Translations under genes and position numbers: made by a program
Shown: piece by piece, positions 1-52,596 of the stretch
Numbering within the stretch: position 1 is the first letter of the stretch
Layout: each line of letters opens with the position of its first letter
Assembly (NCBI GenBank): GCA_019117085.1
Contig: DXAJ01000033.1
Span: 1-52,596, forward strand
Direction of reading: 5' to 3'
Length of the DNA: 52,596 nucleotides
Origin: Candidatus Gallimonas gallistercoris
GTDB lineage: Bacteria > Bacillota > Clostridia > Christensenellales > Borkfalkiaceae
The notes under the pieces: generated by a model
Databases searched by the model: none
The model's input: the letters and a program-made list of their open reading frames with translations, nothing else
What the model was told of the DNA's origin: nothing

Positions 1-1
1 C

Positions 2-1321
2 CATCGCCCCGTGCAATGGATGCAGAATGCGCGGTTTTATCAGATCTTCATCGACCGCTTCTTCCGCGGCAACCAAGAAAAGGACGATTCCTATATTACG
101 CTTCCGTGGGGAGAATTGCCGACACCCAAGAGCTTTGCGGGCGGAGATCTCAAAGGCATTACGAAAAAGCTGCCCTATCTCCATGAGCTGGGCGTCAACG
201 CGCTCTATCTGACGCCCGTCTTTGAGTCGGTGAGCAATCATAAATACGACACCCAAGATTACTTTGCGATCGATGAGATGTTCGGCGGAGAGAAAGACTT
301 CCGTAAGTTCATGCAAACGGCGCACGAGGCGGGATTTCACGTCGTCCTGGATGCCGTATTCAACCACGTCAGCGAACGGTGCTTGCAATTCCGCGACGTG
401 CTGCAAAACGGGAAGGCTTCCCGCTATTTCGACTGGTTTCTCATCGACGGGGACAAGGTAGACAGGCAAAAAGTCAACTATCAATGCTTTGCCGCCTGCG
501 ACTATATGCCCAAGTGGAACACTTCTTGCCAAGAGGTGCAGCACTTCCTCATCGGCGTGGCGCTGCACTATATGAAGGAGTACGGCGTGGACGGCTGGCG
601 GCTGGATGTTTCGGACGAAGTCTCGCACGATTTCTGGCGCAAATTCCGCGCCGCCGTCAAGGCGGAAAACGGAGCGTGCGTCATCATCGGCGAAAACTGG
701 CACGACGCCAACCCCTATCTTCGGGGCGATCAGTATGACAGCATCATGAACTACGCCTTTACCAAGGCGTGCCTCGATGCGTTTGCGTTCGGAACGCTCG
801 ATGCTTCGGGCTTTGCAGAAAAGCTCAACGAGCTTCTGATGCGCAACACCGATACCGTCAACGGCATGATGTTGAATCTGTTGGACAGCCACGATACGCA
901 CCGCTTTTTGACGCAGGTCGGGGGCGATATTCAAAAACTCGGATGCGCACTCGCCGTTCTCTATCTCTTTGTCGGCGCGCCGTGCATCTATTACGGCACG
1001 GAGATCGGCATGGAGGGCGGGTACGACCCCGACTGCCGCCGCACGATGGATTGGGCACGCGCGGAGGAACGGCCGCCCCTTTGGCGGCTCGTGCAGCGGC
1101 TTGCCGCTTTGAAACGGGAAAGCGCCGCCCTGCACGGGACGAAGGCAAAAATATGGGCGGAAGGCGATCTCTTTTTTTTGGAACGCGGCGAAACGAACAA
1201 GCTGCGGCTCACCGTCAATTTCGGGAAAGAGCAGCCGCTGACCGATAGACTCATTCTGACGAACGCGGAAAGCGTCCTCAATCAATACACATTTATGATC
1301 GAAAAGATCGGGGAGGGATGA
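2..1321 (+). CDS. GH13 alpha-amylase family glycosidase (maltodextrin hydrolase), 5' end outside window
   Basis: This enzyme hydrolyses alpha-glucosidic bonds in maltodextrins. All four GH13 signature regions are visible (numbering from the GTG at 11): DAVFNH around residue 114, GWRLDV with the nucleophile Asp199, IIGENW with the acid/base Glu228, and LDSHDTH with Asp295. The reading frame stays open to the window edge and the first visible residues (VQWMQNARFYQIFIDRF) lie inside the catalytic barrel, so the gene very probably starts upstream. Neopullulanase-type relatives carry an N-terminal carbohydrate-binding domain there. No signal peptide can be judged. It is the first visible gene of an operon with a sugar ABC transporter one base downstream, which suggests intracellular breakdown of imported maltodextrins. 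Exact specificity (neopullulanase, cyclomaltodextrinase, amylase) cannot be told. Confidence 0.9.
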   Translation, partial: HRPVQWMQNARFYQIFIDRFFRGNQEKDDSYITLPWGELPTPKSFAGGDLKGITKKLPYLHELGVNALYLTPVFESVSNHKYDTQDYFAIDEMFGGEKDFRKFMQTAHEAGFHVVLDAVFNHVSERCLQFRDVLQNGKASRYFDWFLIDGDKVDRQKVNYQCFAACDYMPKWNTSCQEVQHFLIGVALHYMKEYGVDGWRLDVSDEVSHDFWRKFRAAVKAENGACVIIGENWHDANPYLRGDQYDSIMNYAFTKACLDAFAFGTLDASGFAEKLNELLMRNTDTVNGMMLNLLDSHDTHRFLTQVGGDIQKLGCALAVLYLFVGAPCIYYGTEIGMEGGYDPDCRRTMDWARAEERPPLWRLVQRLAALKRESAALHGTKAKIWAEGDLFFLERGETNKLRLTVNFGKEQPLTDRLILTNAESVLNQYTFMIEKIGEG

Positions 1322-1322
1322 T

Positions 1323-2783
1323 ATGACAAAGACGATCGCATTGTTCCTTGCCCATGCGCTCGCCGTCATCGCGGTCTTGACGACCTTCGGGGTGCTCGGG
1401 CTGCAGCGGGAGGATCAGGAAGCGCAGGAACGTTTTACAGGCGTTTTGGAAGAAAATGTGACCTTGCAGATCCTCGACAACGATACGGCGAAGGAGACGG
1501 GGTATCTTGACGAGCTTCTCAATGCCTTCAACGAAGAATATGCGCAATACGGCATCAAGGCGGTGGACGCCAACATGGGCGCCTATACCGACCTCGAAAA
1601 GCTCGGCCCTGCGGGGTACGGACCCGACGTCGTCTATCAGGCGAACGACGTCCTCATGCGCTATGCACTCAACAAGCACATCCAGCCCCTTCCCGTCGAG
1701 GAGATGGAGGCCTATTCTCAGATCCCCAAAGAGGCCTGGGATGCCTATCGGATGCAGATGGGAGAGGCGGAATACACCTTCGCCGTTCCCGTCAACGTGC
1801 AGGAGCCCCTTCTCTACTACCGCAAAGACCTGCTCCCCGAAAACTGGCAGGAGGAATGGGACGACGACAAGAACGGCGTCCCCGACATGGTGGAAAACTG
1901 GGCGGATCTTTACGCTTTTTCCGCCGAGATCAAAGCGTCCTCCAACGGTACGAAGTTCGGCTATATGAAGTCTTTGAACGATCAGTACTTTGCCGCAGGA
2001 TATTTCCTCTCCTACGGCGGCTATATCTTCGGGAAGGACGAGACGGGCGCGTTCGATACGGAGAACATCGGGCTCTCCGCGGGCGAATCGTATAAGGGCG
2101 CGCGCATCATCCGCCAGCTTGCAGCCATCATGGACAACAACTGCGCGGACGACACCATCACGACTTCCGCCTATGAACTTCTCGGCAACGGCACCTATTT
2201 CGCAACGATGACGACGCCCGACGTCTATGAATCGTTCGTGGAAAACTTTGCCTCCTCCTGGAGCCGCACGCACCGCGACTGGACGGAGGAAGAGGTGGAC
2301 GCCTATGTGCGGGAAAATCTCGTCATGACCAAAGTGCCCGCCCTCCCTTTAAGCGGAAATCTTTATGACCGCGAGGGCGAGACAATGGACATGACCGTCA
2401 TGGGCGGCATCAACGGCTATGCCATCAGCTCGTACACGAAAGCACCCAACGCGGCGCTTGCGTTTTTGGAATTTGCCTCGCGCAAGGAATGGATCGCGCG
2501 GCGGTGCGAACTTCTGGGCATCGTTCCCGCCCGTGCGGACGTCGTGGAAGAAGAGGGAGGCGTTGCGGAAGATGTCTATGACGATCTTCTGAACGGCCGC
2601 ATCTATATCATGCCGGGCGAGCGCGCCATGACGCAGGTATGGGCAAGCCTCGGGAGCCTTCTGCGCTTTATCGCGGAGGACGGCCTCGCAAACGGCACGG
2701 CCTACGACACGGACGACAAACTCATCGCGGCGATGAAAAAGCTCGATGAGGATATTTACAGCGCCATCCATACGCTCAGTTAA
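1323..2783 (+). CDS. Extracellular sugar-binding protein of a maltodextrin ABC transporter (MalE-like)
   Basis: A 486-residue solute-binding protein of the family 1 (maltose/oligosaccharide) type. Residues about 5-28 form one hydrophobic segment, followed by a charged stretch and then the usual binding-protein core (VTLQILDND, later DVVYQAND and GGINGYAISSYTK). The ATG lies one base after the upstream stop and the purine-rich GGGAGGG serves as ribosome binding site. It is followed by malF- and malG-type permeases, so it should deliver maltodextrins to them. Oddly, no cysteine follows the hydrophobic segment, so the lipobox normal for Gram-positive binding proteins is missing; the protein may stay anchored by its N-terminal helix or be released. 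No ATPase gene is nearby; a shared MsmX-type ATPase elsewhere is likely. Confidence 0.87.
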   Translation: MTKTIALFLAHALAVIAVLTTFGVLGLQREDQEAQERFTGVLEENVTLQILDNDTAKETGYLDELLNAFNEEYAQYGIKAVDANMGAYTDLEKLGPAGYGPDVVYQANDVLMRYALNKHIQPLPVEEMEAYSQIPKEAWDAYRMQMGEAEYTFAVPVNVQEPLLYYRKDLLPENWQEEWDDDKNGVPDMVENWADLYAFSAEIKASSNGTKFGYMKSLNDQYFAAGYFLSYGGYIFGKDETGAFDTENIGLSAGESYKGARIIRQLAAIMDNNCADDTITTSAYELLGNGTYFATMTTPDVYESFVENFASSWSRTHRDWTEEEVDAYVRENLVMTKVPALPLSGNLYDREGETMDMTVMGGINGYAISSYTKAPNAALAFLEFASRKEWIARRCELLGIVPARADVVEEEGGVAEDVYDDLLNGRIYIMPGERAMTQVWASLGSLLRFIAEDGLANGTAYDTDDKLIAAMKKLDEDIYSAIHTLS

Positions 2784-2794
2784 AGGAGGAGGAT

Positions 2795-4186
2795 ATGGAA
2801 AAGAACGTCAACAAGGTAGCAGAAGGGAGCGCGCCGCGGTGGCTCGGCCAATTCGCGGGCGCGGTCAAGAAAAAATGGGCGGGGTTCTCGGAGATCGTAA
2901 CGCACGGGAACTTCCGCGTCGCCTGCTCCATGTTCCTGATGGGAACGGGGCAGATGATGTATAAACAGTGGGCAAAGGGCGCCCTCTATCTCCTGATCCA
3001 GGCGGGATTTTTTGCTTACTTCATTTTGGTGGGCGCCGCAGACCTGTTCGGGCTCTTTACGCTGGGAACGGTGGAGGCAAACCCGTGGTACGGCATCGAG
3101 GGCGACGATTCCGTCCTGATGCTCATCACGGGCATCCTCTCCGTCATCATGCTCATCCTTTATCTCGCGCTGTATGCGGCAAACGTCAAAGGGGTCTATG
3201 AGACGCAAAAACGCGTCGAAGCGGGCAAACGGCCCTTCACCTTTCTCGAGGACGTCAAGCAGCTCTTCGACCAAAAGTTCTATAAGACGGTCCTCTTTCT
3301 CCCCGTGCTGGGCGTCAGCGTGTTCAGTATCCTTCCCATCGTCTTCATGATCCTCATCGCCTTCACCAACTACGGCGGCGACATCGTGCCGCCCCGCCTC
3401 GTCGACTGGGTGGGCTTTGAAAACTTCGGCAAGCTCGTGGCGGTGGGCGAATATGCGACGACCTTCTTCAAGATCTTCGGCTGGAACATCCTCTGGGCGG
3501 TGCTCTCTACGGGCATCAACTACTTCGGCGGGCTGGCGCTCGCGCTCCTTCTCAATAAGTCCTGCGTCAAAGGAAAGGTGTTCTGGCGGTTTTTCCCCAT
3601 CCTCGCTTATGCGATCCCCGGGTTCATCACGATGCACGGCTTTAAGTTCATGTTCGCAAACGGCGGTCCCATCAACTACTATATCACGCAGGGCGGAGGG
3701 GATGCGATCTTTTTCTTCGGCGCGAATTCCACCTGGCCCGCGCGCTTCATCGGGCTCATGGTCAATGCCTGGATCAGCATCCCGTCCTCCATGCTGCTCG
3801 CAACGGGCATCCTCTCCAACGCCAACAAAGACCAATACGAGGCGGCGAAAATCGACGGCGCCAACGCCTTCCAGCAATTCTGGTACTTAACGCTCCCCTT
3901 CGTGGTGTTCGCGACGACGCCCGTCATCCTCTCGCAGTTCATCGGTAACTTCAACAACTTCGGCGTCTTTTACTTCCTTCGGAGCGACGTGGCGGAATCG
4001 GCGGGGTATGTGCTTGCCAACGACACCGACCTTCTCATCAACTGGCTGTATAAGATGTCCATCGACAACAACTATTACTCCATCGGCGCGGCGATCAGCC
4101 TCATCATCTTCCTCATCACCTCGGTGATATCGCTCGTCGTCTACATCTTTTCGCCTTCTTACAGGCAGGAGGAGACCTATCGATGA
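2795..4186 (+). CDS. Maltodextrin ABC transporter permease, MalF type
   Basis: A 463-residue membrane protein. After a soluble N-terminal 35 residues come several hydrophobic helices (about 48-80, 107-130, 165-190) and the binding-protein-dependent permease core. The EAA loop that docks the ATPase is present (EAAKIDGANAFQQF from about residue 349). The extra N-terminal helices match the long MalF subclass. The start follows an AAAGGAGGA ribosome binding site and sits 11 bases after the binding-protein gene; the end overlaps malG by four bases (ATGA), so the two permeases are translationally coupled. Substrate is inferred from the GH13 and MalE-like neighbours. Confidence 0.9.
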   Translation: MEKNVNKVAEGSAPRWLGQFAGAVKKKWAGFSEIVTHGNFRVACSMFLMGTGQMMYKQWAKGALYLLIQAGFFAYFILVGAADLFGLFTLGTVEANPWYGIEGDDSVLMLITGILSVIMLILYLALYAANVKGVYETQKRVEAGKRPFTFLEDVKQLFDQKFYKTVLFLPVLGVSVFSILPIVFMILIAFTNYGGDIVPPRLVDWVGFENFGKLVAVGEYATTFFKIFGWNILWAVLSTGINYFGGLALALLLNKSCVKGKVFWRFFPILAYAIPGFITMHGFKFMFANGGPINYYITQGGGDAIFFFGANSTWPARFIGLMVNAWISIPSSMLLATGILSNANKDQYEAAKIDGANAFQQFWYLTLPFVVFATTPVILSQFIGNFNNFGVFYFLRSDVAESAGYVLANDTDLLINWLYKMSIDNNYYSIGAAISLIIFLITSVISLVVYIFSPSYRQEETYR

Positions 4187-5028
4187 AAAAAAGCAAAAGC
4201 ATCAAAGCAAGCCGCGCCGTCGATGCCGCGATCACCTACGTTATCCTCATCGCGGTCGCCGTGTTCTTTTTCTTCCCGTGCCTGTGGCTCATCCTCGCGT
4301 CCTTCTCGGATACGGGCTCGCTCTATACGCTCAAAGGGTTTTTCCCCGAAGCGTTCAGCTTCCGCAACTATCAAAATCTGTTCACCGATACGCAGATGTA
4401 TAACTACCCCGAATGGTTCGGGAACACCCTGTTCGTGGCGGTCATGAGCTGCCTGTTCGGGACGCTCCTCACCATCCTGACGGCGTACTGTATGTCGCGC
4501 TTCAAATTCAGAAGCCGCAAAGCGCTCATGAAAACGACGCTCGTTCTGGGGATGTTCCCTTCCTTCATGGCAATGACGGCGGTGTTTCTCCTCATGACGC
4601 AGTTCAATTTCATCAACAACCATTGGGGGCTCATCCTCATCTACTCCGCGCAGGCGCCGATGGGCTACATGGTGCAAAAAGGGTTCTTTGACACCATTCC
4701 TTCCTCCATCGACGAGGCGGCGCGGCTGGACGGGGCGACCAACTTTCAGGTATTCGCTAAGATCATCCTGCCCCTTTCCAAACCCATCCTCGTCTATACG
4801 GCGCTCACGTCCTTCACCTGGCCGTGGTCGGACTTCATCCTTCCGCAGCTGCTGCTGCCCACGATGGATAACTGGACGGTCGCCGTGGGGCTCATGTACC
4901 TCGACGAAACGGAATTTGCGCGCTTTGCCGCAGGCTCCATCTTCATTGCGGTGCCCATCGTCATCCTCTACTTCTGCCTCGTGAAGTATATGGTCAACGG
5001 GATGTCGGCAGGCGCCGTCAAAGAGTAA
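4183..5028 (+). CDS. Maltodextrin ABC transporter permease, MalG type
   Basis: A 281-residue integral membrane protein with six predicted helices and the EAA loop (EAARLDGATNFQVF from about residue 178). It pairs with the preceding MalF-type permease to form the membrane channel for maltodextrin import. The ATG lies inside the malF stop (four-base overlap). It ends the operon; a strong bidirectional terminator follows at about 5150. Length and helix pattern are normal for MalG. Confidence 0.92.
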   Translation: MKKSKSIKASRAVDAAITYVILIAVAVFFFFPCLWLILASFSDTGSLYTLKGFFPEAFSFRNYQNLFTDTQMYNYPEWFGNTLFVAVMSCLFGTLLTILTAYCMSRFKFRSRKALMKTTLVLGMFPSFMAMTAVFLLMTQFNFINNHWGLILIYSAQAPMGYMVQKGFFDTIPSSIDEAARLDGATNFQVFAKIILPLSKPILVYTALTSFTWPWSDFILPQLLLPTMDNWTVAVGLMYLDETEFARFAAGSIFIAVPIVILYFCLVKYMVNGMSAGAVKE

Positions 5029-5146
5029 GTTCTTCCTCCGCACACGGCGGGGCGTTCTTTCCCCCCTTCGCTCCGCCGCGTGCAAATTTCATAAGGAAGG
5101 TGCGCTTGGGCGGTTCCCCGCTTCGCGCCGCCAAAACCGTTTTACA

Positions 5147-5179
5147 CAAAAGGCTGCCTTTCGATCGGGCAGCCTTTTT
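5147..5179 (+). terminator. Rho-independent terminator after the maltodextrin operon
   Basis: Inverted repeat AGGCTGCC (5151-5158) / GGCAGCCT (5168-5175), followed by four T and preceded by an A-run, so it can act in both directions. It closes the GH13-transporter operon about 120 bases after malG. Confidence 0.85.
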
Positions 5180-5274
5180 CATACTATTTGAACCGAAATA
5201 TCCTTCCCGCCCGATTGACAGGGCGGAAAAACTCATCTATACTATAAACTGAACCGAAAAAGGGAAACACGGGC

Positions 5275-5316
5275 AAAAAACAAAGATGAGAGAACATCTT
5301 CGTTCTCCCATCTTTG
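5275..5316 (-). terminator. Rho-independent terminator of the tRNA operon
   Basis: Read leftward, arms at 5302-5316 and 5281-5295 (15 bases each, near-perfect) are followed by six T (the A-run at 5275-5280). The hairpin begins directly after the encoded CCA of tRNA-Leu, so it ends the tRNA transcript. Confidence 0.88.
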
Positions 5317-5403
5317 TGGTGCCGCTGACCGGGCTCGAACCGGTATGGTATCTCTACCGAGGGATTTTAAGTCCCTTGCGTCTGCCAATTCCACCACAGC
5401 GGC
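5317..5403 (-). tRNA. tRNA-Leu (UAA)
   Basis: An 87-base cloverleaf on the minus strand with acceptor stem GCCGCTG/CAGCGGC, a long class II variable arm (CGGTAGAGATACC), T-loop GGTTCGAGCC and encoded CCA. The anticodon loop reads CTTAAAA, giving anticodon UAA. It is the last gene of the tRNA cluster and is separated from tRNA-Cys by 147 bases that include a terminator-like hairpin. Confidence 0.96.
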
Positions 5404-5439
5404 ATATGAAGTTTATATCTTCCGCCCGATGGCGCCCCG

Positions 5440-5475
5440 CCGCAGCCGCGTCCGCAGCCGCGTCCGCAACCGCGC
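5440..5475. repeat. Three tandem copies of a 12-base unit
   Basis: CCGCAGCCGCGT occurs twice in a row (5440-5463) and is followed by a near copy, CCGCAACCGCGC (5464-5475), in the spacer between tRNA-Leu and tRNA-Cys. No gene is seen in this spacer. Confidence 0.7.
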
Positions 5476-5517
5476 CGAGAAAGGCTTGCCGCACTCCCCT
5501 ATCGCCCCCGTGTTACG

Positions 5518-5542
5518 AAAAAAGCATCGCCGAAGACGATGC
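5518..5542 (-). terminator. Terminator-like hairpin between tRNA-Cys and tRNA-Leu
   Basis: Read leftward: GGCATCG, a seven-base loop, CGATGC, then six T (A-run 5518-5523). It has the form of an intrinsic terminator yet lies inside the tRNA cluster, so tRNA-Leu needs read-through or its own promoter (a possible -10, TATAAA, lies just upstream of tRNA-Leu around 5410). Confidence 0.7.
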
Positions 5543-5550
5543 CTTTCGCA

Positions 5551-5625
5551 TGGAGGCGCCACCCGGATTTGAACCGGGGAGTCAAGGTTTTGCAGACCTT
5601 TGCCTTACCACTTGGCTATGGCGCC
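5551..5625 (-). tRNA. tRNA-Cys (GCA)
   Basis: A 75-base cloverleaf with acceptor stem GGCGCCA/TGGCGCC, D-loop AGCCAAGTGGTAAGGC, anticodon loop CTGCAAA (anticodon GCA), T-arm CCCCGGTTCAAATCCGGG and encoded CCA. It lies 27 bases downstream of tRNA-Gly. Confidence 0.96.
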
Positions 5626-5652
5626 AAACAAAAACAGTGCGGAAAGTACGTT

Positions 5653-5727
5653 TGGAGCGGGAAACGAGACTCGAACCCGCGACATTCACCTTGGCAAGGT
5701 GACGCTCTACCACTGAGCTATTCCCGC
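5653..5727 (-). tRNA. tRNA-Gly (GCC)
   Basis: A 75-base cloverleaf with acceptor stem GCGGGAA, D-arm AGCTCAGTGGTAGAGC, anticodon loop TTGCCAA (anticodon GCC), T-arm GCGGGTTCGAGTCTCG and encoded CCA. It lies 22 bases downstream of tRNA-Val. Confidence 0.96.
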
Positions 5728-5749
5728 ATAATCAACATTCCGCACTGTA

Positions 5750-5825
5750 TGGTGGAAGCTATAGGGATCGAACCTATGACCCTCTGCTTGTAAGGCAGAT
5801 GCTCTCCCGGCTGAGCTAAGCTTCC
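5750..5825 (-). tRNA. tRNA-Val (UAC)
   Basis: A 76-base cloverleaf with acceptor stem GGAAGCT, D-arm AGCTCAGCCGGGAGAGC, anticodon loop CTTACAA (anticodon UAC), T-arm ATAGGTTCGATCCCTAT and encoded CCA. It is the first gene of the cluster, close behind the promoter. Confidence 0.96.
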
Positions 5826-5839
5826 GAACTTGCTTGATT

Positions 5840-5868
5840 ATAATAGCACAACAAGAGAAAGAATGCAA
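5840..5868 (-). promoter_or_regulatory. Sigma-A promoter of the tRNA cluster
   Basis: On the minus strand, TTGCAT (5863-5868), a 17-base spacer and TATTAT (5840-5845), about ten bases before tRNA-Val. The region 5869-6060 upstream holds only T-rich and GC-rich sequence with no gene recognised. Confidence 0.75.
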
Positions 5869-6063
5869 GCGTTTTTTGCGGCAAAATCCGAAATTTTTTT
5901 CTTTTTTTCGGAGGGTGCGCCGCCCAAGCCCCGCGCCGTTCCCGCCGCCGCGAAGCGACCGCCCTGCACGCTCCCCGCTGCCGAAGACCATGCGCCCCGT
6001 GCGCCCTCTCTGCCGGCGCGACCGCCCGCCTCTTTTTAAAAAAGAAGAAAATTGCCCCTTTTT

Positions 6064-6091
6064 TGTAACAAAACGCGGTATGGGGAGTCTC
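6064..6091 (+). promoter_or_regulatory. Candidate ECF-sigma promoter in front of the sigma factor gene
   Basis: TGTAAC (6064-6069) followed by an A-run and, 17 bases on, GTCTC (6087-6091). TGTAAC with a GTCT-type -10 is the usual pattern for ECF sigma factors, and its place just before the sigma gene suggests autoregulation. This is inferred from motif form only. Confidence 0.6.
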
Positions 6092-6120
6092 ATTTATGAA
6101 GACACCCGAAAGGAACGCCG

Positions 6121-6594
6121 ATGAAGGACCTGGAAGAATTCTACAACGCCCACTACAAGGGGCTGTATGCGTACTGCGTGACGCTGACGCGCAACCGCGC
6201 CGATGCCGAGGACCTCGCCGCCGAGACGATGTACCGCGCCATCCGCCATGCAGACAAATTCCGCGGCGACTGCAAAGTGGGAACGTGGCTGTGCTCCATC
6301 GCGCGCAATCTCTTTTTAACGCAGGAGAAAAAGCGCAGACGGCCGCCGCCTTTGCCCGAGCCGCCCGAAGAGCTCTTTTTAAACAGCGACAAAGAGGACG
6401 TCAAGGAGATCCTTCTTTCCATGAACGCCTTGGAGGAACCCTACCGCGGCGTGTTCCTCCTCCGCACCGTCGGCGGAGCGGAATACGGGGAGATCGCCAA
6501 AATTTATCAAAAGAGCGAAAGCTGGGCGCGCGTCGCGTACCACCGCGCCCGATTGAAGATCATCGAAAAAATGGAGGAATCGCGCCATGAATAA
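6121..6594 (+). CDS. ECF-type RNA polymerase sigma factor (sigma-70 family)
   Basis: A 157-residue protein with only regions 2 and 4 of sigma-70. Region 2 covers about residues 5-72 (FYNAHYKGLYAYC, then ADAEDLAAETMYRAI and VGTWLCSIARN); region 4 covers about 100-152 with the helix-turn-helix GEIAKIYQKSESWARVAYHRAR. A proline-rich linker (RRRPPPLPEPPEE) lies between them. The anti-sigma gene overlaps its end by eight bases, so the pair is co-translated and the sigma factor is probably held inactive at the membrane until a signal arrives. The stimulus cannot be told from sequence. Confidence 0.93.
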   Translation: MKDLEEFYNAHYKGLYAYCVTLTRNRADAEDLAAETMYRAIRHADKFRGDCKVGTWLCSIARNLFLTQEKKRRRPPPLPEPPEELFLNSDKEDVKEILLSMNALEEPYRGVFLLRTVGGAEYGEIAKIYQKSESWARVAYHRARLKIIEKMEESRHE

Positions 6595-7750
6595 ATGCAA
6601 TTTAGTAAAAGACCTGCTTCCCCTCTATGTGGACGGCGCGCTTTCGGAAGACAGCCGCGCCCTTGTGGAACGGCATTTGAAGGGCTGCCCTTCCTGCGCC
6701 GAGGAAGCGGAAAAGCTCAAAGCCCCCGTGCCCGAAGAAAGGGCGCTTGCCGCTCTGAAAGCCGACGAACAACAGACGAGCGACCGAAAGCAGGCGGCGA
6801 GCATCCGCAGGGTGAGCCGCAAGTTCAAAATACGGGCGGCCGTCGTCGGAGCAGTCTCCGCTCTGCTGTGCTGCGTCATCGTGTTCTGCTGTTACTTCAT
6901 CCCCGCCGAATACGCCCGCAAAGAACGGCTCTTGGAGTTTAACGGATGGCGGGAATACGAAGGCATCCGCCGCAACACTCACATCGAAACAAACTATGCC
7001 CTGCCCGATTATAACGCCTATTTCTCAAGCCTTGGCTACACCCAACCCGCAGAGCATTACTTTATCGACTGGACAGAGCAAAAGACTGCCACGCCCTATA
7101 TCTACGGAGAGGACAACACGGACATTCAAATCAAATTCCGCCACAGCAATCGGCTTGCCTTTCAACAGGAAAGCCCCTTCACCTTCTCTTACGGGTTGAA
7201 CGCAGAAGCGGGCCTTTCCGGAACATTTCAAGGCCGCGTCACCTTTACAACGAGCACGATCGATGTTGAAAAGATCGTGGTCCGCGCCAAGACGCCCGCC
7301 CTCTACGAATATCTGCAAGAGCACCCCGAACTTTACGATCCGCTCGAATTTGCCTACTTCTGTTTCAACTACGACTTTGAGAGCGTGACGCCGTGGTCGT
7401 CGGAAAGCAAGATCCTCCTCACCAACGATATGCGGCTCCTGATGACAGAAGAGAGTATCTGGGGCGCCGCCGTGGAGAAGGACGCCCTCAGCGCCGTCGA
7501 TAACGATGGCTTCCCCGTATATACCGATCGGTATGTGAAACCGTTTGAGCACGGAGAATACCGCGGCTATCTTCTGATGCACTACACAAGCCAATTCGCG
7601 CAATACTTGCAGCACATCATTTTCTCCTACGGCGGCTATCTGTGGGATATCCGCTTCGAGGCAGATAATTCTACCCGCATGCCCTTTTCTAGCGATTCTT
7701 TCGACCTCACCTACTTCATCGACAATCTCGAATTTATCGGCATCAGCTGA
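6587..7750 (+). CDS. Membrane anti-sigma factor with zinc-finger (zf-HC2) domain
   Basis: A 387-residue protein. The N-terminal anti-sigma domain (about 1-42) has the ZAS pattern with His30, Cys34 and Cys37 and the family core LLPLYVDGALSEDSRALVERH. A single transmembrane helix lies at about 84-107 (rich in Val, Ala and Cys), followed by an extracytoplasmic domain of about 280 residues rich in aromatic residues that matches no family I recognise. It should bind the sigma factor encoded just upstream and release it on an envelope signal sensed by the outer domain. The eight-base overlap supports tight stoichiometry. No third gene follows; the next 300 bases hold a repeat and a terminator. Confidence 0.85.
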   Translation: MNKCNLVKDLLPLYVDGALSEDSRALVERHLKGCPSCAEEAEKLKAPVPEERALAALKADEQQTSDRKQAASIRRVSRKFKIRAAVVGAVSALLCCVIVFCCYFIPAEYARKERLLEFNGWREYEGIRRNTHIETNYALPDYNAYFSSLGYTQPAEHYFIDWTEQKTATPYIYGEDNTDIQIKFRHSNRLAFQQESPFTFSYGLNAEAGLSGTFQGRVTFTTSTIDVEKIVVRAKTPALYEYLQEHPELYDPLEFAYFCFNYDFESVTPWSSESKILLTNDMRLLMTEESIWGAAVEKDALSAVDNDGFPVYTDRYVKPFEHGEYRGYLLMHYTSQFAQYLQHIIFSYGGYLWDIRFEADNSTRMPFSSDSFDLTYFIDNLEFIGIS

Positions 7751-7869
7751 CGGCACCCGCGCGGGAGATGCTCCTGCTCCCGCGCTCCGCACCGCCCTCC
7801 CCTTCACCTCTTGGGGAGGGCGGCTTTTTTGCCGTCGCGCCCAAATGCCGCCCTTCCGCCGCGCACATA

Positions 7870-7984
7870 ACTCCTTCAGTCTCGCTACGCTCGACAGCTC
7901 CCTCTCGGAGGGAGCCAAGAATAGACAGCGCGGATCTCCTTGCCTCCCTCTTAGAGGGAGGTGCCCCGCAGGGGCGGAAGGAGT
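7870..7984. repeat. Dispersed repeat A, copy 1
   Basis: A 115-base non-coding element bounded by inverted ends ACTCCTT (7870-7876) and AAGGAGT (7978-7984), with two inner palindromes (CTCCCTCTCGGAGGGAG and CCTCCCTCTTAGAGGGAGG). Related copies lie at 9321-9405 and 34403-34450, and a half copy at 14166-14203. The interval 7751-8017 between the anti-sigma gene and the rpmA terminator holds this element and a further inverted repeat near 7797-7831, but no gene. Confidence 0.75.
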
Positions 7985-8017
7985 CATTGCGGGTGCGCGG
8001 CGGCCCCTTTTGAGCAC

Positions 8018-8044
8018 AAAAAAAGCTCCGCTGTTTGCGGAGCT
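8018..8044 (-). terminator. Terminator of the rplU-rpmA operon
   Basis: Read leftward: AGCTCCG (8038-8044), seven-base loop, CGGAGCT (8024-8030), then seven T (A-run at 8018-8024). It lies eight bases after rpmA. Confidence 0.9.
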
Positions 8045-8052
8045 AAACTTTC

Positions 8053-8319
8053 TTAGTAGATGCTGACCTGCTTTCTGTCTTTGCCGAGACGCTCGTACTT
8101 GACAACGCCGTCTTTGAGGGCGAAGAGGGTATCGTCGCCGCCGATGCCGACATTGTTGCCGGGGTGGATCTTCGTCCCGCGCTGGCGCACAAGGATGCTG
8201 CCCGCGAGCACGGCCTGACCGTCCTGACGCTTGACGCCGAGGCGCTTCGCGTTGCTGTCGCGGCCGTTGTGGGAGGAACCGGTACCCTTTTTATGAGCGA
8301 ATAAACTGATAAAGATCAT
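8053..8319 (-). CDS. rpmA: 50S ribosomal protein L27 with N-terminal pre-sequence
   Basis: An 88-residue L27, whose N-terminus reaches the peptidyl transferase centre. The core [20 protein letters not shown] is unmistakable. The start has a good AAGGAG site eight bases upstream, so the first eight residues MIFISLFA are real. They resemble the Firmicutes pre-sequence (usually ending in LQFFA) that the cysteine protease Prp removes before assembly; cleavage after Ala8 is expected by analogy. The motif is shortened and diverged, and the prp gene normally found between rplU and rpmA is absent here: only 60 bases separate them. Confidence 0.95.
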
Positions 8320-8379
8320 GATTATTTCTCCTTTTCATTGATATTCGGGCGTTCCCCGCGCTTGGGGTGCCCCGTGCAG

Positions 8380-8685
8380 TCAAAGGGAGATCGCTTCGAT
8401 CTTGACTGCGGTGAAGGGCTGACGGTGGCCCTGCTTCTTGCGCTCGTTCTTCTTGGACTTATACTTGAAGACAATGATCTTGCGGTACTTATCCTGCGCT
8501 TCTACCTTTGCGGTGACCTTGGCGTTTTTGACGTCGCTGCCGACCTTGACGCCGTTTTCATCCGCCACCATGAGCACGTTGAAGGAAACTTCCTCGCCGA
8601 CCTCTGCCTTGAGCTTTTCCACTCTGACGACGTCGCCTTCGGAGACCTTATACTGCTTGTTGCCGTTTTCGATGATCGCGTACAC
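8380..8685 (-). CDS. rplU: 50S ribosomal protein L21
   Basis: A 101-residue L21 ([13 protein letters not shown] at the start, [19 protein letters not shown] near the end), a 23S rRNA-binding protein of the large subunit. Translation starts at GTG 8685, seven bases after a perfect AGGAGGT site. Length is normal. It is the first gene of a two-gene operon with rpmA and is preceded by a structured leader that probably gives autoregulation. Confidence 0.96.
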
Positions 8686-8693
8686 TGTTGTTT

Positions 8694-8770
8694 ACCTCCT
8701 CTTTCCAGTCTCGCAAGATACAAGGCGGCCGATCCCTCGGCACTTTGCTGCCCGACCTTAGCGGCTCAGA
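8694..8770 (-). ncRNA. Candidate L21 leader (ribosomal protein autoregulatory RNA)
   Basis: About 75 transcribed bases lie between the promoter and the ribosome binding site of rplU. They include a clear hairpin GCCGA-GGGA-TCGGC (8728-8741) flanked by complementary-looking segments (AAGGTCGGGCAGC and CTTGTATCTTGCGAG). Firmicutes carry an L21 leader RNA at this place; the general form fits, but the match was judged by eye only. Confidence 0.55.
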
Positions 8771-8774
8771 GAGT

Positions 8775-8803
8775 ACTTTATCATACCCGCCCGCGTTTGT
8801 CAA
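8775..8803 (-). promoter_or_regulatory. Sigma-A promoter of rplU-rpmA
   Basis: On the minus strand, TTGACA (8798-8803), exactly 17 bases, then TAAAGT (8775-8780). Confidence 0.8.
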
Positions 8804-8856
8804 GCGGTTTTTCCGCCTTTCGGATATTTTTTGGCGCGTTTGCGCATACTTCCCGT

Positions 8857-9294
8857 ATGGAAAAGAAGAGCGAAGAAATTTTGGCGGAACTTTACCGCAA
8901 CGGCGTGCTCGCCATGCAGTCCATCGAAGATATCCTCCCCGCCGCCGACGAGGCGACGAAAGCGGAGCTCGAACGCGAATACGGCGAATACGAAAAACTC
9001 GTTTCGCGCGCCGCCGCCCTCGCCCGCGAGAAGGGCATTTGCCTCAAAGAACCCGGCCCCTTCAAGAAGGCGATGATGTGGAGCAGCATCAAGCTGAATA
9101 CGATGAAAGACGATTCGCGCGCGCACATTGCCGAGATGATGACGAAGGGCACCGTCGTGGGCATCACGAGCCTCAAAAGCAGCCTTTCCGACTGCCCCGA
9201 CGGCATGGATAGAGAAGTAAGAGAGCTCGTTTCGCATGCCCTCGGCATGGAGGAAGGCTTCGAGCGCATGTGGAAGGCGATGATCTGCGCCTGA
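8857..9294 (+). CDS. Conserved-looking hypothetical protein, all-helical, 145 residues
   Basis: No family is recognised with confidence. The sequence is helix-rich and cytoplasmic, with no signal or membrane segment: an N-terminal helix (EKKSEEILAELYRNGVLAMQSIEDIL), a charged helix (ATKAELEREYGEYEKLVSRAAAL), then KKAMMWSSIKLNTMKDDSRAHIAEMM, recalling four-helix ferritin-like proteins such as DUF2383. The frame is open upstream to 8338, but that part is antisense to rplU, and Met at 8857 begins plausible protein sequence. No ribosome binding site is visible before it. It stands divergent from rplU and is followed by repeat A copy 2. Confidence 0.7.
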   Translation: MEKKSEEILAELYRNGVLAMQSIEDILPAADEATKAELEREYGEYEKLVSRAAALAREKGICLKEPGPFKKAMMWSSIKLNTMKDDSRAHIAEMMTKGTVVGITSLKSSLSDCPDGMDREVRELVSHALGMEEGFERMWKAMICA

Positions 9295-9320
9295 GGTACT
9301 CGCCGTACGGGCAGCCATGA

Positions 9321-9405
9321 CGGAAGGAGCCACCTCATTTTAAGCGCCCTCCCGAGGGAGCTGTCGCGGTGTTCGGCTGCAAGCCGACGCCGTGACTGAG
9401 GGAGT
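9321..9405. repeat. Dispersed repeat A, copy 2 (opposite orientation to copy 1)
   Basis: Read on the minus strand the element gives ACTCCCTCAGTCACGG, a variable palindromic middle, GACAGCTCCCTCGGGAGGG and finally GGCTCCTTCC, matching copy 1 at 7870-7984 in its ends and middle. It lies between the hypothetical gene and the pnp terminator. Confidence 0.7.
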
Positions 9406-9437
9406 AAATCCGCTCCCGGCAGTCTTTGGCGGCAAGC

Positions 9438-9467
9438 AAAAAGCGCTCCGCTCAGGTGCGGGGCGCC
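9438..9467 (-). terminator. Terminator of pnp
   Basis: Read leftward: GGCGC-CCCGC, loop ACCTGA, GCGGA-GCGC, then five T. It lies 18 bases after the pnp stop. Confidence 0.85.
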
Positions 9468-9484
9468 TTTGTTTTGCTTGAAAT

Positions 9485-11575
9485 TTAAGAAAGCTTTTCG
9501 AGCAGCTTGAAGTCGATGCCATTCTCGCCGATCTTGATGATCTGCACTTTGACCATATCGCCGATCGCGAGCACGTCTTCAACGGAATCGATGCGGCGAT
9601 CTGCCATCTTGGAGATGTGGATCATGCCGTCTTTCCCGGGTGCGAACTCGACGAACGCGCCCACCTTGGAGAGGATGCGCACGACGTTGCCGATGAACAT
9701 ATCGCCGACTTCGGGCTCATGTACGATGGATTCGATGATCGCCTTCGCGCGCTGTGCGGACTCGGGATCGCCGTAGGAAGCGATGCACACGGTGCCGTCG
9801 TCCTCGATGTCGATCTTGGTGCCCGTCTCTGCGATGATGGAGTTGATGACCTTGCCCTGCTTGCCGACGACATCACCGATCTTTTCGGGGTCGATCTTGA
9901 AGGAGATGATGCGGGGCGCGTACTTACTAAGTTCGGGCGCGACTTCGGGCACGCATTCGAGCATCTTGGAGAGGATGAACTGCCTGCCCTCGTTTGCCTG
10001 CTCGATCGCGGTGTGCATGATCTCTTCGGAGATGCCCTTGATCTTGATGTCCATCTGGATGGCGGTGATGCCGTTGACGGTACCCGCGACCTTGAAGTCC
10101 ATATCGCCGAGGAAGTCTTCAAGCCCCTGGATATCGGTAAGGACGCGGAATTCGCCCGTTGCCTGGTCCTTGATGAGGCCCATCGCAACGCCCGCGACGG
10201 GAGCCTTGATGGGAACGCCCGCATCCATCAGCGCCATCGTGGAGCCGCAGACGGACGCCATCGAGGAAGAACCGTTGGAGGAGAGGATGTCGTTGACGAC
10301 ACGGATCGCGTAAGGGAACTCCTCTTCGGAGGGGATGACGGGGATGAGCGCACGCTCTGCAAGCGCGCCGTGGCCGATCTCGCGGCGGCCGGGGCTCCTG
10401 AGCGCCTTGGCTTCGCCAGTGCAGTAGCCGGGGAAGTTATATTGGTGCATATAGCGCTTGCTCGTCTCGTCGTCGAGGCCTTCGAGCTTCTGCGCCTCCG
10501 CGAGCATCGCAAGGGTGCAGGTCGTGAGCGTCTGCGTCTGACCTCTCGTGAAGACGGCGGAGCCGTGCACGCGGGGCAGGACGTGGCGTTCGCACCAGAT
10601 GGGACGGACGTCTTTGAGGCCTCTGCCGTCGGGGCGGATGCCCTTATCGAAGATCTTGGAGCGGACCTTCTCTTTATTGAGATAGTAGAGGCTGTCCTTG
10701 ATCTCGCGGGTGTTTTCGGGATAGATGTCGGCGAAGTGTTCGAGCGTCTCTTTCTCGACTTCGGCCTGGCGCGCCTCGCGCTCCTTGCGGTCGAAGGTAT
10801 CGATGGACCACTCCACCTTGTCGGAAGCGAACGCGCGCACGGCGGCGTCCAATTCCTCGGGGATGTGGTAAAGTTCGATGGGGAGCTTTGCCTTGCCGAC
10901 GGCGGGAACGATCTCGTCTTCGATGAAGGCGCAGATCTTCTTGATCTCGTTATGGCCGAACATGATGGCGCCCACCATCTCGTCGTTGGTGACCTCGTCC
11001 GCGCCCGCCTCGATCATGAGGATGGCGTCCTTCGTGCCTGCGAGGTTGAGGTGGATGGTGCTCTTTTCGCGCTGCGCCGCGTCGGGGTTGATGACGTATT
11101 CGCCGTCAACGAGGCCGACGACCACCGAGCCCGTGGGCCCCGCCCAGGGGATATCGGAGATGGAGAGCGCGACGGAAGAGCCGATCATGGCGAGGGGCTC
11201 GGGCGCGATGTCGGGCTCGACGGAGAGCGCGGAGGCGACGACCACCACGTCGTTGAAAAGCCCCTTGGGGAAGAGGGGACGAAGGGGACGGTCGATGAGG
11301 CGCGCCGTCAAAATGGCCTTGTCGCTCGCCCTGCCTTCGCGGCGCTTGAAGCCGCCCGGGATCTTGCCGACCGCGAACATCTTCTCTTCATAATCCACCT
11401 GAAGGGGGAAGAAGTCGATGCCCTCTCTGGGGGTCGCCGACATGCAGACGGTGACCATGACCGCCGTCTCGCCGCAGCGGACGACGCACATGCCGTTGGT
11501 CTGTTCGGCATACTTGCCCGTCTCGATGGTGACTTCTCTGCCGCCCACCGTGAGTTTGAACTCGTGATAATTCAT
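9485..11575 (-). CDS. pnp: Polyribonucleotide nucleotidyltransferase (PNPase)
   Basis: A 696-residue phosphorolytic 3'-5' exoribonuclease for mRNA decay. It has the standard order: two RNase PH domains (about 1-210 and 310-540; GKIPGGFKRREGR, and the second with GDMDFKVAGT) with a helical linker, then a KH domain (about 552-622, GxxG in VVGKQGKV) and an S1 domain (about 623-696, GDMFIGNVVRILSKVGAFVEF). Start ATG has GGAGTTATCATT upstream. As in many bacteria it follows rpsO, with a terminator at 11685-11709 that could attenuate read-through. Confidence 0.97.
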   Translation of the reverse strand: MNYHEFKLTVGGREVTIETGKYAEQTNGMCVVRCGETAVMVTVCMSATPREGIDFFPLQVDYEEKMFAVGKIPGGFKRREGRASDKAILTARLIDRPLRPLFPKGLFNDVVVVASALSVEPDIAPEPLAMIGSSVALSISDIPWAGPTGSVVVGLVDGEYVINPDAAQREKSTIHLNLAGTKDAILMIEAGADEVTNDEMVGAIMFGHNEIKKICAFIEDEIVPAVGKAKLPIELYHIPEELDAAVRAFASDKVEWSIDTFDRKEREARQAEVEKETLEHFADIYPENTREIKDSLYYLNKEKVRSKIFDKGIRPDGRGLKDVRPIWCERHVLPRVHGSAVFTRGQTQTLTTCTLAMLAEAQKLEGLDDETSKRYMHQYNFPGYCTGEAKALRSPGRREIGHGALAERALIPVIPSEEEFPYAIRVVNDILSSNGSSSMASVCGSTMALMDAGVPIKAPVAGVAMGLIKDQATGEFRVLTDIQGLEDFLGDMDFKVAGTVNGITAIQMDIKIKGISEEIMHTAIEQANEGRQFILSKMLECVPEVAPELSKYAPRIISFKIDPEKIGDVVGKQGKVINSIIAETGTKIDIEDDGTVCIASYGDPESAQRAKAIIESIVHEPEVGDMFIGNVVRILSKVGAFVEFAPGKDGMIHISKMADRRIDSVEDVLAIGDMVKVQIIKIGENGIDFKLLEKLS

Positions 11576-11684
11576 AATGATAACTCCTTAATTCTTTTTG
11601 GTTCTTGTGCCCTGCGGCCGCCCGACCGCACGGCGGTGCCGCCTCCCTTCCCCCGAAAACGGTGAAAATCAGCGGGAAAACGGC

Positions 11685-11709
11685 AAAAAAAGAGCGGCAA
11701 AAAGCCGCT
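11685..11709 (-). terminator. Terminator between rpsO and pnp
   Basis: Read leftward: AGCGGC (11704-11709), loop of five, GCCGCT (11693-11698), then a T-run (11685-11691). It lies just after the rpsO stop. Confidence 0.88.
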
Positions 11710-11714
11710 TCTTT

Positions 11715-11969
11715 TTACTTTCTGAGTTCGAGCGCAGCAATGACCGCTCTGTAACGCTCGATGTCTTTGGCTTTGAGGTAGTCCAAAAGACCGCGGCGCT
11801 TACCGACCATCTTCAAAAGACCGCGGCGGGAGTGGTTGTCGTGCTTGTGCACTTTGAGGTGTTCGTTGAGGTGGTTGATGCGCTCGGTGAGGAGTGCGAT
11901 CTGGACCTCGGGCGAACCCGTGTCACCCTCGTGTGCGGCAAATTTCGCAATGATCTCTGCCTTTTCCAT
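11715..11969 (-). CDS. rpsO: 30S ribosomal protein S15
   Basis: An 84-residue S15 that binds 16S rRNA early in small-subunit assembly. The core [18 protein letters not shown] and [23 protein letters not shown] is typical. It is about five residues shorter at the N-terminus than the Bacillus form. The start is fixed by a strong AGGAGG about ten bases upstream. Confidence 0.96.
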
Positions 11970-12014
11970 TTGCGTTTATCCTCCTATGGAAGTATTCGCG
12001 ATGCGCCAAGGGAA

Positions 12015-12079
12015 ACGTGGAGAGCGTATCTCCTCGCGCACGTCTCTATTAGAATACCACATTTTTGCGCCGCTGTCAA
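12015..12079 (-). promoter_or_regulatory. rpsO promoter and leader hairpin
   Basis: On the minus strand TTGACA (12074-12079), a 17-base spacer and TATTCT (12051-12056) form a good sigma-A promoter. The transcribed leader then folds into a hairpin (ACGTG ... GGAGA tacgc TCTCC ... CACGT, 12015-12043), a possible S15 autoregulatory site. The rest of 12080-12146 holds nothing recognised. Confidence 0.7.
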
Positions 12080-12146
12080 AGCTTTTGCGGCGGCTTTTCG
12101 GGGAAATTTATCCGAGGCTCTTCCCTTCGCGCGCCCCTGCGCCCGC

Positions 12147-13523
12147 TCAGGTGCGGGAAAAGAGCTTCCTCTTTTCTTCGATGAGCTTTTGTGTCTTTTC
12201 AAGGTACGTCGGAAGGTCTTTGGGCGAGCCGATGCGCTCGATGCGCCCCTCCTTCAAAAACACCTTTTTGGTGACGGCGTTCCCGCCCACGGCGAAGTTA
12301 TCCGCCGTCTCTTCCATGACGTCGATGTTGTAGACGGAAGCGCGCCCCGGTTTCGTCCAGCCCGTGTTCTCGTGCGCGCCCGCCATGTACTTCTGGCGGT
12401 AGAGGTAGTAGGGCTCGTACCCCGCCGCAGTGAGCTTTTCCCGCGCGTAGGCGATCATCTCCCCCATATCCCCCTCTTTGAGGCTCTCGACTTCCTCTTT
12501 GAGGCGCGCACCCTTCTTCAAGCACAGCGTATGCACGGTGATGTTGTCGGGCGAGAGAGCAACGGCAGAATCGATGCTGCCGCAAAATTCTTCGAGGCTC
12601 TCCCCCGTGAGGCCCGCGATGAGGTCGCAGTTGGTGACAAAGCCGAAGGGGCGGGCAAGTTCGAACGCTTCCCCCACCTCTTTCGCCGTGTGCTTTCTGC
12701 CGATCGCTTCGAGCGTGCGGTCGGAAAAAGACTGCGCGTTGATGCAGATGCGCGTGACGCCATATTCCTTGCAGAGGGCGAGCTTCTCTTCGGTGAACAC
12801 GTCGGGGCGCCCCGCCTCCACCGTGTATTCGCAGCCGTTGGTGCGGAGCGGCTTCACCGCTTCCAGCACGGCGCGAAGCTCCTCCGTCTCCAAGGCAAAG
12901 GGGGTGCCGCCGCCGATATAGACGGAGCGAAGGTTCTCCCACAGCCCCTCGGCGCCCTCGAGTTCGCGCTTCACGGCGTCGAGATAGACGGGGATGTACT
13001 GCCGCGTCTTGTCGATGGGCGCGGTGACGAAGGAGCAATAGACGCAGCGTGTCGGGCAGAAGGGCAGCGAGACGTAGAGATCGCAGTTGCCCTCTTTGCG
13101 CTCAAAGATGCCCTCCTGCGCCCCGATGACGCGGGAGACAAGTTCGATGTTGTCCTCCCCGACGTCCATCTCGTGAAAGAGCGGCAAAAAATCGCGCCCC
13201 TTTTCGAGCTCCCCGCGCGCGAGGCGAGTGGGACGGATGCCCGTCAGCGCGCCCCAGGGAAGGTGCCGAGAAAAATGCGCGGAAAGGGCGTTATATAAGG
13301 CGAGCTTGGAATAGCGGCGGGCAAGGCTCTTGTAGACAAGTTCGTTCTCCGCCGCACCCTCGTGGGCATAGCGCGTCTCTTCGCCGTTCAGGCGCAGAAC
13401 GCCGCGGAAGACTGCGCCGTCGTAGTCCTGCAAAAGTTCGATCTCTATCTCCTCCGCTCCCGCAAAGAGGCGGACGACCTCATTGAGTTCCTGTTCCAAA
13501 AAGGCGGGCTGTGCCTTTAACAT
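12147..13523 (-). CDS. hemZ: Radical SAM coproporphyrinogen dehydrogenase-like protein HemZ
   Basis: A 458-residue radical SAM protein of the HemN superfamily. After an N-terminal domain of about 165 residues (ALTGIRPTRLARGELEKG is typical of HemZ) comes the radical SAM barrel with the cluster motif CPTRCVYC (about 175-182), the GGG motif YIGGGTPFAL and EAGRPDVFTEEKL. HemZ proteins are annotated as oxygen-independent coproporphyrinogen III oxidases, although many hosts lack full haem synthesis, so the physiological substrate is uncertain. Its start overlaps the end of the MBL hydrolase gene by seven bases. Confidence 0.88.
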   Translation of the reverse strand: MLKAQPAFLEQELNEVVRLFAGAEEIEIELLQDYDGAVFRGVLRLNGEETRYAHEGAAENELVYKSLARRYSKLALYNALSAHFSRHLPWGALTGIRPTRLARGELEKGRDFLPLFHEMDVGEDNIELVSRVIGAQEGIFERKEGNCDLYVSLPFCPTRCVYCSFVTAPIDKTRQYIPVYLDAVKRELEGAEGLWENLRSVYIGGGTPFALETEELRAVLEAVKPLRTNGCEYTVEAGRPDVFTEEKLALCKEYGVTRICINAQSFSDRTLEAIGRKHTAKEVGEAFELARPFGFVTNCDLIAGLTGESLEEFCGSIDSAVALSPDNITVHTLCLKKGARLKEEVESLKEGDMGEMIAYAREKLTAAGYEPYYLYRQKYMAGAHENTGWTKPGRASVYNIDVMEETADNFAVGGNAVTKKVFLKEGRIERIGSPKDLPTYLEKTQKLIEEKRKLFSRT

Positions 13524-14125
13524 CGTATCACCCCGTTATACTTGCGCTCAAAGGAGAGCGCCGTCTTTTCCCCGTGGCCGGGATACACCGTATAGTCGCC
13601 CTCGAGGGCGTAGAGCGCCTTGACGCTTTTTTCGAGCGCGCGGAAGTCGCCGCCCGGGAGATCGGTCCTCCCCACACTGCCCTGAAAGAGGGTATCCCCC
13701 GAAAAAATCACGTCGTCCGCGAGCAGGCAGACGCTGCCCTGCGTATGCCCCGGAGTCGCGATGACCCGAAAGGTGATGCCGTCCAGCTCCAGCGTATCGC
13801 CGCCTTCATAAGTAAAGTCGGGCGTGAAGAGAGAAACGGGCGGCATCCCGAAGAGACGCGCACCCTCGTTGGCGTATTGCACCTGAATAAGTTCGTCCTT
13901 CGGGCAGCCGATTTTGACGCCCGCCGCTTGGAGCGCGGCGCACCCGCCGATGTGGTCGAAATGCCCGTGCGTCAGAAGGACGTGCGTGATGACGAGCCCG
14001 CGCTTCTGCGCCTCGGCAAGGACGCGCGCTTCGCCGGGATCGACGGCGACGGCGTGTTTTCCGTCCGCCGAGACAAGATAACAATTTGCCGCGAACCCCA
14101 CAGGTTCGATAAGTTGGATGACCAT
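13517..14125 (-). CDS. MBL-fold metallo-hydrolase, glyoxalase II-like
   Basis: A 202-residue metallo-beta-lactamase-fold enzyme. Metal ligands are visible: THGHFDH (His53, His55, Asp57, His58), His127 in TPGHTQGS, Asp144 in FSGDTLF and His184 in YPGHGE. The GSVGRTDLPGGD stretch is typical of YcbL/GloB-like hydrolases acting on thioesters. The start at 14125 is preceded by AAGGAGG; longer in-frame extension upstream runs into the repeat island. It overlaps hemZ by seven bases, a neighbour order common in Clostridia. True substrate unknown. Confidence 0.9.
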   Translation of the reverse strand: MVIQLIEPVGFAANCYLVSADGKHAVAVDPGEARVLAEAQKRGLVITHVLLTHGHFDHIGGCAALQAAGVKIGCPKDELIQVQYANEGARLFGMPPVSLFTPDFTYEGGDTLELDGITFRVIATPGHTQGSVCLLADDVIFSGDTLFQGSVGRTDLPGGDFRALEKSVKALYALEGDYTVYPGHGEKTALSFERKYNGVIRC

Positions 14126-14292
14126 ACCGCCTCCTTGAAACAACGGTTTCCCGCCGCCCGATAAAACTCCTTCCGCCTCACATTCGTTCGGCACCTCCCT
14201 CTCAACCTCACCCCCAAAAAATACTTCGTCTTTTTTTGGGGACCCCGAGGAGGGAGGCAAGGGAATTATCGTTTCCCTTGTTTCTAAAATAA

Positions 14293-14356
14293 ACTTCCGC
14301 GAGCAAAATCACGCTTTTGCTTCTAAATCATGGCGCAAGCAGGGTTTCCCTGCGCC
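14293..14356. repeat. 64-base direct repeat, left copy (module C)
   Basis: Identical to 14591-14654 except for one base. It contains AGCAAAA-TCACGC-TTTTGCT and a second hairpin around CAGGG-TTT-CCCTG. The two copies lie 298 bases apart. Confidence 0.85.
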
Positions 14357-14590
14357 TCGTCGCAGCGGAGCAAATTTCGCAAGCCGCTTCGTTCCTCGCG
14401 GCTTTGCCCGAATGCTCGCATTCTCGCGCGGTAGAGACCGCGCTCGGTCAGGGAATGGCACGCTCCATGTGCCATTCCCAAGCTCGAAAGTGGTCAAAGC
14501 CCCACCGGGGCTTTGCCAAGAAAGCGCTTTCTCGCCCTCTTCCCACAAAACTCGCCATGCGATTTTTGCGGGAGCCCTTCTCTTAAAAAT

Positions 14591-14654
14591 ACTTCCGCGA
14601 GCAAAACCACGCTTTTGCTTCTAAATCATGGCGCAAGCAGGGTTTCCCTGCGCC
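14591..14654. repeat. 64-base direct repeat, right copy (module C)
   Basis: Matches 14293-14356 in 63 of 64 positions. Part of it (GCAAAAGCGT ... TTTTGCTCGCG in the other orientation) recurs at 34474-34497. Confidence 0.85.
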
Positions 14655-14778
14655 AGCGCACTCAATTTGCACATACCTGTGCTTAGTCTCGCGGAAAGAT
14701 TTTTGCGTCAGCAAAAAGATTTTCGCGAAAAATTCTCACGGAATTTGTTTTGCGAAGCAAAAGAAATTCGTGAACCCA

Positions 14779-16914
14779 TTAGCTTGCTCTTCTCACATCA
14801 ATAATTTTCTGATGCCCCATGATCTTCTTGATGAGCACTTCGACATCCTTACGGTTGGTGAGCGAGACGGTGACGTCGACGATGGCGCTGCCGTTCTTAT
14901 CGTAGCGGCCGTTGATGGAAGTGATCTCAAGGTGCATCTCGGCGACGCTCGCACTGATCGCGCCGATGGCGGCGCCCTGATCGTCCGCCGTCACGACGAT
15001 AGCCGCCTTGAAGCGCACGCCGCCCTCTTCGGCGACCCACGCCGCCGCCTGCAAACGGGCGGGATCGGCACCCTTCAGATTGGGGCAGTCCTTGCGGTGC
15101 ACGACGACGCCGCGCCCCCGCGTCACAAAGCCGACGATCTCGTCGCCGGGCACGGGCGAGCAGCAGCCCGCGAAGGAGACGAGAAGCCCCGTCTGCCCGT
15201 TGATGGTGACGGTCCCTTTTGCAAGCCTGCCGTGATAGGCGGGCTCGCTCGCCGTCACGAGCGGCTGCGGCACTTCCTTGCGGAAGAAGTCGATGAGCTT
15301 ATACAGGACCTGGTTGATAGTGACCGCCCCATAGCCGATGGAAGCGAACATTTCGTCCTGCGAGTTGAAGGCGAGCTTTTCGGAGACCTTTTTGAAGCTT
15401 TCGTCGGTGAGAAGGTCGGAAAGCGCATAGCCTTTCCGCTTGGCGGCGTCTTCGAGCATGTCGCGCCCCAAGCGGATGTTTTCGTCCTTCATCTCGCGCT
15501 TGTAGAAGGACTTGATCTTCGCCTTCGCCGAGGTGGATTTGATAAATTTGAGCCAATCGCGCGAAGGCCCCTTGGAGTTGGGCGAAGTGATGATCTCGAC
15601 GACGTCGCCGAGCTCCAGCGTCGAGTTGAGGGGCACGATCTTGCCGTTGACTTTGGCGCCCGTGCAGTGGTTGCCCACTTCCGAGTGGATGGCATAGGCG
15701 AAGTCGACGGGCGTCGCGTCGTTGGGAAGGGAAATGACCTTGCCCTGCGGCGTGAAGACGAGGAGTTCGGAGCTGAACAGCGACCCCTTGACGGTATCCA
15801 TGAACTCTTTGGAATCTTTGAGGCCGCCCTGAAGCTCCATCATCTCGCGGATCCACGAGATGCGCTGATCGAGCGTCGTCTCCTCCGTCGTCTGTTCCTT
15901 ATACTTCCAGTGCGCCGCGATACCGTACTCCGCCGTGCGGTGCATCTCTTCGGTGCGGATCTGGATCTCGAAGGGCTGGCCGAAGTTGGTGACGACCGTC
16001 GTGTGCAGCGACTGATATAAGTTGGGCTTGGGCGTTGCGATGTAGTCCTTGATACGCCCCGGCACGGGCTTCCACTCCTTGTGGATCTTGCCGAATACTT
16101 CGTAACACTCGTCCACCGTGCCGACGATAACGCGCACCGCCGTCAAGTCGTAAATTTGATCGAGCGTTTTGTTCTTCGTCGTCATCTTCTTATAGATGGA
16201 GTAGAAGTGCTTGGGACGGCCGAACACCTCGCCGTGAATGTTGCATTCGACGAGGATCTTCTTGATCTCTTCGACGACGTAATCGACAAAGCGGTTGCGC
16301 TCTTCGAGTTTCTGATGGATGTTCTCGACGAGGTATTCGAACGCCTCGGGGTCGAGATATTTGAGGCAGAGATCTTCGAGCTCGCACTTGACCTGCGAAA
16401 TACCCAGCCTGCCCGCGATGGGGGTATAGATATCCAGCGTCTCGCGCGCCATGCGCTGCTGCCGCTCTTTGGAGAGGAAGTTTAAAGAGCGCATGTTGTG
16501 CAGGCGGTCGGCAAGCTTGATGATGATGACGCGGATGTCCTTCGCCATGGCGATGAAGAGCTTGCGGAAGTTTTCCGCCTCTTCCTCTTCCTGCGATTTG
16601 AAGACGATCTTATCGAGCTTGGTGACGCCCGCGACGAGGGATAAGACCTCTTCGCCGAATTCGCGGCGGATGTCCTCTTCGGTGACGGGCGTATCCTCGA
16701 TGACGTCGTGCAAAAGCGCCGCCGCGATGGTCGCGGGATCGAGCCCGAGATCGACCAAGATCTCCGCCACGGCACAGGGGTGGATGAAATAGGGCTCGCC
16801 CGAGGCGCGCTTCTGGTTGGCGTGCGCCGCCTTGGCGTAGTCGTAGGCATGGAGCAGCATGTTGCGCTCCTCCCCCGTGTAGTATTCGTAGATCTTCATC
16901 AGGATGGCTTCCAT
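14779..16914 (-). CDS. relA: Bifunctional (p)ppGpp synthetase/hydrolase, RelA/SpoT family
   Basis: A 711-residue Rel protein, making and degrading (p)ppGpp in the stringent response. The hydrolase HD domain is intact (His45, His69-Asp70, Asp136). The synthetase domain has Asp256 in YDLTAVRVIV, the RIKD motif at 287-290 (the RXKD form of bifunctional enzymes) and the FEIQIRT strand with Glu316. TGS (about 385-445), the Cys-Cys zinc region (CCSPVPGDEIVG) and a C-terminal ACT domain follow. The start at 16914 has AAGGAGG; the longer open frame is antisense-like sequence inside recJ. It lies 25 bases after recJ. Confidence 0.97.
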   Translation of the reverse strand: MEAILMKIYEYYTGEERNMLLHAYDYAKAAHANQKRASGEPYFIHPCAVAEILVDLGLDPATIAAALLHDVIEDTPVTEEDIRREFGEEVLSLVAGVTKLDKIVFKSQEEEEAENFRKLFIAMAKDIRVIIIKLADRLHNMRSLNFLSKERQQRMARETLDIYTPIAGRLGISQVKCELEDLCLKYLDPEAFEYLVENIHQKLEERNRFVDYVVEEIKKILVECNIHGEVFGRPKHFYSIYKKMTTKNKTLDQIYDLTAVRVIVGTVDECYEVFGKIHKEWKPVPGRIKDYIATPKPNLYQSLHTTVVTNFGQPFEIQIRTEEMHRTAEYGIAAHWKYKEQTTEETTLDQRISWIREMMELQGGLKDSKEFMDTVKGSLFSSELLVFTPQGKVISLPNDATPVDFAYAIHSEVGNHCTGAKVNGKIVPLNSTLELGDVVEIITSPNSKGPSRDWLKFIKSTSAKAKIKSFYKREMKDENIRLGRDMLEDAAKRKGYALSDLLTDESFKKVSEKLAFNSQDEMFASIGYGAVTINQVLYKLIDFFRKEVPQPLVTASEPAYHGRLAKGTVTINGQTGLLVSFAGCCSPVPGDEIVGFVTRGRGVVVHRKDCPNLKGADPARLQAAAWVAEEGGVRFKAAIVVTADDQGAAIGAISASVAEMHLEITSINGRYDKNGSAIVDVTVSLTNRKDVEVLIKKIMGHQKIIDVRRAS

Positions 16915-16939
16915 CGTTCCCCCCTCCTTTGCAAATGAT

Positions 16940-19255
16940 TTACTCTTCTGCAAGCCTTGAAACCGCAGTATAGATCTTTGACTTTTCGAGCTGCGTCTTC
17001 TGCCCGCGGATGATGCGGACGCGCCCTTCTTTGAGTTCGATGAGCCCCAGCTCTTCGAACACCGCAAACGCGAAGAGAAAGCGTTCGGCGCCGAACCCGA
17101 GGCAGGCACAGCTGCGCCCCGCCTCTGCGGCGTCCATGCCCCTGAGCGTCCCTTCGGCGGCGCGGAGAGCGGAGAAGACTTCCGCCATGTCCGCCCGCGT
17201 GTGCGGGAGCGAAGCGAGCCGTTCCCAACCGCATAAATCGGCATTCGCAAGAAGCTTTGCCCTGCCCGTGGGCTGCGCGACGACGGCGGGCGATTCCAAA
17301 AACACCACTTCGCGGTAGGCGGAAAGGTCGCAGTCGGGCGCGGGAGATAAGAGCACCACGTTGGCGGCGTTCCCCGACGAAAGGCGGAACACCTCCGCAG
17401 GCAGCCCTTTGAGCGCGGGGAAGCGGGCAAGCGTCCGCCTGTCGTACGCGACGGCGGCGAGCCCGTAAGCGCAGTTTTTGCGCTCCTTTGCGATATGCGC
17501 GTTGAGCTCTTCCTCCCCCATCCGCTCCATAGAGCGTTTTGCGCCCTCTTTGAGCGCGAGGAGCCCCTGATAGAAGCCCTCGGCGGGGACGTCCTCCCCC
17601 TTCGCGCCGTCGTAGATGACCGCGCGCACGAAGCCCTTGACGTACTCCTTGCCGCGGAACTTGGAAACGTTGCATTCAAAGACGAGCGATTTGGGGATAT
17701 CGCTCCTGAGGACCGCGAGGTCTTTTTCGCCCCAGAAATACATGAGTTCGAGCGGTTCGCCCGCGACGGAGATGTGCGGCGAGGCGGGCTTGACGGGCGC
17801 CGCCTGCGATCTGCCCGCGCGGCACACGAAGAGCGGGCGGCGGTTGCCCACGCCGAAGGGCTCCAAAGATTCGATCTCGTAAGCGAGCTGTTTGGGGAAT
17901 TCCCCCTCGATCTCCCCGCTGACGACGAGGGAAGGGATGAAATCTTCGCGCGTATAGTGCGTCTTGATATAGCTGTCGAGATCGCTCTTCAAGGCTTCGA
18001 AGCGGTCGGCGCGCACGTTGACGCCCGCCGCCTGCGCATGCCCGCCGAATTCCTCGATCTCGTCCGAACAGCTTCTCAGAGCTTCGAAAATGTTGACCGC
18101 CTCGATGCTCCTGGCAGACCCCCGCAGCATATCGCCGCGGCGGACGAAGAGGAGCGCGGGGCGGGAGAATTCCTCCACGATGCGCGCCGCAACGATGCCG
18201 ATGAGCCCTGGGTGCCAGTCCTCGCCCTCCGCCATGACGACGCTCTGATAGGCGCCCTCCGCCGCGATCTGCGCGCGCGCCCGCTCGTAGAGCTCATCGC
18301 ACAACCGCTGGCGCTCGGAATTGTAGTTGTTGAGAAGTTCGGCAAGGACGCGCGTCTCCTCCTCGTCCTCCGAGGTGAAGAGGCGGAGCGCCGCGTTGGC
18401 GTCCCCCATCCTGCCCGCCGCGTTGACGCGGGGCGCGAGCGTGAAGGCAAGCGTCTGCGCCGTCACTTCCTGCGCCTTATTCAAAAGTGCCGAAAAGGCG
18501 GGGCGGGGGCGGCTTTTGATGAGCTCCAAGCCCGCCGCCACGATATCGCGGTTCTCGCCGAGGAGCGGCACGCTGTCCGCCACCGTCGAAAGGGCGCAGA
18601 AATCGAGGAGTTCATCCGCCTTCTCGCCGATGAGCGCGCGGGAGAACTTGTAGGCAACGCCCGCGCCGCACAGATTGTCGTAGGGGTAGTCGTCCTTGAA
18701 TTTGGGGTTGATGCAGATGCAGTCGGGGAGCTCTTCGGGCAGCTCGTGGTGGTCGGTGACGATGACGTAACAGCCCTGCTCCTTGATATATTCGACTTCC
18801 GCCGCGTTGGAGATGCCGCAGTCCACCGTGACGATGAGATCGGGCAGAAACTCATCGAAGATGCGGTCGATGGCATGCGTCGTGAGCCCGTACCCTTCCG
18901 CCCGTTCGGGGACATAGAGATAGGGCTCGATGCCGTATTCCTTCAATGCCCGCGAGAGGATGGACACGGCGCCGATGCCGTCTGCATCGTAATCGCCGAA
19001 GACGGCGACCCGCCACTCTTCGCGCTTTGCCCGCTCCAAAAGCAGCGCCGCCTCCTTCATGCCCTTCATGAGGAAGGGGGAAAGGAAGTTCTGCTTGCCC
19101 GGGGAGAGGAAGCGGCGCATCTTCTCCTCGCTGTCCATGCCGCGGGCGAAGAGGATGCCCGCCGTCGTTTCGGTGACGCCCACCGCACGCGCAAGCTCCC
19201 CGACGCGCCGTTTTTCGTCGGGGGAAAATGTAAATTCGCGCACGATGCGTTTCAT
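16940..19255 (-). CDS. recJ: Single-stranded-DNA-specific exonuclease RecJ
   Basis: A 771-residue DHH-family nuclease that resects 5' ends in recombination and repair. Motifs: FGDYDADG (about 87-94), TVDCG (Asp145), TDHH (167-170), then DHHA1 with the GGH motif (EFGGHAQAAGV) and the OB-type domain. The C-terminal 200 residues beyond the core match the long Firmicutes RecJ form (Bacillus 786 residues). The start follows AAGGAGAGAGC. It heads the recJ-relA pair. Confidence 0.95.
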   Translation of the reverse strand: MKRIVREFTFSPDEKRRVGELARAVGVTETTAGILFARGMDSEEKMRRFLSPGKQNFLSPFLMKGMKEAALLLERAKREEWRVAVFGDYDADGIGAVSILSRALKEYGIEPYLYVPERAEGYGLTTHAIDRIFDEFLPDLIVTVDCGISNAAEVEYIKEQGCYVIVTDHHELPEELPDCICINPKFKDDYPYDNLCGAGVAYKFSRALIGEKADELLDFCALSTVADSVPLLGENRDIVAAGLELIKSRPRPAFSALLNKAQEVTAQTLAFTLAPRVNAAGRMGDANAALRLFTSEDEEETRVLAELLNNYNSERQRLCDELYERARAQIAAEGAYQSVVMAEGEDWHPGLIGIVAARIVEEFSRPALLFVRRGDMLRGSARSIEAVNIFEALRSCSDEIEEFGGHAQAAGVNVRADRFEALKSDLDSYIKTHYTREDFIPSLVVSGEIEGEFPKQLAYEIESLEPFGVGNRRPLFVCRAGRSQAAPVKPASPHISVAGEPLELMYFWGEKDLAVLRSDIPKSLVFECNVSKFRGKEYVKGFVRAVIYDGAKGEDVPAEGFYQGLLALKEGAKRSMERMGEEELNAHIAKERKNCAYGLAAVAYDRRTLARFPALKGLPAEVFRLSSGNAANVVLLSPAPDCDLSAYREVVFLESPAVVAQPTGRAKLLANADLCGWERLASLPHTRADMAEVFSALRAAEGTLRGMDAAEAGRSCACLGFGAERFLFAFAVFEELGLIELKEGRVRIIRGQKTQLEKSKIYTAVSRLAEE

Positions 19256-19325
19256 GCTCTCTCCTTTGCGGCAGCGCCGCGCTGCCGCCCTATTCGGCGG
19301 CAGGTCTTTACCCTCATTTTATGGA

Positions 19326-19354
19326 CAAAAAACGGCGGGGAACTATCCCGCCGT
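19326..19354 (-). terminator. Terminator after secF
   Basis: Read leftward: ACGGCGGG (19347-19354), loop ATAGTTC, CCCGCCGT (19332-19339), then six T. It separates secDF from recJ. Confidence 0.9.
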
Positions 19355-19371
19355 CTTCTTAGTCTTACGAA

Positions 19372-20373
19372 TTATTCTTCGGCTTTTTCCGCCTTTTTCT
19401 TTCCGACGTAACGGCCCTTCTTGGCATTGCTGCGATCGTCCAGCTTCTTCATGGGAAGATAGAGCGTGGGCCCGAGCACCAACGAAGAATATGCGCCGAC
19501 CGCAAGGGGAAGCAGCAGGGGCAGGAAGAGGGTCCTCACCCCGGGCGCCGCCACGGCGCCGACGACGATGAACACCGCTGCAAGCGCGGCAACGACATAG
19601 AGCACCGTCTTATACGAGCTCTTGCAGCATTCGTTCACGGCTTCCTCCGCGTCCATCGTGCGGAATGCGGGATCTTTGAAGGTCTCGCGCATCTTCATGC
19701 ACTGCACCATCCACAAAAGCAGGGAGATGACCGCCGCTGCCGCCGCAACGAGCAGAGGCGCTGCCGCTGCCATGGGGATGCGGGTGAGCGCGAAGAGCGC
19801 AAGCGTCAGGAATACGTCGTGCATGGTGAGGCAAAGCCCCGTGAGCGTACGGCCCCAACCGAAGCGGAACCCGATATAGACGAGCACCACGACGGCAGCG
19901 ACTGCAAGCGCCACGGCGCCCCGCCATGCGGGCTCGGAAAAGACGCTCTCTGCGCCCTGTTCGCGGATGACGACGTAGACGTCGGCGCCCTCGAACTCGG
20001 AGGAAAGCTTGCCGACAATGGTCTCCTTTGCGGAAACGAGCGTCTCCTTGGAAACGTCTTCCCCGAAGAGATAGCGCACGGTCACGTCGCCCGTCTCTGC
20101 GAGCGAGCTGCCGTCCACATTGGGCGCGGCCTCAAACTTTTTCTCATAGCTCACGCCGAGGGAAGAAAATGTCTCTTCACAGACTTCTTCCACCTTATCG
20201 CCGCCGTCCGAAATGGTGACGACCGCATCGTAGGTGAGCTCGAAGCTCTTGCCCGCCTGCGCGTCGTAGTTGAACCCGAAGAGCGCGTAGAGCACGATGC
20301 CCGCGATCAGGATGACGGCGGAGATCGCCAAAAAGATGGGAAGTTTCTTTGCGGTATAGAAATGTTTAGTCAT
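19372..20373 (-). CDS. secF: Protein translocase subunit SecF
   Basis: A 333-residue membrane protein that helps pull exported proteins through SecYEG using the proton gradient. It has the expected plan: one N-terminal helix (about 10-30), an extracytoplasmic domain of about 110 residues, then five helices (LAVAAVVVLVYIGFRFGWG with the following GRTLTG; LCLTMHDVFLTLALFAL carries the conserved HD). The start at 20373 has AGAGGAGG and overlaps secD by eight bases. The longer open frame begins inside secD and is rejected. Confidence 0.93.
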   Translation of the reverse strand: MTKHFYTAKKLPIFLAISAVILIAGIVLYALFGFNYDAQAGKSFELTYDAVVTISDGGDKVEEVCEETFSSLGVSYEKKFEAAPNVDGSSLAETGDVTVRYLFGEDVSKETLVSAKETIVGKLSSEFEGADVYVVIREQGAESVFSEPAWRGAVALAVAAVVVLVYIGFRFGWGRTLTGLCLTMHDVFLTLALFALTRIPMAAAAPLLVAAAAAVISLLLWMVQCMKMRETFKDPAFRTMDAEEAVNECCKSSYKTVLYVVAALAAVFIVVGAVAAPGVRTLFLPLLLPLAVGAYSSLVLGPTLYLPMKKLDDRSNAKKGRYVGKKKAEKAEE

Positions 20374-21859
20374 CTTCTTCCACCTCCTCTCTATGGAAGC
20401 GGCAGAACTTTGCCTTGTCTTTTGCAAACGGCATCATGATGTACCAGCAGAAGCGGCCGACCGCCAGCGTCGCAAGCCCCGAGAAGAACATGGCAATGCC
20501 GAGCGTGAAGGCGAACACCGAAAGTTCGGTGAGAGCGATGAAGTAAGCGATGAACCCGAGCGCCGCAAGCACGATGTGCATATCGAAGATGTGCCAGAAG
20601 CACTTCTTATAGCCCGACTTGACGGCAAAGGTCATCGTCTTGCCCGTTGCAAACTCTTTGCGCGCATATTCGTATGCCATCGCATCCGAAACGCTCAGCA
20701 CGATCGCCCCGAAGAGGACGGCAAGTACCGAACCCACCCCGAGCGAAAGGAAGTCGATCGCCCAGATGCAGAGCGTCATTGCGATGAGATAGACGAGCAG
20801 CGTGTAAAGATGCGCGAACCCGAGACGGCCGTAGCGGATGAAGAAGAACGCGAGGGACGCAACGAGCAGCACGCCGAACGCGATGTAGAGCATCCAAAGC
20901 GCGCTGTCGCCGTAAGCGGCGCGGTCGCGCACCATCTCGCCCACCGTCAGAGCAAGGTCGTTCTCCGTTCCGTTCTCCATGGCGGTGTCGAGCACGGTCG
21001 CCACAAGTTCGGAAGAATCTTTGTCGTAAGAGCCGCTGATATAGAGCGAGCTTTGATCGATCTGTTCGCTCACGGTGAGGGTGATGAGCGTCTCGCCGCC
21101 GACCTTGAAGTAAAGGTAGGAGCTCGTCGCGCCCTCCGTCGCTTCGGCAACGGCTTCCCTGCCCTCATCCGTCATGTTGAGGATAACATAGGAAACGCCG
21201 CTCGCCGTGCGGCTCGAAATGCTCTTGAAATAGTAACTTGCGGGATGTTCGGTGCCGCGGGGCGCGGGAATGATGGTCTCCGCGCTCGCCTCGTCCGAAC
21301 CGAAGCTCACCGTGAATTCGCCCATGAGCCCGAGATACTCGAACGCCGCGCCCGAAAGCGAATAGGACGCGGGAAGGGAGACCTTCACCGTGTAATCGTC
21401 CGCGATGCGCACGCTCGCGCCCGGGACATGCAGCCGCTCGAAGCGCTCTTCGAGGATGGAAACGGTGCGCGAGAAATCTTCCTTGAAGCTCTCGCTCACG
21501 TTCTCGCCGTCGAGCACCGTCTCCTTTTCGAGGTAAACGGCGCCGTCCGCATACGCCTGATAATCGGACGCATAGTCTTCCTTTTCGTCTTCCGAAGAAG
21601 CCGCGAGGTTGTTCTCGTAATCTCTCCCGGAGATGACCCCTTCGGGATAGAGGACGGCGCTGTAACCGCCGCCGACGTACTCCGTCTCCCCGATGAGGTA
21701 CCCGCCGAGATCGGCGTCCTTCTCCGCAATGCCCAGAATAGAATTAAAATAATTTAATCCGTTGCCGTCGCAAGGAAAGGGCACGAAGCATACCACGCAT
21801 AAAACGGCGATCACGATGGTGATCAGAGTCAGAACGATCGCCGATTTTACCTTGCCCAT
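20366..21859 (-). CDS. secD: Protein translocase subunit SecD
   Basis: A 497-residue partner of SecF. One N-terminal helix (about 5-27), a large extracytoplasmic P1-type region (about 28-310; SVRIADDYTVKVSLPASYSLSG and SYVILNMTDEGREAVAEAT), and five C-terminal helices with the conserved FGAIVLSVSDAMAYEYARKE region. The sequence is diverged in the first extracytoplasmic part. AGGAGGCAACA precedes the ATG, and a good promoter lies about 60 bases upstream. Confidence 0.92.
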   Translation of the reverse strand: MGKVKSAIVLTLITIVIAVLCVVCFVPFPCDGNGLNYFNSILGIAEKDADLGGYLIGETEYVGGGYSAVLYPEGVISGRDYENNLAASSEDEKEDYASDYQAYADGAVYLEKETVLDGENVSESFKEDFSRTVSILEERFERLHVPGASVRIADDYTVKVSLPASYSLSGAAFEYLGLMGEFTVSFGSDEASAETIIPAPRGTEHPASYYFKSISSRTASGVSYVILNMTDEGREAVAEATEGATSSYLYFKVGGETLITLTVSEQIDQSSLYISGSYDKDSSELVATVLDTAMENGTENDLALTVGEMVRDRAAYGDSALWMLYIAFGVLLVASLAFFFIRYGRLGFAHLYTLLVYLIAMTLCIWAIDFLSLGVGSVLAVLFGAIVLSVSDAMAYEYARKEFATGKTMTFAVKSGYKKCFWHIFDMHIVLAALGFIAYFIALTELSVFAFTLGIAMFFSGLATLAVGRFCWYIMMPFAKDKAKFCRFHREEVEEDD

Positions 21860-21919
21860 TGTTGCCTCCTGTCATGTGTGAAGGCCTTTCCGCAAGTGCG
21901 GAAAAACCCCGTCTTGTTC

Positions 21920-21948
21920 ATTATATAAGTTTTGCCTTTCGCCGTCAA
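21920..21948 (-). promoter_or_regulatory. Sigma-A promoter of secD-secF
   Basis: On the minus strand TTGACG (21943-21948), 17 bases, TATAAT (21920-21925). The leader includes a small hairpin TTTCCGC-ACTT-GCGGAAA (21887-21904). Confidence 0.82.
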
Positions 21949-21978
21949 GCCGAAACGCGCCGCTTTTTCGTATTTTTG

Positions 21979-23286
21979 TTATTTTTCGCGACATTTCCGA
22001 GCCGCCAGAATGTGCATCGCGCACTCGATGCGCTTCTTCATCATGGCGCACGTCATGGCGTAAGGCTCCTCGATATCGCCGTTGTAGTGATAGTTGTTTG
22101 CGCTGCACCCGCCCGAGCAGATGAACTTCGCAAAGCAGTTTTCGCACTTCTTGCGCGTGAAGAGGCAGCTCCCCGCAAACTTGGAGCGGATCTTTTCGTC
22201 GAGCGTGCCTTCAAAGACGTTGCCCATCTTCCACTTATTATCCCCCGCGAACTGGTGGCATGGGTAGATGTCGCCGTTGGGGACGACGGAGAAGTACTCG
22301 TTCCCCGCGCCGCACGCAGAGACGCGCTTAGAAAGGCAAGGCCCGCCTTCAAGGTCGATGTTGAAGTGGAAGAAGTTGAAGCCCTCCCCCTTCTCTTCGC
22401 GCTCCAAATACGCCTCGCAGAGGTTTTCGTACTCCTTCTCGATGCGGGGAAGGTGCTCTTCCTTGATCTGTAATTCGGGGATGTCGGTGACGACGGGCTC
22501 CATCGAAATGGAATCGAACCCCTGATCGGCGAGGAACAAAACGTCCTTTGCAAAGTCGAGGTTTTTCGCCGTAAACGTGCCGCGGACGTAGTAGTGCTTG
22601 TCCCCGCGCGAACGCACGAACTTTTTGATCTTTTCGATGACGAGGTCGAAGCTCCCCTTGCCGTTCACCGTCTTTCTCACGGCGTCGTGCACTTCGGGGC
22701 GGCCGTCCAGCGAGAGGACGACGTTCTCCATCTCCTCGTTGAAGAACTTGATGGTCTCGTCGTCGAGAAGGAGGCCGTTGGTCGTCGTCGTGAAGAGGAA
22801 GCGCTTGCCGAGCTTTGCAGCCTGCTCCTTGGCGTAATAGACGGTATCTTTGACGACGCCGAGATTCATCAGGGGCTCGCCGCCGAAGAAGTCGACTTCG
22901 AGCACCTTCCGTTTTCCGCTCTCTCTGAGCAGGAAGTCGATGGCGGCAAACGCCGTCTCGCGGCTCATCACTTCGCGCTTGGAGTGATACGCGCCTTCGT
23001 CGGCAAAGCAGTACTTGCAGCGCAGGTTGCAGTCGTGCGAGACGTGCAGGCACAGCGCCTTGACCTCATGGCTCTTCATGGGGTACGCCTTGACTTCTTC
23101 CTTATATAATAAGCCCTGCTCTTTGAGCGCTTCCGCGTCCTCGAGGATGGCTTTGAGTTCTTCGTCCGAAACGTCCGTCTTATCGCCCTCTAAAACGCGC
23201 GCCGTCTTTTCGTCGCACTCGTGAAGGGAACCGCTGCCGACGTCGTAGATATAATAATGGTCGTGATAGGAAAAAATGTGGATCAT
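21979..23286 (-). CDS. scfB: SCIFF peptide radical SAM maturase (SPASM domain)
   Basis: A 435-residue radical SAM enzyme that forms a thioether bond in the SCIFF ribosomal peptide. The N-terminal 75 residues are the peptide-binding part; the SAM cluster motif is CNLRCKYC (Cys86, 90, 93). VDFFGGEPLMN is the usual maturase segment. The C-terminal SPASM region has the auxiliary-cluster cysteines (CGAGNEYFSVVPNGDIYPC, then CENCFAKFICSGGC and later C). It lies 136 bases downstream of scfA on the same strand, its expected substrate gene. Confidence 0.94.
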   Translation of the reverse strand: MIHIFSYHDHYYIYDVGSGSLHECDEKTARVLEGDKTDVSDEELKAILEDAEALKEQGLLYKEEVKAYPMKSHEVKALCLHVSHDCNLRCKYCFADEGAYHSKREVMSRETAFAAIDFLLRESGKRKVLEVDFFGGEPLMNLGVVKDTVYYAKEQAAKLGKRFLFTTTTNGLLLDDETIKFFNEEMENVVLSLDGRPEVHDAVRKTVNGKGSFDLVIEKIKKFVRSRGDKHYYVRGTFTAKNLDFAKDVLFLADQGFDSISMEPVVTDIPELQIKEEHLPRIEKEYENLCEAYLEREEKGEGFNFFHFNIDLEGGPCLSKRVSACGAGNEYFSVVPNGDIYPCHQFAGDNKWKMGNVFEGTLDEKIRSKFAGSCLFTRKKCENCFAKFICSGGCSANNYHYNGDIEEPYAMTCAMMKKRIECAMHILAARKCREK

Positions 23287-23422
23287 GTTTTTCTTCTGCG
23301 GCTAAGCCGCGCCTGTACGTTCCGCCCCGCTCCCGCGCGGCGGCATGTTTTTGACATGGAAACAAAGGAGCAACGCTGCCGCTGCTCCCCGTTTTTTGCT
23401 CGTTTGAAAACAAAGCGAAAGA

Positions 23423-23575
23423 TTATCTCTTTTCGATCTTGCTTTCTCTCGTCACGCGCTCGCACGACTGGTTGCCGACCGTGCAGCTCGTCTTGCAGGC
23501 GGACTGGCAGGTGCTCCTGCACTCGCCGCAGCCCGTCACCTTTCTTTCCTGAGGTCTTGCGATGGTCTTGATCAT
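23423..23575 (-). CDS. scfA: SCIFF peptide precursor (six cysteines in forty-five residues)
   Basis: A 50-residue precursor. All six cysteines are present (16, 19, 23, 27, 31, 38) in the family core CGECRSTCQSACKTSC followed by TVGNQSCE. The start ATG at 23575 follows GGGAGATGACACT and lies about 25 bases downstream of a good promoter; a longer in-frame extension runs through that promoter and is rejected. Relative to the usual 45-46 residue form, there is a charged C-terminal tail of about ten residues (VTRESKIEKR). SCIFF is nearly universal in Clostridia; the function of the mature peptide is unknown. Confidence 0.94.
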   Translation of the reverse strand: MIKTIARPQERKVTGCGECRSTCQSACKTSCTVGNQSCERVTRESKIEKR

Positions 23576-23605
23576 AGTGTCATCTCCCGAGGTGATTTTT
23601 TCTCT

Positions 23606-23634
23606 ATTATAGCGGATGGCAAGAAATTTTGCAA
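23606..23634 (-). promoter_or_regulatory. Sigma-A promoter of scfA
   Basis: On the minus strand TTGCAA (23629-23634), 17 bases, TATAAT (23606-23611), close upstream of the scfA ribosome binding site. Confidence 0.78.
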
Positions 23635-23642
23635 CCTTTTTT

Positions 23643-24020
23643 TTATTCTTTCCGCAATTTCCTGCCGAACGCCGCCCCGCCGCCGCCCGCGAGCACACAC
23701 AAAAGGACGTCTAAGCAGAAGAGCGGCGAAAAGCGGAAGCCCCCGATGAGCCCGAAGAGGAGCGTCGTGAGAAGAAGGAACAAAAATCCCGCCGCCATGC
23801 CCTTGAAGAGCGCGCGCTCCCCGCGCACCGCAAGGAGCGGGAAGACGAACGCCGCCGCCGTCTTCAACACGAGGTTGGAGACGATGATGCTTTCTTCCGA
23901 AAGCGCATACACCCTGACGAAGACGGCAAGAAGCGCCTCCGCCAAAAGGCAGAACACCGTCGCAAGCGCCGAAGAAAGCCCCACCTCTTTTGCAGCCGTC
24001 TTCCAAAAGTTTTCATGCAT
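23643..24020 (-). CDS. TIGR04086-type small membrane protein
   Basis: A 125-residue protein with four predicted helices (about 14-35, 42-62, 68-88, 95-115). It matches, in length, topology and place, the TIGR04086 membrane proteins found next to yajC and scfA in Clostridia; function is unknown. Start at 24020 (MHENFWKTAAKEVG) is preceded by GGAGGATGGG. The longer open frame upstream is antisense to the yajC tail and is rejected. Confidence 0.78.
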   Translation of the reverse strand: MHENFWKTAAKEVGLSSALATVFCLLAEALLAVFVRVYALSEESIIVSNLVLKTAAAFVFPLLAVRGERALFKGMAAGFLFLLLTTLLFGLIGGFRFSPLFCLDVLLCVLAGGGGAAFGRKLRKE

Positions 24021-24111
24021 CCCATCCTCCGCGGGCAAAACTATGCCTTTTGCGGAGAAAAAACCTCCGCACCCTGTTCTAAGGTATGCGGAGGCAGATC
24101 GTTCTATGAAT

Positions 24112-24627
24112 TTACTTTTCTTCCTTTTCTTCGGCGGGCTCGCTCTTTGCTTCCGCGGGCTCGCTCTTTTCTTCCACGGGCTCCTCGCGTGCAGGCACGG
24201 GAGCGGGCACTTCGCCCGACTTCTTCGCCTTCTTTTCGGCTTCTTCCGCCTTTCTTCTCGCCTCGGCCTCCTCGCGCGCGATCTGCGTGGGGCCCTTGGC
24301 GTCCGTCTGCGCGATGAGCTCCTTGTCCATCTTGATGTAGGACTTGCCCGCCGTCTCGCTGCCCGTCTCCATGATGACGGTGTTGTCGTCGCACACTTCG
24401 ACGACAATGCCGCAGATGCCGCCCGCCGTCTTCACCTTATGGCCGGGGCGGATCGCCTCGAGCTGTTCGGTGTACTCCTTCTGACGCTGCTTGTTCTTCC
24501 TGCCCGAAAATACCATCCAGACGACGAAGATGACGATGACGACGCCGAGGACGATATACATCGCCCAGCTGTTTGCGGGCGTTTCGGGGGGCGTATTGCC
24601 CGTCTGTTCCAAAAGGCTCCAAAACAT
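24112..24627 (-). CDS. yajC: Preprotein translocase subunit YajC with long charged tail
   Basis: A 171-residue protein with one membrane helix (about 21-41) and the YajC core (RKNKQRQKEYTEQLEAI, GHKVKTAGGICGIV), accessory to SecDF. Family members are usually 85-115 residues; here about 65 extra residues form a Glu/Lys/Ala/Pro-rich, low-complexity tail with repeated EPAE/EEKSEPAEAKSEPAEEK units. The tail is probably disordered and cytoplasmic. It lies between tgt and the TIGR04086-type gene. Confidence 0.92.
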   Translation of the reverse strand: MFWSLLEQTGNTPPETPANSWAMYIVLGVVIVIFVVWMVFSGRKNKQRQKEYTEQLEAIRPGHKVKTAGGICGIVVEVCDDNTVIMETGSETAGKSYIKMDKELIAQTDAKGPTQIAREEAEARRKAEEAEKKAKKSGEVPAPVPAREEPVEEKSEPAEAKSEPAEEKEEK

Positions 24628-24665
24628 AAGCCGTTACTCTCCTTGTTCTTAAAATTTCCTTTCAA

Positions 24666-24694
24666 ATTTTACCCGTTTTGAGGAATTTTGGCAA
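24666..24694 (-). promoter_or_regulatory. Sigma-A promoter of yajC
   Basis: On the minus strand TTGCCA (24689-24694), 17 bases, TAAAAT (24666-24671), 39 bases before the yajC start. Confidence 0.72.
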
Positions 24695-24778
24695 GCGTTT
24701 TCAAAGCGCTTTTGCCTTTTCACTCAGATTTCATGCGCAAAGTAGCGCGAACGGAAGCGGAACCGCCCGAAAAACGCG

Positions 24779-26265
<1,487 letters not shown>

Positions 26266-26577
26266 TTATTTGGCGACGATCCCGGACGCAACAGGGAACT
26301 TAGGATCATTCCGGGTGAGCGCAAGCATCCTGCAAGCCGCCCCTTCGGGATGATTTCTCCCAGATTCCCACGCCTCCACGGTCTTAACAGAAACGCCCAA
26401 ATACTTGGCAAAGAGAGCCTGCGTCATTCCGGCGCCGACCCTGATCTCCTTGATCTCGGCGGACGTGAAGCTTTCCAAAGGCAGAACGGCCATCGTGGTC
26501 TTCTTCGCTTTCAGATTGCCTTTTTCATACTCGATCGCCTGCTCCAACCCGAGCTTGATGTCATCAAAAACAGCCAT
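26266..26577 (-). CDS. Antitoxin, XRE-family DNA-binding protein (HigA/NadS type)
   Basis: A 103-residue protein. The C-terminal half is a helix-turn-helix (about 48-85: GMTQALFAKYLGVSVKTVEAWESGRNHPEGAACRML); the N-terminal half has the short strand/helix region common in HigA-like antitoxins (AVFDDIKLGLEQAIEYEKG). It lies 19 bases after the toxin gene, the reversed order typical of higBA. It should neutralise the toxin and, with it, repress the promoter at 26971-26999. The region is less GC-rich than its neighbours, suggesting transfer. Confidence 0.88.
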   Translation of the reverse strand: MAVFDDIKLGLEQAIEYEKGNLKAKKTTMAVLPLESFTSAEIKEIRVGAGMTQALFAKYLGVSVKTVEAWESGRNHPEGAACRMLALTRNDPKFPVASGIVAK

Positions 26578-26596
26578 GTTCTTACCTCCTTTGCTT

Positions 26597-26941
26597 TTAT
26601 AAATGATCTCTCAGCTGCTGTTCAAGCACTTCGATCAGCTGTTTGATCTCGCTCCTCTCCTTCTTGGTGAGATTATCTTTCTCGTTCTTAGTGTATGCCG
26701 TAAGCAGGTATATTTTTTCGTACACTTCAAAGTCGACGTATATTACCCTTACTCCGCCGCTTTTTCCCCTATGTTCAAAGGCGAATCTCATCTTCCGGAC
26801 TCCGCCCGTTCCTTGCATGACATCGCCGGCTTTGGGGTCCGCAAGCAGCTCTATTTGCAGCCTCAACAAGTCCTCTTCGTTGAGTCCCAAGGCTTCCCAT
26901 CTCGACTTAAAGATCGGCAGCTCTACAAACGAGCGCTTCAT
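26597..26941 (-). CDS. Type II toxin of the RelE/HigB superfamily
   Basis: A 114-residue protein with the RelE fold pattern: N-terminal helices (FKSRWEALGLNEEDLLRLQIELLADPKAGDVMQGTGGVRKMRFA), central strands (KSGGVRVIYVDFE, EKIYLLTAYTKNEKDNLT) and a C-terminal helix. The GTGGVRKMRF and GGVRVIY motifs are typical of HigB2/RelE-type mRNA interferases that cut ribosome-bound mRNA. AGAGGA precedes the start, and the antitoxin follows. The gene is complete and probably active. Confidence 0.88.
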   Translation of the reverse strand: MKRSFVELPIFKSRWEALGLNEEDLLRLQIELLADPKAGDVMQGTGGVRKMRFAFEHRGKSGGVRVIYVDFEVYEKIYLLTAYTKNEKDNLTKKERSEIKQLIEVLEQQLRDHL

Positions 26942-26970
26942 TTGAGATCCTCTTTCGTTGTTCTACACAT

Positions 26971-26999
26971 ATTATACCCTATTAAATAGGGTATGTCAA
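26971..26999 (-). promoter_or_regulatory. Consensus promoter with built-in operator for the toxin-antitoxin pair
   Basis: On the minus strand TTGACA (26994-26999), exactly 17 bases and TATAAT (26971-26976), both full consensus. The spacer is filled by the inverted repeat ATACCCTAT-TAA-ATAGGGTAT (26974-26994), which overlaps both promoter boxes. Repressor binding there would block RNA polymerase, fitting autoregulation by the antitoxin. Confidence 0.88.
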
Positions 27000-27050
27000 C
27001 CTTTTATGCCAAAAAAATCAAAGATCGCCTCTGCGCCCTCTCTTTCGCGC

Positions 27051-28088
27051 TCATACGATCATCATCGCGTCGCCGAAGGAGAAGAAGCGGTATTTTTCTG
27101 CCACCGCCGTCTTGTAAACGTCCAATATTTCCTCGCGGGAGCAGAGGCAGGAGACGAGCATGATGAGCGTGCTCTCGGGCAGGTGGAAGTTGGTGATGAG
27201 GGCGTCGACGCACTTCATCTTGTAGGGCGGATACAAAAAGATGCTCGTATCGCCCGTGCAGGCGTGCAGCATCCCCTTTTCGTCCGCGACCGTCTCCAGC
27301 GTGCGCACGGAAGTCGTGCCCACGGCGACGACGCGCCGCCCTTCGCGCTTGGCGGCATTGATCTTCTCCGCCGCCTCCTCGCTCACTTCGTAATGTTCGG
27401 AGTGCATCTTGTGATCGAGCACGTTCTCCTCTTTGACGGGGCGGAAGGTGCCTAAGCCCACATGGAGCAGCACTTCGACGATCTCCACGCCCATCGCGCG
27501 GATGCGCTCCAACAGTTCGGGCGTGAAGTGCAGCCCCGCCGTGGGCGCCGCCGCCGAGCCCGTCTCTTTGCTGTAAACCGTCTGATAGCGGTCGGGGTCT
27601 TTGAGCTTTTCGTGGATATAGGGCGGCAGGGGCATGGTACCCGCGCGGGAGAGGACGTCTTCGAACGTCCCTTTATAGAAAAAGCGGACGATGCGCTCGC
27701 CCGTCTCGGTGACGGAAAGAACTTCGAGGGAGAGCTCGTCGTTGACGAAAAGCTTTGCCCCCGGGCGGCACTTCCTGCCGGGGCGCACGAGCACTTCCCA
27801 CTCCCGAAGGTCGAGGCGCTTCAAAAGCAGCACTTCGGCGGCGCCGCCGTGCTCGGTGCGGGCATAGAGGCGGGCGGGCAGCACGCGCGTGCGGTTCAAA
27901 ACGAGCACGTCGCCCGCTTTCAGATAGTCCGTAATATCACGGAAGATGCGGTGCTCGATGCTCTTATCTTCGCGGTGATAGACGAGGAGACGGGAAGAAT
28001 CGCGCGGCTCTGCGGGCGTCTGCGCGATGAGCTCCTCGGGAAGATCGTAATAAAAATCGCTGGTTTTCAATGTTTCCGGCATGATCAT
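27051..28088 (-). CDS. queA: tRNA preQ1(34) S-adenosylmethionine ribosyltransferase-isomerase
   Basis: A 345-residue enzyme that adds the cyclopentene precursor to preQ1 on tRNA, making epoxyqueuosine. Family segments: [29 protein letters not shown] near the start, [26 protein letters not shown] and [25 protein letters not shown] near the end. Start is 28088 or, two codons in, 28082; only a weak AGGT lies upstream. It lies 21 bases after ruvB, a neighbour order usual in Firmicutes. Confidence 0.95.
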
Positions 28089-28109
28089 GACCTGACTTTT
28101 CTGTTTGCG

Positions 28110-29195
28110 TCAGTCCCCGTCGGGCAGAATGCCCAGGGACAGCTGCTTTTTCTTGCCCTCTTCCGCATTTTCGGGGGGCGTGACGCCCATGTGCTCGTAG
28201 CCGTCTTTGAGGCAGATGCGGCCGCGCGGCGTGCGGGCGATGAACCCGAGCTGCAAAAGGTAGGGCTCGTAGACGTCTTCGATGGTATTGACGTCCTCGT
28301 TGACGGTGGCGGCGAGCGTTTCTAGCCCCGCGGGACCGCCGCGGAATTTTTCGATGAGCGCCCGAAGATAGCCTCTGTCCGTCTCGTCGAGGCCGAGCTC
28401 GTCTATTTCCATCTTTTTGAGGGCAGCGCGCGCCGATCCGCGCGTGATCGCACCCCCGCCCGAGACCGCCGTAAAATCGCGCACGCGCTTTAAAAGGCGG
28501 TTGGCGATGCGCGGCGTGCCGCGGGAACGGCGGGCGATCTCCAAACTCCCCTCCTCCTCGATGGAGATGCCCAGCGTCTTTGCAGAGCGCGCCACGATGC
28601 GCTGCAATTCGGAGGGGAGATACATATCGAGGCGGCACAAGATGCCGAAACGGTCGCGAATGGGCGCCGAGAGCAGCCCCGCCCGCGTCGTCGCGCCCAC
28701 GAGGGTAAACTTTTTGATGGGGAAGCGGATGCTGCGCGCCGAAGGGCCCTTGCCCACGATGATATCGAGCGCGTAGTCCTCCATCGCGGAATATAAAATT
28801 TCTTCCACCGTGTGGTTGAGGCGGTGGATCTCGTCGATAAAGAGGACGTCGCCGTCGTTGAGGTTGGTGAGGATGGCGGCAAGATCGCCCGAACGCTCGA
28901 TGGCGGGGCCCGACGTCACCCTGATCTGCGTGCCCATCGTATTGGCGATGATGTGGGCGAGCGTCGTCTTGCCGAGCCCGGGCGGTCCGTATAAAAGGAC
29001 GTGATCGAGCGCCTCCCCGCGCGCCTTGGCGGCGGACATATAGACGGACAGGTTCTCCTTCACCTTATCCTGCCCGACGTAGTCCTCCATCGTCTTGGGG
29101 CGGAGGACGTTTTCTTCTAAGTCGTATTCGCCCTTGGTGCTCGAAATGAGGCGGTCGCCCCCGAGCCCTTCCAATTCGTCAAGATCGTCAAACAC
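28110..29195 (-). CDS. ruvB: Holliday junction branch migration ATPase RuvB
   Basis: A 361-residue AAA+ motor. Walker A GPPGLGKT (70-77), Walker B LFIDEIH (118-124), sensor region [19 protein letters not shown] with the arginine finger, and a C-terminal winged helix ([17 protein letters not shown]). The start is GTG at 29195 with AAGGAGAG upstream; the protein is about 20 residues longer than the E. coli form at the N-terminus. It lies 12 bases after ruvA. Confidence 0.97.
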
Positions 29196-29207
29196 GGGCG
29201 CTCTCCT

Positions 29208-29798
29208 TTACATGTTTTTCAGCGCAGAGGCGATGACCTCTTCGATGGTCTTTGCGCCGTCCTTGCGGGCGCGTTCGACGGCGCGGGCGCTCTCCTGACG
29301 GGTGAAACCGAGGTTCATGAGCGCAGCGACGGCGTCCTCGTCTTCGGAAGAAGCCTTGACGCCCGGCGAAGGCGTGCCTTCGCGGCTTAAAATGGCGGTC
29401 GCGGAGATCTGGCCGTGCAGTTCCAAAATGATGCGGTCGGCGGTCTTTTTGCCCACCCCTTTGACGGCGGAGAGCCGCTTTGCATCCGCCGCCGCGATGC
29501 AGTCGTAAAGCTCTTCGGGGCGCATGGCGGAAAGGAGCGAGAGCGCCATCTTTGCCCCCACGCCCTGCACGGACGTGAGCTTCAAGAAAAACTCCTTCTC
29601 TTTGAGGTCGGCAAATCCATATAAAGAGACGCCGTCCTCTTTGACCTGCATGCAGGTGTAAACTTCCCCTTCGCCGCCGCGGGAAAGGCGGGAAAACACC
29701 GCGCCCGAACAGCTCACCTCATAGCCGACGCCGTTCACTTCGATGAGCGCACTTTCGGGCGTGAGGTCCATCACTTTTCCTTTTAAGTATCCGATCAT
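29208..29798 (-). CDS. ruvA: Holliday junction DNA helicase subunit RuvA
   Basis: A 196-residue protein that grips four-way junctions as a tetramer. OB domain at about 1-62 (MIGYLKGKVMDL ... LYGFADLKEKEFF), helix-hairpin-helix region at about 72-140 (VQGVGAKMALSLLS, VKGVGKKTADRIILEL), and C-terminal domain III contacting RuvB (DAVAALMNLGFTRQESARAVERA). RBS AGAGGAAACAGG. Position 13 bases after ruvC. Confidence 0.97.
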   Translation of the reverse strand: MIGYLKGKVMDLTPESALIEVNGVGYEVSCSGAVFSRLSRGGEGEVYTCMQVKEDGVSLYGFADLKEKEFFLKLTSVQGVGAKMALSLLSAMRPEELYDCIAAADAKRLSAVKGVGKKTADRIILELHGQISATAILSREGTPSPGVKASSEDEDAVAALMNLGFTRQESARAVERARKDGAKTIEEVIASALKNM

Positions 29799-29811
29799 AT
29801 CCTGTTTCCTC

Positions 29812-30309
29812 TCATCTCACGCCGAACATGCCCGAAAAGCGGCTCGTGAAGGCATGGCAGAGCGCCACGCCGAGGGCGTCCGCCGCGTCGTCGGGGCGGG
29901 GCACCGAAGGAAGGCGCAGATGGGAAGCGACGCACCGCTGCATCTGCCCCTTATCCGCCCTGCCGTAGCCCGTGAGCGCCTGTTTGATCTGGTTGGGGGT
30001 ATATTCGAAGATGCGGCCGCAGCGCTTGCAGCACGTCGTCAGGATGACGCCGCGCGCGTGTGCGACGGCGATGCCCGTCGTCACGTTCTTGGAGAAAAAA
30101 AGCTCCTCCATCGCCGCCTCTTCGGGGGAGAACTTGTCGAAGAGGGCGTTCACGCCCTGTTCGAGCATGCACAGCCGCACGGCGAAATTTTCGCTCGCGG
30201 GCGTCTTGACGACGCCGTAATCGACGGCACGGCAATTGCCGCGCGCATCCTTTTCGATGACGCCGTAGCCCATCGTCCCGAAGCCGGGATCGAGCCCTAA
30301 AATGATCAT
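29812..30309 (-). CDS. ruvC: Crossover junction endodeoxyribonuclease RuvC
   Basis: A 165-residue RNase H-fold resolvase. The acidic catalytic residues are present: Asp7 (GLDPG), Glu68 (AAMEE) and Asp141/Asp144 (PDDAADALG). FEYTPNQIKQALTGYGRADK is the conserved junction-contact loop. Just before it is a cluster of three cysteines (CCKRC, 93-97) where relatives normally have small and polar residues. The ATG at 30309 follows GGGAGGCGGCGCGC. It is the first gene of ruvCAB-queA and is divergent from argH. Confidence 0.95.
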   Translation of the reverse strand: MIILGLDPGFGTMGYGVIEKDARGNCRAVDYGVVKTPASENFAVRLCMLEQGVNALFDKFSPEEAAMEELFFSKNVTTGIAVAHARGVILTTCCKRCGRIFEYTPNQIKQALTGYGRADKGQMQRCVASHLRLPSVPRPDDAADALGVALCHAFTSRFSGMFGVR

Positions 30310-30430
30310 GCGCGCCGCCTCCCGGGCTCCGCCGCCCCTTGGCGGCTCGTATTTCTCCGCATATTATAATGCAAAGGGAGCGCGCTTGTCAACCACTCGG
30401 CGGCAATTTTGCCCCGCCCCGTCAAAACGC

Positions 30431-30459
30431 TTGCATTTTGCGCGAAAAGCGTGTAAAAT
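30431..30459 (+). promoter_or_regulatory. Sigma-A promoter of argH
   Basis: TTGCAT (30431-30436), 17 bases, TAAAAT (30454-30459), 34 bases before the argH start. No ARG box or long leader seen. Confidence 0.75.
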
Positions 30460-30493
30460 CAAGGCAGGAAACAATCCTTTGAGAGGTAATATA

Positions 30494-31870
30494 ATGAAGC
30501 TTTGGGAAGGAAGGTTCGACGCCCCCACCGCTGCGGACGCCGACGCCTTCAACGAATCGCTCTCCTTCGACAAGAAACTCTACCGCGCCGACATCACCGC
30601 GAGCGTCGCCCATGCGACCATGCTCGGCGAGACGAACATCATCCCCCCCGAAGAGGCCGCGCTCATCGTGGACGGGCTCAAAGGCATCCTCAAAGACATC
30701 GACGAGGGGACGCTTGCAGTCCAAGGCGCGGAGGACATCCACTCCTTCGTCGAAAACGAGCTCGTAAAACGCATCGGCGAAGTGGGCAAGAAGCTGCACA
30801 CGGCGCGCTCCCGCAACGACCAGGTGGCGACCGACCTCCGCCTCTATGTGCGCGATTCCATCGATAAGCTCATCCTCGTCCTGCACTCCTTCGTGACGAC
30901 GCTCACCATGGTCGCGCACGAAAACATCAAGTGCATCCTGCCCGGCTACACCCATCTGCGCAGGGCGCAGCCCGTCAACCTCGCCCAGTTCCTCAACGCC
31001 TATTCGGAAATGTTCCTGCGCGACATGGAGCGCCTCGAAGATTGCAGGAAGCGCGTCAACGTCATGCCCCTCGGCAGCGCGGCGCTCGCAGGCACGTCCT
31101 TCCCCATCGACCGCAACATCACGAAAAAGCTTTTGAAGTTCGACGACATCTCGAACTGCTCCATCGACGCCGTCTCCGACCGTGACTTCGTGGCGGAATA
31201 CCTCTTCTGCCTCACCGAGGTCATGCTGCATCTTTCCCGCCTTTCGGAAGACACCATCCTCTACACCTCGGACGAATTCGGCTTCTGGGAAATTTCCGAC
31301 GCCTACTCCACGGGCTCTTCCATCATGCCCCAGAAGAAGAACCCCGACATCCCAGAACTCATCCGCGGCAAGTGCGGGCGGGTCATCGGCGATCTCACGG
31401 GCTTCCTTGCGACGCTCAAAGCGCTGCCCCTCGCCTACGACAAAGATTTGCAGGAGGACAAAGAAGCTCTCTTCGACGCAGAAAAGACGGTCTTTGACTG
31501 CGTTACCGTCTTCCACGCCATGTTCAAGGAGATGAAGTTCAACTCGGGCGCCATGTTCCGCGCGGCGGAGGGAGGATTTTCGACGGCGACGGACGTTGCC
31601 GACTACCTTTCCAAGAAGGGCGTCCCGTTCCGCGACGCGCACGCCATCACGGGCAAGCTTGTTCGGTACTGCATCGAACACGAAAAGACGCTGAGAGACC
31701 TTTCCTTGAAGGAATTCAAGGCGGTGAGCGACGTCTTCGAACGCGACGTTACGGGCGTGGTGCTCGCGCGCACTTCCGCCGAGTCGAGAGATTCGGTGGG
31801 CGGCTCTTCGCAGCTGGCGGCAAGAAAGGCGCTCATCCGCATCCGCAACCGCCTCAAACGCTACAACTGA
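30494..31870 (+). CDS. argH: Argininosuccinate lyase
   Basis: A 458-residue enzyme releasing arginine and fumarate from argininosuccinate. The fumarase/aspartase signature GSSIMPQKKNPD is present, with HTARSRNDQVATDLRL and SSQLAARKALIRIRNRL at the end. The start at 30494 follows GAGAGGTAATATA; the longer in-frame extension crosses the promoter and is rejected. argG is not adjacent; the gene is a single-gene unit with its own terminator. Confidence 0.97.
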   Translation: MKLWEGRFDAPTAADADAFNESLSFDKKLYRADITASVAHATMLGETNIIPPEEAALIVDGLKGILKDIDEGTLAVQGAEDIHSFVENELVKRIGEVGKKLHTARSRNDQVATDLRLYVRDSIDKLILVLHSFVTTLTMVAHENIKCILPGYTHLRRAQPVNLAQFLNAYSEMFLRDMERLEDCRKRVNVMPLGSAALAGTSFPIDRNITKKLLKFDDISNCSIDAVSDRDFVAEYLFCLTEVMLHLSRLSEDTILYTSDEFGFWEISDAYSTGSSIMPQKKNPDIPELIRGKCGRVIGDLTGFLATLKALPLAYDKDLQEDKEALFDAEKTVFDCVTVFHAMFKEMKFNSGAMFRAAEGGFSTATDVADYLSKKGVPFRDAHAITGKLVRYCIEHEKTLRDLSLKEFKAVSDVFERDVTGVVLARTSAESRDSVGGSSQLAARKALIRIRNRLKRYN

Positions 31871-31878
31871 ACGGCTTT

Positions 31879-31905
31879 CGGGCGCCTGCGGGCGCCCGTT
31901 TTTTT
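31879..31905 (+). terminator. Terminator of argH
   Basis: CGGGCGCC (31879-31886), loop TGCG, GGCGCCCG (31891-31898) and seven T. Confidence 0.93.
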
Positions 31906-31920
31906 GCAAAACGGCCATTT

Positions 31921-31940
31921 TTTTGTATAATTATACAAAA
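31921..31940. promoter_or_regulatory. Perfect 20-base palindrome upstream of the ilvB promoter
   Basis: TTTTGTATAA joined directly to TTATACAAAA, centred about 48 bases upstream of the ilvB -35 centre. A perfect, AT-rich palindrome here is a good candidate operator for an activator or repressor of ilvBN; the protein is unknown. Confidence 0.6.
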
Positions 31941-31975
31941 TTCACGCGGGCACGGCGAAAATCTCTCACAAAGAC

Positions 31976-32004
31976 TTGACAGAAACGCATATTCCCATTA
32001 AAAT
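31976..32004 (+). promoter_or_regulatory. Sigma-A promoter of ilvB-ilvN
   Basis: TTGACA (31976-31981), 17 bases, TAAAAT (31999-32004). The leader to the ATG is only about 30 bases, so there is no T-box or attenuator. Confidence 0.85.
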
Positions 32005-32040
32005 GATAGGAAGCACACTTTTCCCTAAGGAGGTCTTATC

Positions 32041-33699
32041 ATGAAATGCAACGGAGCAGAGATCCTCATCAACTGCCTCAAAGAACAGGGCGTTGACACG
32101 ATATTCGGCTACCCGGGCGGCACCGTGCTCGATATTTACGACGCACTCTACCGCGACGGCTCCATCCGCCACGTCATCACCTCGCACGAGCAGGGCGCGG
32201 CGCACGCGGCAGACGGCTATGCGCGCGTCACGGGGCGCGTCGGCGTATGCCTCGCGACGAGCGGCCCCGGCGCCACCAACCTTGTGACGGGCATTGCGAC
32301 CGCCTTCATGGATTCCGTCCCCGTCGTCGCCATCACGGGGAACGTCGGCCTCAACATGCTCGGACGCGATTCCTTCCAGGAGATCGACATCACCGGCATC
32401 ACGATGCCCATCACCAAGCACAACTTCATCATCAAGGACGTCAAGGACCTCGCCCCCGCCATCCGCCAGGCATTCAGGATCGCGAACTCGGGCAGAAAGG
32501 GTCCCGTCCTCATCGATATCCTCAAAAACGTGCAGATCGCGGAGACGGACTACGAACCGTACACGCCCGAAAAGCTGACGAGAAAGCCCGTCAACAAGAG
32601 CGCCGTCGAAGACGCCGTCAAGGCGATCAACGCCGCGAAGAAGCCGCTTATCATGCTGGGCGGCGGCTGTATCGCCTCGGAAGCGGAAGAAGAGATCGCC
32701 TCTCTTGCCGAAAAATTGGACGCACCCGTTGCCTGCACGCTGATGGGCCTCGGCGCTTACCCCGCGGGGGACGCCCGCTTCATGGGCATGATGGGCATGC
32801 ACGGCACCGCGACGAGCGCCCGCCTCGCCCTCGAGAGCGACTGCATCATCGCCCTCGGCACCCGCTTTTCCGACCGCGTCGCCCTCAACCGCGATAAATT
32901 CGCCGCCAACAAGGTCGTCGTGCAGGTGGAGATCGACAACGCGGAGATCGACAAGAACGTCAACGTCACTTATTCCGTCCTCGGCGACGTCAAAGAAGCT
33001 TTGAAGACCATGCTTCCCCTCATCGAGACGGTCAAAGACCGCCCCTTCATGCAGGAAGCGGCGGAGCTCAAAAAGGCGGAAAAGGCAAAGCGGCCCAACC
33101 TGGAGCTCGGGCATAAAGTCATCATCGGCGCTTCCGAGATCGCGAAAGACGACGACATCGTCGTCACCGACGTCGGTCAGCATCAGATGTGGACGGCGCA
33201 GTACTACCCCGTCAAGAAGCCCCGCACCTTCTGTTCGAGCGGCGGCCTCGGCACGATGGGCTACGGCCTCGGCGCTGCCATCGGCGCGGCGTTCGGGAGC
33301 GGGAAACACGTCATCCTCGTCACGGGCGACGGCTGCTTCAACATGAACCTCAACGAGCTTTCGACGGCAGTCACCGAAAACCTGCCCATCACCATCCTGC
33401 TCATGAACAACCGCGCGCTCGGCATGGTGCGCCAATGGCAGAAGCTCTTCTACAACAACCGCTTCTCGCAGACGGACATCCGCAAGAAGACGGACTATGT
33501 GAAGTTCGCGGAAAGCTTCGGCGCCAAGGGCATGAAGATCGAGAAGGAGGAGGACATCATGCCCGTCCTCAAAGAGGCGCTTTCGACCCCTTCGCCAGTC
33601 GTAGTGGACTGCCGCATCAGCAACGACGAGAACGTGCTGCCCATGATACGGCCGGGCGCGACGTACGACACCATCATCACCAACTGGGAGGACAGATAA
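32041..33699 (+). CDS. ilvB: Acetolactate synthase, large catalytic subunit
   Basis: A 552-residue thiamine diphosphate enzyme condensing pyruvate to acetolactate (or with 2-ketobutyrate to acetohydroxybutyrate), first common step of valine, leucine and isoleucine synthesis. The cofactor-activating Glu50 lies in SHEQGAAHAADGYAR; the ThDP-binding motif is VTGDGCFNMNLNELSTA...NN from about residue 426. AAGGAGGTC precedes the ATG. ilvN starts on the next base after the stop. Confidence 0.95.
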   Translation: MKCNGAEILINCLKEQGVDTIFGYPGGTVLDIYDALYRDGSIRHVITSHEQGAAHAADGYARVTGRVGVCLATSGPGATNLVTGIATAFMDSVPVVAITGNVGLNMLGRDSFQEIDITGITMPITKHNFIIKDVKDLAPAIRQAFRIANSGRKGPVLIDILKNVQIAETDYEPYTPEKLTRKPVNKSAVEDAVKAINAAKKPLIMLGGGCIASEAEEEIASLAEKLDAPVACTLMGLGAYPAGDARFMGMMGMHGTATSARLALESDCIIALGTRFSDRVALNRDKFAANKVVVQVEIDNAEIDKNVNVTYSVLGDVKEALKTMLPLIETVKDRPFMQEAAELKKAEKAKRPNLELGHKVIIGASEIAKDDDIVVTDVGQHQMWTAQYYPVKKPRTFCSSGGLGTMGYGLGAAIGAAFGSGKHVILVTGDGCFNMNLNELSTAVTENLPITILLMNNRALGMVRQWQKLFYNNRFSQTDIRKKTDYVKFAESFGAKGMKIEKEEDIMPVLKEALSTPSPVVVDCRISNDENVLPMIRPGATYDTIITNWEDR

Positions 33700-34215
33700 A
33701 TGAACCGCTACACCATCTCTGCACTCGTAGACAACAAGAGCGGTGTTCTGACCCGCGTGGCGGCGTTGTTTGCCCGCAGGGGATACAACATCGAATCGCT
33801 CTCCGTCTGCACGACGGAAGACCCCGCCCTCTCGCGCATGACCATCGTTTTATGCGGCGACGACTACATCCTCGGCCAGATGATGAAGCAGATGGACAAG
33901 CTCATCGACGTGAGAAAGATCAGCAAGGTGGAAGAGGACGCCGTCTCGCGCGAACTGCTCCTTTGCAAGGTCAAGACGGACGCGACGACGCGCAGCCAGG
34001 TGCTCGAGATCAGCCAGATCTTCCGCGCGAAGATCGTCGACGTTTCGACGGAGGCGACCATCATGGAACTGACGGGCAAGCCCTCCAAACTCGACGGCTT
34101 CATCAACATGCTTATGCCCTACGGCATTTTGGAGCTCGCGCGCACTGGCGTCACCTCCATCGGAAGAGGCGCTTCCTGCCTGCGCGACGTGCCAGACTAT
34201 AAGGAACAAATATAG
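33700..34215 (+). CDS. ilvN: Acetolactate synthase, small regulatory subunit
   Basis: A 171-residue ACT-domain protein (YTISALVDNKSGVLTRVAALFARRGYNIESLSV at the start) with the ALS small-subunit C-terminal domain, giving valine feedback control of IlvB. It is also named ilvH in some annotations. It directly abuts ilvB (no spacer). Downstream lies a 387-base repeat island before ilvD. Confidence 0.95.
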   Translation: MNRYTISALVDNKSGVLTRVAALFARRGYNIESLSVCTTEDPALSRMTIVLCGDDYILGQMMKQMDKLIDVRKISKVEEDAVSRELLLCKVKTDATTRSQVLEISQIFRAKIVDVSTEATIMELTGKPSKLDGFINMLMPYGILELARTGVTSIGRGASCLRDVPDYKEQI

Positions 34216-34217
34216 AG

Positions 34218-34256
34218 TTCACGAATTTCTTTTGCTGCGCAAAACAAATTCCGTGA
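34218..34256. repeat. Module B palindrome, 39 bases
   Basis: Imperfect palindrome beginning TTCACGAATTTC and ending AATTCCGTGA. It matches the reverse complement of 14736-14774 in 38 of 39 positions; a partial copy follows at 34510-34540. Confidence 0.85.
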
Positions 34257-34402
34257 GGAGTGAAGCATCCACATCTCCTCGCCCCATCGCCCGCGAACGT
34301 TGTTGTCCTTATTGAACGACAAGCGCCAAGTATGGCGCAAATTGAGTCCCGCAGCGGAGGGGAACCCTCCTCGCGGAAAGTATTGGGAAGCAGTAATCCC
34401 CT

Positions 34403-34450
34403 TGGCTCCTTCTTTGAGGGAGCTGTCGAGCGCAGCGAGACTGAGGGAGT
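34403..34450. repeat. Dispersed repeat A, copy 3 (short form)
   Basis: Carries GGCTCCTTC at the left, GAGGGAGCTGTCGAGCG in the middle and ACTGAGGGAGT at the right, in the same orientation as 9321-9405 and reverse to 7870-7984. Confidence 0.7.
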
Positions 34451-34602
34451 CACCTTATTATATCTCCCGCAGCGCAAAAGCGTTGTTTTGCTCGCGGCAG
34501 TGCATAGAGTTCACGCATTTCTTTTGCTGCGCAAAACAAAGCGGCGTGCGCGTCCCACGCGGGGCGCGCACCCTCACAATGTGAATCTTCGGAGGCATTT
34601 TT

Positions 34603-36270
34603 ATGGCAAACACCTTTACAAACGGCAACAATATGGCGTCGCAGCGCTCGCTCCTGCGCGCCCTCGGCTGGACAGACAATGAGATGAAAAAGCCCATCGT
34701 GGGCATCATCTCGGCACAGAGCGACATCATCCCCGGGCATATGTACCTCGACCACGTCGCACGGGCGGCGGCGGAAGGCGTCATCGCGGCGGGCGGCAAG
34801 CCCGTCATCGTCCCATGCATCGGCGTATGCGACGGCATCGCGATGGGGCACAAAGGCATGAGGTACTCCCTCCCTTCGCGCGAGGTCATCGCCGACAGCG
34901 TGGAAATTTTGTCGAACGCCCACGCCTTCGACGGCATCATCCTCGTGGGCAACTGCGACAAGATCATCCCCGGCATGCTGATGGGCGCGGTGCGCGTCAA
35001 CAAGCCCGCCCTCTTTGTTTCGGGCGGCCCCATGCTCGCGGGGCGCAAGAACAAGAAAAAGCTCTCCCTCTCCTCCATGTTCGAGGCGGTGGGCGCCTAT
35101 ACTTCGGGGCACATCGACGAGAAGGAGCTGCATTCCTTCGAATGCACCGCCTGCCCCACCTGCGGCTCGTGCTCGGGCATGTTCACGGCGAACTCCATGA
35201 ACTGCCTTTTGGAAGCGCTCGGCATGGCACTCCCCGGCAACGGCACCATCCCCATGGTGTACTCGGCGCGCCTTGCGCTTGCCAAGCAGGCGGGCGAAGC
35301 GGTGATGGGGCTCATCGAAAAGAACGTCTGCCCGCGCGACATCCTCACCCCGACCGCCGTCAAGAACGCCGAACGCGTGGACATGGCGATCGGCGCAAGC
35401 TCCAACTCGGTGCTGCACCTTTTAGCGCTCGCGAGCGAGCTGGGCTTTACCAAAGAGCAGCTCTCCATCGACACGATGAACGAGATCTCCAAGACGACGC
35501 CCAATCTGTGCCGTCTGGCGCCTGCGGGCGAATATTACATCGAAGAGCTCAACGAAGTCGGCGGCATCTCCGCCGTCATCCGCTCCCTCATCGAGGCGGG
35601 GCTCTTCGAAGGCGAAGCGCTCACCTGCTCGCTCATGACGCAGGAGGCGCGCACGAAGGACGCCCGCGTCCTCGACGAGGAGATCATCCGCCCCGTCTCC
35701 AACCCCTATTCGAGCTACGGCGGGCTCGCCATCCTGAAGGGCAACCTCGCCCCCGAGGGCAGCGTCGTCAAGAAGAGCGCCGTCGACCCCAAGATGTACC
35801 ACCACTCGGGCCCCGCGCGCGTGTTCGACTCCGAAGAGGAGGCGATGGAAGCCATCTCCACGAACAAGATCCAAAAGGGCGACGTCGTCGTCATCCGCTA
35901 TGAAGGTCCCAAGGGCGGCCCCGGGATGCGCGAAATGCTCTCCCCCACCTCGTCCATCGTGGGCGCGGGCCTCGGCGACACCGTGGCGCTCATCACGGAC
36001 GGACGCTTCTCGGGCGCGACAAGGGGTGCCGCGATCGGCCACGTCTGCCCCGAAGCGGCGGCGGGCGGCGTCATCGGCGTCGTCGAAGAGGGCGACACCA
36101 TCGAGATCGACATCGAGAACGGCACGATCGACCTGAAAGTGCCCGAAGAGGTCATCAAAGCCCGCCTTGCAGCCTTCGTGCCCAAGGAAAAGCCCGTCGA
36201 AGGGTACTTGAAGCGCTACCGCGCCCTCGTCACCTCCGCTTCCGACGGCGCAGTCTTCAAAAAATTCTAA
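34603..36270 (+). CDS. ilvD: Dihydroxy-acid dehydratase
   Basis: A 555-residue iron-sulfur dehydratase forming 2-keto acids for valine and isoleucine. Cluster cysteines are visible in GNCDKIIPGM (about 117) and CTACPTCGSCSGMF (from 181). The phosphate-type loop and C-terminal TDGRFSGATRGAAIGHVCPEAAAGG segment are typical. GGAGG lies about 10 bases before the ATG. ilvC is not in the window. Confidence 0.96.
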   Translation: MANTFTNGNNMASQRSLLRALGWTDNEMKKPIVGIISAQSDIIPGHMYLDHVARAAAEGVIAAGGKPVIVPCIGVCDGIAMGHKGMRYSLPSREVIADSVEILSNAHAFDGIILVGNCDKIIPGMLMGAVRVNKPALFVSGGPMLAGRKNKKKLSLSSMFEAVGAYTSGHIDEKELHSFECTACPTCGSCSGMFTANSMNCLLEALGMALPGNGTIPMVYSARLALAKQAGEAVMGLIEKNVCPRDILTPTAVKNAERVDMAIGASSNSVLHLLALASELGFTKEQLSIDTMNEISKTTPNLCRLAPAGEYYIEELNEVGGISAVIRSLIEAGLFEGEALTCSLMTQEARTKDARVLDEEIIRPVSNPYSSYGGLAILKGNLAPEGSVVKKSAVDPKMYHHSGPARVFDSEEEAMEAISTNKIQKGDVVVIRYEGPKGGPGMREMLSPTSSIVGAGLGDTVALITDGRFSGATRGAAIGHVCPEAAAGGVIGVVEEGDTIEIDIENGTIDLKVPEEVIKARLAAFVPKEKPVEGYLKRYRALVTSASDGAVFKKF

Positions 36271-36278
36271 ATAAGGGC

Positions 36279-36345
36279 GCCGCCCGAAAGGGCGGCAGAA
36301 AAGAACGCGCGGGGCGCGGGGCATTTGCCCCGCGCCCCGCGCGTT
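36279..36345. terminator. Two strong hairpins between convergent ilvD and the LysR gene
   Basis: GCCGCCC-GAAA-GGGCGGC (36279-36296) and then a perfect 19-base inverted repeat with an ATTT loop (36304-36322 / 36327-36345, starting AACGCGCGGGGCG). Neither is followed by a T-run on either strand, so they are not ordinary intrinsic terminators, but they lie where a bidirectional one is expected. Confidence 0.6.
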
Positions 36346-36361
36346 ACCCTAAAACCCGCCC

Positions 36362-37183
36362 TCAAAAAAACCGCTCCTCCTCGCCCGCACGGCAGACGCG
36401 GTAACTTTTGAGCTTCATGCGCGAAAAGCCGACGGGCGCGACCTCCGCCAAAAGCCCCTCTTCGAGCTCTCTTTTGACGATGCCGCGCGGCAAAAAGGCA
36501 TAGCCGAGCCCCGCCGCCAGGAAATCTTTGACCTTGTTGGAATTATCCACCTCGAAGGGGAACACCTGCCCCGCGGGAAAGAGTTCGCGAAGATAAGAAC
36601 CGATCTCTTCGAGGGAAAAGTTGCACATGGCGCAGGGGAGCTTTCTCAGCTCCCCTTTCGTCACACCGCGGGGGAAGGCGTTCTTATCCCGCCGCACCAA
36701 AAGGACGAGCTCGTCTTCAAAGAAGGGCGTTGAGGTGTATCCCGCCCGCTTGACTGCCTGATAGCCGTACACGGCGTCGAGCGAACCGCTCCACAGCTGC
36801 TCTAAAAGCTCCGCCGAATGCCCGAGCGTCACGCGGAAATGCCCGCCCGCGGCGATGCCCCCGAAGATGCGCTCTTTGAGCATCCCCTCATAGACGGCGT
36901 TGGTCGCCCCCAGCCGCTGCTGCCGCTCGCCGCCCCGCACGGCGCTTTTCAGCGCGTCTTCGAGCTCGACGATGCGCCGCGCGTACTCCGCGAACAGCTT
37001 GCCCTCCTCGGTGAGGGAAAAATTGCGCGTATCCCGCCGCAGGAGCCTGACGCCCGCCTCTCGCTCGAGCTCTAAAATGCGGTTGGTCACCGTGGACTGC
37101 GCGACGAAGAGCTGCTCCGCCGCGCGCGTGAAATTGCGGAAGCGCACCACCAGCAAATAAGTGCGTAAATTCTCGGTATCCAT
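36362..37183 (-). CDS. LysR-family transcriptional regulator
   Basis: A 273-residue LysR protein. The N-terminal winged helix-turn-helix (about 1-60) has FRNFTRAAEQLFVAQSTVTNRILELEREAGVRLLRRD; the rest is the periplasmic-binding-like effector domain (LGHSAELLEQLWSGSLDAVYG). The start at 37183 (MDTENLRTYLLVV) is usual for the family although no ribosome binding site is visible. It is divergent from leuC across 110 bases that include a perfect palindrome in the leuC promoter, so it probably controls leuCDB in response to a pathway intermediate. This role is inferred from position. Confidence 0.9.
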   Translation of the reverse strand: MDTENLRTYLLVVRFRNFTRAAEQLFVAQSTVTNRILELEREAGVRLLRRDTRNFSLTEEGKLFAEYARRIVELEDALKSAVRGGERQQRLGATNAVYEGMLKERIFGGIAAGGHFRVTLGHSAELLEQLWSGSLDAVYGYQAVKRAGYTSTPFFEDELVLLVRRDKNAFPRGVTKGELRKLPCAMCNFSLEEIGSYLRELFPAGQVFPFEVDNSNKVKDFLAAGLGYAFLPRGIVKRELEEGLLAEVAPVGFSRMKLKSYRVCRAGEEERFF

Positions 37184-37232
37184 AAATGCGAATAATCGAT
37201 TACTCCGATTTAATAATTCGTTTTTTGTATGA

Positions 37233-37262
37233 TTGACGAGAGTATAGCACATGTGCTATAAT
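37233..37262 (+). promoter_or_regulatory. leuC promoter with overlapping 18-base palindrome
   Basis: TTGACG (37233-37238), 18 bases, TATAAT (37257-37262). TATAGCACATGTGCTATA (37243-37260) is a perfect palindrome that fills the spacer and enters the -10 box, a likely operator for the divergent LysR protein. The leader is about 25 bases, so there is no T-box. Confidence 0.8.
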
Positions 37263-37293
37263 TTTGTCAAACACAAACAAGGAGATAATCGCT

Positions 37294-38547
37294 ATGGGAA
37301 TGACGATGACGCAGAAGATCCTCGCCGCGCACGCGGGACTTTCTTGCGTGGAAGCGGGTCAACTCATCGAAGCAGAGCTCGATCTTGCACTTGCCAACGA
37401 CATCACCGCCCCCGTCGCCATCAACGAGGTGGAAAAGGCGGGCGGATGCGTGAAGTGCCGCGACAAAGTGGCGCTTGTGATGGATCACTTTACCCCGAAT
37501 AAGGACATCAAGGCCGCCTGCCAGGTGAAAAAGACGCGCGAATTCGCGAAGAAGGAGCAGGTGACGCACTTTTACGACGTGGGCAAAATGGGCATCGAAC
37601 ACGCCCTGCTGCCCGAACAGGGGCTCGTGGGCGCAGGCGACTGCGTGATCGGCGCAGACAGCCACACCTGCACCTACGGCGCGCTCGGCGCCTTCTCGAC
37701 GGGCGTTGGAAGCACCGACCTCGCCGCCGCCATGATGACAAACAAGGCGTGGTTCAAAGTCCCCGCCGCCCTCCGTTTCGAGCTCAAAGGCAGCCTCCCC
37801 CCTTACGTCACGGGCAAAGACCTCATCCTCCACATCATCGGCACGATCGGCGTGGACGGCGCGCTCTACAAGAGCATGGAATTTACGGACGAGGGAGTTT
37901 CTTCCCTCTCGATGGACGATCGCTTCACCGTCTGCAACATGGCGATCGAGGCGGGCGCGAAGAACGGCATCTTCCCCGTGGACGACAAGACGCTCGCCTA
38001 CATGGAAGGGCGCTTCAAGCGCACCCCCAAGATCTTCGAGGCGGACGCGGACGCGGAATATGAAAAGACGTATACGATCGACCTTTCCGCGCTGAAACCC
38101 ACCGTCGCCTTCCCCCATCTTCCCGAAAACTCGCGCACGGAGTGGGAGGAGCTTCCCATCCAGCAGGCGGTCATCGGCTCGTGCACGAACGGACGCATCT
38201 CCGATCTGCGCCAGGCAGCCGAGATCCTGCGCGGCAGGAAGGTCGCGGACGGCGTGCGCTGCATCGTCATCCCCGCGACGCAGGAAATTTATCTTCAAGC
38301 TCTCGAAGAAGGGCTCGTCGCCGACATGGTGAGAGCGGGCGCCGTCGTCTCCACCCCCACCTGCGGGCCGTGCCTCGGCGGACACATGGGCATCCTCGCC
38401 GACGGCGAACGCTGCGTTTCTACCACCAACCGCAACTTTGTCGGCCGCATGGGGCATATTTCGAGCGAAATTTATCTCGCGTCGCCCTACGTCGCCGCGG
38501 CGAGCGCCGTTTTAGGCCGCCTCGCGACCCCTCAGGAGGTAAAATAA
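37294..38547 (+). CDS. leuC: 3-isopropylmalate dehydratase, large subunit
   Basis: A 417-residue aconitase-family protein holding the [4Fe-4S] cluster for isomerising 2- to 3-isopropylmalate. The cluster ligands are Cys297 (GSCTNGR) and Cys357/Cys360 (TCGPCLGG). This is the shorter, LeuC2-type form found in Clostridia and Archaea. The start at 37294 follows AAGGAG at nine bases; an upstream TTG would extend it by ten residues but overlaps that site. leuD follows after one base. Confidence 0.95.
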
Positions 38548-38548
38548 C

Positions 38549-39028
38549 ATGAAAGTGCAAGGCACCGTGCATAAATTCGGCAGCAACGTCGATACCGACG
38601 TCATCATCCCCGCGCGCTATCTCAACACCTCTTCCCCCGAAGAGCTCGCCCTCCACTGCATGGAGGACATCGACAAGGACTTCGTGAACAAGGTACAAAA
38701 GGGCGACATCATCGTCGCCGAAGACAACTTCGGCTGCGGCTCTTCGCGCGAGCACGCGCCCATCGCCATCAAGGCGAGCGGCGTCTCCCTCGTCATCGCC
38801 AACACCTTCGCGCGCATCTTCTACCGCAATTCCATCAACATCGGGCTCCCTATCCTCGAATGTCCCGAAGCCGTCAAAGCGATCAAGGAAGGCGACAAAG
38901 TCTCCTGCGATCTTGCCCTCGGCGTCATCCGCGACGAGACGACGGGCGAGCAGTTCAAAGCGCAGCCCTTCCCGCCCTTCATCCAACGCATCATCGACGC
39001 GGGCGGGCTCATCAATTCGCTCAAATGA
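38549..39028 (+). CDS. leuD: 3-isopropylmalate dehydratase, small subunit
   Basis: A 159-residue swivelling domain that completes the LeuCD active site. [35 protein letters not shown] and [19 protein letters not shown] are classical. Length is that of the LeuD2 class. Its stop overlaps the next ATG by four bases. Confidence 0.96.
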
Positions 39029-39585
39029 AAAAGCTCGGAACGGCATTCTATCTCATCCTGCTCGCGCTCACGCTGCTCGTGCTGGGGACGCTCGTCCTCT
39101 GGTTCCTGAAAAAGAACGACGTCTTCCTCTATCTCACCATCGCGCTCTTTGCCCTCTATCTTTTCCACCTCGTCTTCGGCATGGTGCGCGGATATAAGCG
39201 GGAAAAGCGCGAACAGACGACGGAAGACCTCCTTCGCGCGGAGCTCAAAGGCGGGAGCTGCGTCGTGTATCTTGCCTACTTCGGCGGCGAGCGGCATGTC
39301 AAAAAGCCCTCCCCCCATAAGACGGAATACCTTGCGGAGATCTACGCGCCTTCGGTGGACGGCGAACGCTTGAAAAAACATCTTTGGTTCGGGCTTTCGG
39401 ACAAAGAGGAAAAGCTCCTCTCGGCCGCAAAGCGGTACGAAGCCAAGATCGCCTACCCCGCGCTCTCCCTCATCGAAGGGAAGACCGTTTATCTTCCCGC
39501 AGGATTTTTTGAGGCAGCCAAGGAACAGGAAGCCTTTTCGGCGCTCCTCAACAAAAACACCATCGTTCTTTACGGAGAAAATTGA
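39025..39585 (+). CDS. Small membrane protein of unknown function inside the leu operon
   Basis: A 186-residue protein I cannot assign. Two membrane helices (about 7-27 and 33-53) are followed by a basic stretch ([16 protein letters not shown]) and a soluble cytoplasmic domain of about 120 residues ([43 protein letters not shown]). ATGA overlap with leuD shows translational coupling; leuB starts one base after its stop. The location suggests a link to leucine synthesis, or simple co-transcription of a housekeeping membrane protein. The open frame extends upstream through leuD, which is rejected. Confidence 0.8.
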
Positions 39586-39586
39586 A

Positions 39587-40675
39587 ATGAAAAAACACAT
39601 TGCAGTGCTCGCAGGCGACGGCATCGGCCCCGAGATCACGGACGGCGCCGTTACCGTCCTTCAAACAGTTGCCAAAAAATACGGCCACGAATTCACCTTC
39701 GAACCCCTCCTCATGGGCTGCTGCGCCATCGAAGCGTGCGGCGAACCGCTGCCCGCGCACACGGTGGAGCGCTGCCTCGCTTCGGACAGCGTGCTCTTAG
39801 GCGCCGTCGGCGGCATGGTGGGAGACCCCCGCTGGGATAATCTCCCGGGCGACAAGCGCCCCGAAGCGGGGCTCCTCGGCATCCGAAAGGCGATGGGGCT
39901 TTACTCCAACATCCGCCCCGCGCGGCTGTGGGCGCCCCTTGCGGACGCCTCCCCCTTAAAGCGAGAGCTCGTAAAAGACGGCATCGAGATCGTTGTCGTC
40001 CGCGAGCTCACGGGCGGCATCTACTTCGGCAAGCGCGGAAGATACGACGACGAAACGATGGGCGAGACCGCCTGGGACACCGAGACGTACTCCGTCCGCG
40101 AGATCGAGCGCATCGCCCGCATCGCGTGCGAACTTGCGAGAAAGCGCAAAAAGCACGTCATCTCCGTCGATAAGGCGAACGTGCTCGAAAGCTCGCGCCT
40201 GTGGCGGCGCACCGTGCACGCCTTTGCCGAACAGTACTACCCCGACGTCAAAGTCGAGGATATGCTCGTCGACAACGCGGCGATGCAGATCGTCAAAAAC
40301 CCCGCGCAGTTCGACGTGCTTCTAACTTCCAACATGTTCGGCGACATCCTCGCCGACGAAGCGGCGCAGGTGACGGGCAGCATCGGCATGCTCGCCTCCT
40401 CCTCTCTGGGCGACGGCACGCGCGGGCTGTACGAGCCCATCCACGGCTCGGCGCCCGACATCGCGGGGAAAGACGTCGCCAACCCCATCGCGACCATCCT
40501 CTCCGCCGCCATGATGCTGCGCGACTCCTTCTCGCTCACCGAAGAGTGCGCGGCGGTCGAGAACGCCGTCCTCAAAGTGCTCAACGAGGGCTGGCGCACG
40601 CCCGACATCATGAGCGAAGGCATGAAAAAGGTGGGCTGCCGCGAAATGACCCGCCTCATCGCAGAACGCATATGA
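39587..40675 (+). CDS. leuB: 3-isopropylmalate dehydrogenase
   Basis: A 362-residue NAD-dependent decarboxylating dehydrogenase making 2-ketoisocaproate. GDGIGPEI at the N-terminus, [54 protein letters not shown] and [23 protein letters not shown] near the C-terminus are the family signatures. Start at 39587 with GGAGAAAATTGAA upstream. Overlaps yggS by four bases. Confidence 0.96.
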
Positions 40676-41337
40676 TCCAAGAAAACGTGACCGCCCTCCT
40701 CAAAGAGCTGGAGGGCGGCAATTGCTATCATGAAAGGGTGACGCTCGTCGCCGCCACCAAGACGCGCACCCCCGCCGAGATCAACGAAGCGATCGCCGCG
40801 GGCATCACCGACATCGGCGAGAACAAGGTGCAGGAATTTACCGCCAAATTCGAAGAAGTGAACGGTGCGCGCCGCCACTTCATCGGGCATTTGCAACTCA
40901 ACAAGGTCAAGTACCTCATCGGCCGCACCGACCTTGTCGAATCCGTCGACCGCGACGAGCTCGCCTCGGAGCTTTCTAAACGCTCCGTGCGCGCGGGCAT
41001 CGTCACCGACATCCTCATCGAAGTCAACATCGGCTGCGAGGAGTCGAAGAGCGGCTATCCCCTCGAAGAGGCGTTCTCCGCCTATGAACGGCTCTCCCGC
41101 ACGGAAGGCCTCCGCGTCAAAGGGTTCATGGCGATGCTCCCCCTTGCGGGCGACGAAGGATACCTCGGCGGTCTTGTCGATAAGATGCGCGCCCTCTACG
41201 ATCGCGCGCGGGCGCACGATACGAACATCGAGCATCTTTCGATGGGCATGAGCGGGGACTGGCGGCTGTGCCTTGCCCACGGCTCCAATATGATCCGCCT
41301 CGGCACCGCCATCTTCGGCTCCCGCACCTGCCGGTGA
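40672..41337 (+). CDS. YggS/PROSC-family pyridoxal phosphate homeostasis protein
   Basis: A 221-residue TIM-barrel PLP-binding protein. Lys30 in LVAATKTR is the PLP lysine; [33 protein letters not shown] and LSMGMSGDW match the family. Members buffer PLP and affect amino acid and keto acid balance, including branched-chain metabolism in other bacteria. It starts in the leuB stop (ATGA), so it is tied to leucine synthesis here. The final codons (RTCR and stop) come from the first unit of the repeat array at 41325, so its natural end may have been replaced. Confidence 0.92.
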
Positions 41338-41625
41338 GGCAGTAGGAATTTACTCTGCTTTCAAGAAAAACCCCCGCAAAGATGTTCTCGCAGGCAAGGG
41401 GCTCTGATAGCACCTCGCCGGTGGGGCAGCACCTGCCGGTGAGGCAGTAGGAATTTACTCTGCTCTTACGAAAGCTCCCGCACCTGCCGGTGAGGCAGTA
41501 GGAATTTACGCTGCTTTCGAGAAAAACTCCAGCAAAGATGTTCTCGCCGACAAAGGGGCTCTGCAAAACGCCTCGCCCACCTGCCGGTGAGGCAGCAGGA
41601 ATTTACGCTGCTCTTGCGAAAATAC
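41325..41625. repeat. Array of four imperfect repeat units downstream of yggS
   Basis: Four copies of a unit beginning CACCTGCCGGTGAGGCAG and continuing TAGGAATTTAC start at 41325, 41430, 41481 and 41578. CTGCC-GGTGA-GGCAG can form a hairpin in each. Copies 1 and 3 are followed by a related 'GAAAAAC...GCAAAGATGTTCTCG...GGGGCTCTG' segment, and copies 2 and 4 by another (CTTACGAAA/CTTGCGAAA), so the array has a higher-order pattern. The remaining bases to 41708 hold only the next ribosome binding site. Confidence 0.85.
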
Positions 41626-41708
41626 CCGCAAATTTGTTCTCTCGGGCAAATAGCTCCGAGATGATCGCCCCACACCCCCGAAACCATAACAAACAAGAAG
41701 GAGAATTT

Positions 41709-42614
41709 ATGCCATCCGCCATCACCCATCAGCTTGTCGCCGAAGAGGCGCAAAAGCTCCTCCCCGAAGGGTTGCAGCACATCATCGAGCGCGCCCCCGA
41801 CGAATATTTCCTCGGCTGTCAGGGGCCCGATATGTTCTTTTTCTACCGCATCGGCAGCCGCAGCGAATATAACCTCGGAAAATTTTTGCACCGAAACCGC
41901 CCGTACGACGTGTTCCGCCTCTTCTGCCGCATCCTCTCGGGCGAACAGAACGCCCGCTTCCCCGTCTATTCGGACGAGGACCGCACGCGCGCCTTTGCCT
42001 ATATCCTCGGCTATATCGCCCACTACGCGACGGACAGCACCTTCCATCCCTTCGTCTACAACTATATGGAAGAGGAGAAGAGCGAAAAGCGCGTGCACCA
42101 GCTCATTGAAAACGACTGGGACGTGCATTTCCTGCGCAAGTTCCGCGGGCGGGAGGCGGAAAAGTTCCGCTGTGCGTTTTCGCCCAAAAAGATCGCAAAG
42201 AACGCCGCCGTTGCCCGCCTCTACGCCTGCCTTGCCGAAGAACTCGGCCGCGAGGAAGTAAAAAAGAGCAAATTCAACGCGGGGCTCAACAATTTCTGGC
42301 GGTATCTCACCTTCTTCCACGGGAAGTGCTATTCCTCGCAGCGCGCATGGGCGAAACTCGAACGCTTTTTCCGCGCAAAGCCCTTCCTCTCCTGCCTCTA
42401 CCCGCGCAAGCACCCCGACCCCGAATACCTCGCCCTGGACGGCTTTTCGCGCCTTTCGGAGGGCAAGGGCGGGAATGCCGACGAACTCTTCGACCGAGCC
42501 CGCGACGAGAGCGCACGCCTTGCCACGCTCTTCTGCGAATGCGTCCGCAGCGGAACGCCCCTTCCGCGCGAAGACTTCTCTTTGAGCTTCCTCACCGCTA
42601 AGCCCGTGGAATGA
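41709..42614 (+). CDS. Zinc-dependent phospholipase C-like protein
   Basis: A 301-residue, mostly helical protein of the Zn_dep_PLPC type. Putative metal ligands include His7 in SAITHQLVAEEA, Asp41 in QGPDMFFF, and the block YILGYIAHYATDSTFHPF (about 97-114) with its His and Asp. There is no signal peptide and no N-terminal Trp, unlike secreted clostridial phospholipases C, so it is probably cytoplasmic with an unknown substrate. The start at 41709 has AAGAAGGAG; the upstream open frame lies in the repeat array and is rejected. Overlaps the next gene by four bases. Confidence 0.85.
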   Translation: MPSAITHQLVAEEAQKLLPEGLQHIIERAPDEYFLGCQGPDMFFFYRIGSRSEYNLGKFLHRNRPYDVFRLFCRILSGEQNARFPVYSDEDRTRAFAYILGYIAHYATDSTFHPFVYNYMEEEKSEKRVHQLIENDWDVHFLRKFRGREAEKFRCAFSPKKIAKNAAVARLYACLAEELGREEVKKSKFNAGLNNFWRYLTFFHGKCYSSQRAWAKLERFFRAKPFLSCLYPRKHPDPEYLALDGFSRLSEGKGGNADELFDRARDESARLATLFCECVRSGTPLPREDFSLSFLTAKPVE

Positions 42615-43699
42615 GCGAAATGAAACAGCGGCGCCATGGTCTTTCTTCCCAACTCGGGCGCGTCCTGCGGCGCATCCGCACGCCCTTATACACCCTTCCG
42701 AAAGAAGACGCGGCGGGATACTGCCGCAGGTTAGCCGCGCTGCTTGCCTCGGGGATGCCATTCCCCGAAGCATTGCTTTATGCCGCAGAGGGCGTGCGCC
42801 GCCTCACGCGGGCAGCCATAAGGCTGAAAGAAGCCGTGCTTGCGGGCGTTCCCCTATCCGAAGCCCTCGCCCGCGAAAAGTTCCCCCGAACCGCCGTGCA
42901 GTTCTGCCTGCTTGCGGAAAGAAGCGGGAACTATCCGCGCGGGCTCATGCTCGCCGCCGAGGCATTGGAACGGGAAGTGCGCGAAACCGCTGCGCGCGGC
43001 AGCACGCTGTATCCCGCCCTGATGTGCGCGGGGCTTCTGCTCCTTTTTGTGCTCTTTTCGGCGTTTGTCTTCCCCGCCTTTGAGAAGGCGTTCTCCTCGC
43101 TCTCCATCCCCCTGCCACCCCTGACGGAAACGCTTGCCGCCGCAGGGACATGGCTGCTGACAAACATCGTTTGGCTGCTCCCCGTCCTAGGGGCCGCCGC
43201 CCTGCTGCTCTTTTTCGTGAGCCGCCTCCCCGCCGTGCGGCTGCGACTGGACGCGCTCAAATTGCGCTCCCGCGCCGAACGCTGCAAAATCGCCGTCCGC
43301 TTCTGCCGCATGCTCCCTCTTCTTCAAGAGGGAGGGGCGACCCTCCCCGAAGCGCTCACATGTTCCGCCGCGCTCCTTCCGAACGCCCGCGCGGCGCGCG
43401 GCATCCAACGGGCGGCGGCGCGCCTCTTGTCGGGCGAGCCCCTCTCCCACACCCTCGCACAGGAGAAGCTCTTCCCCGCCTTCCTTGTCGCGGCGATCGC
43501 GGCGGGCGAGCGGTCCAACAGCATCGCATCCCTTCTTCAAAGCGTCCTTCCCGCCTTGGAACGCGAGCGTGAGACGGCAGTTCGCCGTTCCTCCGCGGTG
43601 CTCAAAACGCTGCTCCTATGCCTTGCCGCCGCCGAGATCGTGCTTCTGTTTGCCGCGCTCTACGCGCCCATCCTGACGCTCTTCGCCTCCGTACTCTAA
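42611..43699 (+). CDS. Type II secretion system F-family membrane protein (PilC/ComGB-like), orphan
   Basis: A 362-residue protein with two T2SSF domains: the first cytoplasmic domain about 38-135 (YCRRLAALLASGMPFPEALLYAAE; LLAERSGNYPRGLMLAAEALE), helices at about 137-160 and 180-205, the second domain about 225-330 (CRMLPLLQEGGATLPEALTCSA; AIAAGERSNSIASLLQSVLPALERE), and a last helix at about 337-357. Such proteins are inner-membrane platforms for type IV pili or competence pseudopili. No ATPase, pilin or peptidase gene lies nearby. It shares a four-base overlap with the phospholipase-like gene. Confidence 0.88.
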   Translation: MSEMKQRRHGLSSQLGRVLRRIRTPLYTLPKEDAAGYCRRLAALLASGMPFPEALLYAAEGVRRLTRAAIRLKEAVLAGVPLSEALAREKFPRTAVQFCLLAERSGNYPRGLMLAAEALEREVRETAARGSTLYPALMCAGLLLLFVLFSAFVFPAFEKAFSSLSIPLPPLTETLAAAGTWLLTNIVWLLPVLGAAALLLFFVSRLPAVRLRLDALKLRSRAERCKIAVRFCRMLPLLQEGGATLPEALTCSAALLPNARAARGIQRAAARLLSGEPLSHTLAQEKLFPAFLVAAIAAGERSNSIASLLQSVLPALERERETAVRRSSAVLKTLLLCLAAAEIVLLFAALYAPILTLFASVL

Positions 43700-43727
43700 G
43701 GCTTGCTCCCCGCAGTCCCCTCCACAC

Positions 43728-43763
43728 AAAAAAGCCTCCGCCGTACTTCGGCGAAGGCCTTTT
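43728..43763 (+). terminator. Bidirectional terminator between the T2SS F gene and the opp operon
   Basis: GCCTCCGCCG (43734-43743), loop TACTT, CGGCGAAGGC (43749-43758), with six A on the left and four T on the right, so it serves both convergent transcripts. Confidence 0.88.
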
Positions 43764-43774
43764 GGTTTTGTTGT

Positions 43775-44176
43775 TTATGCGGCACCCACCGTCTCATACA
43801 AGATGAGGAACACGACGGAAACGGCGATAAACGCCAATCCCACGATGAGCACATAGGAAACGCTGCGCTTGCGGTCCTTGCGCGCCTCGCGGTAGTCATA
43901 GAACGTCTTGTATTTACGCTCCACCTTGGAGGACTTGAACGTATACCACAGCAGCGAAACGGCATAGCCGAGCATATCAAACACGCCCCCGTTGCTTGCG
44001 ACGACGATGAGCCCGCCGCAGGTGAGGAAGACGCCCGAAACGAAGAAGGCGTCGCACCAGATCTGCATGGCGACCGCAACGTCCGTCTCCGTAAAGCCGT
44101 TCTTCAGAACGGCGATGAGGAGCGCGATCAGGAACCCGACGCATGCCGTGATAAGATAACGGTAGACCGTCTTCAT
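43775..44176 (-). CDS. DUF3899-like small membrane protein
   Basis: A 133-residue protein with about four membrane segments: MKTVYRYLITACVGFLIALLIAVLKNGF at the N-terminus, a second pair around VSGVFLTCGGLIVVASNGGVFDMLGYAVSLLWY, a basic cytoplasmic stretch (KSSKVERKYKTFYDYREARKDRKR) and a final helix. It resembles DUF3899 proteins, which have no known function. It starts one base after the oppF stop and ends the operon at the terminator, so it is probably an accessory to the peptide transporter. Confidence 0.72.
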   Translation of the reverse strand: MKTVYRYLITACVGFLIALLIAVLKNGFTETDVAVAMQIWCDAFFVSGVFLTCGGLIVVASNGGVFDMLGYAVSLLWYTFKSSKVERKYKTFYDYREARKDRKRSVSYVLIVGLAFIAVSVVFLILYETVGAA

Positions 44177-44177
44177 A

Positions 44178-45461
44178 TCAAAGACCGAGCTCTTCCTTAT
44201 ACTTTTCGAACTCCGCGCCGTTGCAGTAGATGAAGTGCCCCGGCGTGATCTCTCGCATCGTAGGGCCTTCGACGGAATAATCGTGCTCGGCGAGCGGGTT
44301 GTAGGTGATGCGGCGGCGCTGCTTTTCGTACTGCGGATCGGGCAGCGGGATCGCGGAAAGGAGCGAACGCGTGTAGGGGTGCAGCGGGTGTGCGAACAGC
44401 TCGTCGGAGGGCGCAAGCTCGACCATCTTGCCGAAGTACATGACGCCGATACGGTCGGAGAAGTACTTGACGACGGAAAGATCGTGCGCAATGAAGAGCA
44501 CGGTGATGCCCAACTCGCTCCTCAGATCGTTCAGAAGGTTGATGACCTGCGCCTGGATGGAAACGTCGAGCGCGGAGACGGGCTCGTCGGCGATGATGAG
44601 CTCGGGCTCCATGATGACGGAGCGCGCGATGCCGATGCGCTGGCGCTGCCCGCCCGAGAACTCGTGCGGGTATCTGCCTGCGTGCTCGCGGACAAGACCG
44701 ACCTTTTCGAGGATGTTATACACCTTCTCATCGATGTAGTCCTTGTCCTTGATGCCGTGGATGATGAGTCCTTCCGCGATGATGTCGCGCACGGTCATAC
44801 GAGGATTGAGCGAAGCGATGGGATCCTGGAAGATCATCTGGATGCGGTTGACGATGCGCTCGTGGCTCGCGACGTGAAGGCGCGTCTTATAATCCTTCTC
44901 GACCTTCTTCCGCTCTTCGTCCGAAGAACAGGCGGCAAGCGCCTTCTCGCGCTCCTCTTTGAGCGCCGCGACGACTTTTTCCGCATGATCCTTATCGCAG
45001 AAATTCTGATCGTGCTTGGCGGAGGCGATGAGCTTCCTGTTTTCGAGAACGGCGGTGCGGTACTGTTCCTCCGCCTCGGCGCGCAGCTTTTTGTTGAGTT
45101 CTTCGGCCTGCGCCTTGTCGGCGCCCTGCTCGATCTCTTCCTTCTTCTGCTTGTCGAGAGCGGAGATCTTTTCGCGGTAAGCGGTGCGCGCCGCACGGAT
45201 GGCCTCTTTATAAGAGCGCGTGCCCGCGCAGATGCGCTGCCCCTTGAAGTAGACGTTGCCCGAAGTGATGTCATAGAGCTTGATGATGGAACGGCCCGTG
45301 GTCGTCTTGCCGCAGCCCGACTCGCCGACAAGGCCGAAGACCTCGCCCTTCTTGATGTCGAAACTGACGTCGTCGACCGCTTTGAGTTCGCGCCCGGGGC
45401 CCATCTTGAAATATTGACAGAGATGTTCGACCTTCAACAAGGTCTCTTCCTGATGTTCCAT
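44178..45461 (-). CDS. oppF: Oligopeptide ABC transporter ATP-binding protein OppF, with coiled-coil insertion
   Basis: A 427-residue ATPase powering peptide import. Walker A GESGCGKT (46-53), Q-loop IFQDP (Gln212), signature FSGGQRQR (about 268-275), Walker B LIIADEP (288-294), H-loop His326, then the oligopeptide C-terminal segment ([19 protein letters not shown]). Walker A to Q-loop is normally about 45 residues; here it is about 160, because residues about 80-200 form a charged, heptad-like helical insertion. All catalytic motifs are intact. Four bases separate it from oppD. Confidence 0.93.
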
Positions 45462-45465
45462 GATG

Positions 45466-47712
<2,247 letters not shown>

Positions 47713-47713
47713 A

Positions 47714-49276
47714 TCAGTCCTCCGAGCCTCTCAGCGAAGGGTTGAACGCATCGCGCAGGCCGTTGCCGAACAGGTTGAAGCTCAGCATGAGCAGCACGAG
47801 GAAGAGCGACGGGAAGAGCGACATATAGGGCGCCGTGGCTAGATAGGACTGGCCCGCGTTGATGAGGGTACCCACGCTCGTGATGTTGCCCGTCGACAGG
47901 TTGATGATGCCGAGGTAGGAAAGGCTGGTCTCGGAGAAGATCATCGAAGGGATGACGAGCGCGCAGCTCGTGACGAGCGTACCCAACGCATTGGGGAAGA
48001 TATGCTTCCAGATGATGCGGCGGTCCTTTGCGCCCAGCGTCCTCGCGGCGAGGACGTACTCCTGATTCTTATACCGATAGAACTGCATTCGCGTCCGCGA
48101 CGCCATACTGATCCACCCTGTGATGAAGAAGGCGATGAACAGCACCAATATCTGACTCGACCCGCCCATATGCAGTTTGAGCAGGGTGATGACGATCATC
48201 GACGGCACGGAAGCGAGGATATCGGAAACGCGTTCCATCACGAGGTCGATCTTGCCGCCGTAATAGCCTTCGATGGAGCCGTACACGGCGCCGAAGATGA
48301 GGTTGACGGCAGCAACGACGATCGCGAAGATGAAGGAGAACCGCGCGCCCGAAGCAAGGCAGGTCAGAATATCCTGCCCGGAACCCGTCGTCCCGAAGAG
48401 GAAGTAGGGCTCGGTGATGCCGTCCTGCAACACATAGCTGTGATAGTAGATATAATACTCGTAGTAATTGACGCGCACTTCCACGCCCGAAGAGGTGCGG
48501 CGCGCATACATATAGTAATACGTCTTGCCGTCTTCGCCGACAAACCCGTCCTCTCCCTCGATGCGCATTTTGGAAGTATAGCCGTCGGTGGCCTCCGTGC
48601 CCGCCTCATACGTCCAATAGACGGGGATGACGTTCCCGTCTTCATCATAGACGATCTGCGTGCGGTTGGTGCCTTCCGTCTTGTAATAGTAGTTGGCGTT
48701 GTTCTGATCCTGCTGCGCCTCGGGACGGTCGGCCGTGCGGACGGTGGGATAGATGACCTGTCTTCCCGTCTCATCCTGATACCGCATGAGGTTCTCGTAC
48801 TCCTGCGTGGTGAGGTTGGAATAGATCATGCCCGTCTTATGATAGCTGTCGAGACGGTAATGATACATATCCTCCTCGTCGACGGAGAACTCCTGGTTCT
48901 TGACGGCATAGTGTCCGGTCTCCTGCCCCATCGCGTAGTAATACATGAAGGTGAGCTTCCCGTCCACGCGCGCCTCGCAGCCGTCCCAAAAGGACGTCTC
49001 TGCGAACATCTTGTTCTTGGGCAGCGTCACGACGTAGTAGGTATCGTTATATGCAACGGTGTACTGCGTGAAGAAGGGCACGATGATGGCAAAGAGCACC
49101 AAAAAGAGGATGACGCACGCGCCGACGACCGAACCCTTGTTCTTGCAGAAGCGCGAGAAGGCGTCGCGCATATAGCTGCGCGGCTTGGTCTCGAGCTTCT
49201 TGTCGTGCGAAATATCGCGCGCATCTGCAAACTCGAATTTTTCCTTCGGGATGTTGGTGTAAGCCGTGTTTTCCAT
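47714..49276 (-). CDS. oppC: Oligopeptide ABC transporter permease OppC with large outer domain
   Basis: A 520-residue permease, against about 300-340 normally. TM1 is at about 50-70; the extracytoplasmic segment up to the conserved FGTTGSGQDILTCLASGARFSF (about 294-315) is about 240 residues, some 200 more than usual, rich in Tyr, Thr and Asn. The usual HPFGTDQLGRD motif is altered to FGTTGSGQD. The rest is normal, with the ATPase-docking loop YVLAARTLGAKDRRIIWKHIFPNA (about 408-431). It is one base after oppB. Confidence 0.93.
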   Translation of the reverse strand: MENTAYTNIPKEKFEFADARDISHDKKLETKPRSYMRDAFSRFCKNKGSVVGACVILFLVLFAIIVPFFTQYTVAYNDTYYVVTLPKNKMFAETSFWDGCEARVDGKLTFMYYYAMGQETGHYAVKNQEFSVDEEDMYHYRLDSYHKTGMIYSNLTTQEYENLMRYQDETGRQVIYPTVRTADRPEAQQDQNNANYYYKTEGTNRTQIVYDEDGNVIPVYWTYEAGTEATDGYTSKMRIEGEDGFVGEDGKTYYYMYARRTSSGVEVRVNYYEYYIYYHSYVLQDGITEPYFLFGTTGSGQDILTCLASGARFSFIFAIVVAAVNLIFGAVYGSIEGYYGGKIDLVMERVSDILASVPSMIVITLLKLHMGGSSQILVLFIAFFITGWISMASRTRMQFYRYKNQEYVLAARTLGAKDRRIIWKHIFPNALGTLVTSCALVIPSMIFSETSLSYLGIINLSTGNITSVGTLINAGQSYLATAPYMSLFPSLFLVLLMLSFNLFGNGLRDAFNPSLRGSED

Positions 49277-49277
49277 G

Positions 49278-50285
49278 TCACCTTGCCCCCATTCGTATTC
49301 TCGGGTCGATGAACCCGTAGCTGATATCCGTCACGATGCCCGCCAAGAGGCCGACGAGCGTATAGAAGCCCGAAAGCAGCATGAAGAAGTCGTAGTCCTG
49401 ATAGGTGATGGAGTCGAGATACAGTCTACCGACGCCGGGGATGGAGAACATCCTCTCGATGACGAGCGAACCCGAAAGCACGAGAACAAACTCACTTAAG
49501 ATCATCGGGAAGATGGGCACCATCGCGTTGCGGAGCGCGTGGCGCAGCGTCGCCTGGCCGCGCGTCAAGCCCTTCGTGCGGGCAAGCAGCATGAACTCGC
49601 TCGTCAGCACTTCGGTGAGCTCTGCGCGGGTGAAGCGGGCATAGCCTGCGATCGAACCCAAGCACAGCGAAAAGACGGCGGGCAGCATACTGCGGAACAT
49701 CGGCCAGGTAAAGTAGTTGAAGCCCGAATTCATCGTCAGCGGGAACCAACGCAGCTTGAAGCAGAAGACATACTGCACGATGAGGCCGAGGACGATGGAC
49801 GGCACCGAGATGAGCAGGATGATGAAGACGGAAATGACCTGATCCTGCCACTTGTTCTTCTTGAGTGCGGCAAAGATGCCGAGCCCCAAGCCGATGGGCA
49901 CGCCGATGAGCGTCGAATAGATGTTGATGAGCACCGTGGGGGGCATCTTCTCCATGAAAATATCCCAGACGGGCTGATTGCGGTATTCCGCCATCGAAAC
50001 GCCGATGCCGAAGTCGCCCTGGAAGATACGCTGCAAGTAAAACCCGAGCTGCTTTAAGATGGGCACGGTATCGTAGCTCCAAAGCTGTGTCGCAGAGTCG
50101 TAGACGACGTTGCAGATATACCCTCTCGCCTCGAGTTGACCGTAGATGATGTTCGCGTCCTGCCCGATCTGGACAGTGACGACGATGGGCAGGAGCTTGA
50201 TGAGGACAAAGCACATCAGCATGATGATGCAGAAGGTCATCAGCATCAGCCCCAGCCGCTTTAATACATACTTGAACATGTACAT
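49278..50285 (-). CDS. oppB: Oligopeptide ABC transporter permease OppB
   Basis: A 335-residue permease with TM1 at about 11-31, a first outer loop of about 80 residues, and the core permease domain; the EAA-like loop is FMLLARTKGLTRGQATLRHALRNAMVP. PGVGRLYLDSITYQDYDFFMLLSGFY is typical of the C-terminus. Length is near normal, unlike its partners. AAGGAG precedes the start. Confidence 0.94.
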   Translation of the reverse strand: MYMFKYVLKRLGLMLMTFCIIMLMCFVLIKLLPIVVTVQIGQDANIIYGQLEARGYICNVVYDSATQLWSYDTVPILKQLGFYLQRIFQGDFGIGVSMAEYRNQPVWDIFMEKMPPTVLINIYSTLIGVPIGLGLGIFAALKKNKWQDQVISVFIILLISVPSIVLGLIVQYVFCFKLRWFPLTMNSGFNYFTWPMFRSMLPAVFSLCLGSIAGYARFTRAELTEVLTSEFMLLARTKGLTRGQATLRHALRNAMVPIFPMILSEFVLVLSGSLVIERMFSIPGVGRLYLDSITYQDYDFFMLLSGFYTLVGLLAGIVTDISYGFIDPRIRMGAR

Positions 50286-50368
50286 GGTAGTTTGCTCCTT
50301 TGGTTTGGTCGCGGAGAGCGGACGCCCTTCCGCCGCGGCGCGGGAGCACCGTGTAAAAACAGGAACAA

Positions 50369-50396
50369 GCGGGGGCGGAAATCGTTCCGTCCCCGC
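50369..50396 (-). terminator. Hairpin between oppA and oppB
   Basis: Read leftward: GCGGGGACGGAA, loop CGAT, TTCCGCCCCCGC, followed by TTG and a T-run some ten bases further. It may act as a partial terminator or 3' stabiliser, letting oppA mRNA exceed that of the membrane genes. The rest of 50286-50427 holds no gene. Confidence 0.65.
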
Positions 50397-50427
50397 TGTG
50401 TTCTGAGCGTCAGATCATCCGAAAAAC

Positions 50428-52596
50428 TCAGTTGGTCTTCTTGTACTCGGTCGAAAGGTCGCCGCCGTTCTCGTTGACGAAGTTTACCCACTCCTCATCC
50501 GAATAGTTGCGGGTCATGTAGCGGTAACCGCCGAAGCCCATGAAGATGTTGTACTCATCGGTGAGATAAGACCACTTCGCACCCGTGACCGTCGCGTTAA
50601 CTTCGGACGTCGTAGCGATCGTGTAGTACTGCTCAAGGGTGATCTCTTCCAGCTTTGCGGTCAGCTCAAGGCGGGCTTCTTCGGGAATGAAGCCTGCGCC
50701 CCAGTTGTAGGTGTTGGGCTGATCGTAAGCTTCCGCCATACCGTTCAGGCAGCAGTACCAGTTGAAGAGGCTCATCGTGAACGTCTGACCCGCTTCGGCA
50801 TAGTCGCCTTCGGGCATCGTGAATTCAAGCATTTCGTGTGCGGTATCCCACCAGGTCGAATACATCAGGCCAGCTTCGGGATCGAGATAGCACTGCAGGA
50901 AGCCGGAGGGATCGAGCGCGCCGCCCGTGAAACCGGTGCCGGCAGCGATATCGTAAGCGCCCGAACGGAAATCGGTCGCCCATGCGGAACCGAAGGATGC
51001 ATCGAACGTGACGTTGATCTTGCCCTCGAGCGAGGTGCCCTGGACCATCGTCTCGATCGTCTTCTTGATGTAATCAAAGTTGCGGCGGGTGCTGTCGATA
51101 TCGCTAGCGGTACCGTAGACGAAGGTGATCGGCTTGGAATCATCGTAGCCGTACTCTTCGGCATTCTCGGTGAGTTCCTTGTAAGCGGACTCCACGAGCT
51201 CCTTGGCGAGCGTGGGGTTGTAGCCGTTCATTGCCTCGTAAGCTTCTTCGTAGTCGGAATAGGTGTTAGTGCCGTCCGTCCAGGAGCCGTCCGCATTCTC
51301 GGTGAAGCCGTAGACGCGGAGCAGCGCTTCCTTTGCATAGACGGTATCGCGGTACACGCCCTTGTTCTCGACATCGTAGTAATAAGCGGGACCAAGGAGG
51401 CCGAGCAGGGACTCGTCTGCCGTGTAGACCGTTGCATTGTAGTCGTCTCTGTCAAGGGACAGGGAGATCGCCTTACGGAAGTCGCGGATGGCGAGGATGC
51501 CGTTGTTGCGGCCGTTCTCCTTCAGAACGTCGAGGTTTGCATACAGGTTCATACCGAAGGAACCGGTGCCGGGCGCAAAGTAGGTGTACTTGGAATCTCT
51601 GTAATCTGCCTTGTGCGTGACGTCGAGACCGATCTCATCAAGGTTGCCGCTGAGGAAGCTCATCCATGCGGTGTTGATATCGGAGATCTGCTCGCACTCG
51701 ATGCGGTCGATCTCATACTGACCCTTATTGTCTTCAAGGTCGTAACCGAACCAGTTGTCGTTGCGCTCAAGCGTATAGGACTTACCGCTCTGGAACTGGG
51801 TCAGCTTGTAGGGGCCCCAGCTTGCAGACGTCTCGAGGGAAGTGTTGTAGTTGGTGGTCCAAAGAGTAGAACCTGCAACAGGCTCCTGCTTGCACTTTTC
51901 ATAGAGATCCTTCTTGACGAGAGGGAAGCTCTGGAAGCTGTAAGCTGCCTGATAGGAGAGGGAGCCGTCTTCCTTCTTCAGCTGGATGGGCGTATCCATG
52001 CAGACGACAAGCTCATACTTGGAAGGCGAATAGTAACCGACCTGATCATACGTCAAGCCGTACGTATCGTTTTTGGTATAGATCATGAGGAGCGAGTCGT
52101 CCATGTAAGGCGTACCGTAGTAGGTCTCAAAGAGCACCGCACCGGAGAACGCATCAACAGCAGTACCGGAAGTCCACGCATCAGGCGTATCATAAACGGT
52201 CTCATCGGTGATGGAAACGTACTGAGGGCACTCGTTGCCATCGGCATCGACATAACCCTGTGCGCCATAGAAACTCCACACATCAAACAAGAGAGTCTCG
52301 CCGGCATCGAGAGCTTCCTGATAGGTCTCATAGCCTTTCGTCGCGAAGTTGACATAGACCATCTCATCAAGGCTGAACACGTAGTTACGCGCATTCTTGA
52401 TCTGGATGTTGTTATAATAGGTGGAAGCACGCATGTTCTTGAAGGTAGGATCAAGCTGCTGCTGCATCGTGTAGACGAAGTCGGTCGCATCGATGGGCGT
52501 GCCGTCGTCCCACGTCAGGTCTTCGCGCAGCGTGATCTTCCAGGCATAGCCGCCCATTTCCTTCTGCGCATCGGTATAGCCCCACTTCGCATCGAC
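50428..52596 (-). CDS. oppA: Oligopeptide-binding protein OppA (SBP family 5), 5' end outside window
   Basis: At least 722 residues of a family 5 extracellular binding protein. The family signature WKITLREDLTWDDGTPIDATDFVYTMQQ is near the visible start; GPYKLTQFQSGKSYTLERNDNWFG and ALSLDRDDY-type (AISLSLDRDDYN) segments follow. In E. coli OppA only about 430 residues follow the first signature, so this one is about 290 longer, with extra sequence before GPYKLTQF and in the C-terminal lobe. The frame is open to 52596, so signal peptide and lipobox lie outside. It should capture peptides for OppBCDF. Confidence 0.93.
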   Translation of the reverse strand, partial: VDAKWGYTDAQKEMGGYAWKITLREDLTWDDGTPIDATDFVYTMQQQLDPTFKNMRASTYYNNIQIKNARNYVFSLDEMVYVNFATKGYETYQEALDAGETLLFDVWSFYGAQGYVDADGNECPQYVSITDETVYDTPDAWTSGTAVDAFSGAVLFETYYGTPYMDDSLLMIYTKNDTYGLTYDQVGYYSPSKYELVVCMDTPIQLKKEDGSLSYQAAYSFQSFPLVKKDLYEKCKQEPVAGSTLWTTNYNTSLETSASWGPYKLTQFQSGKSYTLERNDNWFGYDLEDNKGQYEIDRIECEQISDINTAWMSFLSGNLDEIGLDVTHKADYRDSKYTYFAPGTGSFGMNLYANLDVLKENGRNNGILAIRDFRKAISLSLDRDDYNATVYTADESLLGLLGPAYYYDVENKGVYRDTVYAKEALLRVYGFTENADGSWTDGTNTYSDYEEAYEAMNGYNPTLAKELVESAYKELTENAEEYGYDDSKPITFVYGTASDIDSTRRNFDYIKKTIETMVQGTSLEGKINVTFDASFGSAWATDFRSGAYDIAAGTGFTGGALDPSGFLQCYLDPEAGLMYSTWWDTAHEMLEFTMPEGDYAEAGQTFTMSLFNWYCCLNGMAEAYDQPNTYNWGAGFIPEEARLELTAKLEEITLEQYYTIATTSEVNATVTGAKWSYLTDEYNIFMGFGGYRYMTRNYSDEEWVNFVNENGGDLSTEYKKTN

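What the first reader, a model, noticed from the sequence alone, without database searches (positions are those of the whole stretch)
44178..52596. Oligopeptide transporter in which four of five core subunits are enlarged
OppA (>720 residues), OppC (520), OppD (748) and OppF (427) are all far above family size while OppB (335) is near normal. Each carries a distinct insertion at a different structural place, all catalytic motifs are kept, and the five genes plus a DUF3899-like gene are spaced 1-4 bases apart after oppB. Parallel growth of binding protein, outer permease domain and both ATPases suggests co-evolved new contacts, for example a cytoplasmic helical assembly joining OppD and OppF and an outer platform for OppA. 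This is my best candidate for an undescribed system.
Basis: partly seen in the sequence, partly recalled or inferred. Interest (0 to 1): 0.75.

Follow-up and report, generated by a model that had tools for sequence, protein, structure and literature searches.

The report
Peptide importer with four enlarged subunits
A peptide-import machine of uncultured gut bacteria carries large extra domains in four of its five proteins; the set is old and mostly inherited together, but the parts outside and inside the cell behave as two separable halves, and what the extra domains do is not known.

Summary
The operon oppA-B-C-D-F plus a DUF3899 gene is intact, except that oppA is cut by the contig end. Insertions sit in OppC (TM1-TM2 outer loop), OppD (about 388 residues between Q-loop and signature), OppF (about 114 between Walker A and Q-loop) and OppA.

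33 named loci share the OppD insertion. In 200 genomes of the order, OppD-insert and OppC-insert profiles hit 33 and 34, 32 in common; contig ends explain two mismatches, a different outer half the third. A phylum sample of 398 gave only the own genome and one marginal hit. Insert-bearing OppD cores form one clade beside normal-sized systems. AlphaFold2 predicts folded insertions in OppD (helical) and OppC (alpha/beta).

One network of co-evolved contacts is not supported: insert distances and lengths do not co-vary beyond the cores (a weak test), three loci carry a different A-B-C half (two of them with ordinary D-F in view), and other Opp systems of the order have single insertions. Unexpected: in six relatives the OppF insertion contains two predicted transmembrane helices.

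Verdict: a real variant of the Opp importer, restricted to one order as far as sampled; I found no description of it.

The parts
50428..52596 (-). oppA, substrate-binding protein, 722 aa held, 5' end cut by the contig end; 787-1019 aa in complete relatives of the order sample
   Evidence: PF00496 107.5 bits; contig end; complete relatives; additions of about 100 residues at one place plus smaller ones against the normal-sized OppA of L216 and L134
49278..50285 (-). oppB, permease subunit, 335 aa, near normal size
   Evidence: PF00528; complete relatives 316-369 aa in the named loci
47714..49276 (-). oppC, permease subunit, 520 aa
48407..49057 (-). OppC insertion, residues about 74-290, between TM1 and TM2 (outer face by known OppC topology)
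   Evidence: hydropathy; AlphaFold2 block pLDDT 81-93, alpha/beta; profile A4
45466..47712 (-). oppD, ATPase, 748 aa
46177..47343 (-). OppD insertion, residues about 124-512, between Q-loop and signature; predicted all-helical
   Evidence: spacing 446 against 58; alignment A3, window plus 32 loci; AlphaFold2 block pLDDT 61-95, mostly 80-95
44178..45461 (-). oppF, ATPase, 427 aa
   Evidence: PF00005 and PF08352
44874..45206 (-). OppF insertion, residues about 86-196, between Walker A and Q-loop, charged and probably helical (by eye)
   Evidence: spacing 166 against 52; alignment with the TM-bearing relatives. No structure was predicted for OppF
43775..44176 (-). DUF3899 gene, 133 aa, four hydrophobic stretches
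   Evidence: PF13038 57.5 bits; hydropathy; present in 32 of the 33 genomes with the OppD insertion and in 6 of the other 167

Best explanation
It is a functional Opp-type (type I ABC) peptide importer. From a normal-sized Opp operon, probably one that already had a linked DUF3899 gene, one stem lineage gained domains at four sites, and the operon has since been inherited mostly as a block within one order (the tool's GTDB order, unnamed). The additions fall into two modules. The outer module is the OppC outer-loop domain with the enlarged OppA: the OppC domain most likely serves as a platform on which OppA docks, much as the P2 loop of MalF does for maltose-binding protein (recalled). The inner module is a helical arm on each ATPase: the OppD arm in the helical subdomain, and an OppF arm that points to the membrane in some relatives; they most likely tether or regulate the ATPases, possibly with each other or with DUF3899. 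Shown: genes, sites, joint presence, separability of the halves, purifying selection. Predicted: the folds in D and C and the membrane helices. Inferred: peptide import, OppA docking, the role of the arms.
For: Domain content and gene order. Joint presence in the named loci and in a 200-genome sample. Insert-bearing OppD cores on one side of a branch (SH-aLRT 90), nearest to the normal-length OppD of L216 and L134 (99; quick tree); L216 has DUF3899, A616, B321, C383, D352, F321. Folded insertions on an intact ATPase and permease fold. A-B-C differing as a block while D-F stay: L190 against L189 has D 84%, F 82%, but B 46%, C 40%, A 28%; L055 and L190 share B 69% and C 57% although the closest D and F of L055 among those compared are those of L185/L186 (76-78%). 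Two hydrophobic helices in the OppF insertion of six relatives. dN/dS of the insertions 0.12-0.60 in four genome comparisons.
Against: No experiment. No complex model, so neither docking nor arm contacts are shown. No insertion matches a Pfam or NCBIfam family over its cut-off. The quick tree was used because the careful search did not finish, and the clade's support is 90, under the tool's 95 mark. Insertions evolve faster than the cores in 11 of 12 comparisons, which would also fit loosely constrained spacers. DUF3899 also occurs in 6 of 167 genomes without the insertion; of its three over-cut-off cases one (G370) has no Opp gene recognised within the 12 kb read.
Confidence: 0.55

Rival explanations
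1. One reading: the four insertions form one co-evolved network joining OppA, OppC, OppD and OppF.
For: Close co-occurrence; single origin of the OppD insertion with the C, D and F insertions already in the deepest branch L059; D and F insert lengths correlate if the tree is ignored (Spearman 0.58).
Against: The length correlation vanishes on the tree; no distance co-variation beyond cores (weak power); A-B-C differs as a block against D-F in L190 and L055.
Confidence: 0.12
2. Neutral or lineage-wide growth: lineages of this order tend to gain and tolerate insertions in permeases and ATPases, and the set stays together only because an operon is inherited as a block.
For: In 20 other Opp/Dpp loci of the window's order (15 genomes, chosen by OppD similarity), 4 have a large OppD insertion without one in C or the F ATPase core (L100, L107, L108, L113; L100 also has a large OppB), 2 a large OppC (L110, L111; L110 with 41 extra residues in D), 1 OppC plus OppF (L116); several of these have long OppF tails. 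OppC of L188 grew to 1001 aa with repeats; Lys/Ala-rich tails on several OppD.
Against: The OppD insertion keeps its length (349-394 residues) and 48 invariant or nearly invariant positions over 33 sequences, is predicted as folded, and is under purifying selection.
Confidence: 0.27
3. It is the Mycoplasma-type enlarged Opp system, known already.
For: The best NCBIfam matches of OppD and OppF are the models NF043079 (468 bits) and NF043078 (406.6 bits); OppF insertion at the same interval.
Against: Both are far below the curated cut-offs 740 and 800. The OppD of G202 (L118), which passes the OppD model at 756 bits, has its insertion between Walker A and Q-loop, not Q-loop and signature (sequence). 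The OppD insertion of the window alone gives no NCBIfam match. No Mollicute genome itself was read.
Confidence: 0.03

Closest known systems
E. coli OppABCDF / DppABCDF (PDB 8z21, 8z1v-8z1z)
   Same: Five subunits; permease and ATPase folds
   Different: Chains of 300-340 residues, no large insertions. The E. coli Dpp complex shows two [4Fe-4S] clusters (PMC12136057, passages seen); here the OppD tail after the H-loop has 0 cysteines in 64 and 1 in 3 of 67 examined, normal-sized sisters included
Opp3 of firmicutes (NCBIfam NF045471 Opp3B, NF045475 Opp3C)
   Same: Best NCBIfam models for OppB (220.5 bits) and OppC (271.2 bits)
   Different: Both under the cut-offs 480 and 450; the Opp3C model has 328 positions, OppC here 520 aa
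Mollicute OppD/OppF (NF043079, NF043078)
   Same: Enlarged ATPases of an Opp system; OppF insertion in the Walker A to Q-loop interval
   Different: OppD insertion at another site, judged from L118; scores under cut-off
MalF P2 domain of the maltose importer (recalled)
   Same: A large outer-loop domain of one permease subunit; in MalF it contacts the binding protein
   Different: No homology shown; Foldseek matches of the OppC model to MalF are weak (E 0.01-0.03, rmsd 11-14)
SMC/Rad50 coiled coil and ABC-F arm (recalled)
   Same: Helical additions between Q-loop and signature of an ABC ATPase
   Different: Not transporters; SMC_N match 27.6 bits, below its cut-off of 40

Membership tests
Opp/Dpp peptide importer (type I ABC importer) | SBP_bac_5 binding protein, two BPD_transp_1 permeases (OppC_N in one), two ABC_tran + oligo_HPY ATPases in one operon | tested here: met
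   all over Pfam cut-offs; gene order
Opp/Dpp peptide importer (type I ABC importer) | Walker A, Q-loop and signature kept in both ATPases | tested here: met
   motif scan; sequences
Opp/Dpp peptide importer (type I ABC importer) | imports peptides | not testable with these tools
   no experiment
Opp3 subtype (NCBIfam) | scores over the equivalog cut-offs | tested here: not met
   Opp3B 220.5 of 480, Opp3C 271.2 of 450 bits
Mollicute OppD (NF043079) | score over cut-off 740 | tested here: not met
   468 bits
Mollicute OppD (NF043079) | insertion between Walker A and Q-loop | tested here: not met
   window: 56 residues there, insertion lies after the Q-loop; L118, which passes the model, shows the other site
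Mollicute OppF (NF043078) | score over cut-off 800 | tested here: not met
   406.6 bits
Mollicute OppF (NF043078) | homologous insertion between Walker A and Q-loop | tested here: inconclusive
   same interval; insert alone 14.7 bits, E 0.0088
SMC/RecF/RecN (PF02463) | Pfam score over cut-off | tested here: not met
   27.6 bits against 40
MalF-P2-like docking domain | outer-loop domain that contacts the binding protein | not testable with these tools
   location fits; contact needs a complex structure

The most novel reading that the evidence does not exclude
The ATPase arms form a membrane-linked regulatory collar new to ABC importers. In six relatives OppF itself crosses the membrane twice through its ATPase insertion and presents a small outer domain, so the ATPase could sense or touch OppA/OppC directly from outside, with DUF3899 as a further membrane partner; in the window's lineage the arm would reach the membrane without crossing it.
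Probability: 0.2. Interest if true: 0.75.

Novelty: new variant of a known kind. Interest (0 to 1): 0.5.

Why it matters
Solved Opp and Dpp importers have compact subunits. Here one lineage kept a matched set of structured additions on both faces of a peptide importer over many genera, and natural exchanges hint at which additions belong together. It gives a ready system for asking how a binding protein docks and how the ATPases of an importer can be regulated from the cytoplasm or the membrane. Transmembrane helices inside an importer's ATPase domain, if real, would be unusual (my own knowledge; the one paper search on this listed 10 of 34 papers, none on it by title).

Tried and rejected
Mycoplasma-type homology of OppD: rejected, other insertion site and scores under cut-off. 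Known domain in the insertions: none over cut-off in Pfam or NCBIfam; the DUF3592-like match in the OppF of L048 is below cut-off (17.5 of 25.3 bits, 1 of 7 proteins scanned). Co-evolution tests: negative, but mean insert distances of 1.46-1.83 mean saturation, and one of the touching core pairs (D-B, -0.003) was missed too, so the test is blunt. The careful tree did not finish; the quick tree is reported, 97 rows of which 91 differ, with 15 OppD rows skipped because the script did not parse their motifs. OppF of L039 (an unknown residue from a scaffold gap inside) was dropped as chimeric.

Print: seven searches touch this question. 'DUF3899' 0 papers; 'Anaerocaecibacter' 1; Mycoplasma OppD/OppF terms 11; OppD/OppF with domain terms 16, 12 listed; Christensenellales with peptide transport terms, at least 3 of 4, 440, 12 listed, none of the 12 with the order's name; ABC ATPase insertion terms 34, 10 listed; Mollicute OppF terms 62, 10 listed. 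I saw listings and abstract starts only, except passages of PMC12136057. No listed title describes this system; the library lacks most subscription papers and preprints.
Full report
What is there. The operon lies on the minus strand from 52596 to 43775: oppA (cut by the contig end), oppB, oppC, oppD, oppF and a DUF3899 gene, with 1, 1, 4 and 1 bases between the genes after oppB. Pfam assigns every gene over its cut-off. The genome is held as 1.63 Mb in 114 contigs, 84% complete.

Where the growth is. Motif spacing places the OppD insertion between Q-loop and signature (446 residues against 58) and the OppF insertion between Walker A and Q-loop (166 against 52). OppC has one hydrophobic helix at 50-68 and the next at 313-331, so its addition is in the TM1-TM2 loop, which by known OppC topology faces outside. 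OppA has one addition of about 100 residues and several smaller ones relative to normal-sized relatives. OppB is near normal.

How common. A scan of 84,980 species genomes with OppD peptides gave 37 loci; 33 (L031-L063) hold an OppD with the insertion (361-394 residues in 33 of 33), L064 only the first 138 residues of OppD, and L065-L067 are distant ATPases. The OppF insertion is 52-255 residues in 32 of 33 (L039 dropped as chimeric). OppC is 513-632 aa in 32 of 33 (the contig of L043 starts inside oppD). OppA is complete and recognised in 26 of 33, 812-994 aa; three are cut, four were not found, of which L055 turned out to have another OppA. DUF3899 is found in 33 of 33. This set was chosen by OppD, so it cannot test co-occurrence by itself. 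Depositors label some of these MAGs Lachnospiraceae, Roseburia or Oscillospiraceae; I did not check those labels.

Unbiased test. In 200 genomes drawn evenly from the order, the OppD-insert profile hits 33 and the OppC-insert profile 34; 32 are shared. The three mismatches were read: G480 and G527 reach the contig edge in or before oppD, and G421 has a 645-aa OppC whose insert does not match the profile. In 32 fetched loci of the 33 OppD-positive genomes (the window is the other): OppF insertion 27-245 residues in 32 of 32; OppD insertion 349-393 in 31 of 32 (L198 not parsed by the motif scan); OppC 437-1001 aa in 32 of 32 (437 is one piece of a split frame in L200); OppA complete in 28 of 32, 787-1019 aa, three cut by contig ends, and one (L190) not matched by the profile, where a 975-aa ORF lies in its place; DUF3899 in 30 of 32 loci, the others being a contig end (L186) and a copy on another contig (L198). 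By genome, DUF3899 is in 32 of the 33 OppD-positive genomes and in 6 of the other 167, three of these six under the Pfam cut-off. Of the three over it, G430 and G513 have it beside a normal-sized Opp operon, G370 beside no recognised Opp gene. The positives are scattered over many families of the order, so the operon is lost or moved as a unit. In 398 genomes of the phylum only the own genome and one marginal match (E 0.00098) were found.

Origin. In a tree of 97 OppD cores (65 with this insertion, 29 normal, 3 with a Walker A to Q-loop insertion; 91 different) the 65 form one side of a branch (SH-aLRT 90) and the nearest others are the normal-length OppD of L216 and L134 (99) (quick method, midpoint root). 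L216 is a normal-sized operon with a DUF3899 gene in front. In 199 genomes of the phylum DUF3899 was found in 4, the own one included, 3 over cut-off; the two others over cut-off, G254 and G169, have it about 5 kb from an OppD match on the same contig. So the DUF3899 link is probably older than the insertions. The deepest branch, L059, already has the C, D and F insertions; no intermediate was seen.

An ATPase insertion with membrane helices. In six of the 33 named loci (L035, L036, L038, L040, L048, L062) the OppF insertion is 245-255 residues and contains two hydrophobic helices 85-98 residues apart, nested in the same arm as in the window. L048 is the named strain A. muris; L181, from the order sample, has the same OppD and OppF values and is probably the same genome. 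In all, 68 OppF were examined; besides these seven only L203 scored, with a two-helix extension in front of OppF. These are hydropathy calls, not experiments. They suggest that the arm points to the membrane.

Do the insertions co-evolve? Among 56 distinct operons, partial Mantel correlations given the cores are 0.01 (D-F), 0.02 (D-C) and -0.21 (F-C). As yardsticks, cores gave 0.68 (D-F), 0.83 (C-B), 0.14 (D-C) and -0.003 (D-B); D and B touch in E. coli Dpp (PMC12136057, passage), so the test can miss a contact. Length contrasts on the tree give r 0.09 (D-F) and -0.06 (D-C), not significant, 54 tips; without regard to the tree D-F lengths correlate at 0.58.

A natural exchange. L190 (G421) matches its relative L189 (G454) at 84% in OppD and 82% in OppF but 46% in OppB, 40% in OppC and 28% in OppA. 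Its OppB and OppC match L055 best among the operons held (69%, 57%), and its OppA matches those of L055 and L064 (47-49%). L055's OppD and OppF are closer to L185/L186 (76-78%) than to L190 (70-71%). The break lies between oppC and oppD. In L064 the contig ends inside oppD, so its D-F half is not seen. OppA, OppB and the OppC domain thus seem to travel together, and D-F with their arms occur with either outer half. I read this as an outer and an inner module rather than one network; gene trees were not built, only identities compared.

Other systems of the order. Of 20 further Opp/Dpp loci (15 genomes, chosen by OppD similarity), four have a large OppD insertion without one in OppC or the OppF ATPase core, two a large OppC (one with 41 extra residues in D), one OppC and OppF, four a small OppD addition of about 65 residues; nine show none of these (OppF of L114 not parsed). 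Several have long OppF tails. Growth of single subunits is thus common here; the fourfold set was seen only in this family.

Selection. In four genome comparisons dN/dS of the insertions is 0.16-0.45 (D), 0.16-0.60 (F) and 0.12-0.23 (C), against 0.08-0.20 for the cores of C, D and F; the insertion value is the higher in 11 of 12 pairs, the exception being OppC of L034, where dS is saturated. The insertions are constrained, mostly less than the cores.

Judgement. I file it as a new variant of the Opp importer. The mechanism is a commitment, not a result: outer platform for OppA about even odds, regulatory arms somewhat less.

Noticed in passing
L035, L036, L038, L040, L048, L062 (OppF): Two predicted transmembrane helices nested in the ATPase insertion of OppF, with a weak DUF3592-like stretch in L048 below cut-off.
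   Followed up: partly
L203:7856-10309: OppF of 817 aa with an N-terminal extension of about 380 residues bounded by two hydrophobic helices.
   Followed up: partly
L190, L055, L064: Alternative outer half: another OppA-like protein (975 aa with a Big_2 domain in L190), OppB and a larger OppC; D-F seen in L190 and L055 is of the ordinary kind.
   Followed up: partly
L188:5753-8758, L184: OppC grown to 1001 and 782 aa; in L188 the outer loop holds repeats of the kind 'Y-DADGN-L'.
   Followed up: no
L038, L040, L044, L048, L058 (OppD C-terminus); L055 (OppF C-terminus): Long Lys/Ala/Thr/Pro-rich tails.
   Followed up: no
L100, L118, L219: A second enlarged Opp type with OppB of 527-531 aa and an OppD insertion between Walker A and Q-loop; the OppD of L118 passes the Mycoplasma OppD model.
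   Followed up: partly
window 45466-47712 (OppD tail): The cysteines of the usual OppD C-terminal motif (motif recalled) are absent in this OppD and its normal-sized sisters, while some paralogues of the order (L101-L107, L109) have 5-7 cysteines there.
   Followed up: partly
window 42611-43699 and 41538-42614, + strand: Next to the operon: a T2SSF (type II secretion protein F) gene and a zinc-dependent phospholipase C-like gene.
   Followed up: no
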